A stretch of DNA of 64,000 nt from Platanthera guangdongensis (taxonomy: Eukaryota > Streptophyta > Magnoliopsida > Asparagales > Orchidaceae): assembly GCA_039583875.1 (NCBI GenBank), contig CM077151.1, positions 27,209,940-27,273,939 of the forward strand, given 5' to 3'. Position 1 is the first letter of the stretch. Each line of letters opens with the position of its first letter. The translations under genes were made by a program, and so were the position numbers. Of the stretch, positions 1 through 64,000 are shown piece by piece. The notes under the pieces were generated by a model. The model was not told the origin of the DNA. It was given only the letters and a program-made list of their open reading frames with translations, and ran no database searches.

Positions 1-300
1 GAGAGACGAAATCCTAGAAGAGAGGAAGGAAGAAGGAAAAAACTAGAGATAGAGAGGGGAAGTTAGAGAGAGATAGAAAACTTCACTAATATTTATTGCA
101 TAAGAATTACAAGACCCATCGACCCTATATATAGGCGCCGATGACATAATTGTAAATAACACAAACATACAACAAATATTAAAAACACTTAAATACTATA
201 ACACGAATTGATACGACACGACTCGATACAACACGACTTAATGGCGGATCCAATGCAAAATATTTGCTGGCGGATCCGTAACATGGTCCCATGTGGGATG
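1..300 (-). mobile_element. Possible LTR fragment, minus orientation
   Basis: On the minus strand a TATA-like box (CCTATATATAGG, about 125-136) is followed by an AATAAATA polyadenylation-like signal and a purine-rich tract in the first 90 bases. This is the order expected of U3-R in an LTR. The window edge cuts it off, so no partner LTR or TSD can be seen. It could instead be ordinary intergenic or intronic DNA of the neighbouring CUTA gene. Confidence 0.3.
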
Positions 301-789
301 AGCTATATGAGCGGATCAACGATTTCTAAACTAGAAAAAAATGATTAAGATCATACTTTTATCTTGTCATGCGGCTAGAATCTGATCTAAGCACTAAGAT
401 CAAATCTAATGGTTAGATTTGATCCCAAGGGCTCAGATCAAATTCAGAAACCAATTACACTATAAAACAAAACACGTAATATAAGGATATACGAAAGCAG
501 TAAACACTATGTACTAAATTGTTTTCGAGCAAAGTTTTATATTTGAACCCTGAACTACTCCTCATCTTGATTCTTCTTCGGTTCACTCATCAAAGAATTT
601 GCGTGGTGGGAGAGTGAGGACGGTTGTGAACACAGTGGACAATACAGGTTGCCTTTGGATAGGTGAGGTTATAAATGCTATTTTCCTAAATTTTCATAAT
701 TATATTGTTTACCTTGTGGGAGCCTTATGCCTATAAAGTCCTGATCTATATTGCTCTTATTGACTCTAAACGAGTCCTTTTTTTCACAG

Positions 790-1607
790 GAATCCAGTCA
801 GTTTATTGGTGGGAAGGCAAGGTATGGGACCTTGAAAGTTCAACTGTGTTACTGACCATAGTAGGACTTAATTGCGAGCAGCTCATATAGCACTTTTGAG
901 GACTAAATCACACCTTTTACCTCCTCTGTGCAGGTTCAGTCTGATTCCGAAGAGCTGCTCATCATCAAGACCAGAGAGTCTCTTCTGAATCCTTTGACAG
1001 AGCATGTCAAAGCCAATCATGAATACGAGTAAGCTCCTATAGATTTGATTTTTCGCTACTCCAAATGTAGTAACCATTAGGCTCTGTTGGGTACCGTTCG
1101 GGCTTTGTTGCGGCGCTCCTCATTTGAAATGACTTCACCCAAATAAGAAGTCGATCTCTGGTGGCATTCCGCCTCTGGTGGGAAGAGAGAAAACTCCGCT
1201 TCCGCTCACTTTTGCATCAAACAGAGTCTCAAAGCCTCCCAACTAAAACCAATTGGTCATACATACGCATACGATCTAAATATTAAATCCACAAGGCCAA
1301 GTACATGAGGTTTCTTCTATGGGGACTATTTCCTCGTATGCCCCCTCGCTTGTTGGGCTTTTGATCTCTAACATTATTTAAAACTGGGTGGCGTAGGCTG
1401 TGTCCACCCTAAAATCAACTAGTCATAGGAAGAGGGTCCTACAATCTATTTTAAGGGCACGTAGCTTTCCGACCCGGGGCTATATTCTCAATTTTTTTTT
1501 CGGCATCATTTTATGTCCACAGCGTCCCTGAGGTGATTGCGTTGCCGATTAATGGCGGAAATGACAAGTACCTGGAATGGATCAAGAACAGCACCAGAGA
1601 TAGCTGA
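790..1607 (+). CDS. CUTA: CutA1-type divalent cation tolerance protein, 3' exons
   Basis: Three exons join in frame: 790-821, 934-1028 and 1523-1607. The introns have GT donors (gtatgg at 822, gtaagc at 1029) and AG acceptors ending at 789, 933 and 1522. The product reads GIQSVYWWEGK, then VQSDSEELLIIKTRESLL, LTEHVKANHEYD and VPEVIALPINGGNDKYLEWI, with a TGA at 1605-1607. This is the conserved C-terminal two thirds of plant CutA. Family members form trimers and are linked to copper tolerance; the plant form is usually sent to the chloroplast. The upstream exons (transit peptide and the beta strand before LAACVN) are not recognisable between 1 and 780, so they lie before the window or are lost. 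The tryptophan in YWWEG is a small departure from the commoner YxWxG. No break is visible in the part present. Confidence 0.87.
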
Positions 1608-3035
1608 ATGCTAGGTTTGCTTTAATATCCTTCAAGGCTTGGCCATGCAGCTTATGTGGAGTACTGTGACGTCGATATGGAACTGATGTGGTTTACTTTG
1701 GTTTTGTGGAATACTGCAGTAATAAATAAATAAAAATGGCAGTATCGTAAATAAATGTGTTGTATTTATGATAAAAAAATGTGATGTTATATGCAGATCA
1801 TTTTCTGCTATGTGCAGTCCAAGGATAAGTAAAGGTCAAACTAAAAAATCATAAAAAGCTGTGAACTCATGTAGTTTTTGACCTGCACATAAAAGCCGAT
1901 GTCGGCCTGCATGCATATAGTTATTACCCAAAAAATGATTGTACAGATAGCATGGTGTGTGGACCCAATAATTTCTCTAATTTTTGTCAATTTTTTGAAG
2001 AACATTTTGCTTCTAGGATGATTTTGGACGGTAGATTGAGAATGAGGGTACAAGTGTCATCTGCTCTCTCTCTCTCTCTCGCAATAGTTGGGGATTGGCG
2101 TGCTTTTGAAACACGCAATGCCATTGTCGGCACGGTTTATTTGTTTAGGTGAGTTTGGACGAAAATGTCATTATCATAGAATGTATCTATTATCATAGAA
2201 AGTATGTTTGACATGACAAGAAAGTAAAACTAATTTGGAACATAAAATTGGATGGAGTTGTTTAGGTGAGATGAGGTGTTTACGATGATGATGTTTCATT
2301 ACCACCGTGTTTACGACCACCGAAGTCTTCCAACCGTCCGGCCGGCTTTAGTGCCGAGTATTGATTAACAAGTTGACTTTTAAATGATGTCTAATTCTTA
2401 GAAGTTTCTGAACTATAGGAATTATAGACTGCACAATAGGTCAAAATTATCATTTTAAGCCTACTCATTGCACAATTATGAACTGCACAGAAGTTGGTGA
2501 ATCACTTGCATCTTATTGGTGTTGCAAATTAACTTTTGTTGAGATTATGGAAGTGCAATATTTGAACTCATTTATGTCTAGGAGCCTGTCTGGGTGTGTA
2601 GTTGCGACTCAAGATGGGAGGGGTTGGAGATGAAGATAAAATTAATTTGTTTTAGCGGTGGCGGGTCGTCGGGTGGAAACAGAGAGTTTGAAGGTGGCTG
2701 CTGAAACTTTTTGAGCTCAAGGCGGGCTGGAAACGGAGCAAACGCCGTATTTTGTTTACCCTCCTTGGTTGCCCAAAACGGATTAGATATAAAAAATAGT
2801 GTGTGCAAGGCATTTTGGGGGAGTTGAGGCTATTTAAAACAAGCAAAAAATAGTGTGTGCAAGGCGTTTTGACTGAATGCTTTGTTTGGAGGTGTTATAT
2901 TGTGTTTGAGCAGTGTTAATACGAAATCATGCTAGGAAATAGAGCGGTGAGAACATGCGTACATTTGTGTAGGTGATGTTGTTTGAGAGGGGGTTGTTAC
3001 AAAAAGCTTGTTCAACGCCTGACTTGAGAGATTAA
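1608..3035. other. 3' flank of CUTA, no gene recognised
   Basis: The 3' UTR of CUTA is followed by AT-rich DNA with a short CT run near 2071. A roughly 25-bp direct repeat (AAAAAATAGTGTGTGCAAGG) occurs near 2788 and 2845. The segment near 1780-1870 (GATGTTATATGCAG, then GCTATGTGCAG) faintly resembles the ends of the TIR element at 48038. No convincing ORF is present. Confidence 0.5.
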
Positions 3036-3238
3036 GACTGCATTTGGCGTGACTTATCACGACTTATTTGCTCTGGTGTGGTTGAACAAAAATTTTATTG
3101 TCATATCAAAATCTTATGTCTCAAACTAGTTTCCTTTTTGTAATATTTGTGATATCAAACATACATTCTATGATCATGACATTTTTGTCCAGCCTCAACA
3201 GAATAAATAAGTTGCAATAAGCTGTGCCAAATGCACTC
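3036..3238. mobile_element. Tourist-like (PIF/Harbinger) MITE
   Basis: The element is 203 bp. Its ends are inverted: GACTGCATTTGGCGTGACTT at the left and, read from the other end, GAGTGCATTTGGCACAGCTT, with the similarity running on for about 30 bp. It is flanked by the trinucleotide TAA at 3033-3035 and 3239-3241. A 3-bp TWA duplication and a G-rich ...CATTTGG terminus are typical of Tourist-like elements. There is no coding capacity. Confidence 0.72.
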
Positions 3239-4364
3239 TAATTGTGATTATCATTGCTCAAACACAATGTAGAAAACATCATCTTAAGCTTTTCAAATAT
3301 TAATTATTATATGAGGAAGTATCCATGGACTTTGCAGATTTAAAATACAAGAAAATATGTCAAAACAGACTTCAAGAATATTTTTAATACTTGAAGCGGG
3401 CTCCTTAAAAAGCTTTGAAATGAACATTAAAAAGTTGTGAAAATAGTTTCAATTAAAACATTTTTTTTCATGTTTTTTAAGGATGTCCATATCTATTTAT
3501 GATTTAATGTATTATATTGGGAGATTTTATTTATAACATATCAATTATATAGGTTTAATTATTGGGACCTCCCCTGAGGGTTTGCATAATTATAGGTTGC
3601 ATCCATCTATCTTTCGAAATTACAATTACCTCCCCCCTTCAAGTTTCTTCAATTTACAAAAAAGTTTTTTTCATTGGAAATATGAATATAAAATGATAAA
3701 ATCAACTAAATTATTTCAAGACATTTCAATTTTATCTTTTGTACTGACTATAGTGAAAGATGTAACATTTTTCTTTATGAAAAATGATAAAATATGCAAA
3801 ATAATTTTATGATATTTCAATTTTATTCTTTAAAAAACTAAGATTAAAATATCATAAAAGAATTTAGCCGGAGGGTGTTCATGTAATTAACACTAATTAT
3901 ACATGTTTTAATATACTATAGATATAAAGATTCAAAATAATAATTTCTTGGCATTCCTTCACTCCTAAGTCCTAAGCATAGAAACATGAAGCAAATTATA
4001 AAGGCAGGCCATGCTCACGCTTAGATGACATCCACTGTTGAAAATTAAAAGAATCCAGTCCCTCTTAGACTAGAGCAATATGAGCATTATTTATTTCCCA
4101 TGCCAGTGTGGTAGTGTGTGTGCCCCCACACGTGCACTCTCACTCAAACATAGCCGCATGTGTGCCAAGACGGTGGGCCCCTTTCCCGCTGAGCGTGTGT
4201 TCTGCGCCTCCTTACCAAATGCACAAAGAAAAGCGAGCATGGGTCGGTAGTTTAGAGGATAGTATTATTATATTGTATTAATTTATTATATATCTAATTT
4301 ATAAATATTCAGAGTCAACAATGTCTGACTCGTGTACGCGATAGCCAAAGTGGGTTTTGATAAT
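3239..4364. other. AT-rich intergenic DNA
   Basis: No gene, promoter or structured repeat stands out. The stretch is strongly AT-rich, with short poly-T and poly-A runs. Confidence 0.5.
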
Positions 4365-5297
4365 TAGGCTTTATTTGAGACAGCTCTTCCGGATTGAAAA
4401 GTTGCTGTCCGGATAGAGTTGTTTTAAAATAGATTTCTGGGGAGCAGTTTTGAAAAGCTGCAGAGTGTTTGGGTGTTCTGTGTAGAAGTGCGCTTTGAAG
4501 AGAGATTTTCTATTTTTGCTGTTTGGAGAAACAACTTTTGGAATCTGTTTTTTTAAAAAATAAAATATAGAACTATATAAAAATAACTGATAACAAGAGT
4601 TTTTTACATAGTTCTAGAAAATAGAAAAAAAGGTCTTCCAACTTCCGGCGATTGTTTCCAATCATTCCAATCACCTGTTCGAAAATAAATTGATATGAAT
4701 CAAACCTTTGATAATTTAAATCCTTTACATTTTTTGTGAAATATGGATCTGAAATCGGGAACTCTGGATGCGGCGGGATGCCTCCTCGCGACAACGGGAG
4801 AGACGGAGGAGTTGCAACGCGACACCTGAGAGGCGCGATCTTTTCCTCCTCCTAAACGCGGCTGGAGTGAGCGCGAAGCCGGGCCAATGGAAGAAGGAGT
4901 CGCCGATGCTAGGGCTGGAGAAGAAGGAGTCGCCGATGCGAGGGCTGGTCGTCGATGCTAGGGCTGGAGAAGGAGTCGCCGATGCTAGGGGTGGTCGTCG
5001 ATCTCTGCTATCGCCGATGAAATCGCCGTTCGGGAGGAGATGGGATCGGGATCGCGGAGGCCAGCCGATGTCGCGATGTTTGCCGTTCGGGAGAAGGAGC
5101 GCTGCAGGATCGGGAGAAATAAAAAGTGATTCTAAGGGAGCTGAACGCAGGGGGGAGGAGCTTACCGAAAAGAGCTCTGGTAGCAGCTTTTTGAACCGCG
5201 ATTTCATTAAAAATCTCTCCCAAACAGCGGAAATAACAGCTCTGGCGTCTGGGAAAGAGCTTCTCCAGCCGCCAAAGCTCTCCCAAACAGACCCCTA
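4365..5297. mobile_element. Non-autonomous TIR element with GC-rich core
   Basis: The right end read inward (TAGGGGTCTGTTTGGGAGAG) pairs imperfectly with the left end (TAGGCTTTATTTGAGACAGC). Related text such as 'GCTGTTTGG' and 'AAAGCTGC' continues more than 150 bp into both arms. The core (4770-5110) is much richer in GC than the arms and holds a tandem repeat. Overlapping reading frames exist on both strands but none resembles a known protein. I could not find a clean TSD, so hAT versus PIF/Harbinger is open. Confidence 0.5.
4888..4992. repeat. Short tandem repeat, unit about 27-30 bp
   Basis: Three imperfect units share GGAGTCGCCGATGC followed by AGGGCTGG. They lie inside the GC-rich core of the surrounding TIR element and give glycine/alanine-rich translations in several frames, with no sign of selection for protein. 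Confidence 0.7.
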
Positions 5298-5627
5298 GTT
5301 TCCGCAGCTTATAGAAGCGTGGCTTATTGGTAATCACTAGTCACTTATGGAAGCGTGGTTATGAATTATGATATGTCAGTTCGTAACAACCTGATCTTAA
5401 GTAAGTAATTAGTTTTGTTGCGGGTCATTCAACACTCTCACGGATTAGTCAAGGCGGATCGACTGTGGCAGGTCGTCTTGACTTGAGCGTGAGATGAACA
5501 TGCAACCAGCTAAACTTTGCATACTACCTGTAACATGCGTACCATATAATCAATCCCAGTCATTCATGCCCCACGTGATTCGCCTCCGTTATTAATAAAA
5601 AATGACGTTAGATGCCTCTGTCGTCGG

Positions 5628-5853
5628 TGAAGCCACCGACGGCCTGCCCGGCCCCCACCAGCAGGTTCGTCGGTCGCCAGTGAACCCGTCGGGGGTTGTC
5701 CGGCGGCGAGCAGATAGGGCCACTAAAGGCGGTGGCCCTGCCCGTGAGATCCAGATTCAGGCCTCATGGGCCCTGCCCGCTCGCCGCCTGACAACCCCCG
5801 ACGAACCCACTGGCGGGGGCTGGGCAGGCCGCCGTCGGTTTTGTCAGTGGTGG
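5628..5853. repeat. Imperfect inverted repeat (foldback-like)
   Basis: The left arm (5628-5712) contains ACCGACGGCCTGCCCGGCCC and CGTCGGGGGTTGTCCGGCGG. The right arm (about 5780-5853) carries their near-exact reverse complements in mirror order. The loop is about 65 bp. The RNA would fold into a long GC-rich hairpin. It lies 84 bp before a solo LTR and could be a MITE or a foldback element; no TSD was identified. Confidence 0.6.
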
Positions 5854-6205
5854 CGAACCCTTCACGTGCAGGCCGAGAGGAAGAGGCAGGAGAGGATGCA
5901 AGCAGTTAATTAAAATAAAAAAACATATGATGTTAGTGTACAACACGTATTCGTCGAGTATGAGTCCTATCACAGCCAGGTCAGCAGAATTCAAGGTCAA
6001 CAAATCAAGACAGGAGTCAAAGTCAACATACAAGATCGCGGAAGGCCTGTGCGAGTATGGCGAGCCCCCCTCGCATACTCTCCAGATAGGCGACTATGCG
6101 AGATACTCGCCCAGCCCGTGCGAGTTCCCCCTGGAAGTCACCTAGTCGTCAGGGAGGTGGGGTATAAATATGACCCCCCGCCTCCTTGGATTTGCCTATA
6201 AATAG

Positions 6206-6578
6206 TGTTGATTTCCTTATTGGTTCGGATCCGGATCCAACCCGGATCCGGATCCAACCCGGATCCGGATCCAACCCGGATCCGGATCCAACCCGGATCC
6301 GGATCCAACCCGGATCCGGATCCAACCCGGATCCGGATCCAACCCGGATCCGGATCCAACCCGGATCCGGATCCAACCCGGATCCGGATCCAACCCGGAT
6401 CCAGATCCAACCCGGATCCAGACCCGTTTAACACTTTAGGTTTTTAATGTTATAAAACCTAGGTTTGTTAATTCTCCTGTGCAACAACCGTGAGAATAGG
6501 AGTCGCAAGTTGCTTTTGTGGAGGAGCAGCCCGCCTGTAGCCCTTGTGGAGGAGCAGCCCGCCTGTAAGAGTCCTCCG

Positions 6579-6612
<34 letters not shown>

Positions 6613-7125
6613 GCTCGTGCACTCGGAGAGGCCGTCGGCCTTGGGTGTTGTCGCCGGTCTTGGAGGAGGTAGCCGCCGGTGTTGAGAGAGGGAGTTGCTG
6701 CCGGGCTTGTTAGAGGTTGTCGCCGGCGTTGCAGTGGACGTTTTTGGAGTGGAGCGCCGCGCGGTGTCGACGACATGCGCGTGTGTAGTTAGCTTCGACA
6801 GAGGTTTTCTCTCCGGTGGCGGCGTTCTTCGGTGGCGGCGTTGTTCTCCGGTGGTGGTGCGGCTGAACGTCGGACTTCGACGTTGAAGGTTCGGTGAACC
6901 TTGTGCGTGTGCAAGACGGATTGCAGTCCAGATCTTAGATTCTCGCCGCGGATCGTGCGTGTTCGGTGTACCCTCGGCATATTCATCAGACGATCATTTT
7001 TCTCATGTTTTTTCTTGTATTTGAATTTATATTCTCATTATATAATTTGTGTGGCTATTTTTGTGTTCTTGTTAACATGCAATATTTTATAGCTGTGACT
7101 GCGTTTTGTACCGGATTTTACAACA
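6206..7125 (+). repeat. copia-1 5' LTR
   Basis: It starts TGTTGATTTCC and ends TTTTACAACA, directly after the AATAG target copy. It contains the expanded 17-bp minisatellite, then a CT microsatellite (about 6581-6612), then a region also found as a fragment at 45690-45927. Confidence 0.9.
6228..6424. repeat. 17-bp minisatellite with tandem BamHI palindromes
   Basis: About eleven near-perfect copies of CGGATCCGGATCCAACC, each holding the 12-bp palindrome GGATCCGGATCC. The 3' LTR of the same element has a single unit plus a partial one (8827-8855). All six frames are open, giving Asp-Pro and Gly-Ser rich spurious ORFs. The last two units carry the variant GGATCCAGATCC. Confidence 0.93.
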
Positions 7126-7127
7126 AG

Positions 7128-7138
7128 TGGTATCAGTG
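7128..7138 (+). promoter_or_regulatory. copia-1 primer-binding site
   Basis: TGGTATCAGTG lies two bases after the LTR end. It matches the initiator methionine tRNA primer site (TGGTATCAGAG) used by most copia elements, apart from one base. Confidence 0.8.
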
Positions 7139-7278
7139 TCAGATTTCGTGTAAGTGACTGATTGGACGTTCCAGTTTTGGGTTTGGGTCAACGGTAGGTG
7201 ACGACATCGGTCCGCTCCCTATCTTCCCAGATCTGATCCGTGAATTAATCAGATCATCTAGAGGTACTGCAGTCAGCT

Positions 7279-8314
7279 ATGACAGCGAAGAACATCGTAT
7301 TGGCCAGGTATTCGGTGGAGAAATTTGACGGTAGCGGGAACTTTCGCCTCTGGTAGATTCGGGTCAAGGATATGCTGGTTGAGCAGGGGTTGATCCAAGT
7401 GCTGCGGGGGCGTGATACTTTGCCCGCTCCGGTGAAGGATTCTGAGTGGACGGAGATGGATGAGCGCGCCACTAGCGCTATTAGGATGTGCGTCGACGAC
7501 AAAGTGTTGTTCAACGTAGGTATTGAAGAGTCCGCCAGCACGCTATGAGAGAAGCTGGAGGGACTTTACATGAGCAAGTCGTTGACCACGAGGTTGTTAC
7601 TGAAGCAGAGATTGTACGGACTGAAGATGCAGGAAGGTGGTAACCTGCAGAAACACTTCAACGTGTTCAATGGACTTCTGAGCCAACTGCATGTGGTTGG
7701 TGTGAAGGTGAAGGAAGAAGACAAGGCCTTATTGCTTCTTACCTCGCTCCCGGTGTCGTATAAGCACATGCAGACCACCCTGGTGTATGAGAAGGATACA
7801 GTAGATGTGGAGCAGATCACGTCTGCGTTACTGTCCTGTCAGACCTCGCTCCTGAGGGTGTGCATGCTTTGGAAGTAGGACGATGATGAGGGAGGCAGTT
7901 CGAGAAGGGATCTAAAGTGTACAGGCCAGATCCGCATCGAGAAAGGCAGTGATGTGCTACCATTGCAGGCAGAGTGACCATATCAAGAGAAATTGTCCGC
8001 AGCGTGCGCAGATTTCTGGGGACGTCCAGGGTGCGGGCAAGGCGGCTGTAGCTACGACAGATGATAGTGATGTGTCTCTCCTCATCACTGAGAGTCCATG
8101 TGACTCTGATAGCTGGGTATTGGATTCTGGTGCTTCGCAGCACATTTGCTCGGATGCAGGGATGTTCAGTTCACTAGAGGTGACGACTGAGTCGGTCTTT
8201 CTGGGTGACGACTCAGCATGTGAGGTCACGGGGACATGGACGGTAGACATCAGGTTGCATGATGGAGCATTGCGTAGGCTTGAGCGGTACACCTGGTACC
8301 TAAGCTGCGCATGA
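7279..8314 (+). pseudogene. copia-1 gag and protease, broken
   Basis: Translation from the ATG at 7279 gives copia gag (VEKFDGSGNFRLW near the start) with in-frame stops at about 7354 and 7546. After a frame change a zinc knuckle appears (CYHCRQSDHIKRNC, pattern CX2CX4HX4C, from about 7952). The aspartic protease active site follows as SWVLDSGASQHICSD from about 8113, with the DSGA triad intact. Downstream to about 8450 the reading resembles the segment between protease and integrase (RMNLILLGKLDSRGCNF, then GSLYRLMGST), after which pol is missing. The stops show the copy is dead. Confidence 0.88.
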
Positions 8315-8805
8315 ATTTGATATTGCTGGGCAAACTAGACTCCAGAGGATGCAATTTTGCTGCGAGAGGTGGAGTTCTGACGGTGACACGAGGACGCACC
8401 GCGCTCATACGAGCTATGCAGTGCGGTAGTCTTTACCGGCTGATGGGGAGTACAATGCGAGGTGGTGTGCCCATGATTTCTGCGGCTGGCAGAGTTGATG
8501 GTCGAGGTGGTGCAGGAGATCGCCCTTCTGGTAGTCTGACTAGGCGAGTCAGATTCAGCGATCCAGTTGCGTCGACATTCAGAAGTTGAGCCCGAGCAGG
8601 GATGAGTCGACTGGAGCAGGTCGGCTGATGCCTCGGGTTCTTGAGGTGGTGCTTGTGCAGACTGGTGCTTCGTACAGATCGTGCTACGTGCAATGTTGCT
8701 TCACGCAGTTGATGCCTGGTGTAGATGGTGTTGTGCAGGGAGTGCTTCGTGCATGGAATGCTTCATGCAGGTGGTGGCTCCGAATCCCGAACCAAGGTGG
8801 TGGAT

Positions 8806-9541
8806 TGTTGGTTTCCTTATTGGTTCGGATCCGGATCCAACCCGGATCCGGACCCGTTTAGCACTTTAGGTTTTTAATGTTATAAAACCTAGATTTATTA
8901 ATTCTTCTGTGCAACAACCGTGAGAATAGGAGTCGCCAGTTGCTTTTGTGGAGGAGCAGCCCGTCTGTAGCCCTTGTGGAGGAGCAGCCCGCCTGCAAGA
9001 GTCCTCCGCCTCTCTCTCTTGCTCTCTCTCGCTCGTGCACTCGGAGAGGCCGCTAGCCTTGGGTGTTGTCGCCGGTCTTGGAGGAGGTAGCCACCGACGT
9101 TGAGAGAGGGAGTTGCCGCCGGGCTTGTTAGAGGTTGTCACTGGCGTTGCAGTGGACGTTTTTGGAGTGGAGAGGCGTGGTGTCGACGGCGTGCGCGTGT
9201 GCAGTTAGCCTCGACAGAGATTTTCTCTCCGGTGGTGGCGTTCTCCGGTGGCGGCATTGTTCTCCGGTGGCGGTGCGGCTGAACGTCGGACTTCGACGTT
9301 GAAGGTTCGGTGAATCTTGTGCCTCCGCAAGGCAGATTGCAGTCCAGATCTCTGATTCTCGCCGCGGACCATGCGTGTTCGGTGCACCCTCGATGTATTC
9401 ACCAGACAGTCATTTTTCTCCTGTTTTTCCTTGTATTTGAATTAATAATTTCATTATATAATTTGTTTGACTATTTTTGTGTACTTGTTAACCTGCAATA
9501 TTTTATAGTTGTGACTGCATTTTGTACCAGATTTTACAACA
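8806..9541 (+). repeat. copia-1 3' LTR
   Basis: It starts TGTTGGTTTCC and ends TTTTACAACA, followed by the second AATAG target copy. It aligns along its length with the 5' LTR apart from the missing minisatellite units and a shorter CT run. Confidence 0.9.
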
Positions 9542-9907
9542 AATAGGACCCCAGGGGTACGAGGCGAGGCACTTGAAATCCTCTGCAGAATACTCGCGAG
9601 CTTCATTTTCGAGATACTAGCCGAGTCTTTGTATTCAATTTCCTTAGAGATCAAGTCGCGACTTTGCGACTTCGTCATCAGCTAATCTCCCTCGTACCCT
9701 GTTCGGCCATCTTTGGTTGAGAAGAGGCTGCTCCTTTCGAGCATCCGAGTACGTGGTGAGACCTTCCTGCCGCAACGTCTGGGGTCTTGTTTGACTTAGT
9801 TCTTCATCCTAGTCATCCTAGCCGTCTGATCTAACCTCTGAGCCGGTAATCTTATGAGTCTTTGGTCCGAATTCGAGGTTGAGAATTTTCCTGGCTTCAA
9901 CAGTTAG

Positions 9908-11340
9908 GTAAATTTAATATAACTTTAAAATTTATTAAAATAAATTTAAATACTTTAAAAAATGATATATAAAAAATAATTTTAAAAAGTTAAGAAAATT
10001 ATAATTAAATATCTGAATAATTTTAAATTTAGAAAATTAAATAATTTTAAAAATAATTTTAAATAATTATTTTAAATTATTTTTTAAAATAATTTAAAAT
10101 AATTATTTAAATTATTTTAAATAATTAAAATAATTATTTTAAAATAATTATTCCAGTGACGACGATCTTCCCGGGAGGAGGACCAACGTGGACCCTCTTT
10201 TTTCAACCTCGCCGGCGCACAGATCGTCTTCTCCGTCAGGGATAAGACGATCTCCCGGGAGGAGGACCAACGCCTGCCATCCCTCGCCCTTGACCGCAGA
10301 TCTGCACATTCCACCGACAAGGGAGAAAGTGGTGTTGAAAAAAAGTTCTCAGCAGTTTTGAGATAGCAGCTTTGACATCAGAATTTTTTTACCTTCATTC
10401 CCGACGCAGCGCCGAAACAAACTTGACAAAAAAAAAACTCTGTTGCGGTCGGACAACAATGGAGCAACAACGTGGAAACAAACAGACCCGAAATGTGGAG
10501 GAAAAGGAGGAGAAAGCCCAAATCCGGGTGTCGTCGGTTGTAAGGGCGGAACTCATCGTTTGTCGGGAGAAACCGATTTCAAGCCCTAGATGAAGGGCAT
10601 TGTCGTTGTCAGGTATGAGGAAGTCGAAGGACCCAAACCCGAGTGTCGTCAGCTGGAACCCTAATACCAATTCTTGTGTCAAAAAAACCCTATTACCGAC
10701 TAACAAGAAAATTAGAATTCAGTCCAATGCGAATTCGTATATATTGATATTGAGCTGAAAGCCAATTCCAAAAATTTAATAGCTCCAATCAAATTGACTC
10801 TTAGCCTTCTTTTGGTTGGGCGGCAGCGGCTAGAAACAACAACTGGGTCCGGAGGGGGAGGGATGCAGTTGGAAACTGGCGTATTTCGGCGTACCTACAG
10901 AGAGAGGGCAGGAGCAAACATGGTCGCACGCCTGGAACTCGTGTTTGTTTCCTGCCTTGCGACGGCGGCTGCTCCAGCACCGACGGCCCGCCGCCTACCC
11001 ACACGAAGCCTTAGACTATATTTGGTTCGGAGGTGGCGGGTGCCTCCGGTGGGTCGAAACACCACTTTGGAACCAAAGGAGGAGAGGCGGGGCCAAAAAC
11101 GGAGCGGATCGGAGGGGTCGGTGTCATTTCCTCCTTGCTGCGGGTGCAAACGAATTAAACGTCGTGTGGGCGGCCGTATATGTTTAACCGCCGTCCGGCA
11201 CGGCGGCGTTTGTTTCAAACGAAGACGGCGAATGCCGAATGAAACGAAGTCTTAATATTAAATATTATAAATTGATAATATTTGATACTAAGCCGTTAGA
11301 AGTTTATTTATCAAAAGCCCAAGCCCATTAAAAGTTAAGT
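9908..11340. other. AT-rich tract and short repeats, no gene
   Basis: 9908-10150 is almost pure A and T (TTAAAATAATT-type low complexity). A direct repeat of about 25 bp (CGGGAGGAGGACCAACG core) occurs near 10161 and 10247. From 10790 to 11260 the sequence is GC-rich with MITE-like text (TTTGGTTCGGAGG, then GGAACCAAAGGAGG), but no clean termini or TSD were found. The open frames here show no recognisable domain. Confidence 0.5.
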
Positions 11341-11504
11341 TTGAACAAAACCGAAGCATCTCCGCCGCCTGTTGACCCCAGATATTTTACATTGCTCGCA
11401 AGGAACGGAGCCAACGTATCGAAGGTATCTAGCGGTATACTATCCAGTATTAGTTCAAGAATCCGAAGCGCTCGAACTCTTTGGCCGCTGCGAGATCGTC
11501 GGAA

Positions 11505-14500
11505 ATGGAAGCCCCCACGGATCACTCCGATCAGAAGAGCGCCGTCGCGTCAGCCTCCGACGGCGTCCACACCGCCGATAAAGGCCAATCAATGGAGTAC
11601 GCCCCGTACCCCAAGATCGATCCCGCCGATATCGATCCCCCTCCTCCTTACCCCTCCAATTCAACGCCCAATAAGTCTTTCAGCCGGGACAGCGATTCGA
11701 CTCAGAAACCCCTGCCTCCATCCTTGGGGAGCGGCACTGATCCTGCGGCCACCTCCATGCCAGCTGATAGCAATCCCTACGTCACGTCCGCGCCAGTTCC
11801 TTCGTCTTCCAAGAGTGAGTTTTAAAATTCGAATTCTCTCCCATTATCTTCGATTTAAACATGGAGTTTTGATTTGGGGATTGCGTTTGTAGGCCCTATG
11901 GAATCGGTGAAGGATGTGCTGGGGAAGTGGGGGAAGAAGCTGGGGGAGACGGCGAAGAAGTCGGAGGATCTTGCTGGGAACGTTTGGCAGCATCGTGAGT
12001 ATTCTGATTCGGATGTCTTGTTCTTCACACTGCTACTTATCCGTTATTCGGATGTCCTCTTCTTCACTTTTTATGCTTATCGTTGAACTGCTCTTCACAC
12101 TGCTGTCGACCCTGACCTATAAAATACTCTCCTCATTCCTAAGCGCTTCATTGCCTACAAGCTTATGTTGGTATGGCGAAAAGTTGAGGAGCTCTTTGTA
12201 ACACCTCCCATCCGTCACGAATAATATAACAGAAGGTCCGGCCGGGCCCCATGTCATATGAAACGGACAGACGGAAGAGTTACTAAATGAAACCATAAAC
12301 CCTTAACATTTTGAAAACGCATTCTAATACAAAGTTACATTTTAGCGGAAGAATAAAAAAATTATACAAAAATCACGTCCAAAGGCGAATGCCCACTAAC
12401 CATGACATTAGGAATGAAATAACAACATCCACATAATTTGGCCTTAAGGCCTTACATCAATAGTGTTTAACCAAATAAAATGGTTTTCATACATCGACAC
12501 GCAGACCGACAATGCATGAAAAATAACTAAACAAACAATTGGGCCTTCAAAAGCCAGCTCAGCAAGAAGGGCTTCAGTCTGCCATTTCCAGCTCGGCTCC
12601 GCAACACATGCAAGTAAACATTCCATCAAGCGGTGACAAACAAACTTCAATAGTCAGCAAGAGCTGACCAAATTTAAACGACCATCATCCTTTTCTCGGC
12701 GTGGCGGCCTACGACACGGAACGCAAAAATAGAGCCGTACCGTACCGGGTACGTTTCCGGTACGGAACGCGTACCGATCGGCGCGATACGCTCCCGTCTC
12801 CCGCGTCGCACCCGTCTCCCGCGTCGCACCCGTCTCCCGTCGCAGGCCCGACTCCCGTCTCCCGTCTGACCAGGCCCGGCTCCCGTCTCCCGTCGCAGGC
12901 CCGGCTCCCGTCTCCCGTCGCAGGCCCGTCTCCGTCTCCCGTCGCAGGCCGTCTCCCGTCTCCCGTCGCAGTCCGGCTCCCGTCGCAGTCCCGGCTCCCG
13001 TCTCCCGTCGCAGTCCCGGCTCCCGTCTCCCGTAGGGACCTTGTTTTTTAAAATTTGCCGTACCGCCGTACCGGATACGTTTACCCGGTACCCTACCCGT
13101 ACCGGTGCTTCCTAGGTGGCGGCGCTTCTTCCCTGCAAGTGGATTAACATAATCACATAAAACTAGAATGTGTCATTCAAGCACCAAACACCACAAACGT
13201 TGGCGCAACCGACTCAACGTCTCGTGCACTCAGGGCACCTAATCGGTGTACCGGACTTCCCCGGGTCCCACCACCATCCTCAGTTCTAGACTTGATGACA
13301 ATACATTGAGCATTTGCTAGCCGTGACTCAAGGTCCTCGCTCTCTCTTATGCCTGTAGCAACCCACCAGTTTCCTTAGGTAGTCGAACTATACCATATAG
13401 TGCATGTACAGTTCAGTCAAGCCCGTTGCTCAAATCGTCGTACCCAACACGCACGACGCGGGTCAACCTCTTCCTTGCCTCTTATCGCCTACATAACCGA
13501 TTGTTATGTAACAAGGTGACACTCGCGACCACCTGAGTTGGACACTCAAGGCGCACAACTCCACACACTAGCCTTACGGTCTCCGAGAGACGGGCTTCGC
13601 ACAAACACGACAAAACTCCCCGAAAGTTAATGCCGACGATCCAACGACTTCGTGCAAACATTAGGGTGTTTCCTAGAGCACACCTCCAGTACTAACTGCC
13701 ACCCCAGGCAGACCCCCATTCCGAAATATTCAACTTCCACGGAGTCTTCTCCGGGAACCCCAGAACATCATCAATCAGACCAACATGTCCAAATGGGCTT
13801 CACACAACTTGTCTAAACCGTACTCGCGCTTCCGGGGTGCTAATACAATTAATAGCGGGAATGTAAACATCCACCAGTCGGAGAGCACCCTTCCCCCCCC
13901 CGTCACTATGGTCGTGATCCTCCATGTGAGTACCATCGTGAGGGTAGTGTCCCCGTGAATGGGTGGCATAGTCACTACGGGATCAACATCAGGCTCTAGA
14001 CTCTCAGTCATAATGTGACTCCGGGTAATGACAATGGGAGAGCGACACAGACCTACACTCAAGAATAGATCTGTGGGTGCGGTGTCAGGAAATGAGTCTG
14101 TGGTTGAGGTGCTAACTAACTTGGTGTATGACAGAGGAGGAGGTGTGGGTGAGGGACACGATACTACAGACTCAGCAGGTCACTCAGGCTCGCTCTCAGT
14201 CGGGGTCACAAGAGACAGATCAGGAATAAGAGATAGGTCACTCAATGGGCTAAGCACCTCACTGGAGTTAGAGTAATCCACATCAGGTATTACTTCTGTC
14301 GTGGCTGGACAGGACAGTGGTAGGCATCGTGATGACCTCAGTTTGGGAGGGACTCATACTGCAGAGGTCAATGTGAGAATCCCATCGATCAGCCCTTGCG
14401 GATCTCAATGACAGTTCATAACGAAGGGTGAGCTGATAAGTCTGCTCGAGGGACTCCGAGCTATGATAAACTATCTTAGTACAAATGTCAGATTGAAGCC

Positions 14501-17500
14501 TAGACCGAAATCTGGTAGTGGCCATGGCTGGGTCCTCTCGGATATCGCTCATCACAACTAAATCATCAAAGCGATCCATGTACTCAGCAACAGACATGGA
14601 TTCTTACTGAAGAGAAAATAATTGGTCGAGCAAGAGACTCCGATACGACAAAAATGGATATCTTTGACATAATGCACGTTGTATGTCCACCCAACTAGTG
14701 ATGCGACGAAGATGGTCTCGCTCGCGGGTCCTCTCAACGCTAGACCAATATGTCATCGTCTGATCTAGAAGTTAAGTTTTGCAAACTTGACGCGACGCTC
14801 ACCGAATAACTCAAAAATGATTGAGATAATATTCCATATTTATGAGTCAATAACTGAAAGACTCGGGACTCGATGAGCCGTCAAAAGAAGGGGAAGCAGT
14901 ACGAAATTGACTCTCAAGATCTCTCTCGGAACGACTATCCTCATAATAATCATCTCTAAGGTAACCGAGTCGTGTTGAAGGATCAACACGATCTGCTCGC
15001 GTGTACGGATAAGAACGACGACAATCATCATACCGATCGTCTCTGGCATAGTGGGGTCGTGTCGGTGGGTAAACACGATCTCTAATAGTGGTGTGCTGCG
15101 ATCGAGGATAACTGTCGTAGTAATGTGAGGGTCTCCCTGAAAGGGCTCTGTGAGAGCGGGTGCAAGTGGACTCGGGACCTCCAAAGTGAGGAGAAGAATA
15201 ATTGTGACACCTAGACGTAACGAAAAACATATAGACTCTATGACTGCGTATCGAAAAGTGCGATCAACCTCCCTCTGATACCTCTTGACGTAAGAGGAAT
15301 TTATATGCGGTGGTAAATCGGCGACCTAACCCTACATGCTATGCAACAGTCCGATGATTAGATCACAATTAGATAATAAATAAAACATCTCACGCAAAAT
15401 AAATTCACGACAAGACAAAATATTTTATTAGGGCAAAAACAAGCTTAGGCTTTCCTCCGCGTGGGGCCAAAGCGAGAGCGCGCGGCGAGTGAACACTGCA
15501 AATCACAATATTTATCTAACAAACTACTACCATACGAGATACCCAAACAAATATGATATCCAATCCGATAAATAAATGCTAAAAAATAATAATCCAATAC
15601 AACAATACTTACTAAATAGTGGGCTGACTAAGACAATGAAAATTCCGGAGCCGGATGCGTGGATCGGCGATCGAGAGTGGAACCGACAACGTGGAAAACG
15701 GTGTAGGCGGCTGTCCTCGGCGGTGGAGGGTGGAATCGAACCGGAAATGGATAGATACGACTATGTGGAGGCGGATCCGGGCGAGGGAGGGATGGATCCA
15801 ATTTTTGGTAGCGGATCCGGGCCATGGGAGGAAGTTGACGGGTGGTGGAAATAGCGGATCGGGGGCTGAAATTTCCAGATCTTGAGTGATCTGGAAATTA
15901 GGGCTGTTTGGAGGTGGATCTGCAAAGGGGAGGAGTGGTTGGCGGTGGGGTGGTTAGGGCTGGATGGGGGCCGGTTGTAAAGGGTGGGGGGAATGGGTGG
16001 TCGGCGACTGAGAGAGGGGCGGTGGAGGGAGGCACGAGTTGGAGGAAATGGGGGAAGGGGGCGGCGGTGACAGGGCCGGCTAAGGGGGGCGGCGACTTCA
16101 GGTAAGGGGGAAAGAAACTATAGGGGATGAACAATAAATTTCATTAATGAACAGTAACCGTGAACAGTAGCCGTTTTTTCCTTGCCAGCAATAGTGAGTT
16201 GGAATTTGGGGGTTGTAGGGGTTGCGGATGAGGGTTTCGGAGGGGAAGAAGAAGACTATGAATGGTAGTACCTTGGGGAGGAATTTTAGCGCCTAGGAGT
16301 CGTCACCTAGGGTTCTACGACGTCAGCACCGTGGGGTGATCACGGAGTTCCGGAATTTTCTTTCTCCAAGACCTACATTGTCTCTTTTCAGCTCATACAT
16401 GATCTATTTATAGTATAGAGGAGGCTAGGACATCCCACCATCGACGGCTATGATTGGCCGGTGGTGGGGCCACCCAAATACATCAAAATAAATGCAAATA
16501 TAATAAACTAATATATGAAATTGATTCGCAGCGCGAATCCGGACGCATCCGCGGAGTCCGATCGTCGATCCGGCACGCATATATGGAAATTCGCTAATTG
16601 ACCCCAAACGGGCCCAAAACTCGTCATCCATTGCAAGTGCTCGTATATGCTCCACATCAATTTATCTCATCTCAGGACACCTATCCTTGTCATCTTCATC
16701 TCTCTCATGATTCTCAGTGTTTTTCTAACATTCATTGTCATATTGAGAGGATTTGAGAAAAGACCATTACTTTGGTGTCGTGATCATGAGACTGTATCTG
16801 ATAACTAGTGCTTCATCTGCTCCATGTTGTCATCTGCTTTGATAGATTGGCTATTTTACTGGTCAAAGTCATGTATTTCAGAACAATCACCAATCACCAT
16901 GAGATCTTCAATCTCCTATATAATTTCTATTTGTTTTCTTTCTTGGCTTCGAAATATAATACAAATAAAGAAATGATTTTCTGATTTCTAGTAGCTCCTC
17001 TTTACTTTTTCCACGCACCAAGAATCAATTTTCAAATAATTTCTTGATCGGTTTCTGCTTGACTAAGAATCGGACAATATCGGACCAGATAATATACAAT
17101 GGGAGTTCAAGATTTTACGAAAGACTGGGTCTAATATTAAGGAAAAAATACACAAGTTACCGTTTTCACAATTTGTAGATAACTTACGGATTTCTGTAGA
17201 TGCCATCAACAACCTCTGTTGGAAAAAGCTCCCATGTATTACTTACTGCAGTCTCTTTGTTTAAACCACCGATGGAGGAGCATTCCTATCTCCTTTACCT
17301 GCTGAAGGTTCGATATGAAGTATCTAACAAATGACCATGTAGCACTGTATAGAATCTTTTAATCCATACTGATATGATATAAATAAAATCTTTTAATCCA
17401 TACTGAAGGTTCATTATAATGATATGATGTGATATGTAGCATTGAATAGAATTTTTTAATCCATACTGATGCAAATTTGTAGGATAAAATTTTATGTTTG

Positions 17501-17953
17501 TGTCATTTAAATAAATGAAATTTGAAATGCTAGAAAAAGTGTTAGTGAGATTACATACATATTTTAGAAGAATTAAGGGAGCTACATACAAATTCAGCTA
17601 TCATCATTTTTTTTCTACTACTTCTCTAGACGAACCATATGAACTTGTGCATGACATTAATGAAATTTCGCAACCACAGTGAAAACTGGACCTAGTTTAG
17701 CTGATGCTGCTATGGGGAGGATAGCTCAAGGAACCAAGGTCATCGCTGAAGGTGGTTATGAAAAGGTTTTTAGGCAAACTTTTGAGACATTTCCGGATGA
17801 ACAGCTTAAAAAGTCATACGCTTGTTACTTGTCAACGTCCGCTGGCCCTGTTAGTGGAACTCTCTATCTTTCTACCCCGCCAAGATTGCCTTCTGTAGCG
17901 ATAATCCTCTTTCTTATACTGTTGGCGACAAAACCGAATGGAGCTACTACAAG
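11505..17953 (+). CDS. GEM-like GRAM-domain protein, exons 1-3, frameshifted
   Basis: Exon 1 (11505-11814) starts at an ATG and encodes a low-complexity proline/serine-rich N-terminus ([14 protein letters not shown]..., [10 protein letters not shown]). Exon 2 (11893-11994) encodes [16 protein letters not shown] and [14 protein letters not shown]. Exon 3 (17680-17953) encodes [32 protein letters not shown] and [16 protein letters not shown], the start of the GRAM domain. Splice sites are normal (gtgagt at 11815 and 11995, gtaagg at 17954; acceptors end at 11892 and 17679) and the phases fit. GEM-like proteins are ABA-responsive GRAM proteins; Arabidopsis GEM affects epidermal cell fate. In exon 3, two extra bases (17877-17878, in CTACCCCGCC) shift the frame; read after them, [20 protein letters not shown] continues the family sequence. 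The expected fourth exon (after WSYYK) was not found. It is therefore a pseudogene, or carries a sequencing error, with the last exon lost or beyond the repeats. Confidence 0.85.
12199..13895 (-). mobile_element. Gypsy-type LTR remnant in intron 2
   Basis: Read on the minus strand the segment ends ...GGGAGGTGTTACA (12199), the usual 3' end of Tekay/Del-type LTRs. Part of it (about 13731-13895: CAACTTCCACGGAGTCTTCT, then GGGCTTCACACAA) recurs at 43417-43585, so it is a dispersed repeat. It is itself split by a small hAT-like element. The right edge at 13895 abuts a poly-C run and then gag sequence. No partner LTR was found. Confidence 0.5.
12709..13115. mobile_element. Small hAT-like element with CGTCTCCCGTCGCAG repeats
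   Basis: The 407-bp insert is flanked by GTGGCGGC at 12701-12708 and 13116-13123, an exact 8-bp duplication typical of hAT elements. Termini are short imperfect inverted repeats (CTACGACACGG at the left, CTAGGAAGCACCGG read in from the right). Subterminal regions are rich in CCGTACCG and its complement. The centre (12793-13030) is a minisatellite of CCCGTCTCCCGTCGCAGG-like units. There is no transposase. Confidence 0.65.
13896..15286 (-). pseudogene. Gypsy gag remnant
   Basis: On the minus strand 14597-14283 reads [18 protein letters not shown] and [12 protein letters not shown], a plant Ty3/gypsy gag core. Further upstream (15230-14847) is an arginine/serine/tyrosine-rich segment ([16 protein letters not shown]) like the N-terminus of such gags. 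14640-14780 links them in broken frames. Protease and pol are absent. A primer-site-like GGTATCAGAGGGAGG lies at about 15270-15284, next to the right-hand LTR. Confidence 0.6.
15287..16679 (-). mobile_element. Probable 5' LTR of the gypsy gag remnant
   Basis: On the minus strand it would start TGTCCTGAGATGAG (near 16679) and end CTCTTACGTCA (near 15287), just before the primer-site-like sequence. A TATA box (CTATAAATAG, about 16401-16410) sits in the right place for a U3-R boundary. The GC-rich 15640-16110 part would be R-U5. No matching 3' LTR was found, so the boundaries are tentative. Confidence 0.45.
16680..17679 (+). other. Remaining intron 2 of the GEM-like gene
   Basis: Intronic DNA. 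A short imperfect repeat (AATCTTTTAATCCATACTGA) occurs three times between 17351 and 17470. Nothing else is recognised. Confidence 0.5.
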
Positions 17954-18401
17954 GTAAGGATTTTTCTTTCCTCACAATAAAGATTTTTTTTTCTTGTGAA
18001 CTTACCAAGCGCTGTTTCCTTGAAACGGTCGGATGCAATGTCGCATTATATATGCATAAGCATGCTTGTTTTTTACTTCTCTGATATTATTAATTGACCA
18101 CTTTTGTTCCAAAACAGCGAGAAAGAAAACACAAACTACTGATAAATTACATTTAGTCATAGTTTAGAATGCCTCGCACATTTAAACAATAATATTGAAA
18201 ATCATTTTATTTGTCGTATAAGACTGACCTCTACCAAAGCGATATCTCAGTAACATTGACATCTAAACATCATTGACCAACTATGATTGGTATGAGAAGC
18301 TTGAACGCCAAGTTTTTTTCTATTTATCGCTGCATTGGAAGAGAAGAGGAGGTTCACTTTGTGAAGCAAGTAGTTTTAACTTCGGTTAAGATTGTTGTGG
18401 T

Positions 18402-18532
18402 TGTTGAGAGGAGAAAATTACTTGATTATTATTCTTCCACAAGAGGCTATATAAAGGATTACAACATGACATATAGTGACGGATAGATGATGTGAAATTA
18501 AAAACAAAAAAGAATACAACGAAAACTCAACA
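18402..18532 (-). repeat. copia-2 3' LTR
   Basis: TGTTGAGAGG...CTCAACA on the plus strand, about 131 bp. It matches 36291-36435, including GAGAAAATTACTTGATTATT and the GAAxxCAAAAAAGAATACA segment. Confidence 0.85.
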
Positions 18533-18801
18533 CCCACCCTCAAGTTGGGCGGGGGATGTCAGTCATGCCTAACTTACCAACAAGTTCTGTAAAAGCACTC
18601 ATACACAGTCCCTTTGTGAGGATGTTTGCCAATTGTTGTTCAGATGAAATAAACAGAGTTAACCACAATGCCTCTGTCTATATTTCTTTAATGAAGTGTC
18701 TGTCGATCTCGATGTGTTTTCTACGGTGTTGTTGCACTGGGTTGTGAGCAATGTTGATGGCAGCCTTGTTTTCACAATATTGTCTGATAGACTCGCTTCT
18801 C

Positions 18802-20100
18802 TTAAGACCAAGATCTTTCAGGATGGTTTAAGATCCATAGCTTCACAAATCCCATGAGCCATAATCTGAATTCTGTCTCAGCACTGGATCTAGCAACCAC
18901 ATGTTTTTTGCTCCTCCAGGTAACTAAATTTCCACCCACCATAGTGCAATATCCTGTTGTGGATTGTCGATCAGAAGGCAATTCAGCCCCAGTCAGCATC
19001 AGTGTAAATCTCAATAGTCAACTCATTATTTGGTGAAAACAGGATGCCTTTCCAGCAGAGGAGTTGTGGTATCTGAGAACACGATGAGGGCATCAACATG
19101 ACAAGCCCTTTGAGAGTGCATAAATTGGCTAAGCACTCACTACATAAGAGATATTTGGCGAGTATGCGACGACGAGTCGATAAGTTTTCCTAAAGTCTCT
19201 GAAAGCTGGGAATGTCTTCAATCGTTTCACCATCGTCTCTTCCAAGTTTGTGGTTAGCTTTAATTGGAGTGTCAGCGGTTACACTCATTCATCCCTGAGG
19301 CTTAAAGAGATCAAATATTATATTTTCTTTGTGATATGAAAATACCATATTTTGACCTCGCAACCTCAATACCTAAAAAATATTTGAGGTCCCCGAATCT
19401 TTCACTTCAAAATTTCTTCGTCAATCTCTCTTTCAGTGCCTGTATCTCATCATGATCATCTCCTGTTATTATTATGTCATCCACATAAACCATTAGAGCT
19501 ATTAACTTCCTTTATTATTTTGATGAAAATGGTATGATTCGCATTACTTTGAAGATACCTGAAGTCTGTCATGGCCTTGTGGAATTTTCCAAACTAAGGT
19601 CTGGGAGATTATTTCAGGCCATATAACACATTCTTTAGCTTGCACGCTATCCCTTCTTATCCACTAGGGGAGAGGGCAGGTGGTAGAGCCATGTATACCT
19701 TTTCTTTCAGGTCATCACGAAGGAACGCATTCTTCACATCCAGTTGGCTAAGACCTCATCCCTTGCAGGCATCACATGACATGAGAACCCTTATAGAATT
19801 CATCTTAGTGACCCGGGCGAAGGTCTCCTGGTAATTAATTCCCGCCGTCTTGCAACCAACCTTGCCTTGTATTTCTCCACGACACCCAAGGTGTCTGCTT
19901 GATAGAAAACACCCATTTGCATCCTACAACCTTCTTCCTTTTATGCAGTTGTATCAGGTCCCATGTGCGATTTTTGATAAGGACATGCATTTATTCAAGC
20001 ATAGTCGATTTCCACTTGTCGTCAGAAAGTGCATCTTGACACGATGTTGGGATAGAAGTACAGACAAAGAAGAGACAAAGACTTTATGAGAAGCTGTTAG
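18802..20100 (-). pseudogene. copia-2 RNase H and reverse transcriptase, broken
   Basis: 19014-18802 reads as copia RNase H: SDRQSTTGYCTMVGGNLVTW then RSKKHVVARSSAETEF. To the right, 20100-19350 shows reverse transcriptase pieces in changing frames on the minus strand, corresponding to the segment from the start of the palm to the YADD region. Stops and indels are common. Confidence 0.75.
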
Positions 20101-20401
20101 AGACGGGTAAGAGACAAACTGAGATTAGGGATGTTGTGTAGATGTACCTTCCCATGGAGTAATGGACCCTGACGAAGGGTCAGATGGTTGCTCTGGAATC
20201 TTGATAGGGGCCCGTGTGTTTGTTCCCTTAGGACGTCATGAGTAAACTTGTAGTGGTTTAACAACAGGCGCCGCAGCAGTTGGCACAAGGGCACTAGGAG
20301 ACGGAGGAGAAGGAGAGTGATATATCAGAGAGATGGGTGACAGAGTGGTAGACAGAGAGTCAATGTGAGGTTGGGAACTCACTTCCGACATAAAAAAGTC
20401 T

Positions 20402-20430
20402 CCCCCCCCCCCCCCCCCCCCCCCCCCCCT
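20402..20430. repeat. Poly-C run of about 28 bases
   Basis: An uninterrupted C run lies in copia-2 between integrase and reverse transcriptase. Its length is likely unreliable in assembly. It helps break the pol frame. Confidence 0.8.
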
Positions 20431-20480
20431 GAAGTGAGGACCTATAATAACTCTCAGATTCATGGAAGGTGCGTTCATGG

Positions 20481-21690
20481 TTACAAAGGCCTTCTTGCGA
20501 ATTGGGTCAAAACATTTATAATCTTTTTAGGTAGGACTGTAGGAGAATAACCAATAAACGCACACTTGTGTGCACGATCATCAAGTTTTGTGTTTTGATG
20601 AATATGGACGAAACAGACACAACCAAAGACACGAGGTTGCAAATTGGTAGGCGACACCCGAAGAGTGTGAAGGGGAGTGTTATACCCGAGGACACGGGAG
20701 GGCATACAGTTGATAAGGTAGGTGGCAGCGAGAAAAACATTCCCCTAATAGTATTTAGGAAGGTGAATTTGGAGGAGATACCGGGAAACTTCCAAGAGGT
20801 GTCGATTTTTCCGTTCGGCCACCCCATTTGAGAAGGGGAGTAAACACACGGGGTTTGATGTATAATACTATAATTACCTAGATAGTGTCCTAATTGAAAA
20901 TCGATAAACTCGCAACCATTATCAGTGCGAAGAACCTTAATAGGGGTTTCAAACTGCGTAGAAATCATATTGTGAAACGATGAAACCTGAAAAAACATTC
21001 ATTTTTGCTTTCATGAGTTAAACCAGTAGTGCGGGGGAAACAATCAATGAAAGTGACAAACCAAAAACAACCAGAAATAGAGGCAACGGGGCAGACCCCC
21101 AAACATCAATGTGTATAATATGTAATGGTGCAAAAATGGGAGTTGAAACATGATTAAAAGAAGTACGATGATGTTACCGAGTTCGCAAACATCACAACGA
21201 AAATTATTAAGTAATACAAATGATAAAGTAGGAAATAAACGTTTCATAGACAGGATAGAAAGATGTCCCAACTAACAATGTCAGGACTCCAAAGTGGCCT
21301 CCTGATCCGCATAAAGAGCCTGGGAGAAGATACAAGAGTGGAAGAATCAAAACGTAGTGCCCATCCACCAGACTACCAGAGCTAATCACCGTTCCGTCTT
21401 CAGGTCCCAAAAAACACAATATAAAGGGAAGAAAGTCGCAAAATAATTTATGGAGTTCATCAAATGACTAATAGAAAAAAGATTGCAAGTAAACTTGGGT
21501 TGAAGAACAAAAGAAAGAGTAAGAGAGAAGCAGGGGATGGAGCCCTTCCCAGCAATCAGAGAGAGGGAATCATCTGCAATGCTCACCTTGTCCCGACCAG
21601 ATAAAGGAAGGTAAGCCACGAATCATGTAGCAGAGCCGGTCATATGATCCGTTGTTCTAGAGTCAATAATCCAGTGAGTAGAAAGGCGAG
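20481..21690 (-). pseudogene. copia-2 protease and integrase, broken
   Basis: The protease site near 21680-21630 reads WIIDSRTTDHMTGSAT, where the usual catalytic Asp-Ser-Gly has become Asp-Ser-Arg. The integrase core near 20940-20880 contains VLRTDNGCEFID. The integrase C-terminal part (20640-20540) reads RVFGCVCFVHIHQ then KLDDRAHKCAFIGYSP. Several frames are needed, so it is not functional. Confidence 0.78.
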
Positions 21691-21829
21691 ATGACGCAAC
21701 ATAAGCACCTGATGGTCTCTGATGAGCATACAAAGACGAAGATGTTGAAGGCTCGGAGACTCTCCTGCATCAGTTGGCGGAAAGCAAGGATCTCATCGGC
21801 AGACAGCTAAAGAAGGAACAGTTTGAATA

Positions 21830-22813
21830 GGTATAGGTCACGTCTTTTCAGAGACATCAGACAGATGGTCAGAGCGAGGTTGTGTAGGGAGACCCTGAGA
21901 GCAGCTGACACCACGACCTCCACGCGATGAAGAACCACCATAGGGTGTGGGAAATCCATGAAGCCGAAAACAAGTTTCCCGAGTATGATGGGCCTTCCTG
22001 CAATAGTCACAGAGCAAATGATCCTTGCTACTGGACTTGGGCCTGGAATCACGAGAAGCCCGACTCCCAAACTGAACAGCCATGACAGAACTCTCCGGAG
22101 GAGGGTCAGATGTCACGTCTGCCGCTGATCGAATTCTTGATGAACGAGACTGAAACCTCTTGAAGGGAGGGAAAAGGAGAGCGCTTAAGGATCTGCACAC
22201 TGATTTGATCGAAGTCCCGATGCAAACCATGAATGAACTAAAGACTCTGTCCCTATCTTCCCAAGCACGAACAAGGATTTCATCCTCAGGAGACACAAGA
22301 GTGAGGGAGTCAAAATGATCATACTCTTGATAAAGCTGATTGAACTCGAGGTAGTCGGCAGACGGAGGGCGATCACCCTGACGAAGGAGAAAGATCTTCT
22401 GTCGCAGCTGGAAAATCTGGGCCGCATTGCCCGGACGGGAGTAAGTGGTCTCGACCCTCTTCCAAATATCTTTTGCAGTATCCAAAACAGAAATTTTGGG
22501 CAATAGAGTCAATCATGGAATTAGTCAGCCAAGACATGATGAGAGAATTCTCCGACTCCCACTGCGGCCAGGCAGGAGAATCCTGAGCAGGAGTCGGAGT
22601 AGTACCCCTAACATAGCCAAACAACCACCTGCTCATCATGTCAAAAGTAATAGCCCGATACCACAAAAGGTAATTGGAACCATCCAGACGTATTGTTGTG
22701 ATTTGAGGGGTATTGTGGTCATGATCAGGTCGAGTAGCGCCACTGGACATCACAACAGCGGAGGGAACTCCAGTAGCGGAAGTCACGGTAGGAGAGTCAA
22801 CAGTCCCCAACAT
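21830..22813 (-). pseudogene. copia-2 gag, broken
   Basis: It starts at an ATG (22813) with MLGTVDSPTVTSATG. The N-terminal gag motif TIRLDGSNYLLWYRAITF is near 22690, followed by a UBN2-type core (22500-22250) and a zinc knuckle CDYCRKAHHTRETC (near 22010-21970). At least one frameshift near 22510 separates the N-terminus from the core. The ATG is 40 bp inside the point where the younger element inserted. Confidence 0.82.
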
Positions 22814-22853
22814 GGTGATCCCATGGGTATGTAGGAGGCTCGAAGAAAGATGG

Positions 22854-24902
22854 TGAAAGATATGGTACCTAAACACCTAGAGGGGGGGTGAATAGGTGAC
22901 CTAATCCTTTTCTAACTTTACTAGCAGCAAACAGTTTATTATCACAGATTTTTTCACTTTTGCACAGCAATCACAAAGTATTCACAGCATACACAGCACA
23001 ATCACAGCACAACACAGTGGTTTATAGTGGTTTCCCAAGATATGGGTACATCCACTTTCCCCCTTCGCCTATCTAGCAGTGTACTAGATTTGGCCAAACT
23101 CCTCCACGTCTCAGAACCCAAATTGGTTCTACACCTCAGGCCCAAAGCCTTACAACTCAGCTTTATCCCAAAGCCTACACTCAACCAATCAAGGCCTACA
23201 CTCAGCCAACCAAGGCCTACACTCAGCCAACAAGGCCTACACTCAGAGATCTCAATCTCCTACACTCAGGCTCACAAGCCCTACCATCAGCCTTTATAAA
23301 TATAGGCTTACAATTCACTCAGATCCAAAGGATCCTACAAGTTAAATGTATTACAAATAATAACTCTACAACTCAGAATTAAAGGAGGGGAGTTGAGAGA
23401 TTTTGATGAGTTCTTGGAAGAACTCAGCTGGATTCACCCTGACTTAGCTTTCTTCAAAGCTTCCTGAGTAGAACTGAATAAGACTGAATCCTCTGCAGTT
23501 GTTCCTTGACCTCTGCCACTTAAGATCCAGAATTGAATCTGAATCCTTCTTCTCAGCCTAGTTCCAGAGGCTGATTTTGGATGGAGCCCTCTCTCTCCAA
23601 CTTCTTAGATCTGCACTTGGACTGCAAGATCTTTTGTGTTGATACTCTTGGTACCACTTCAATAATTTGTTTTTCAACAAACTAAACTTTTGAACAACAA
23701 TCTGATCTAGTTGATCTTCAACCCTGCTTTCTGTAAACTGTAGATGCCTATTTATAGGCCTTCTTCATGGTAACCGGCTGATCCGGTTCATAACTGACTT
23801 CTGACATCTCTGACAGTTGCTGTAGACGGCTGGAACGGCAGCTGTCAAGTCATCCAGTCACTTCTTGAAAATCTCTAACTGTCTGTAAGTGTCGAGACTT
23901 TCTGTCTTTAAGTGTCGACACTTATAGTCCAAGTGTCGACACATGTTGTGTAAGTGTCGACACAAGTCTACAAGGTGTCGACACAACTCCTTGTATGTCT
24001 CGACACAGATTCTTCTGCATGTGTCGACACTGAAATTGAGTGTCGACACAAGTACTTGTTCTTCTAGCTTTTGCTGAATTCTTCTAAGTGTCGACACATC
24101 TCCTTTGTGTCGACACAACTTCTTGTGTTGTATCTGTTAAGTGTCGACACTGCTTCTTGGTGTCGACACATAGTCTTCTATGTTGATTCTTGCTGAGTGT
24201 CGACACAGCTCCTTGTGTCGACACTTGATTCTTCTGTTGAGACTTCAGCTGAGTGTCGACACATTCCTTTAGTGTCGACACTTGTACTTAGAATATTTTG
24301 GAAATAATTCTGTTCTTTGCTAAGTGTCGACACAGCTCCTTGTGTCGACACTTTCTTCAAGTGTTGAGTCTTCAGCTGTGTCGACACATTGTTCTGGGTG
24401 TCGACACATACTTCATATGCTGACTCTTCTGTTGAGTGTCGACACATTGTGCTGGGTGTCGACACATGTACTTAGTCTCTGCAGACTTTTGCTGAGTGTC
24501 GACACAGCTCTAAGTGTCGACACTTTCTGGTGTAGACACAGCTTCACTGGGTGTCGACACAGCTCCTTGTGTCGACACTTTCTGTCTGCACTTTTCTTCA
24601 CTGAGTGTCGACACAGCTCCAAGTGTCGACACTTTCTGTCTGGTGTCGACTCTGCATCCCAGGTGTCGACACAATGACTCCAAGTGTCGACACTGCTTGT
24701 CTGGGTGTCGACACAAGCTTTCTTGAGTGTCGACACTTTCCCTCTGGGTGTCGACACATGGACTTAAAAACTTTTTGCTTCAGTCCAGTGATTACTTAAC
24801 CTGCACAAGTAAACTCAACATTCATCAAATACATTATGATGTATATCATTGAGTTGGGTGAGGCTTCTTCAAATCAGGTACATTTGACCAATGTATCAAA
24901 CA
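22854..24902 (-). repeat. Sirevirus-like 3' LTR
   Basis: On the plus strand it runs from TGAAAGATATGGTACC to GTATCAAACA. On the sense (minus) strand the order is U3 with the palindrome array, a TATA box (CCTATAAATAGG, 23758-23747), then R-U5 of about 0.9 kb. The U5 side holds a tandem run of CAAGGCCTACACTCAGCCAA-like units (23160-23245). Confidence 0.92.
23885..24760. repeat. Palindrome array (GTGTCGACAC)n in U3 of the 3' LTR
   Basis: About 30 perfect copies of the 10-bp palindrome GTGTCGACAC, plus several decayed copies such as GTGTTGAGTC and GTGTCGAGAC. Spacing alternates between about 17-20 bp and 35-40 bp. A decayed site often fills the middle of the longer gap, giving an underlying period near 19 bp. 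Spacers are mostly pyrimidine-rich (AGCTCCTT, TTTCTGTC). The array ends about 130 bp before the TATA box on the sense strand. All six frames are largely open, producing false ORFs of Cys-Arg-His or Val-Asp-Thr repeats. Confidence 0.95.
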
Positions 24903-24914
24903 ATCTCCCCCTAT
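24903..24914 (-). promoter_or_regulatory. Polypurine tract of the Sirevirus-like element
   Basis: On the minus strand the run AATAGGGGGAGAT immediately precedes the LTR start TGTTTGATAC, where plus-strand DNA synthesis would be primed. Confidence 0.8.
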
Positions 24915-25199
24915 TTGGAGAAGTCATAACCCTTAGTCAATGATATACACCATTCATAATTAAAAATTACAGAATGATGTAAAGCAGATTATTTACAGCA
25001 GGGTAAACATAAACATGTAATAATTCACACATATATACACATTCATCATTGCAGAACAAACAAGAAATAGACACATTCTCAGAACAATCATGAAATTATT
25101 TATCATATATTGTTCTAACATTTTTCTAATACATTTCAATGGTTTACAAAAATGTTTTTCATTTAAAAGATTACAACAATCTTCAAGTCAATTACTAAT

Positions 25200-28022
25200 C
25201 TATTTCTGATCTGGTTCTTTGATAACTATGCCTTTGCCAGATTGGACTTGAGCTTTGACAGTGGCTTCAGCAGTTTCAGCAACAGCAGGCTTCTTGCCTT
25301 TTAAGTCCTTCTTCTTCAGCTCTTCTGCTTTGATTTTCTGCCTCTCAAAATAGTGGTATGGCTTAGGAAAGTACTTGCTAGGCTCCACTGCAGTAGGAGG
25401 TAGCTTTCCCATCTTTGCCTTCCTTCTATACTGAACTATGACTTCTTGTCTGATCTCATGTTTCCTCCATTCAGCTTCAGAAAACCATTTGTTCCTGTCA
25501 TGAGTATTGTCCTTGGTAGCTTTCCAGACAGTTAAAATGATATTCCTAGAGGTAGGACTCCATTGTTCAAAATCTGGCTTTTGTTCTGCTTGTTCCCTAA
25601 ACCTCTTTTTAGACAGCCTTGTCTCTTCTTCTTTGTTCATAGCCTCTTGCAAAGCTTCAGAAATATGTTGAATAACCTTTTCAATGTGGACATTGTTCTT
25701 GCCCTCAAGTTGGGCTATACATTGTGCTCACATCTGCTTGAATCATTTCAAAGTCTGGAGGTGGATAAATGACCTGAGCTACCTCTGGTTGCTCACCTCC
25801 AAAATAGGCAGGGTTAATGCCTGATTCAGCAACTTCTTGGTCATCACACAGAGGAGGGTATCCAAGTGTAGCCCTGATTGAATTTGATATCCATTTGACA
25901 TGCTTAGAACTTGCCTTGACTAAACTCTCTCCCCTTTATGACTTCTCTAGCCATGTGATCTCTGACATCATTCTTTTGAAATCTGATCTGACTGTCCAAG
26001 TACCTGATCCCATCTTTAAAGTAAGGTTTTAGCTTTTGAAGTTGTTCAGATATGACCTTCTGGGAGGCTTGGATAGCAGTCTGTACAGCAGAAATTTCTT
26101 GTTGAAAGACTTTATCAAAGTTAGCTTTAGCAGCATCAGTAGATGTAGAGGGTTCAGCAGCCTTATTCTTTAATTCAGTGACAATAGCATTGTGGGATTC
26201 AGTCAAATTGTCATTCATTCTTAATTGATTCTCAAGAAATATCCTTGTTTCAATGCTATATCATCCACCTGTGTCTTGATCTTTTCTTGGTGTGTTGCCA
26301 AATACACCACTGCATTTCCACCTTTGTGGAAGCAGTCTGTCATCTCCTTCTTGTTGAGATTCATCTCAAACCTTATAGATTTTATATCTTGGGCAGATCA
26401 AATTGAAGTGATTTCTGCCTTTATCTACATACTTCTCTATTGCCTGCCTTTGCTCATCCAATTTTATCTGTATGTGCAACCATTAATGCACTATAATCAG
26501 CAGTTGGAGCTTGCTGAACTATAGGCAGTGGGCAATGGATTGCAAAGCCTTCTTATAACTCTGGCTTCTCCTCTTGAAGACATAGAGTTTCTTCTTCTTG
26601 CCCTAGCACTCTCCTCATCTTCAGAGACAGAAGTGCTGGCAATATCAACCTGTCCTTAGGGCTTTGAGGCTTCTCAGTTTGCAAATCAGGTGCTTGCTCA
26701 GTTTCCAGCCTAATAGGCTCTTCCAGATCTTGTACTTGCTCCCCTCAGAGCAGCAGCAATATCTCTTTCAGCAGCTTCTTTGTCCATGTCAAAATCAACT
26801 TGATCTAGATTGAGAAATAGATCTTCCATGGTGAATTCAGGGGTGAAGAAGCTGGAGAAGTTCTTGGTTCTTCAACCTCTTGATCAGGAACCACTTCTAG
26901 TACAACAGAGGTGTCTTGGATTACAACATCTGGTTCTTGGCTAGGCTGCTGAGTTTGCTGAGGAACATCAGACAAATCCAACATTTTCTATAAGATATTC
27001 TAAAGTTTTTAGGTCAGTGAGTATCTCTTGGATGATGATGGTGGCTTGCTCACTGTCCAGTGTAGATGACTTTTCTACAACTGGAGGCTCCCCCTGGCTT
27101 TGATCCCTGTGGATGGGGCTAGCCTGTGGTAGCTCCCCCTGGATCTCAGCAATATCTTCAGCAGCAGGGGTCTTCTCTGCAGCCACTTCCTCTGGTCATC
27201 AGGAGTGAAAACAACTTGTTCTTCACTCCTTGAACTGCTGGAGGACTCCTGTGCCACAGCAGCTGTCTTCCTTTTCTTCCTTGGAGGAGAATCTTTCTTA
27301 GTAACTGTCTTCTCTGGGGTAGGCATTTCCTTGGACAACACCCTGTCCCATCTGGAAAATATCTTTTGATCCATCTTCCTCATGTGGTTGATCTTACTTC
27401 CTGCAGCTGGTTCATTACCTCTGGTATGGTACCAGCTAGGTAGAGACTAAGTATTCTGCCCAGGTTGGGCTTCTTCAGACTCTCTTGATCTTGTCAAACA
27501 CTATCATTGACCAATCATTTTAATAGTGAAGATAATTCTTGTCATGATTTCAAAACATGTAGGCAGACACTCTGTCATGCCTCCAGTCTTGCTGAGTAAG
27601 ACTTTTCCTACTATCTCAGACATGAACTTCCCTTGGTTATTCATGCCTTTTCTGTTGAATACAGATCCTATCTTCATCTTAGGATCAAGACCACACCAGG
27701 TTAAAGCTTCCCTGGTCTTTGAAGCAGTACCTCTTCTTCATCTTGAATTTTGGTAGCTGGAGCACCTTCCTCAGATTCTTTTGGTGAAACCTTGCTTAGT
27801 CCCATGAACTCTGGATTTGATTCTGAATCCAGATTCATCGACTGCAGCTCCATTAAGGAATTCAAGCACTTCCTTCTTCCAAATCTTGTAGGTTCAGACA
27901 AAAGATATTTAGTCCAGAATCGGTGACTAGGGTTACTACAGCCTGAATTTTGATCTGCTTCGTCGAACGCGCCGCGCACTAGCTCATAGCCTCGTTAACG
28001 TCTCCTCAAGCTTAGGAGCCAT
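25200..28022 (-). pseudogene. Third ORF of the Sirevirus-like element, frameshifted
   Basis: It begins at an ATG (28022) with MAPKLEETLTRL. One extra base near 27985 shifts it into ELVRGAFDEADQ and FWTKYLLSEPTRFGRRKCLN (near 27900). Later segments: KMKIGSVFNRKGMNNQGKF and IVGKVLLSKTGGMTECLP (27690-27580), RWDRVLSKEMPTPEK, a basic stretch PPRKKRKTAA then a Ser run (27290-27220), an acidic/Gln-rich part, a helical coiled-coil-like part (26200-25930: VQTAIQASQKVISEQLQKLK) and a basic C-terminus ending IKEPDQK at a TAG (25200-25202). Extra ORFs after pol are known in Sireviruses and often called envelope-like. I see no signal peptide or membrane segment, while PPRKKRK looks like a nuclear localisation signal. 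Function unknown. Confidence 0.72.
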
Positions 28023-28048
28023 TAGGGTTTGAAGAATTGTCTTAGAAA

Positions 28049-28492
28049 AGTGAGGGTGTCGATACTGTAGTTTTGGAAGCGTGTCGACAAACAAAGACAG
28101 AACCCTATTTATACCTGTCGATTTTGAAGATGAACAGGGCGACAGCTATCTTAAGATGTGTCGACACTGGCAATAAGTGTCGACACAGACTTATAATGTC
28201 TCGAACACATGTGTCGACACAAGTTTAGTCAACAGATTTTATGTGTCGACACTTGTTTATGTGTCGACACAACATAACTCGACACATTGTCGAGACTTTA
28301 CTTAGTAATTACTGAGTAAAACATAAGTGCCGACACACATTGGATGTGTCGACACCTACTTGACATGTGTCGACACTAACATTCTGAAGTGTCGACACCA
28401 ACATCCTAGATGTGTCGACACCTTTTTCCTGAAGTGTCGACACCACTATTCTGTGTCGACATAGACTTGTCTATGTGTCGACACTTTTTACT
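28049..28492. repeat. Internal palindrome array between pol and the third ORF
   Basis: At least ten perfect GTGTCGACAC copies plus decayed forms (GTGTCGATAC, TGCCGACAC, GTGTCGACAT), spaced about 20-35 bp apart. It is the same motif as in the LTR but with different spacers (AACATTCTGA, ATTCT), so it is not a recent copy of the U3 array. Confidence 0.93.
28103..28115 (-). promoter_or_regulatory. Internal TATA box before the third ORF
   Basis: On the minus strand GGTATAAATAGGG lies just downstream of most of the palindrome array and about 80 bp upstream of the ORF ATG (28022). The LTR has the same arrangement: array, then CCTATAAATAGG. Promoter function is inferred. Confidence 0.6.
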
Positions 28493-28539
28493 TAGTCATT
28501 TTCAAATCTGTAAACTTACTCTAAGTTTATCATTCCTAG

Positions 28540-31500
28540 TTCAATTTTGAATCTATTGAACTTAGCTTCTTCTAGTGGCTTAGTAAACATATCAGCTATT
28601 TGTTCATCTGTTTTAACATATTCTAATTAAAATATTTCTCTTTCTACATGCTCCCTAAGAAAATAATATTTAATCTCAATATGTTTTGTCCTATTATGGG
28701 ATACAGGGTTATTAGCTATTGAAATAGCACTTGTAGAATCACAGAAAAGTGAGTTCTACTTACCTGAAATCCTAGTCCTCTAGCTGATGTTGAATCCACA
28801 GAAGTTGAGCACAGCAACTTCCTGCAGCCACATACTCTGACTCAGCTGTGGAGATAGCCACACTGGTTTGCTTCTTGCTACTCCATGAAATTAGTCTCCC
28901 ACCTAGGAATTGACAGGTTCCAGTAGTGCTCTTTCTATCCTCTTTGCATCCTGCAAAGTCTGCATCTGATAACCTGTTAGATCAAATCTCCATTCCTAGG
29001 GTACCAGAGGCCTAGATAGGGAGTGCCCTTTAGATATCTCATATTCTTTTTGATGCAGTCAAATGAGACTCTTTAGGGCAGGTTGATACCTTGCACAAAC
29101 ACATGTAGCATACTTGATGTTGGTCTACTAGCAGTCAAGTATAATAGGAAGCCAACTATCCCTCTATACAAGGTTTCATCTACAGGTTTCCCTGCATCAT
29201 CCTTGATAAGAGACATACTTGACCCCATAGGAGTCTTCATGGTACTGGATGAATCCATACCATACTTCCTTATGAGTTCTAGGGTGAACTTTGACTGACA
29301 AATGGATAAACCATCTCAGTCTGTTTAACTTGGAGACCAAGAAAAACTTCAGCTCTCCCATACTACTCATCTCAAACTGACATTGCATAAGTTTTGCAAA
29401 CTTTTTGAAAGGCTGCTTTCAGTAGACCCAAATATAATGTCATCTACATATATTTGGACTAGTATGATTTTGCCTCTAGATTCCTAAGGAATAGAGTCTT
29501 ATCTATTTTCCCCTTGAGAACTTGTTCTCAATGAGGAAACTAGATAGGGTTTCATACCAAGCCCTAGGGGTTGCTTTAACCCATATAAAATTTTCTAAGT
29601 CTATAGACATAATGAGGTAGAGTTGGATCAACAAAACCTGAAGGCTGCTCCACATAGACTTCTTCTTTCAAATTACCATTTAGGAATGCTGACTTGACAT
29701 CCATTTGGTACCTTGAATCCTTGATAGGTTGCTTAGGCCAAGAACATTTTATGGCTTCCAGTCTGGCTACTGGAGCAAAGGTTTGATCAAAGTCAATACT
29801 TCTTCTTGCCTATATCCTTTAGCAACCAGTCTAGCTTTATTCTTAATGATGACCCTTGTTTCCATCTTATTCTGTAGATCCACTTAACTCCTATTACATT
29901 GTGGTCTTTAGGTTTAGGAACAAGTTCCAAACCTTGCACCTCTTTGAACTGATTAAGCTTTCTTGCATTGCTTCAGTCCATTGTGGATCTTGTATTGCTT
30001 CTTCAAACTTCTTAGGTTCAACTTGTGACAGAAGGCTGAAATAATTGCAGCATTCATGTTTCTACTCCTGGTTTGTACTCCTTGTCTTGGATCTCCAATA
30101 ATCAGCTCTACTGGATGATCTCTAAGATGCCTGTGAGCTGGAGGCATCCTAACCTCTGGTTGAACCACTTCAGCATCTGTTCATGCTGTACTCCTTGTAT
30201 TTCTTCAGCAACTGGCACATGTAGTTCTCCCCCTGGACAACAGCTACTCTCTTCCTTGCTGTCTTGCAGCAGGCACTTCTTCTATAGTAAGCTTGTCCAT
30301 TTTCTTTGTAAAACTGTGGGGCTGCATACACTGCTAGACAACTCATTATTAATAAGTTTAGTCTCATCAAAAACTACATGCACAGATTCTTCTACAACTT
30401 GTGTAGTCAAGTTGTAGACTCTATAAGCCTTACTATTATTGCTGTACCCAACAAAAATTCCTCTTGGGACTTGTCAGCAAACTTAGTTAAGTAAGACTTC
30501 CCATTGTTAAGTATGAAGCATTTGCAACCAAAGATCTGAAGTAGGATAAGTTTGGTTTCCTGCCTTTCACAACTTCATAGGGGTCTTGTTTAGCCCTTTA
30601 GTGATGGTAGCCCTATTTATAAACTTGGCATGCATGTGTTAACTGCTTCAGCCCAGAAATACTCTGGCAGTGATGTATCACTTAATAGGGTCCTACCAGC
30701 CTCTATCAAGGTCTATTTTCTCTCAGCAATGCCATTTTGCTGAGGTGTTCTAGGTGAAGAGAATTCTTGAAATATCCCAAAGTCTTCACATAGTTTTGTC
30801 ATGCTTTCAGACTGAAAACTCAGTACCATGGTCACTTCTAATCTTGACCACAGTACTATTTAGTTCATTCTGAATTTGCTTGACAAAGCTGTAGAAGACA
30901 CTAGGTGTTTCAGATTTCTGTCTTAAGAAGAACACCAGGAAAACCTTGAGTAGTCATCTACAACTACAAAGGTATAGACCTTCCTACCTAAGCGTGAACT
31001 GGCATTGGACCAAAGAGATCCAATTGCAAGAGGTACAAACACCTCACAGCATCTTTGTTTTCTATGCTTTTAAAGGTGGATTTAGTCTGCTTGCCTTTTG
31101 ACAAGCTGAGCAAATACATCTTTAACACACTTAACTTGAGGACCATTCCTCACCAACTCTTTGCTAAAGAGTTTGCTAATAGTCTTGTAGTTAAGATGGA
31201 CAAGCCTCTTGTGCCATTTGACACAATGAGAGACTGTCTCATCTGCTACAAGACAAACTGGAGAACCATTGTTTCAAACCATAATGTCTAGGCAGTAGAC
31301 ATTCCTCTTCCTATAACCGTCAAAATGATCTCTTGATCACTTGACCTCTTGATATGACACCATTTTAACAAATGAGATGTCTACCCTACATCACTTAATT
31401 GACTTATACTTTTAGGTTGTGTTTCAACCCTTAACATAAGCCACTTGAGTAATGGTAACTAAGTTTGAAGAAATGTTACCAAACCCTTTGATGATTCCTT

Positions 31501-31980
31501 TTTCAGAACCACCAAAGGTCACTTTAGGACCATTTTGATTGGAATGTAGTCCTTCAGTAGTCCCCTTGTTCCAGTCATATGTCTGAACATCCACTATCCA
31601 AGTACCATGTTGGGGTATGGCCACTTGGACTGACCTGCAAAACAAATTAATGAACCTTAGAACCCAAGTATTCTTGGGTCCTTGGTGATTGTTAGTTTGC
31701 AATTTGACAAACCTACCTACTGGCTTTCCAACAGGTAGTTGGAACTCACTTTGGCACTCACATTGTGCCAACAGTCCACTGCAAATGGCCAACTTTGCCA
31801 CAGCACCAGCATTCAAACTTATTGTACCTTTGCTTAGGTACTGCCTTGGCTGTCTTGACTACAGCAGGCTTGTTGAATGTTGGGGCTTTGCCCTTGGACT
31901 TAGACTTGGGACTGCTCAGTCCCTGCAGGTCTAACAAAAACCCAGTCAGCCTTGCCTTTATGATGAACAAATTCATCAAT
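28540..31980 (-). pseudogene. Sirevirus-like pol, broken
   Basis: Domains in order on the minus strand: a second zinc-knuckle-like motif (KFECWCCGKVGHLQW, near 31830), protease (GTWIVD then GPKVTFGGSEKGIIKGFGNI, 31610-31460), integrase in several frames (31300-30450), reverse transcriptase (29900-29070, including FEMSSMGELKFFL and TPMGSSMSLIKDDAGKPVDE then YRGIVGFLLYLTASRPTS) and RNase H (about 28990-28790, with the SKKQTSVAISTAESEYVAA-type motif). Many small indels and stops break the frame. Confidence 0.8.
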
Positions 31981-32484
31981 TAAAGGTAACACTGATTTAG
32001 GTTTTGAAAACCTAGCAACAAGCTCTCTCTCTTTCTGAAGATTGATCTTCAGTCTCTTAATTTGATCATTCTTATGGTGATAGTTCCCATCTGAATCACA
32101 GTAATGTGTTTCAGCCTGGCTACCTCATTCAGTTTTTGATCAAATTGCTTCTCAAATCTGTTGCAGCAGCTTTAAGATCAAATATTTCCTTTGCCTGACT
32201 TTTGGATAGGGTCTTGCTTTTCTTGTAAGCTTGCAACAGTACCTTATATTCATCTATAAGCTGATGAATATCTTCCTCAGACTCAGATATATTTCTACTT
32301 GATGAAGAAGAATCTGATTCTGAACTAGAACAAGAACTGAATTTAAACTTGAACTTAGTACCTGACTGGGGCTGGCTGCTCCAGGATTTTGGCACTCTCT
32401 GTCAAAGTCATTAGCCCTTGGCAATGACTGTCTTCTTGTTCATAAATTGACTCCAAGATCTGCATGAATTCTTCCTCTTCTTCT

Positions 32485-33669
32485 TCAGCAAACAGCCCTA
32501 TGTAGGCTTCGCCTCAGACTCAGTTTCTGAAGAAGAGATATCTGATAGAGTCTTCTCTTTCTTGGCAACAAAAGACTTCTCTTTCTTTTCTTTGAAGTGA
32601 GTCTTTTTCCTGTCACAGATTCCTTCTCTTCTCTGGACAATCTGCAATAACATGGCCCGTGTCTTTTGCAGCAATATACAAACAATCTTTGAACCAGTTG
32701 CTTGCTTGATTTTGTCCTTTTCTTGTCATTCTTTGAAGACCCTTTTTCTGATAAGAGTCTTCCTTTCCTTGTGATGTAGAAGGGCCTTGAACTCCACTGT
32801 TTCTTTTTCAAAAACTTCTGAAAGTGTCTAGTGAAAGCAGCAAAGTCTTCATCACTTTCACTGCTCTTAGACTTTGTGCTGACAGACTCATCAGACTCTG
32901 ATTCAACTACCTCTGGAGGTGGAGTTGAAGACTTGTTCCTGCCACTTTCTGGGAACTTCTGTTTTGAAAGCAACAGTTCTTTCCTTTGGCTCAGTCCTTG
33001 TTGATTTCTCCTCCTCTTTTCTTACTGTCAACTGCATCTCATATGACAATAACTTGCAAACAGTGTAGGGGATGAATTTCCCCCAACTTAGCCATTTCTC
33101 TTATGGCACAGATCTTGGTGTCCCAATCTTTGGTTAGAGATAAGAACTTGTCATTTAGTTCATAGTTACTGAACTCTCTTCCATAAGACATGAGTTCATT
33201 AACTATTCTGTAAAATTTCTTATAGCACTCAGTGATGCTATCACCCTTTCCTTGCCTAAAGCTTTCATACTCCTGATTTAGCAAGGACTTTCTATCTTGC
33301 CTAACTTCTTCAGATCCTTCCATATACACTATAAGAGTGTCCCACATCTCTTTGGCTGTCTTGCAGTGTATAAGGTTCTGAAAAGTTGCATCATCAATGA
33401 CACTCACTATTATGTTTTGTGCCCTCTTGTCCATGATGGCAGGACAATTTCATCTTAGTCATCTCAGAGAAATCCTTTGGAGTTCTCTGATTTGCATCAG
33501 AACTGAATCTTCATGGGCACATAAGGACCCTTCCTTTACTGTGATGTAGATTCTAGGGTCTGAGGCCTCCATAAATAGCCTTACCCTTTCCTTCCAGATC
33601 TCAAAGATCTCTTTCTGCATATGGGTATTTCATGGAACCCAATTACTTGTGATTCTCAGAAGAACCCAT
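32485..33669 (-). pseudogene. Sirevirus-like gag, broken
   Basis: The start ATG (33669) gives MGSSENHK, soon interrupted by a stop; a second frame continues as IWKERVRLFMEASDPRIYIT. The UBN2 core (33434-33039) reads QNLIHCKTAKEMWDTLIVYM and MSYGREFSNYELNDKFLSL. Acidic/Ser-rich linkers follow, then a damaged zinc knuckle near 32660-32625 (reads ...TGHVIADCPEKRR in one frame). Confidence 0.8.
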
Positions 33670-33770
33670 GTTTTTGATTTCTTGGAATTTATTGAATCTG
33701 TGTTTTGCCTTACACTGAATCTGCCAAACAGGATCTCCTCAGACTGTTAGTCCTTGTTTTGAGGAACCTC

Positions 33771-33782
33771 CCTCTGATACCA
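33771..33782 (-). promoter_or_regulatory. Primer-binding site of the Sirevirus-like element
   Basis: TGGTATCAGAGG on the minus strand, two bases inside the 5' LTR end, complementary to the initiator methionine tRNA 3' end. Confidence 0.85.
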
Positions 33783-33784
33783 CT

Positions 33785-35841
33785 TGAAAGATATGGTACC
33801 TAAACACCTAGCGGGGGGGGGTGGGTGAATAGGTGACCTAATCTTTTTTAACTTTAATAGCAGCAAACAGTTTATTATCACAGTTTTTCACTTTTGCACA
33901 GCAATCACAAAGTTTATTCAAAGCATACACAGCACAATCACAGCACAACACAGTGGTTTATAGTGGTCCCCAAGATATGGGTACATCCAACTTTCCCCTT
34001 CGCCTATCTAGCAGTGTACTAGATTTGGACCAAACTCTTCCACTGTCTCAGAAACCAAATTGGTTCCTACACCTCAGGCCCAAAGCCTTACAACTCAGCT
34101 TTATCCCAAAGCCTACACTCAGCCAATCAAGGCCTACACTCAGCCAACCAAGGCCTACACTCAGCCAACAAGGCCTACACTCAGAGATCTCAATCTCCTA
34201 CACTCAGGCTCACAAGCCCTACCCTCAGCCTTTATAATTATAGGCTTACAATTCACTCAGATCCAAAGGATCCTACAAGTTAAAATGTATTACAAATATA
34301 ACTCTACAACTCAGAATTAAAGGAGGGGAGTTGAGAGATTCTTGATGAGTTCTTGGAAGAACTCAGCTGGATTCATCTGACTTAGCTTTCTTCAAAGCTT
34401 CTTGAGTAGAACTGAATAAGACTGAATCCTCTGCAGTTGTTCCTTGACCTCTGCCACTTAAGATCCAGAATTGAATCTGAATCCTTCTTCTCAGCCTAGT
34501 TCCAGAGGCTGATTTCTTGGATGGAGCCCTCTCTCTCCAACTTCTTAGATCTGCACTTGGACTGCAAGATCTTCTTGTGTTGATACTCTTGGTACCACTT
34601 CAATAATTTGTTTTTCAACAAACTAAACTTTTGAACAACAATCTGATCAAGTTGATCTTCAACCCTGCTTTCTGTAAACTGTAGATGCCTATTTATAGGC
34701 CTTCTTCATGGTAACCGGCTGGTCCGGTTTCATAACTGACTTCTGACATCTCTGACAGTTGCTGTAGACCGGCTGGAACGGCAGCTGTCAAGTCATCCAG
34801 TCATTCTTGAAAATCTCTAACTGTCTGTAAGTGTCGAGACTTTCTGTCTTTAAGTGTCGACACTTATAGTCCAAGTGTCGACACATGTTGTGTAAGTGTC
34901 GACACAAGTCTACAAGGTGTCGACACAACTCCTTGTATGTCTCGACACAGATTCTTCTGCATGCATGTCGACACTGAAATTGAGTGTCGACACAAGTACT
35001 TGTTCTTCTAGCTTTTGCTGAATTCTTCTAAGTGTCGACACATCTCCTTTGTGTCGACACACTTCTTGTGTTGAATCTGTTAAGTGTCGACACTGCTCTG
35101 GTGTCGACACATAGTCTTCTATGTTGATTCTTGCTGAGTGTCGACACAGCTCCTTGTGTCGACACTTGATTCTTCTGTTGAGACTTCAGCTGAGTGTCGA
35201 CACATTCCTTTAGTGTCGACACTTGTACTTAGAATATTTTGAAATAATTCTGTTCTTTGCTAAGTGTCGACACAGCTCCTTGTGTCGACACTTTCTTCAA
35301 GTGTTGAGTCTTCAGCTGTGTGTCGACACATTGTTCTGGGTGTCGACACATACTTCATATGCTGACTCTTCTGTTGAGTGTCGACACATTGTGCTGGTGT
35401 CGACACTTGTAACTAGTCTCTGCAGACTTTTGCTGAGTGTCGACACAGCTCTAAGTGTCGACACTTTCTGGTGTAGACACAGCTTCACTGGGTGTCGACA
35501 CAGCTCCTTGTGTCGACACTTTCTGTCTGCACTTTTCTTCACTGAGTGTCGACACAGCTCCAAGTGTCGACACTTTCTGTCTGGTGTCGACTCTGCATCC
35601 CAGGTGTCGACACAATGACTCCAAGTGTCGACACTGCTTGTCTGGGTGTCGACACAAGCTTTCTTGAGTGTCGACACTTTCCCTCTGGGTGTCGACACAT
35701 GGACTTAGAAACTTTTTGCTTCAGTCCAGTGATTACTTAACCTGCACAAGTAAACTCAAATTCATCAAATACATTATGATGTATATCATTGAGTTGGGTG
35801 AGGCTTCTTCAAATCAGGTACATTTGACCAATGTACCAACA
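33785..35841 (-). repeat. Sirevirus-like 5' LTR with palindrome array
   Basis: Near-identical to 22854-24902, with scattered single-base changes and small indels. The palindrome array occupies 34829-35700 and the TATA box (CCTATAAATAGG on the minus strand) 34699-34688. It ends ATGTACCAACA, followed by the GATGG target copy. Confidence 0.92.
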
Positions 35842-36290
35842 GATGGACACTGTAAATGGCATAAATCTAGCACCGCATTTCCAATGTCAAGAAAAAGAAT
35901 CACAGAACGATTGCGTCTGGCCTGGAGGAAACCTGAAAAATAAAAAACTGAGAACTGCGATTAGGGGTAGAAGCCCAAAGGCTGCGGAAGTCCTGGAGGA
36001 CGCGACTGTGAGGAACCATCGACCAGAAAGAATCAAAGAGAACTCTGTCGACTGGCGGAGGAGGGCGGACTTGAGAGGGCGCAGCGACTGCGACTGGAGG
36101 AAGACGCGACAAACTAATCCATCGACATGCGGCATTGGATGCGGTGATGAGACGGGGCGAGAAGCTCGAAGCCTCGGCGATGAACAAGGCGAAAAAGCCT
36201 AAGTCACGGTGACAGGGGCGAGAGTGGCGACGATTGTTTGCGGAAGCAGAAAAAAAACCGGGATCGGGAAGCAACAAGGCTCTGATACCA
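35842..36290 (-). other. copia-2 leader, separated from its gag
   Basis: This is the untranslated leader of copia-2 between its primer site and the insertion point of the younger element. Without the insert it would join 22853. No ORF of note. Confidence 0.75.
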
Positions 36291-36435
36291 TGTTGAGATG
36301 AGAAAATTACTTGATTATTAATTCTTCCACAAGGGGCTATATAAAAGATTACAAAATTACATGTAGTGGCAGAAAATCGATGATGTGAGACTAAAAACAA
36401 AAAAGAATACACGGAAACAACAACATAACTCACAA
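36291..36435 (-). repeat. copia-2 5' LTR
   Basis: TGTTGAGATGAG...CTCACAA on the plus strand, followed by the second GTGGT. It matches the left LTR with a roughly 10-bp insertion near its end. The terminal CA is altered to CAA. Confidence 0.8.
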
Positions 36436-36450
36436 GTGGTCATCCTTTTT

Positions 36451-36950
36451 NNNNNNNNNNNNNNNNNNNNNNNNNNNNNNNNNNNNNNNNNNNNNNNNNN
36501 NNNNNNNNNNNNNNNNNNNNNNNNNNNNNNNNNNNNNNNNNNNNNNNNNNNNNNNNNNNNNNNNNNNNNNNNNNNNNNNNNNNNNNNNNNNNNNNNNNNN
36601 NNNNNNNNNNNNNNNNNNNNNNNNNNNNNNNNNNNNNNNNNNNNNNNNNNNNNNNNNNNNNNNNNNNNNNNNNNNNNNNNNNNNNNNNNNNNNNNNNNNN
36701 NNNNNNNNNNNNNNNNNNNNNNNNNNNNNNNNNNNNNNNNNNNNNNNNNNNNNNNNNNNNNNNNNNNNNNNNNNNNNNNNNNNNNNNNNNNNNNNNNNNN
36801 NNNNNNNNNNNNNNNNNNNNNNNNNNNNNNNNNNNNNNNNNNNNNNNNNNNNNNNNNNNNNNNNNNNNNNNNNNNNNNNNNNNNNNNNNNNNNNNNNNNN
36901 NNNNNNNNNNNNNNNNNNNNNNNNNNNNNNNNNNNNNNNNNNNNNNNNNN
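36451..36950. other. Assembly gap (500 N)
   Basis: Exactly 500 Ns, the usual placeholder for a gap of unknown size. It removes the 3' end of the copia-3 element, and any host sequence between the two elements. Confidence 0.99.
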
Positions 36951-39450
36951 CTATCCTCCATCCTGAACTTCTTCAAGATCTCCTTTGCATACTATTCTGG
37001 GATATGAAGATCTCATCTTCTCCCTGCTTCACTTCCACTCCCAGGAAGTAGCTCAACTTCTCCCAAGTCTGTCATCTCAAATTTCCTTCTTCATCATGCC
37101 CCGGAACTCCTCATACATAGCAGTATTGTTCCCTGTGAAAATCATGTCGTCCACGTAGAGGGCACACAATCATCAATGCCTCCTCCTGGTCCACCTTGGT
37201 GTAGAGGGCGTGCTCATGCGGGCTCTTCTGATAGCCATGCTTTTGCAAGTAAGCATCTATCCTTCCTTTCCACCTCTCTTGCCCCCTGCTTCAGCCCGTA
37301 GAGTGCTTTGTCTAACTTGCAGACTTTCCTCTCCTGCCCCTCACAACGTACCCTGGGGACTGCTCGATGTACACGTCTTCTTCCAGGTAGCCGTTCAAAT
37401 AAGCCGAGACCACGTCCATCTGCATGATTCTCCACCATGGTGAGCCGCTAGCGCTATGATCAACCGATGGTGTCAACTCGCGTCACGGGGGCAAACACCT
37501 CATCATAGTTCACCGCCTTGGACTTGACGATAACCCTTCACCACTAGCCTGGCCTTGTGCTTCTCCACTCCGCCATCCTTGTTCTTTCTTTACTTTGTAC
37601 ACCCACTTCACCCCGAGGGTTTGTGGCCAGCAGAGGGTCGACCAATTTCCAGGTCTCGTTCTTCTTTATGGAAGCGATCTCCGCATCCATCGCCTTCCTC
37701 CAACTCTTCTCCTTGACAGCTTCATCATAGGAGCACGGCTCGACATCTGCTAATAGACAATACAAAGAAAATTGTTAAGTGTCGGTGCCGTCTCTCCTCA
37801 TATATCTCATCCAGCCTCCGCATCCTGGGCTGGGACGGTAGTCCTTGCTCCCACTGGTGCTTGCTCCTCCAGGGCCGCTTCCACTCGTGCTTGCACCACT
37901 AGAGTAAGGGGTGAGAGCTCCCCCTGAACTTCCGCTTGGTGGTGATGGTGGCTCCGCTCCACCCATCTCCGCTTCGGCCTCTCCTCCACTTCTTCTTCAT
38001 CATCCTCGAAAAACATTCCCTTGATGTTCTTCACCGCCTCATCCCAGCTCCAGCAGCTTCCTTCTTCAAATACCACATCTCGTGAGATGATGGCTTTCTC
38101 TGTCTCAGGATTGTATAACTTGTAAGCCTTGCTCGCAGGAGCGTAGCCCACAAAAATACACTTTTCACTTCGATCGTCCAGCTTCTTTCTCCTTTGGTCT
38201 GGGACGTGGGCATATGCCACGCACCCGAAGACCCTCAGGTGCTTCACACTTGGCTTCCAACCACTCCAAGCCTCAAACGGTGTCTTGAACTTCACACTCT
38301 TGTAGGGCACCGATTCAGCACGTACACAGCCACCTGTACTGCTTCCGCTCAGAACTTCTTTGGTAGTCCCTTACCCTTTTACCATACTCCGTGTCATGTT
38401 CATGATTGTGAGATTCTTCCTTTCTGCCACGCCATTCTGCTGAGGCGAGTAGGCCGCCGTCAGCTGATGAGAGATTCCCCATTGCCTACAGTACTCGTCG
38501 AACAGCCTAGAGGTGTACTCCCCACCTCTATCCGTTCTAAGTACTTTCAGAGGTTGACTACTCTCCTTCTCAGCCATCGCCCGAAACTCCTTGAACTTCT
38601 CCAGCGCCTCAGCCTTCTCCTTCAGAAATACACCCAACACTTTTCTGCTGAAGTCGTCGGTGAATGTGATGTAGTACTTGCTTCCACCGATTGAAGTTGT
38701 TTCAAATGGACCAGCAATGTCCGAGTGAACCAACTCCAATGGCCTTGTCGCCCTTCGGGACTTGCCACCCTCAAATGTCTTCTTCTCTGCTTCCCCTTGG
38801 TGCATGCCTCACAGACCCTATGAGGAGGTGTGATCATCGGCAGCTCTTCCACCATCTTGATCCAGACAACAACTTCAGGCCTGTGAAACCCCAGATGCCC
38901 CCATCCGGTGGTGCCACAACCAAGCTTCTCTTCTTCTTCATTCCTCGCGAGACATGTCGTCTCCTTTACATCCATGCTCAAAGTGAAGAGACGGTTCGCC
39001 GTCATCTTTACCCTCACTACTTCTTTCCCATGACCGTCCTTCATGGCCAGGGTGTCATCCAGCAACAAGACCGGTAGCCCTTCTCCACTAGCTGCCCAGG
39101 CTTAGGATGTTACTCCTCAAACACGGCACTATAAAGACGTCGTTGATGAGAACCTCCTTCCCACTCAACACGACCGCCACAACTCCTCTTCTTCTACTGC
39201 AATCTTTGAGGCGTCGCCGAAGCTCACCTCACCACCATTTGGCTCAAGGCTCGTAAACAGCTCCTTCTCTCTCCGCACATGTGGTTGTTGGCCCCGGTGG
39301 TCTAAGTACCACACTCCATTCCTTCCGCCTCCAGCACCTTGGACCGTAAGGAACATCATCGGGTCGCTCCCGTGTTGCTCGTCTCCGCATAGTGTTTGGC
39401 CTCTCCTCCTTCCGAGGAGCCCAACAATCATAGCTCATGTGCCCGAACTT
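36951..39450 (-). pseudogene. copia-3 pol, broken and cut by the gap
   Basis: Protease region (about 39330-39170) with WYLDHRGQQPHV then FTSLEPNGGEVSFGDASKIA, slightly shifted from the usual DTGANNHM. Pre-integrase zinc finger with GHLGFHRPEV and CEACTKGKQ. Integrase core (38780-38371) with LVHSDIAGPFE, TFTDDFSRK, LRTDRGGEYTS and SPQQNGVAERKN, the DDE residues being visible. Integrase C-terminus HLRVFGCVAYAHVP. RT from WRKAMDAEIASIKKNETWKL to KVCKLDKALYGLKQG. Small frameshifts separate the parts. Confidence 0.85.
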
Positions 39451-40375
39451 GCCACAGTTGTAGCATTGAGTCTGGGACATGTCTCCTCTACCTCCTCTAC
39501 CTTGGCCTCTGCCTTGGTCTCTTCCTCCTCTACCTTGGCCTCTGCCTTGGCCTCTTCCTCTACTTCTGGCGTTCCAACCTTGGTTCTGCTCGAACTCCTT
39601 CTGGTGTGGTTGACTTCTCCCTTGATCTCTACCACCTCTTCCTACTCTACCTCTTCCTTGGTAGCCACGGCCACGCTGGACACCACCTATTCCTGAGCTC
39701 TCTCCGAAGTTCAGCTGAGTCTGGAGTGCTTTTCCCAAGCACTCACTTCTTCATCATCTTGCGTCATTCTGTACTCATGGGCTTGTAGCGAGCCGATCAA
39801 TTCATCCGCCGTCATCACCGTGAGGTCCTTCGACTCTTCGATGGCCACCACCACGTGTCGGAACTTCTTCGACATAGAACGCAGGAGCTTCTCCATGAAG
39901 CTAACCTCGTCTATGGTCTCCTCATTTCTCTTCATTTCATTTGTGAGCGTCCGTAGACGGGTCACGTAGTCGCCAACCTTCTTCGACCCTTGCATCCTCA
40001 TCATCTCATACTGGCCTCGGAGGGATTGCAACTTAACTTTCTTGGCCTTGTCTACTCCCTGCATGAGCGCTGCAAGATCTCCCATGCCTCCTTTGAAGTC
40101 TCGGCGTCCGAGATCTTTTCAAATGTAGCTTCATCTACACCTTGATACAAAATGAACAACGCCTTCTTGTCCCTCTTCTTAGCTTCTCTCAGTGCTGTCC
40201 TTTGTGCGTTCGTCAACGCGGCTTCTGCTTCGGCAGTCAGCACCTCCACAACATCCTCTACTACCTCCCACAACTCCTTGGAGGCTAGTAGTACCCTCAT
40301 CTGGATGTTCCAGTTCCCATAGTTGGTCTTCGTCAACTTGGGGACTTGCCCCGGCACGGCACCTCCAAACTCCAT
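39240..40375 (-). pseudogene. copia-3 gag, frameshifted
   Basis: The ATG at 40375 gives MEFGGAVPGQVPKLTKTNYG (RNA-binding gag start), then the UBN2 core with LQSLRGQYEMMRMQGSKKVG and DYVTRLRTLTNEMKRNEET. A Gly/Arg/Gln-rich linker with tandem GRGQGRGGRDQ units follows, then zinc knuckle CYNCGKFGHMSYDC (near 39470-39430). Frameshifts near 40060 and 39720 break it. Confidence 0.85.
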
Positions 40376-40784
40376 CTCTCCTCTACTTCAAACTTTCTGA
40401 GGGTCTGAACCTGCCTCTGATACCACTTGTTGGAAGCGTGTATGGGCTCCCGCTCTCAATCCCAACTTCGCGAACAATTTCTCTTGGCACCACAACTCAA
40501 CACCAAAATCTAGACCGCTGCCTCAGACCGCGCGACCTCCCACTATAGACGAGTACCACCCCGCGCGAGCGGGCTCCTGCCTCCACGCGCGACCACAACC
40601 CAGCGAGGTCGCCTTCACCACCTCTCGCCTAAACAACCAGGCGAGACCGCACCCCACTCGCTGCTTGACGGCCAACTCGCGTGGCGAGATCGGTCTATTC
40701 GCGACCTGCTCCTGCGCGAGCTACACCTGCGAGAGCTACACCAACGCGAGCTCCTCCTGCCGAGATCACCAAAGCGCGGGTCGC

Positions 40785-41668
40785 TGTACAACCCTGTGTC
40801 CGGCGAGCGGGTCCCACCAGGGAGGTCGAAACAGGCCTGCCCCGCGACTCGCACCCAAGCGGCAGGACGGGCTGAACGACTAAAAGGCTGGCCCGCTCCT
40901 GCCCATCTCAGGCGAGCGAGCTGGCGACCCGCCGCAAGCGAGTCGGACCCGCGACTGGCGACCCGCAGCAAGCAGGCCGGACCCGAGCTGGCGACCGCAG
41001 CCGCGAGCCGGGCGGGCTGGCAACCCGCGGCGAGCGAGCTGGACCCTAGAATGGCGACCCGCCGGCTGACCCCCCGCATGCGACCTTTCCACCGGTCCGC
41101 CCGGCAAAAGGCCGGCAGCTCGCCCATATCGGCTCGCACTCGCCCAGTGATGGTAGGCGAGCCCAGAGCCGGGTCGCGCCCGCCTCCCACGGATGGAATC
41201 GGAGGCGAGCTGACTCCCCATGGGTGCGAATAGCTACTCAGGGCAGCGGAGCCTCGCTGTTGGCAGACCAGGTAGGACTGCGCATAGCTATTCAGAACAG
41301 CGGAGGTTGGCTGTTGGCAGACCCAACCAGGGGCTTTTTGGTATTTCCAGGTCAGTTCTTTTGGTTATTGGCAGTTCGGATTCTGAAAATCTATAAATAA
41401 GACCCAAGGGGTACCTCAGAGGACACGCTTTCAGTGCCTCCTTACTCTCATTCTCAAGTGTTCTCTGAGAGTACCTTAGCTCGGCTCTTGGCTAAGGAGG
41501 GGAAGCGCTCAGAGATCTTCCGGGTTTGTGGTGGGACCTCCCAGCCGAGCCCTTGGGTCTGTCTTTCCTTGCCTCTCTCGTTGTTTTTCTTGCAGGTGCG
41601 AAGTAGGCGCGAGACCACCCCTTCCCCAAGGGTCGAACTCCACAAGAGGCCGGATTCCGGTTTCAACA
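40785..41668 (+). mobile_element. Solo LTR (family S) inside the copia-3 LTR
   Basis: It starts TGTACAACCCTGTG and ends GGTTTCAACA, flanked by GTCGC at 40780-40784 and 41669-41673. Termini and promoter (CTATAAATAAGACCCAAGGG, near 41391) match the solo LTR at 5937-9902. The GC-rich left part (40790-41200) contains many GCGAGC/TGGCGACCCGC repeats. Confidence 0.85.
41225..41335. repeat. Tandem duplication of about 55 bp in the solo LTR
   Basis: Two imperfect units share GCATAGCTA(C/T)TCAG, CAGCGGAG and GCTGTTGGCAGACC. They lie upstream of the TATA box, in the position of U3 enhancer repeats. Confidence 0.7.
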
Positions 41669-41988
41669 GTCGCGCAAGCCGCGAGTTATCTCTCGCTGCG
41701 AGCTCTCTAAGTCGCCCGGCTTCAACTCCTAACCGCCCGGACAGAAAACCACACTAGCGCTACGGCGCTTCCCTCTCTCTCTCTAAAACGGAACAAAAGG
41801 TTGGGAGTTTATCACTCTATTCATCAAGTTTCAAACATGTACAAGGGAGCCTTTATATAGGCAAAAGAAAACTAAACAACTCTCTCTCATCATAAATGTG
41901 CACCATCTCTCATAATAAATGCAAACATAAAATAATACCAAAACTACCTTTTGACTTGTTGACCCGGTCAACAAGTCAATCACCAACA

Positions 41989-43084
41989 GAGCTGACACCT
42001 GTGGCCTGAGATCTGCCTGGTCTTCAAATACTTTGGGTTGATCAGCGCGCAGGTCAACCCCGATGTGATCAGCACCCTGGTCGTAATTATCTGCTATATA
42101 CTTGAGAAGAAGGATGAATTCAATCTAGTCGTCATTCATAAAATCATGATAGTAAAGTCAACGAGTGATGGCATCGTCTTCTTTTCAAGTGCCTACGTGA
42201 AGGTCTCAGAGATCCTTAATAAAGTACATCACTAGACTGACTAATTCATTTTCATGTGAGGAGAGTTCAGGGACCTCCCATTCGCTCCAATCTAGAAAAC
42301 CAAAAGTGTATACAAGTCACCTTGTATGGAGGCGGATACTCTGACTCTCTACAACTTCTTGAGGGAACAAGAATTCGACGTTGTCTCCCTGCGAAGACAC
42401 ATGGATCAACTCGCCTTTATTTGCCCTTGGACAGATTAGCCTAGACGAGAACCCGTCAATCAATTCTCTTATCTGCTCTTATTTTTTAGTGAGTTAATGT
42501 TGTTTTCAGATGCAAGCGCTCGCTGTCAGTGCAGCCTCTCTTTGAGAACTCAAGATTGCTGAATCACAAGGTTCCCTCTTCCCATTCCGCAGAGACCATC
42601 ATATTGGATGAGGGTGAGTCGTCCCCTTCTTAGCGAAGAGCAGTATAAAAATCCATCGTCGAGAGAGCCGAAGAAGAAAAAGAAAAAGTCTGGGAGGATG
42701 AGTTCCACTGGCATAGAGGAGCCACATGAGGATCCCACCATGCATTTCAATTTTGGGCTCGAGATGTGGGGCGATTGTTGAACCCAAAATTTGACATCTA
42801 CCCTCAAGCGAACGATCTAGCCATCTAGGCACAAGACTAGGAACACAAGGGATAGATCCAAGGTCTCAGCGTGGAGGTCTCACTGCATACCCGGAAGACT
42901 AACAAACTCTTCCCCTCCCAAGCCAAAGACTGAGCTAAGACACCTTCGGAGGGCACTCTTGGCCGACCGGAACATCAAGGAGGATCTCAAGACCAACTCT
43001 CTCCCATCCATATGTGTCTCCTTGGGTCTATGCAAAATGCTACTCACCCGCCCTACCAATGGTGCAATCTTGTCGAGCAACTCC
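41989..43084. other. Unrecognised, no supported gene
   Basis: Directly right of the copia-3 LTR. Short open frames exist but none resembles a known family. The text GCCGAAGAAGAAAAAGAAAA near 42690 and scattered stops suggest decayed transposon coding sequence, which I cannot assign. Confidence 0.4.
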
Positions 43085-43620
43085 TCTTTACGTAGCCTCA
43101 ATTAGGCCGTCAACAACGTAATATAGGCCTTCTAGGCCTACACAAGGCATCACGAGCATTTTAATTTACAAGAATATAAATTTCATACTTCGGCATGCAG
43201 GCCGGCAACATAAGCAAAATAGGCCTTCAAGGGCCGGCACAAACTTGGGCTTAAGCCTGCTATTCCCCGCTTGGTACTGCAGCACCTGTACGCCAACGTC
43301 TCGACAAGTGACGACAAACTAAACATCAGTCGGCTAAAAGCAAACCAGTTATATTACAATCAACCCTATTTCGGGGATATGACATTTGATCCCCCCGAAA
43401 AAAAGATAATATACAACTTCCACGGAGTCTTCTCCGGGAACCACAGAACATCACCAATTCGGGTCGCACGTCCGGATGGGCTTCACACAATATGCCTAAA
43501 TCCATACTCAAGCTTCCGGATACTAAATTCAATTAACTGCGAAGATGTACACATCGACCCTTCGGAGAACTCCCTTCTCCCACCCATTAGTGGAGAGGGG
43601 CTTCCATGCAAATATATTAA
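43085..43620. repeat. Gypsy LTR fragment related to 12199-13895
   Basis: The stretch 43417-43585 shares CAACTTCCACGGAGTCTTCT, GGGCTTCACACAA and GAGAACTCCCTTCTCCCACC-type text with 13731-13895. The part before it (GGCCTTCAAGGGCCGGCAC) is arranged like 12430-12560 but more diverged. No termini found. Confidence 0.55.
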
Positions 43621-44577
43621 TTGAGAGCTTCACCTGTCCAAGAAGAAACTTCGTTACCCTTGACACGTGTTTGGCTGCGGTGTCGGGGGAGGAGCTCCTC
43701 GCTGATCTACATCTGGGCGGTGACGGGAGAATAAATACCGGTCGGCCTTGCTTCAGGCGGTTGCGACGGTGAAGGAGAGCTAGGGCTCGACCAGCCTTGC
43801 TCGAGGCGGCTGCGGCGGTGGAGGAAGGCTAGGACTCGGCCACCCCCGCGGATCTTGCTCTAGGCGGCGCCGGGAGAGAAGCTGCCGACCGATCTCCTCC
43901 AGCCGGTGGGAAGTCATCCCGATCTAGCCGGTGCCGGAAGAGGAGATCCCGGCCGACCTCACTCTAGGCGGCGGGAAGACGTCCAGATTCAGGCGGCGAC
44001 GGGAGAGGAGCTCCCGGCCGACCTCTCCTGGACCTGATTCCCTCTCCTGCTCTATTTCTCTTTTCCCACGTTTTTCCTCTCCCCGAGCCCCCTCTCCTTC
44101 CCTTGTTCTTCCCACAAGATGAGCGCGGTTCTGAATCCCCGCACTCCTGGGACGGAGGTCCCTTTCCATTGAGATAATCTTTATGTGGCTTCATAACCTG
44201 GTTCGCTTGATTACACACTTGAGATTTTATCACAATATGGTACTCTGAGACTTCCTTCAACCGTCTAACATACATGGTTGCAGGTTACAGAGAACTTAGG
44301 ACTTGTCTTTCTACTGAATAGACGAAGGCGCGTATTATCAGAGAAGAGTAACCAAAAGTCACCGAGCACTTCCGATGCACCAAAACAGAGAGAAGCTCGT
44401 CTTGTTCATCCTCCTCCCTCCGCTGGCACAGCTATCGGCTTTAAAAGACCATTCTCCGTTCTCCCCTCTCTCTCTCTTTTTCCCTGTGATGTACCCGAGC
44501 CCCATCCCCCTTCTCTCTGTTCTTTTCTGCTTTTTGTCGTGCTGTACCCGAGCCCTCTCCCACTTTATGCTTCATTT

Positions 44578-44613
<36 letters not shown>

Positions 44614-45689
44614 ATAAATTATATATATTATAATGTTAAATCCTAATCCACTTAAAGCCTTCACATGTAAAAACTCCACGCGTATGTGCGAGCACTTATC
44701 GCTCAGAGCACGTCCCGAGCTCGCTACCTTGGGAGGGTTCCACTTGCCCGGATACGGGATTGTATAACGAGGACATTACTGGAGGCCTCCTCCTGTAGTT
44801 GGATGACTCGCAAAATCAAATTATTTTGAGCTCGCTCGTCCCCTTTTAGATGGAGGATGAAGCACTAGACGATAATGCCTTCAACGTCCTCTGCGGCCAT
44901 GATGATGCAGAGGTGTTTACTAACTCCCTCTTCAAATAACTCCACTACATTTTGTTCATTTATGTATTTTTGATGTAATTAGCGTACTCGCCTCATGTAT
45001 TTTTGATGTATCACACAAAATGCACTAATTAGAAATCGTGCTCCTAATTCTGATATCCCTTCTTATGAAAATTGGCCCTCCAAAAAACCCGCTCACTTTA
45101 CGCAATTCCACTTGTTTCAAGGAAATCGCAACCCCTCATTCTCGTCGATGGCTACTTTGTTCTGGCATCCAACTAGCTAAATATATTCTTGATCTCTATT
45201 ATTAAATTTTTTTTTAAGAGAAGAGCTTATTGACCAGCTCAGATCTTGTGTACTCTTAAGGTATAATAAATGAGTCACTATTAAAATAACCGAAATTACA
45301 AGAGTGGAGTAAAGAAGATGTTGCGCTATATTGTGTCGAAGATGGTTGTAGTATTTTTCTTTCAAGGATTCCGAAGAAGGTATGAGTAAAGAAGAAGGTG
45401 ACCTTGACAATGTCAAAATTGATTGCACCTATTTAACCTAGATTTACATATTCTATTTTCACAAAAATTAATTAAACTAGTTAACATCCATGTTATCATT
45501 CTCTTCTTCCAACCCCCCAAAAATTTAAACGTTTTCATCTTTCCACTCTTTTTTCTCTTATCCGGACAACGTTTTTGATGCATAAGTAATCAAAATTCAT
45601 TGACTCGATGAGAGCAATACAAATTCATCATCTATTTTATAAAAATTTTGGGGGTGCCCAAGCCCCGCACCCCCCCCCCCCTAGATCTA
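43621..45689. other. GC-rich repeats then unassigned DNA
   Basis: 43680-44040 has loose repeats of CTAGGCGG...GGGAGAGGAGCTCCCGGCCGACCT. A CT-then-TA microsatellite lies at about 44578-44615. The rest to 45689 has no recognisable gene; a C run (about 45669-45682) closes it. Confidence 0.5.
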
Positions 45690-45927
45690 CTCTCTCGGTG
45701 AACCTTGTGAGTCCACGAGGCAAATTGCAGACCAAATCAAATATTTCCGCTGTGGATCGTGCATGTTCGGAGCATTTGCGTTGCACTCCTCGGACGGTCA
45801 TTTCTTCACTTGATTTTGTATTTGTTCGCATTTATATTGTTGATCATATATTTGTGTTGCTATTGCGCTTTTGTTATCTGCATATATTATAGTCGTATTT
45901 GCATTTGTGTACCAGATTTTATAATAG
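45690..45927 (+). mobile_element. LTR fragment of the copia-1 family
   Basis: It aligns with the last part of the copia-1 LTR (6890-7125): GGTGAACCTTGTG, AATTGCAGACC, GTGGATCGTGCATGTTCGG, CGGTCATTT and GTACCAGATTTTATAATA. The final CAACA is decayed. The left part of the LTR is missing. Confidence 0.75.
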
Positions 45928-48037
45928 TTTTGGACATAAGAATTATTGCGGTCTAACTCGACGTCCCGGTCAGATCGGAATAACCTGGACCGTCTTAGCT
46001 CTCGCAACGGTTGAACGCACACACAGTCAATAAAGTAGGTCGATTGTACACACACAGTTTTAACGTGGAAAAACCCCTCAACTGGGTAAAAAAACCACGT
46101 AACCGGATCTGTACCGCTCAAAGTCCACTATTTCCTGGTTGTTACAGCTTGTTTGTGAAACCAAGGGTGACAGACCATCTCTCGTTACAGTTTTGGGGTG
46201 AGAGAACACTTGTCGCGCGGCGGACGACAAACCGTCGCACCGAGAGCTGTTACAAATTGCATTTTGCGTTGGTGGGCTTTGCTTAGCGCCTTGCTGATCC
46301 TGAACGTGGGAGCGGAGCGCCTGAACTTGCGGTCACGGGGGCCATTTGGAATTTGAGAGAATGGTCTTCGTCGGGAGGCTTTAACTTGGCTCGTTCGTGG
46401 CTCGCGTGCGGCTTTAACTGGGCTCGTTCGTGGCTCGGGTGCGGCTCGGGTGCAGCACGGGTGCTGCTCGTAGCAGGAATTCGACAGAGCTTCGACCTGA
46501 GTAGGAAGAAGACTCGGAAGAAAAAGATGAGAAATGAGAAGACCTGGGGCTCCTTTTACAGGCTCCAGGAGGTGGTTACGGTGGTCTTGCGGCTATCTGC
46601 ACACCTTAACCACCCAATATTAATATTTTTCCATAGTTTAGGGGTGCGTAGTTCTGCCTTTGCTGGGTTGGCCGAGGAGTATACGGTTGTTTGCACTCAA
46701 AAATAAATAATTAAATTTACTAATTAAATTCCCCCACTAACCTGGTGGTTAGTTGGTGGTTACATACTAATCAGACGGTCGGGAACATCCGCAACCGATC
46801 GGTCGACGGGAGCGGAACTCCACGGGCGGCCGGCGAACTCGCCGCCGAGTTCGCCGGCGAGGGGAGGATCGGCGGCACGGCCGCCCCCTGGGGCCGTGCG
46901 CCGGCGACCAAGGGAGGGGTGGCCCGGGCGGCCGCTCCCTCGGTCGCGGCCGGCGGCCGGGGAAGGAAGCGGCCCGAGCGGCCGCTTCCTCGGCCGCGGC
47001 CAGGGCCAGCGCAGCGAGAGAGTGCGGGCGACCGGCGGCCGGGGAGGAGGCCGGCCGGTCGCCGTCGGCAAGGTGGGGCTCGCGGTGGTTTGTCCACTAT
47101 GTGTGATGGGATCGGCGCGCGGGGGATCGCTCGTTGTGATCACGCGTGCGGTCAACCCCAACAAGAATGAATGGAGTTTTCTCAATAAGGTCGGACGTTC
47201 ATGAAGTACGGTTCATAATCATCATGTTCACGACTACCACCATCACGTAAAACGGAGGTTAAGTTGAGAAATCAAACTGTAAAATGCTGTCCACGTATTA
47301 AACAAAACGAGATTTAAAACAGTCACATAATTGTTTCTTTACAAGCTAAACATATATGATTGTAAGTTGAGTTGAGCCCGCTCCTAAGCTCAATGGACTT
47401 CAAAAAAAAACTTGACTCGAACTCGTGTCTGTCGAGCACAAGCTCCTGCCCGACAAATTCGAGCTCGACTGCAAGTCGAGCTTGACCTCACATGCTCTTG
47501 CTCATCAACTCACAAGTCGGCTCGCATGCTTTCTCTTTAAATTTGTTTGAAAAAATTATTAAAATAAAGAAAATTCAACTCATGGGCCGAAAAGCTAAAT
47601 ATATCAGTCTCTAGCTCGAAAACAAATCAAGCAAAATGAGCTGGTCGAGCTCAAAAAGGCTAGCTCGAATTCGAGCTTGTTAATTTTGCAAAATTAGGTT
47701 CCAACTCGGCTCATTTGCAATGCACGACTCACTGATTCTGATTAGGAGAAAATTAGCAGACTGTAATAAGTAGTAATTACGAGTCAACTTTGCTGTTATT
47801 GCTAGCCGCCAGTACATTATAAATTTCTTGCAGCCAATAAGAAGAGCTGGCCTTTCAAATAGTCAATTTATTTATTTAATAATATTTACTTTTGGGAGTG
47901 CGTTATGACGTTATGTAGCATTTAGGTAAGGTTGCATGTGCATCACACCAAACGCTAAACTTTAATAAATGCAGGCGAATTTCAATGTTTCCATGATATC
48001 AATAATAATAATAATAATAATACAATAATAATTATAA
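45928..48037. other. Repeat-rich stretch, no gene
   Basis: 46350-46450 has a 36-bp tandem duplication (GGCTTTAACT...GGCTCGTTCGTGGCTCG). 46790-47070 is extremely GC-rich, with repeated CGGCCGC and CGGCGA text that opens long but meaningless frames on both strands. 47360-47700 is rich in GCTCGA/TCGAGC, like known hAT-type MITEs, without clear ends. The text GTTTTAACGTGGAAAAACCCC near 46050 is typical of copia LTR promoters. Confidence 0.5.
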
Positions 48038-48831
48038 GATGCTGTTATGTGTACATTATTTTTGGCTATGTGCACACTTTTGATATGTGCATACCATAAA
48101 TTTTATCTGCAGACCAAAATTTCAAGTAAATATCATAAACTTTATTTGCATGCCAAATTGTTAAATAAAGACAAAACTAAATTTTGAGCTTTTTTTACTT
48201 CAAATACAAAAAAATTATTATTTTTTTACCTTTCAAAGCAATAAAAAACAAACAAAATAAAAAACAAAAATTTCAAATCATTTCCACCGATATAACTAAA
48301 AATTTGCACGGTCCATTTTTAAGTTCATGTAGAAATGCACGAACATAAAGATATGAATATTAGTTATCTTAAATAAATAAAATATTTACAAGTTACTTAA
48401 AATTAAATATTAATACTTGCACGTCATTTTGCTTGTTCAACCTTTCTTTTGGTAGCCCTTTTAAGCGACCCGGAACCAAATGTTTTACAGTTTGACTTGT
48501 TATAGATCCAATAGCTTCTGTAGTTCTTTTCAATTCATTTTTTTTGAATAACTGGTGATGTATTGTATTTTTGAAGTATCACATCCAACTCTACTTGTAT
48601 GTCATGTGAAACAATGTTGAAGCTGTGGTGAGGGTAGGGTTTCGACTTTTCGGAGAAAATAGGAGCGGGGTGTGCACTTAGATTTAATATGGATGAGATT
48701 GGAAAAAAGTAATGATATTGTTTATTTTAAGAGTTTGATGTGCACGTAGCCAAAAGTGATGTGCACATAACATCTCCCTTTATTTTAAAATTTTGATGTG
48801 CACATAGTCAAAAGTGATGTGCACATGACAG
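48038..48831. mobile_element. TIR element of about 0.8 kb, non-coding
   Basis: The left end GCTGTTATGTGTACAT...TTTTGGCTATGTGCAC matches the right end read inward (GCTGTCATGTGCACATCACT then TTTTGACTATGTGCAC). A second partial copy of the right end lies just inside it (48719-48777), so the right terminus is tandemly doubled. The interior is AT-rich with no ORF. TSD not resolved. Confidence 0.55.
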
Positions 48832-49407
48832 CCCCCAATATAACCTAATAGCTCTATGTTTGCAAGTCCCTGCATATTAAACAGGAAATTGGCATTTGGC
48901 ACGTGCGATTTCAATAAAATAATATTCTTTGAAAATTTCCCAACACATAAGTGGCCAATTTATCGTTCCTCTGTATCTCCTAGAATTCGTACGGAGAACT
49001 CCCGGGTAAAGTTCGATCCAACGCACGAGAACGATTCATCTCGTCAATTCCGTGATGAGATGAATCGAAAAGCTAAAAGGTAAAAAAATAAAAATATTGA
49101 AAAAAAACAGAAATTCTCAGACGTCGAATTTCAATCTAACGCACGACATGAATGTTCTCTCGGGATCCAAATCCAGGAAACACTAGTTGCCAGTTGCCAC
49201 TATCTTTATTGACACCACCGACTCTTCTAGTCTTCCCCGCTAATAATATCTCGAAGCTGCTCAACTTTAATCGATCTCAATTGTATAGCCGTGTCATCAA
49301 GCACGTCATCAACCTGCTCAATTCAATATTATTCATTATCAATTATTTTAAAATTAATTGAATCATTTATTATCAATTTTGTTCTCTCTTTACACCTAAT
49401 TTAAAAC
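48832..49407. other. AT-rich intergenic DNA
   Basis: No gene recognised. A short imperfect inverted segment near 49005-49070 (ACGAGAACGATTCATCTCGT, then GATGAGATGAATCG) is the only structure noticed. Confidence 0.45.
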
Positions 49408-49833
49408 GGTGATTGTTATTATCATTATAGTTTAGACTAATCATACAATATTTTTTCTTAATTTTTCGTGATTTTCAGAAATATGTCTTGTACATGCATT
49501 TTTAAGAAAAATGTTCAACACGAAAGTTATAGATCTCGACTTTAGTCTTGAACACTTTTCCTAAAAATGCATGTACAAGACTTATTTCTAAAATACGCGA
49601 AATGTGAGCGTATTTTCAAAGTACGTCTTGTACATACATTTTTAGGAAAAGTGTTCAACAAGAAAGTTGTAGATCTCGTCACACGAAAGTTGTAGATCTC
49701 GACGAGATCTACAACTTTCGTGTTGAACACTTTTCCTAAAAATGCATGTATAAGACATATTTTCAAAAGACACGAAAAATTAGAATAAGACGATGTATGA
49801 CTATTCAAAACTATAATGCTAATAACAATCACC
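49408..49833. mobile_element. Foldback-type MITE with alternating inverted units
   Basis: The ends GGTGATTGTTATTATCATTA and, read inward from the right, GGTGATTGTTATTAGCATTA are inverted repeats over about 80 bp. Inside, a unit of about 55 bp (TCTTGTACATGCATTTTTA through GTTCAACACGAAAGTT to AGATCTCG) occurs four times in alternating orientation (about 49486 +, 49548 -, 49624 +, 49700 -). Flanks TTTAAAAC (49400-49407) and TTTAATAC (49834-49841) resemble an 8-bp TSD with one mismatch. Confidence 0.65.
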
Positions 49834-49998
49834 TTTAATACTTTTCATACATACAATTTACAGCACACAATTTTTTTTATTTTATTTTATAAATATTTAA
49901 TACTTTTCAAGCAGTATTAAATATTATTAAGTTTAGCCCTACAGATTAACAAGTAATACCAATAATCATGAATGATTAAGCCATAAAAAAAAATTTAC

Positions 49999-50676
49999 CG
50001 CATCGAGTAAAGAATCCGCATATTCTGCACGCTTGTCAACATACGCAGCAATTTCCTCCAATTTAATGGCCGCCTCCTTCAGCCCTCCGCCGGGCAGCGC
50101 CTCAACTACTTCCTCCAAGACCTTCTCCGCCGCCTCCGCGAGCTTCTCCGCCGCCTCCACCACTTTATCCGCCGCCTCCACCAATTCATCCGCCGCCTTC
50201 ACCGCCGCCTCCGCCGTCTTCTTCATTGCTGCCATCAAATTCCAATTTTGTTCTTTTTATTCATGTTTAGATACTGCAGAGTAGTGAAAACAAACAAAAA
50301 AAGTTGAATTTGAGTGCCTTGAGCTTTTAGGACTCTTCTGAATAAAGGAAAGGCCAAGAGAACTGCGGATCCCAACACCAACTTCGCCCTAAAGGAGACA
50401 AATTTAGAAGATAAAAAGTCCATATATAACAGGAGCTTGATATATATAGAGAGAATTTATGAGCGTGTAATTAATTACCATGGGGGGATGTAATTTAGGG
50501 AGGAGAAGTGAAATTTGAGAGCTTTTTGATCCGCTGATCTGTATTCAGAGATAAGATTATGAATTAGTTTATGCTAATTTGATGCTGAGGTGTGAAGTGG
50601 TATGTATTGCTTACTTTGTGACGCCCTGTTCAGTTGTTGAGGTTGAGGGAGAAGAATCGCCGCTCGCCGGCGGCAT
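49999..50676 (-). CDS. Small Ala/Glu-rich membrane-anchored protein, partial
   Basis: Three minus-strand exons join in frame. 50676-50615 has the first ATG (MPPASGDSSPSTSTTEQGVT). 50388-50318 encodes KLVLGSAVLLAFPLFRRVLK, one hydrophobic membrane segment followed by basic residues. 50228-49999 encodes KKTAEAAVKAADELVEAAD, VVEAAEKLAEAAEKVLEEVV, GGGLKEAAIKLEEIAAYVDK and AEYADSLLDA, an Ala/Glu amphipathic helix. The first intron is GT-AG (gtaagc). The second fits only with a GC donor (AAG|GCACTC) and the acceptor GATGGCAG at about 50229, which keeps phase. A donor gtaaat follows exon 3, so a last exon probably lies to the left but was not identified. The helical repeat resembles uncharacterised plant proteins often predicted to be plastidial. 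Function unknown; stop-free frame and splice fit suggest a real gene. Confidence 0.6.
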
Positions 50677-50980
50677 GGGATAATTTCGAGCTTCTGTGGG
50701 ATTTAGGAACAGGGGAGAGGGAGCTGTTTTAATGGCGGTTTTCAAATTGGATTTTGATGAAGTAAATATACGAAGGAATAGAAGGCGTTGAAATTTCAAA
50801 CTGGTTTTTTTAAGGAAATAGACGGGGAGGAGGAGGAGGAGGGGGAGGGTCCTGTAAGAACGGAACTGGAAGTACAGAACCGGGAAACGGATAAAAGGGA
50901 ACTGGAAAACGGAAGTGGAGACTTCGCAATCCCAAAATATGCGCCAGGGGCATCAATATTCGCGATTACTGTGTCCGCAC
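50677..50980 (-). other. 5' flank of the small membrane protein gene
   Basis: Presumed promoter and 5' UTR. A GAG/GGA triplet run is present at 50826-50849. No firm TATA box was found. Confidence 0.4.
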
Positions 50981-51690
50981 TAGGGCTGTAATGGTTTGAC
51001 GTGGTTTGGTTTGTACTCAAAACCACAAAATGAATCATTTTTACGTGGTTCTAAAAATTTGAAACTAAATCGAATCGACGGTTTGAGTCGGTTCGATTTT
51101 GGTGGTTTAAATAATTTGATAAAGTATAAAGATTTATACATAGAGATCAGTGACGGTGCAATGAAATGAGGCTCAACCACCAAACATGAAAGTGTTGTCT
51201 GAACATAATTCTTATCATATAATTATTTCAGGACTTCAAAATCAAATGAATGAAAAATGAAATATTCGTCAGCATTATTTGTTTGGAGAAAAATCTAGAT
51301 TAGAGAAATATGTACACTAGAGATCAACGACAACTTACATGTTTAATCAAAACAAAAAACAGAAAACTTAAACTATATATAAAAATACCTGTTGTATGAT
51401 TAACAGTATGATTTAATTAAATTTAATTAATAAATTAAATATTTTTATACAACAGTTCGATTTGATTCAACTCGCTTCGGTTTGCCACACAAAACCATAA
51501 ACCGAACCGAATCGAAGCGTATGATTTTTCTAAAATCAAAACAGTAACCGAACCAAACCGGGTGGGAGGGTTCGGTTCAGTTTTGGGGTTCGCTTGATTT
51601 TGGATTACTGGCCTAGTCCAGACTGCAGTTTGGAGGGGCATACGGTTTGATTCAGTTTTACGGTTTGACTGGTTTTGAATTATAGGCCTA
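50981..51690. mobile_element. Non-autonomous hAT-like element
   Basis: Termini TAGGGCTGTAAT (left) and TAGGCCTATAAT (right, read inward) are inverted. The flanks GTCCGCAC (50973-50980) and GTCCTCAC (51691-51698) differ by one base, fitting an 8-bp TSD. Subterminal sequence is rich in CGGTTTG/AACCGAA motifs on both sides. A segment of about 75 bp near the right end (GGCCTAGTCC...GCAGTTTGGAGGGGC) is tandemly duplicated across the boundary. Confidence 0.6.
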
Positions 51691-52127
51691 GTCCTCACTG
51701 CAGTTTGGAGGGGCGAGATCTGCCGGAGGCACAAATGAAAAAATATATATTATATAAATATATAATATATAATTCGGCCAGGGCTGCTTCTTCTTGCTGG
51801 CAGCACAGCACGGGTTTAGATTTGGAGAAATATTGCCGTGGGCAAATCTGCCTTTTACCGGCAGCAGGCACGTGCTTTTAATACTATTTTTGCACGAGCC
51901 ATTTATTTTGGTTTTTTTTTCGTCCATTTTTTAGGGTTTGATATTTTAGCTTGCTTTTAATACTATTATTTTTCATAATAGTTGAAGGATTTGAATTAGT
52001 GATGTTGAGATAATATTTTTTGATTATTTATGTATCAAAAATGATTAGACGAGAGAGAAATAATTCTGATGTATTAAAAATATTTAAATTATTTTTTGTT
52101 AGAGAAAGTTAATGTCTAACCACCTTT
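51691..52127. other. Intergenic, TATA-rich
   Basis: No gene. A short ATATAT tract (51741-51772) and AT-rich DNA up to the Pack-MULE target site. Confidence 0.45.
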
Positions 52128-52136
52128 ATTAAAATT

Positions 52137-53077
52137 GACAAAAATAGTATATCAGTCCCATAACTTCTAACCTTCTTTGACATTAGTCCCTTTACTTTTT
52201 TTATAAGGATTTCAGTCCCTAAACTCTAGTAAATAAATGAAATCAATCTCTCCTAACACTTCTGTTAACGGCGTTTTTTTGTTGAATGCTCTTAAGAGAT
52301 GGTCGCTAGAGGAAGATCCCTGGGTCTCGCCCTTCTGAGTTTTGGCGGTTTTTGGCCAGCATGAAATGTTTATGGTGTTGTCTAGCTTGTTAGTGTTGTT
52401 GTTGGTGTCTCGGAGGCTGACGAGGGAGCGGTCGCCATTGTTGTAGCACCAGTGTACGAAACCGGAGGGGACGGCGATAATGTCGCCCCGATGAAAGTCG
52501 AAGATTTTTTGATGCTGGTCGGTGGATGGCGGCTTTCTTTGGCTCTGACCATGACCGCGGCCCTGCTCTTCGAAGAATTGGAATGATTCCGGGCAGTTGG
52601 GGACCAGCAGGCCGGCTATTCCGCTGCCTGAAATCAAATTTTGAAAGTAAATTTTTAGCTAGTTTCAATTAGGAAACAGAGAAAATTGGGGAAAAAGGGG
52701 TAATTAATTTAGAGGAAGTAGCTGTTGGCCTTCGATGAGGTAGACGAGGCCCGGAGTGTTAGAGAAGATGAGGGAGGAAGAGGGTGCCTGATTTGACGGT
52801 GCGGTGGATGACAGTGGCGCTTATGCATTGTAGCTGCTGCTCGTTGCCGTCAAATTACTCGTTGATGCCGGCTTCGGACTCGAGGCAGTGGCGAGGCTGG
52901 AGACCGGTGATGCTCAAGGGAAGGAGGAGAAGAATCAAAAACGCCATTAACGAAAGTTTTAGGAGGACTGATTTCATTTATTTACGGGAGTTTAGGGAGT
53001 GAAATCCTTTAAAAAAAAGTAAAGGGACTGATTTCAAAAAAAGTTTAAAGTTAAGGGACTGATATACTATTTTTGCC
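52137..53077. mobile_element. Pack-MULE-like element carrying an 11S globulin fragment
   Basis: The 941-bp element is flanked by ATTAAAATT at 52128-52136 and 53078-53086, an exact 9-bp duplication characteristic of Mutator-like elements. Its TIRs are about 140 bp: left from GACAAAAATAGTATATCAGT, right read inward from GGCAAAAATAGTATATCAGT, sharing CAGTCCCTTTACTTTTTT, TAAATAAATGAAATCA and GGCGTTTTT. Between them is a two-exon piece of a seed storage globulin with its intron, so capture was at DNA level. No transposase is present. Confidence 0.85.
52281..52947 (-). pseudogene. 11S globulin (legumin) fragment, captured
   Basis: Minus strand. Exon 1 (52947 to about 52735) starts MAFLILLLLPLSITGL, a signal peptide, then CLESEAGINE, a TAA stop, FDGNEQQLQCISATVIHRTV, and after a frameshift NTPGLVYLIEG. 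An intron follows whose donor has become GC; its acceptor TTTCAG is near 52630. Exon 2 reads GSGIAGLLVPNCPESFQFFE, DQHQKIFDFHRGDIIAVPSG, FVHWCYNNGD and DTNNNTNKLDN, the first cupin barrel of the acidic chain, ending about SSDHLLRAFN. The second cupin and the Asn-Gly processing site are absent. 11S globulins are hexameric seed storage proteins in protein bodies. With an internal stop and only one cupin it is not functional. Confidence 0.85.
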
Positions 53078-53086
53078 ATTAAAATT

Positions 53087-53733
53087 TCTGGAACACATTA
53101 CTATGTTACTATTTCATTTTTTTAAAAAAATTATGCATCCCAATTATCAATTTCTTTGATCCGTCAATGTTTAATACCCCAAAAATATCCTCCCCAATTT
53201 TTCAATTGTGTCTGTGGCTTCTTTTTACCTCCATTTTGCTGGCAATTGCCACCGATTTCGTCGGGCATCGCCCTCTTCCACCATTTCTGATCCCATTTCA
53301 CCAAATATTTTCTACGCTCTTATGCCCGTGACGTCGAGCACACCTATATTCGCCGCCTATTTCACTAGACATCGCTAGCTTCCACCACCAGGAAGCAGAT
53401 AGTGGTTGTGCCGGCAAGCAGATGCCCGTGAATTATTAGATAACGACACCCACGAGTGACGGTGGATCCCCCCCCCCCCCCCCGAGTCCCACGCGATAGT
53501 ATCCGGCCCATGGCGGGCTTCGCCCGCCAACCCTCCCACCCGGTCTGACTTCACCCCCTCCCCCCTCCCGGCGGACCGTCCGCCCCAGGCAATTATTTAT
53601 TATGTTTTATATAAAAATATAAATATATTAATTATTATATATTTTTTATTAAAAATACCGACGTCGTGAATGCCGGCGGCGGGGCGAGAAATTATAAAAA
53701 AAACACAGCCGCTGGCACCTGCCCCCCCAGCCC
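53087..53733. other. Intergenic with poly-C and a GC-rich patch
   Basis: A C run (about 53469-53484) precedes CGAGTCCCACGCGATAGTAT and GGCGGGCTTCGCCCGCC (53485-53590). A similar patch, also next to AT-rich DNA, lies at 58448-58640. No gene found. Confidence 0.5.
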
Positions 53734-54358
53734 GTAACGACACAGGTTTAGAGCTCAGAGGCCCATGGCGTAACCATGCGGCTTGTCTCGCCCCTAAGCC
53801 CCGCTACAGAACTGCAGTCCGTGCCACCCAAACTCATTTCCGGCATGTTTCTCAGCACGACGGTTTTTTGAGCATGCAAGGTTTCAAACCCAACACCTCC
53901 TTGATAAGACACCTTCCACAGTCCTCATCACCAACTGAGCTGCAGTTGGTGATGAGGACTGTGGAAGGTGCCTTATCAAGGAGGTGTTGAGTTTGAAACC
54001 TAGCATGCTCAAAAACTGTCGTGCTGAGAAACAGGCCGGAAATGAGTTTGGGTGGCACGGACTACAGTCCTGTAGCGCAGCTCAGGGGCGAGACAAGCTG
54101 CACGGTTACATCGTGGGCCTCTGAGCTCTAAACCTGGGCCGTTACATAAAATTGCACTTTTATGTAACGGCCCAGATTTAGAGCTCAGAGGCCCACAGCG
54201 TAACCGTTCAGCTTGTCTCGCCCCTGACCCCCGCTACAGGACTGCAGTCCGTGTCACCCAAACCCATTTCCGGCCTGTTTCTCAGCACGACGGCTTTTGA
54301 GCATGCTAGATTTCGAACCCAACACCTCTTTGATAAGGCACCTTCCAAAGTTCTCATA
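53734..54358. repeat. Three SINE-like units in alternating orientation
   Basis: A unit of about 200 bp is present at 53734-53940 (minus), 53941-54150 (plus) and 54160-54358 (minus). In the plus sense it starts GAGCTGCAGTTGGTGATGAG (A-box-like, tRNA-like), has GGTGTTGGGTTCGAAA (B-box-like; the minus copies keep this best), then CATGCTCAAAAxC, CGTGCTGAGAAACAGGCCGG and ends CCTGGGCCGTTACA. The first two units meet head to head in ACCAACTGAGCTGCAGTTGG; the last two meet tail to tail around GTTACATAAAATTGCACTTT. The third lacks the tip of the A-box end. This suggests a tRNA-derived SINE family; no TSDs were established. Confidence 0.65.
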
Positions 54359-55443
54359 TAGGATAACAAATGAAATAAACTTAGTATTTTTCGTTACGTA
54401 AACTTATATATTTTCTCACTTATGAACTAGTGATCCATCGGACCGAGGGACACGGTCAGTAAACTCAAGAACATAAATATATTTTTAACTTTAAATATAA
54501 GGCTCTTCCATTAGAGTAAATGTGAGGACATGATTATCTGAACGTCCGCAATTATCCCCTGCACGGCGTGACATCACGGCGCGTATTTTTTCTTATTGTG
54601 ACGTATTATTTAATACAGAGAAAATGCGGGTTGTGAAACCCCCCACCCCCTGGCGGGTTCGCCGGGAGTGTTCTGGCGACTGGCGGCGAGCAGGCGGGGC
54701 CACCGCCATGCCCGTGATACCCATAACTGAGGCTCACGAGCAGGGCCGGCAGTGGCCCTTTCCTGTCGGTGGCAGGCAGGCCGCCGGCAGTGACAGTGCA
54801 AATTTTAAAAAAATACATTTCCTGCTCCTGGATCTCCAGAGGAGGCGGACTGTTTGGTTTTTTTATTGACAGGCCATGACATACCATGGTATGCTATTAA
54901 ATGGACGGTTGAGATTGCAGGCAAGGTGAAATCAACGGTTAGATCTACCTCGAGTTACAAGATATATAAATATAATATATAGCAAACGTTAGAAAAAAAA
55001 TACCTTGAAGCCCTGACACACGCCACAAATTACTATTCACATCATAAATTTTTTTATATAATACTAGATAATAGATTAATATTTTTAGAGCATTTCTTTA
55101 TGCATCCATTTTTATTCTACCTCTTCCTGATTAGGAATAAGCATCCCTCTCCTGTCAAAAGAAAAGTTTCTTTCTCCTTCTAAACAAACCAGTTTAAACA
55201 CAAAAGTGAATGACAGTTTAACTTCCATGTTCATGACCGCCACCACCATGCCAAACAGAGTGAAATATTTTGCTCAGAACCAACACAGAATAATTACCAT
55301 TTTGCCCCGCTGCAATTTTATTTAACATTTTAATCTTCACTGATTAAATTAAGAAAGCATCCACAGCCGCTGATCGCTTCCGCATCAATATATATATAGC
55401 CAACACTGCTGGTACATTCAAATCCAGCCAGCAGATCCCAAAC
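54359..55443. other. Intergenic, no gene
   Basis: Mostly AT-rich. A GC-rich patch at about 54640-54790 (CTGGCGGGTTCGCCGGGAGT) yields open frames without recognisable domains. Probably 3' flank of the SnRK1 beta gene from about 55200 onward. Confidence 0.45.
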
Positions 55444-55456
55444 ACCATGCAATATA

Positions 55457-55523
<67 letters not shown>
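55444..55523. repeat. (AT)n microsatellite
   Basis: About 80 bp of near-perfect TA repeats, interrupted once early (TATTATATA). It lies about 155 bp after the stop codon of the SnRK1 beta exon, probably in or just beyond its 3' UTR. Confidence 0.9.
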
Positions 55524-55527
<4 letters not shown>

Positions 55528-55678
55528 CACAAAGACCTTCTAAATCTGAACAATGGGCGAGAGTAGAAAACCTGGAGTAGCCCCCAGAACCATTAGCAAG
55601 CATGCCAAAAGCCTGTATCAGATGCCATCCATTGATTCCAGGAAAAAGCCAAAGAATCGGTCGTGAATAAAAAACCGT

Positions 55679-55993
55679 TCACCGTCTCCGAACCGGTTTG
55701 TAGAGAATGACCGTGACGAACTTCGAGCGAAATCGGTGCGTGATCCCCAAAGCCACCACAGATCTGGGGGCTTCCCTGTTCTCGATGTACAAGTGGTTCA
55801 GGATCACGTTGTGGGGCGAGGGGAGACTGCCTGAGCCTTCCTGGCTAGCCGAATAGCTCAGCAATGTGTGCTGCAAGTGCGGGGGCGCGATCGGCGGGTC
55901 GCGGGCTTCGTCTTCATTCCTGGGGATCGGATTATTGTAGCTAGAGTCCGGGGAACTCGGGACTTCAAATCCCATCACGCAGGTCTCACCATC
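55679..55993 (-). CDS. SnRK1 beta subunit (AKIN-beta type), last exon
   Basis: The minus-strand exon from about 55993 to a TGA at 55681-55679 encodes VPSSPDSSYNNPIPRNEDEA, DPPIAPPHLQHTLLSY, NVILNHLYIENREAPRSVVA and LGITHRFRSKFVTVILYKP, ending VRRR. This is the ASC domain at the C-terminus of plant SNF1-related kinase beta subunits, which links the catalytic alpha to the gamma subunit in the energy-sensing kinase. The acceptor is probably TGTGATGCAG before GATGGT (55994), but the residues before FEVP (GETCVMG) differ from what I expect of the family, so the true boundary may be nearer FEVP. Upstream exons (myristoylated N-terminus, glycogen-binding domain) should lie to the right, but none was recognised up to 64000. 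Intact as far as it goes. Confidence 0.85.
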   Translation of the reverse strand, partial: DGETCVMGFEVPSSPDSSYNNPIPRNEDEARDPPIAPPHLQHTLLSYSASQEGSGSLPSPHNVILNHLYIENREAPRSVVALGITHRFRSKFVTVILYKPVRRR

Positions 55994-57849
55994 CTGCATC
56001 ACAAGCGGGTGTTAAATTTTTTCTTTCTTTTTGTTGGGGAGGGAGATATGACGGCCTACTTGATCTTGTGTGTCTGGATCATCCATGACGAGATGAGCGA
56101 ATTAGTACTGCTTGACAGCCAACCAATGAGACGCAAAAGAGAAAAAGTCTGCAGATACAGGAGAAAGGATCAGTTGGGAAATCAAATGCAAAAAACACAG
56201 GACAATTTTTTGGGGCGCCACTATACCCAGATATATAATTCATGGCTGAAGACCATGTTTGTCCAGATTATGGCATAGGGATAGGGAACAGGGTTTTGAC
56301 AAATGACAAGTTTGGTAACTTAAGGTGTCTCCAGTAAAAGTTAGAGAATTTCTCATGAAACAGATGGTCACAAAAAATAGCGACTGAAAAATCGCATCAG
56401 CTCTAAAACGAAGAAAACTAAGTAATGATTCATGGTTGAAGACCGTGCTGCGCAAACTGTGACTTAAGCACAGAGAACAAAGTGTAAGAGTCAATCTCTG
56501 GAAAAATTCAGACTATTTTCTCAGGAACAAATTGTAATCACAAATAATAGTGATGGTATAGGGTTGACTTCAGATAGTTTGTCACCAGGTGAGGTACTGA
56601 ACAAAACAATGTAATTAACTGTGTGGTAAGATGGAGCATAACTGTGTTGGGATGTGGAGTTCCTTTTGCCTCGTGATCTCAACACAGTTTGCGCAGACTG
56701 TGTGGTAGCAGCAGGAAAGAAGAGAAAATTGTAAACATAAAAGAATGAAAATTGAACGTCAAAGCAGCTCCGAAGGAGATTATGTGAGTGGTAAATTGCT
56801 GCAGAAATAATATTATATCACAAGATAGTATGCAATATTGAAGAAAAAAAGTCCAAAAAACACGTTCTGATAATAAAATACTGTAAACAAAAAACCGACC
56901 AAATAAATATGATGAATGAAAAGGATATTTTCATATAACATTGAAATAAGAAAATATTGAAAAAAAAGGATACAAGCATGGCTTGATTGGGAGAATCATT
57001 AAACAAATAGCTAGGCAGAATTTAAAAAATCATAGGGTGTCGGATTTGCTCTTATAAACGATTCCTGAAGTAATATAAACAGCATCTGCGGTGATAACCA
57101 GAGGATTTTTCAACAAAGCTCTCATAAAAATGAGGGGGCTTCTATGTAACGTGCATTAGAGACGGTCACAAACATACGAGGAGAAGCCTTGAGCCAGTTT
57201 GACATGGAAGTCATGTGTGAACTGTCTGACAACGGTCAGGTAAAATGGTCAAAGCACAAAATCGGCACTCACCGAAACACTGCCACTGAATTTACCGCAC
57301 TAAATGAACCCTAAATATTAAGAATTTTTAAAACTTCACCTGAAGTGTTTTTTTGCAGCTAAGGAACTTGGACCATGATAAAAAAAAAAGATAGTTATAC
57401 ACAATTTTAAAACTCAGCAGTTTATGCTTTGATTTACCTATTATTATTTCAATAGGATTTTCTAATTCCAGCAAGACATTGACCAGAACTTTCCTTCAAA
57501 GAGTGAAGGATATGAAAGATTAATGAGAGAGCATACATGCATTGATGACTAGCAGCACAAGAGGAGTTGAGTCTGATAACTAGCAGGTAGATGAATTTTA
57601 CTAGAAGTCACTAATATCCGCTAGGATCTTTAAAAAGAAGGATCAGGAGTATAAGCAGACAAATTGACCGCTTCAATTCCTAAAAAGTTGTGAAGGCCCA
57701 ATATCTTTTGCCTAAAATGCCCGTAAAGGGTATTGTCTAATAGCAATAATTGCATCAACACACAAAAATGTCAAACCCTTTTGAACCTCTCTCCGTGAAG
57801 ATCGAACCATCAACTTTGCATGGAGAGAAGCAAAATGAGCTAAACACCT
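55994..57849. other. Presumed intron or 5' flank of the SnRK1 beta gene
   Basis: No exon recognised on either strand. A diverged duplication (ATTCATGGCTGAAGACCATG near 56237, ATTCATGGTTGAAGACCGTG near 56429) is present. Otherwise AT-rich, unstructured DNA. Confidence 0.4.
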
Positions 57850-58071
57850 TAGCAAACTTCTGAAATTATGTATGATGAATCATCTCGAGTCCAAAAAGGA
57901 ACCTCCAAAGCTAACATACCAAATTTTCTTCTGCTCATATCTAAAAGTTGCTGTATAAAAATCACATCCCTTAAATTGTCACTTTGGAAAGCATTTTTGA
58001 TATATGGCTGATGTAGAGACCAATAATTAGTAGAAGCTAAATCAAGGAGGCAGACAAATATCAATTTAGCC

Positions 58072-59184
58072 CAAGTTTTTAAAAACCGGACCGGACCGGC
58101 CAGTCGGACCGCCGACCGGGCACCTATCCGGTCCGGTCCATGTACAAGAACCGGATTATCCATGAACCGCCCGAAAACCGGGGAACCAGGCGGGTCGACC
58201 GGAAACCCGGGAACCATGGCCGGTTCCCTGAAACCGGGCGGGCAAAAATTCGGGTTAAAATGGGGCTGATAGAATTCGAACCAGATACCTAGGAGATATT
58301 TCCAAAGCCCCCTTCCACCAGACCAAGGTATCTATGTTAAAAACACAGGAACTATATTATATATATAATATATCTAATCATATTTATTAGTAAATAATAT
58401 CAAATATTTTTATTTTCTAATATTGTTATATATATATATATATATATACGAGTGCCCAGCACGGGGCTCCGCCCCCACGGCCAAGCGCGACAGTACCCGG
58501 CCGGCGACGGCGGGCTCCGCCCGCCCTGGCTCAATGCTCTCGGGCGGCCTTCGGCCGCATCCAGCAAATGGATAGGGGCGAAACCCGACCTGCGACGACG
58601 GGTTTCGCCCGCCCCATCAAGGCGGGTTTCGCCCGCAACATATACATATGAATACTCAAAATGACCGTAAAAAATATACATAAATATTACAATTTATATT
58701 TTGTAAAACAATATAGGTTTTGACCTAAAAATATTAATTTTGAATTTAATAAAGTTGATTGATTTAATGTCATCACCTCGAAAATACCACTGATATGTCA
58801 AATGACAACCTTCCTTGAATAGACCGCCGACATCCCTAATGACAACCTACCATAGTAGGTGTAGGAGCTCTACTAAAAAACTTTTTGAATTTAAATGGAT
58901 TTTCATCATTACTTCTAATTTTTTGATAGTGTAATTACTTGAATGGATATTGTATTTTAATTTTTTTGAAATAGATTATAATATATGTCAAGTCATTAAA
59001 ATATAAAAATAAAGGCATAAGTGGTATTTTTGAATGTTTCACCAAAGACAAGTTTTCCCTTATAATAGTGAAAGATATATATATATATATATAACAGACA
59101 AACTGTTCGACCCCGGTCCGACCGGTCGGACCTTGAACCTTTGAACTCGCCGGTTCGATCTCCGGCCCGGTTTTCAAAACCTTG
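58072..59184. mobile_element. Non-autonomous hAT element
   Basis: The 1113-bp element is flanked by ATTTAGCC at 58064-58071 and 59185-59192, an exact 8-bp duplication. Termini CAAGTTTTTAAAAACCGGAC (left) and CAAGGTTTTGAAAACCGGGC (right, read inward) are inverted. Subterminal regions are rich in CCGGTC and CGGACC. The interior has no transposase; it holds two TA runs and a GC-rich patch at 58448-58640 that may be a further insertion. Confidence 0.85.
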
Positions 59185-59357
59185 ATTTAGCCACAGCTGA
59201 AAATGTATCAGCATAATCGACTTTGTACTCACGAGTAAACCCTTTGACAACAAAATGAGCCTTAAGATCAATTTAGCCACAGTTGAAAATGTATCAGCTT
59301 AATCAATTTTGTACTCACAGGTAAACCCTTTGACAACAAAATGAGCCTTAAGATACT
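59185..59357. repeat. Tandem duplication of about 86 bp in the eroded copia RT
   Basis: GATTTAGCCACAGCTGAAAA...CTTAAGATCA is followed at once by a second copy (AATTTAGCCACAGTTGAAAA...), with about 8 differences. The left copy carries the hAT target site. Confidence 0.8.
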
Positions 59358-59470
59358 TGTTCAACCAATTTGGAAATTGATTTACACTTTACAGTAAAAA
59401 AAACCACCTATTTCTGACTGATTTACAACCAAGTGGTAAATGGTTAATTTTTTAGGTATTATTCTATAGA

Positions 59471-62455
59471 ATAGCCTGTATGTCTTCATTCATAGCATGT
59501 CAAAGCAAGATCACGTGGAGCTTCCTGAAAGTTAAAAGAGATAAAAATGGAGTTAAAGGGAGGAGTAAAAGCCTGACATTGGGAGGTGAGATGTGTAGTG
59601 AAGATAAATTGAGAAACAAGATGTGCGAGTACATTGGAATTTTCTATATTTAAACTTGCTACAATCCTATGCTTATGGGATTGTGTAGTCTTTTTATGAG
59701 TAAGATAGGAGATCTAAAAATTAAAATGAAGAGGAGAGTTAAAGCTTAGAAAGTTCAATTCCTTATACCCTAAGGCCAAGAAAAATGTTATATCTATAAG
59801 ACGGTATTACAAGGGTCATTAAGTAATTGAAGTTCCTAATGAGTAAAAAAAGTATTCCATTAGATTCACCAGGTTGATGGTTTATATGGGACTATGCTTG
59901 ACATGCAAGTACTTGTCAAGTAAATAGATATGAGTATCAGCGAGTAAGTACGTTTTTCTCATTGATGTATTCGGTAGTGAATACTCGGTGGGTCATCTCA
60001 ACAACTGGGTTAGGAGGGGACACAGAAGGAGTGGATAGTGACAAGGAGTTGAAGGCAGAGAGATCACATCATCTTCCACCACTTTCAGAACAACCTTGTC
60101 CCCAAGTTTTAGTTCAGCAACATGGTCCAAACAATAATGTTAGGTGAAAGAGACGTGAAAATCCGATGGATGGAAATTGAGCGGCTATCGAGTAGTTGCA
60201 TGTTGTAAACGAAAGGGCAAATTCAATAATTAACTTGGAGGGGGCATAGAAACAAAGAGTTAATTTGGTGAATGCGCACTGAGCAACCAACTTTGGGAGA
60301 AATGGATGAAAGAGGGTGAAGACCCATGTGTCGAGTGACAACTCACGATCTTTGTGGTGGAGGCCACAAATGACTTCATGCAATGATGAAGTTGAGGTTG
60401 ACGAGTAAGTTGGCAAGTAGGACGTCGCGGTCATTGAGTTGGCTCATGCTCAATTGTTTTACTGAGAGGTCTCACAAAGGCCATTCCAAGACATCCATGC
60501 TTTGACGATGCCGAGACCTCTTAGGATGTTGTGTGAGATACTTCGCAGGGTTGAGCTAGAGTCGCTAGATTACTTGATGGTGGACCATCTGGTGTGACTC
60601 GGCGCAAGGCGGACCCCACCTTTGTTTATTCACGCAGGCGGACTTGATAGAATCAGCGATCCTCCACCGCGGATTCGTCCAGCTCGTTGATCCGATGTTT
60701 TTTTAATATATAGCTTTATATTTTTTCGGACATTATTTCATGTATTTTTGGTCTTGAAACCATCGACAAATCATAGTCATTGATTCCGGGTGCCCTAGTT
60801 TCAGTTCCTTATAAATAGGATGTTAGGGCTGCACTTTAATTTTCATTGCTTAAATTTGGAAAATTTTTCCTTATTTCCGATGATCCCCCCCCCCCCCCCC
60901 CCCCCGCGGTGCCGCCTCCGTGGAACCCCTTGGTGATGACTCCTCGGGTAAGCTTTGTTTCTTTTTGAATTTCCCTCCACCCTTTCCCCTAGCAGTTCAG
61001 CCGCCGACCTCCCTCAAAAATTCCTCCCGCCACCTCTTCCCCACAAGCCTCCATCCTAATCCCTTACCCCGCCATTACTGCTCCAGGACGCCGCCCCTTA
61101 ACTCTCTAATAACCAACCTCCTGCCCCCTTAAACTCTCCCTCTAGCGCCTCCACCAAGGCCGTCGGCCCTCCCTTCTTCCTGTTCGCATACCCGCACCCC
61201 TAAAACAATCTGTCGGGCTGCCCAGATCCGGGCACTCCAGTCAGATCCAGCCCCCCCCCCCCACTCCTTCCCTTAATTGTTGTTGCCACCCCACCCCGTG
61301 GATCCACCCCCAAACAGCCAACCCACCATCAGATCTGCCCAGATCTGGGCATTTCAGCCCAGATCCAGCCCCTTCATCCCCGATCCAGCCCTCCTAACCT
61401 CCAGCCAGCCTTCCCCTTACCCGATCCAGTCTCCCTATCACTAGAACCCCTCTTTTAGCCCTCCAAAATTCAAATTTACTTTATTTACAACAACTCTAAT
61501 ATTTGTGTTGTGTTTTGTATTGGTTGTAAAACATTGTTGTGGTTTGGTTATTATATGCTTGCTTGGAATTATAGTTTATTATGATATTTGCTCCTTAAAA
61601 ATCTCTAACTACAGGAAGGATTGGGTTGGCACATGCTTGTTTCTGGCCCTCCGTGCGGAGGAAAGCCACCGCCCTAAATTTAAAAGAAAATACTTCTCTC
61701 ATTTATGAATTGATGTTATGTTAGTTACGCTATTTAATTGCTTGTGTTAGTTGTTAGAGTTTAACTGCAAGTATTGCATGCATTGATTCATTAGGAAGTC
61801 GGGAGTCAATCCACACTCTCCACTAGCGTGCATTCTAGGAGTCCATTACACACCCTACCCTACCTCACTACCCAAGGATGCATGAGACCCTTGGGTGGGA
61901 CCTCCCCATGCTTTAGTTTAGTCTTGATGTTCCACCTTCAGTTCTCGTGTACTCGCTAAAATTGGGATGTGAAAGATCTCCGCTTTTTTCGGGCCCTCAC
62001 AAGATTCTAGGGAAAATATCTAGTACCCCCCATACACAGGCAACGCTAAGCCCGGTCTACAAAAAGATTCCACATCTTTCGATTTTGTGTTTAACTTGCT
62101 ATTTTCTATTAGTTAATAACAATCTGTAAGATGTTGAGTCATGGAAGGAACAGAACAGCTCAACATTGGTACACAAGGCTCATTGGTGATTGCTCGCGAT
62201 GCAATTGATTTTTCGATGTTAAAGAAGCAACACACAAAAAAGGCAATCTGATGCTGATGGAAAAGAGATTCATTGGGGAGATGAAGATGCATGGATGATA
62301 CACATTATTAGCATCATTTTAGGATTTAATAAACATATATTATTGTAATTTTCACTTAATTAAGCAGACAGTCAGGGATAGGGTATTGGCCGTGACCATA
62401 GAGTGACATGAAGATGGATAAATCTTGTGATGAATTTGTACATATTATTGTTCAA
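59471..62455. other. Unassigned, probable old LTR material
   Basis: A TATA-like CTTATAAATAGGATG near 60820 is followed by a C run (about 60887-60905), then 600 bp of C-rich sequence with CCAGATC(T/C)GGGCA repeated (61225-61390). That arrangement could be an LTR and leader, but no termini were found. No host gene recognised. Confidence 0.4.
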
Positions 62456-62743
62456 TTATTCGCAACAAAGGAAGTAACACCAAAGCCAGGATATGTCGAG
62501 GCAGAGATTGGCAAAGTATTTCTCCAAGTAACAATTGATGACTTCGGTTTGGCCTATTTGAAGGGTGGTACTATGTAGTGCGAACAAAATATGCCAAAAC
62601 ACTTTAGAAAGATGAATTAGCAGAGTATCTAACAATACAGTAAGCTCTATATTTAATGACTTCATAAATAGTTTCACAATAAAGGAAGCAATGAAGTTTG
62701 CAATTAGTGATACGATGCAAGCATATCTAGATAGGTGGTTCAT
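62456..62743 (-). pseudogene. Eroded Ty3/gypsy integrase fragment
   Basis: The minus-strand reading FWHILFALHSTTLQIGQTEV then INCYLEKYFANL corresponds to the gypsy integrase segment whose family form has a His-Pro-Gln-x-Asp-Gly-Gln-Thr-Glu motif. The intervening codons are lost. Flanking sequence is too decayed to assign other domains. Confidence 0.55.
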
Positions 62744-64000
62744 GTCAGCAAAGATGGTGGCTTTGTCGTGACGGGAAGAGAGGAGGGTGATCCAAATTCA
62801 TGACTATGTCCTCCCTAAGGAATTATGAAATTAGGAGTGGTTGCAGGAGTTAACCATTGACTAGCAGACTTAATCTCTTAAAAAACAAGGTGCGTACGTG
62901 GGTGAAAGCTCGGTGCCCTCAAGTGCATGAAATTTGATGAAAGAGTTCTTTGCAAAAAAAAGGAGTAAGAAGGTGAGGGGATGCGGTTACGGCTATATAT
63001 AAGGCTATATATAAGACCATTTTTACAAAATACTGATTACTGGGTGAAGTCGGTCAAGCGACAAAGGATGTCGCCATATAGTTTTCAGTAGGCGAGGTCG
63101 TGACAGGGTGGACTTGGACATGGTCAAAGAATTTGAAGTGGGCACTGGAAATATTGGAGAATTTAGTAGAGGAAAACATCTAGGGAGCAGAAAAAGGAAT
63201 CTGCAACATGGTTGTAACGGTATGGTTTGGAGTTGATGTGGTAGCTAGTAGGTGTATCCTAAGAGGTTGTGGAGCAAGTAGTGTTATGAGGTCTATATGG
63301 GTTGTTGTAAGAGGAGGGTCCTTGTTGTTGGGTAGATGTACTAATCAAGGAGATAGTGCACAATCTGTGGAAAAAAATAGTGGTAGCATAAATCTTGTGC
63401 ATGTAGGTGGAGACAAGGTGCTTGAAATAGAGTTGTAGAGTAGGATATAATTTAAGAAAACGAGGACAAAATGACAAATAAATGGGTGAAGATTCATTCA
63501 TGGCGGCTTCAAAAGTGGATCAGGCGTTCGTCATGTCAGACGACATGATGAGGAAATCGAGGTGGATGTAGTAGAAATTTGGGGAATGTGAATTGGTGGA
63601 TGTGAATCTTGTGAAAATTCGGACAAGGGTCAAGCTAGAAGAAATAAGTGACACCTTAGGAATTCACCAAATAATTTATTGATGGTGGAGACAAGAAAGA
63701 AAACACAAATTGAATTATATTAAAGTCCCAGTAGTTGATGTAGAAGAGCCATCAGTAGCATTACTTGTTGATTAGTATGGTATTCAGGAGAAAGGGGCGA
63801 CATTGGGCACAATGATGCCCTATTGCCCTCAACAAACATGTTGGCTACTTACTAATCGAGCTTCTGCTTTTGGAAGTGTGGGTAGCAATATGGGAAAGTA
63901 TTAACATGAGAGTTAGGTTGAAGCCATGTAGAGTTAGGTGTACATAGTGAAGAATATGCAAGCAACTAAGAAGTTGGGTAAGTCACGGAGTTTGTCTAAG
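62744..64000. other. Unassigned, probably decayed gypsy sequence
   Basis: Short open frames without recognisable domains. By position it would hold the upstream pol part of the gypsy element, but I could not read RNase H or RT motifs with confidence. Confidence 0.35.

Follow-up and report, generated by a model that had tools for sequence, protein, structure and literature searches.

A conserved TATA box and palindromic boxes form a candidate internal promoter upstream of the third open reading frame of an orchid Sirevirus-type retrotransposon

In the genome of the orchid Platanthera guangdongensis, a module located between pol and the third open reading frame (ORF3) of a Sirevirus-type retrotransposon combines an array of palindromic boxes, a TATA box and the ORF3 start codon, in an order which is retained in most of the copies sampled. 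The module is probably an internal RNA polymerase II promoter for a separate ORF3 mRNA, with boxes that would share the factor of the LTR array and a transcription start predicted over the box at +23 of the TATA box. The anatomy of the element, its conservation, the purifying selection acting on ORF3 and, in three families, the agreement of LTR and module boxes were observed directly; transcription, its start position, the factor involved and any response to stress are deduced.

The window is a stretch of 64,000 nucleotides, in which the element occupies 12,988 bp on the minus strand (35841-22854). The 5' LTR (33785..35841, minus strand) comprises 2,057 bp and adjoins a CCATC target-site duplication; the 3' LTR (22854..24902, minus strand) comprises 2,049 bp, is followed by CCATC and is directly preceded by the Sirevirus-type PPT AGGGGGAGAT. 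The pair diverges by a K2P distance of 0.0119, and its alignment contains 24 substitutions versus 36 gap columns. The reading frames of the element are broken at several places, and some of the indels in this copy may be assembly errors. A stretch of N is present at about 36440-36966, with 500 N in the window overall.

Several features known for Sireviruses were identified in the element. For the PPT, described as AGGGGGAG with an AT/TG attachment site at the 3' LTR, AATAGGGGGAGAT was found abutting the TG of the LTR. The PBS junction, for which CA-A(T/G)TGG-TATCAGAGC is characteristic, reads CA-AGTGG-TATCAGAGG with a different final base, and the poly-C integrase signal was recognized by eye as CACCTATTCACCC...CTAGGTG close to both LTR ends. 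A gag fragment matches the copia-type family PF14223. The RM box of Sireviruses is a palindrome that is repeated at least eight times within the LTR, ahead of the TATA box, and here each LTR carries 35 boxes of the sequence GTGTCGACAC. Additional copies 5' of the env-like ORF were found in 51/51 copies of the element. The CGG-CCG core signature is absent from GTGTCGACAC, which is treated as a variant of the RM box, like that of Tnd-1.

With at most one mismatch, GTGTCGACAC occurs 85 times in the window versus 1.16 times expected; a count of 85 was reached in 0 of 100 shuffles. The boxes are divided into 35 in the 5' LTR (34831..35698, minus strand), 35 in the 3' LTR (23889..24757, minus strand) and 15 internal ones. 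In both LTRs TATAAATAGG is found as TATA box (34688..34697, after the array of the 5' LTR, and 23747..23756 in the 3' LTR, both on the minus strand). Genome-wide, GTGTCGACAC was counted 2,076,908 times versus 2,228 times for the reversed control, an extreme load presumably spread by retrotransposons. An unrelated LTR (L010 and L011, about 300-1400) also bears GTGTCGACAC, within a repeat whose unit measures about 103 bp; read from its end GTGGGGGAGAGTTGTAACACC, it is apparently of the Ty3/gypsy type, and it was set aside. Two unrelated groups of elements may use one host factor. A reading of the GTCGAC core of the box as a site of the DREB/CBF type found no confirmation in the paper examined, and it was not retained. 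An array of three boxes was absent from the viral contigs searched.

The pol gene ends with a TAA stop codon (28516..28518, minus strand) after ...GMINLE, and the ORF3 region follows at the env-like position (25200..28022, minus strand). In between, 15 boxes (11 of them exact) are located at 28056-28484. Of these, 13 with at most one mismatch form the array upstream of the TATA box (28158..28484, minus strand), and two are located downstream of it, in the leader: one at +23 of the TATA box (28081..28090, minus strand), which would lie over the transcription start, and one with a single mismatch (28056..28065, minus strand). The internal TATA box is TATAAATAGG (28104..28113, minus strand), and the ORF3 ATG (28020..28022, minus strand), to which a start in other copies corresponds, is preceded by AAACCCTA. 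The A of the ATG lies 91 nt from the first T of the TATA box, and 81 nt separate the two motifs. The original prediction of an array, a TATA box and an ATG about 80 bp further on agrees with these positions within a few bases. The occurrence of TATAAATA in the 136-nt leader by chance was observed in 0.15% of 2,000 dinucleotide shuffles. TATAAATAGG is also found once within pol by coding (30612-30621, minus strand), and given this occurrence the motif alone is weak evidence. In the window copy the frame from the ORF3 ATG closes after 12 codons.

Further copies were sampled by a coding pattern at the end of pol, which is blind to the module. It matched 14,485 times (7,275 + 7,210) in the assembly of 4,245,561,818 bases over which the genome-wide counts were taken, versus 0 times for the reversed control. 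The sample consisted of the 30 first-listed copies, 20 copies picked for diverse anchors among the other 70 listed, and the window copy; the sampled copies are all from one contig (C1), and the window is from another (C5). The array and TATAAATA were present in 30/30 of the first-listed copies. Overall, the array was identified in 50/50 sampled copies and TATAAAT in 49/50, which with the window included amounts to 51/51 and 50/51; the lone exception, L048, has AATAAATA. By chance TATAAAT was found in 0.5% of shuffles (10/1,960) and, in the sequence following the ATG, in 0.9% per 140 nt. The 50 TATA-bearing segments of 280 nt represent 17 lineages at 12% divergence, with a mean between-lineage identity of 0.68 and a minimum of 0.50. 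Since the segments were cut at TATAAAT, with L048 left out, the invariance of the TATA box within them arises by construction and its rank partly so, and 50/51 is the meaningful figure.

The distance from the first T of the TATA box to the ATG was 104-111 nt in 46/50 copies. In three others it was 115, 98 and 91 nt, the last being the window copy; in L036 the ORF3 ATG is absent from the expected range, which counts against the promoter reading. A conserved TATA box with a fixed spacing to the ATG, as expected for an internal RNA polymerase II promoter, was found in this way, and the comparison proposed with the original prediction, that of the array-TATA-ATG order across family members, came out in its favor. 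The end of pol and the TATA box are separated by a variable 147-386 nt in 47 copies, L041 and L061 being omitted from this comparison and from that of the CpG content below. When one mismatch is allowed, a box begins 53-58 nt upstream of the TATA box in 48/49 copies, and further boxes begin 22-24 nt downstream of the first TATA base in 35/49 and 60-64 nt downstream of it in 40/49. The absence of the +23 box at one mismatch from 14/49 copies also counts against a promoter. Genome-wide, TATAAATAGG followed by TGTCGACA 11-14 nt further on was found 21,958 times (11,104 + 10,854) versus 3 times in the control; among the 100 matches listed, the spacing was 14 nt in all 100, and the intervening letters differ.

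The module is also distinguished by its CpG content, with a median observed/expected ratio of 1.10 versus 0.21 in the start of ORF3 and a higher value in 46/47 copies. In the window the ratio is 0.01 in pol (28500-32000), 0.08 in ORF3 (24910-28022) and 0.74-1.11 in the arrays. Considered as a possible readout of methylation, the CpG in the box center carries C>T or the mirror change in 25 of 239 one-off variants. The CpG content of the module would be in accordance with an epigenetic or RNA-structure feature, such as a CpG-rich island, a hairpin, a small-RNA target or an RNA dimerisation site, in which the TATA box is incidental, and the part of PMC10760457 on maize Sireviruses describes small RNAs in excess on their palindrome-rich parts. 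However, neither the retention of the TATA box in 50/51 copies nor the placing of boxes at about -56, +23 and +62 from it would be predicted by such a feature, which is very unlikely to explain the module.

For a comparison with the LTR promoter, we analyzed 10 stretches taken where the 3' LTRs of other copies were expected. A box array was identified in 8 of them, and 7 also have a TATA box (L069 and L071 have no array, and L072 has no TATA box near its array). In the seven elements the TATA box lies 131-179 nt after the last box of the array and varies in sequence, with TATATAAAGG, TATATAAATAC, TATAAATAGA and similar versions, whereas the internal TATA box follows a box after about 56 nt and is near-invariant. 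Beyond boxes and TATA, nothing alignable between LTR and module was seen in the window copy. Since the LTR TATA boxes vary, the LTR promoter and the candidate internal one are distinct; judged by their sequences, the two modules have the boxes in common, but not the core.

These data bear on the possibility that the module was copied from the LTR promoter, or that gene conversion maintains the similarity of the two, with no selection acting on promoter function. This would account for the identical boxes in both places, which are matched in three families. However, the spacers are unalignable, the TATA context in the LTR differs and its sequence varies by lineage while the internal one hardly does, and the array ends 131-179 nt before the LTR TATA box (7 elements) versus about 56 nt for the internal one (48/49 copies). 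The explanation is already disfavored, and we give it hardly any weight. The unalignable spacers and the differing TATA contexts also led us to reject a recent duplication from the LTR as the source of the internal array, as had been anticipated. The identity of TATAAATAGG in LTR and module, a further part of the original prediction, did not prove to be general, since the seven other LTRs have TATATAAAGG, TATATAAATAC, TATAAATAGA and the like; with LTR TATA boxes this variable, their identity with the internal one was rejected as a mark of common origin.

Three families with private boxes were compared in the genome, with one or two elements each and eight stretches in the cross-count. In family 1, represented by the window copy, TGTCGACA was counted 31 times in the LTR part and 13 times internally. 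In family 2, ACTCGAGT is present 23 times in the LTR part (L088) and 12 times in the internal array (L089). In family 3, the LTR parts L110 and L111 both contain TCGTCGA/TCGACGA 14 times, and the internal parts L096 and L105 contain it 9 and 10 times. No cross-occurrence of boxes between families was found in the eight stretches compared. We infer from the spacing that the LTR part and the internal part belong to one element. The box changes in both places and the layout stays, as predicted by a shared trans-acting factor, and the matching fits one such factor per family, which would serve both promoters. In the table of boxes published in 2010, the linker and the LTR of each element have one box in common (PMC2829016), which is consistent with a shared factor.

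The elements of families 2 and 3 were obtained from a PBS-based search, in which 7 CAATTGG elements were sampled first, one of them (L088/L089) clearly a box-bearing Sirevirus. Among 20 further stretches, L096 and L105 belong to family 3 and L092 to family 2; L093 contains TCTCGAGA six times near the expected internal position, with no pol end, and in the remainder no clear array accompanied by a pol end was seen. In L013 (1200-2000), GTGTCGACAC is mixed with an array of the TCGACGAA type, possibly in an element with two box types. L079 contains a 16-fold repeat of ATTGGTCG near the expected internal position, which was not seen in its LTR part. Both L013 and L079 may be exceptions to the private matching of boxes.

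Two observations on the other families count against the promoter reading: in family 2 the TATA box is present only as a TA-run about 150 nt before the ATG, and in the LTR parts of family 3 examined no TATA[AT]A[AT] was found. In both family 3 copies, an acceptor-like sequence consisting of a pyrimidine tract and TGCAG is located directly before the ORF3 ATG (L096:534; L105, minus strand). This would be expected if an LTR-initiated RNA were spliced to give the template for ORF3 translation, a route proposed for BAGY2 and Athila, whose predicted acceptors are cited in PMC2829016, with the internal array serving another role. A P. zijinensis gene model (P0005) joining RT and ORF3 points in the same direction, the intron across the module being deduced from the protein. 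In family 1, however, a scan of the acceptor side identified YAG after a pyrimidine tract in 14/49 leaders, mostly 39-42 nt past the TATA box and away from the ATG, and splicing leaves the conserved TATA box at a fixed ATG distance unexplained. Splicing may occur in family 3; overall, we consider it an unlikely route to ORF3 expression, and an internal promoter the probable one.

ORF3 itself is under purifying selection. The frame from its ATG is open for at least 240 and at least 257 codons in L009 and L012, and the median dN/dS was 0.10 at a median dS of 1.3. These values were derived from 324 of 528 pairs with dS >0.15, pairs with dS <=0.15 or not computable being left out; the pairs are non-independent, and at least L017 is apparently shifted near codon 47. 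The set comprised the 33 of 50 copies in which the first 55 codons are open, and 17 with no signature start followed by 55 open codons were dropped. In the window ORF3 is frame-broken; the N-terminal part in other copies of family 1 and in family 2 shows a distant resemblance to PF20167 (Transposase_32) below the curated cut-off, and the ORF3 piece of family 3 gave no match in Pfam. Pieces of ORF3 have matches among the proteins of both Platanthera zijinensis and P. guangdongensis. The ORF3s of family 1 and family 2 are homologous with 32% identity over 219 residues, those of families 1 and 3 with 25% over 146, and between families 2 and 3 the match is only weak.

Conceivably, ORF3 encodes a DNA-binding protein by which the element regulates itself, either activating transcription or counteracting silencing. 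This protein would bind the private boxes of the LTR and of its own promoter, and the box over the predicted start would make the circuit self-limiting; we regard this as rather improbable. If it were true, box and protein would co-evolve by family, in a circuit in a plant copia element resembling that of foamy viruses or VANC. Four ENV-less elements in the box survey of PMC2829016 also bear boxes in their LTRs, so LTR boxes do not need an ORF3 in the same element; this weakens a self-encoded regulator, but not the internal promoter.

In the proposed mechanism for the internal promoter, the palindromic boxes upstream of the TATA box and those near +23 and +62 would be bound by the trans-acting factor of the LTR array. 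Transcription set by the TATA box would begin about 30 nt further on, where the +23 box lies, resulting in a short leader which ends at the ORF3 ATG and in a separate ORF3 mRNA made by RNA polymerase II. A plant TATA box places the start about where the +23 box lies, and the box may therefore overlap the initiator. The original prediction that ORF3 has its own internal promoter under LTR-like control was strengthened by the conservation of the array (51/51), the TATA box (50/51) and the mostly fixed ATG distance and by the box matching in three families, with transcription as the deduced part. The claims of TATA identity and of the absence of any equivalent in Sireviruses that came with it had to be given up.

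The latter claim is contradicted by Bousios et al. (2010), in whose sections on these boxes palindromes were reported for 13/21 Sireviruses and were characterized as CpG-rich (PMC2829016). In nine boxed Sireviruses with ENV, boxes were present in the linker, 77/79 of them upstream of ENV; six other ENV-containing Sireviruses had no boxes. An internal promoter was discussed and supported there with reference to a hypothesis from 2002, and none was conclusively identified (PMC2829016). In the corresponding part of the MASiVEdb paper, stop-codon suppression and an internal promoter are given as expression mechanisms, citing others; the passage on internal promoters in PMC6696364 concerns non-LTR elements. 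No report of a core promoter for a Sirevirus third gene, and none on spliced envelope transcripts of Sireviruses, was found in the literature searched, which was covered by titles and abstract openings and included few subscription journals. New here is the conserved candidate core promoter, with its TATA box at a fixed ATG distance; boxes upstream of ENV and the idea of an internal promoter were known before.

Like the Sirevirus RM described in PMC2829016, the orchid element has many CpG-rich palindromic boxes upstream of the LTR TATA box and further copies of this box in the stretch that separates pol from the env-like gene. Unlike in most of them, the boxes have a TCGA core and lack CGG-CCG, for which Tnd-1 is one exception given in that description; a Vitis box, CGGTCGACCG, has the GTCGAC core in common with those found here (PMC2829016). 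In contrast to the RM as described there, the TATA box is conserved at a fixed ATG distance, and boxes are also present downstream of it. SIRE1 of soybean also carries a third ORF after pol. However, SIRE1 uses stop-codon suppression, as cited in PMC2829016, whereas here the pol stop is followed by a noncoding module of about 500 nt.

Two further systems serve as analogies only. In foamy viruses, one regulator is described as acting on both the LTR and the internal promoter; these are, however, vertebrate retroviruses with a virus-encoded regulator, whereas the factor of the orchid element is a deduced one. In the anti-silencing system of VANDAL elements of Arabidopsis, fast-diverging tandem noncoding repeats are described as bound by an element-encoded protein. 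VANDALs are DNA transposons, with known VANC proteins, whereas a comparable protein of the orchid element would be hypothetical.

Sireviruses are very abundant in some plants. For their third gene, a precise candidate promoter consisting of a TATA box, a predicted start and boxes is now defined in a host with thousands of copies, and the family-by-family matching of LTR and internal boxes offers a route to the trans-acting factor.
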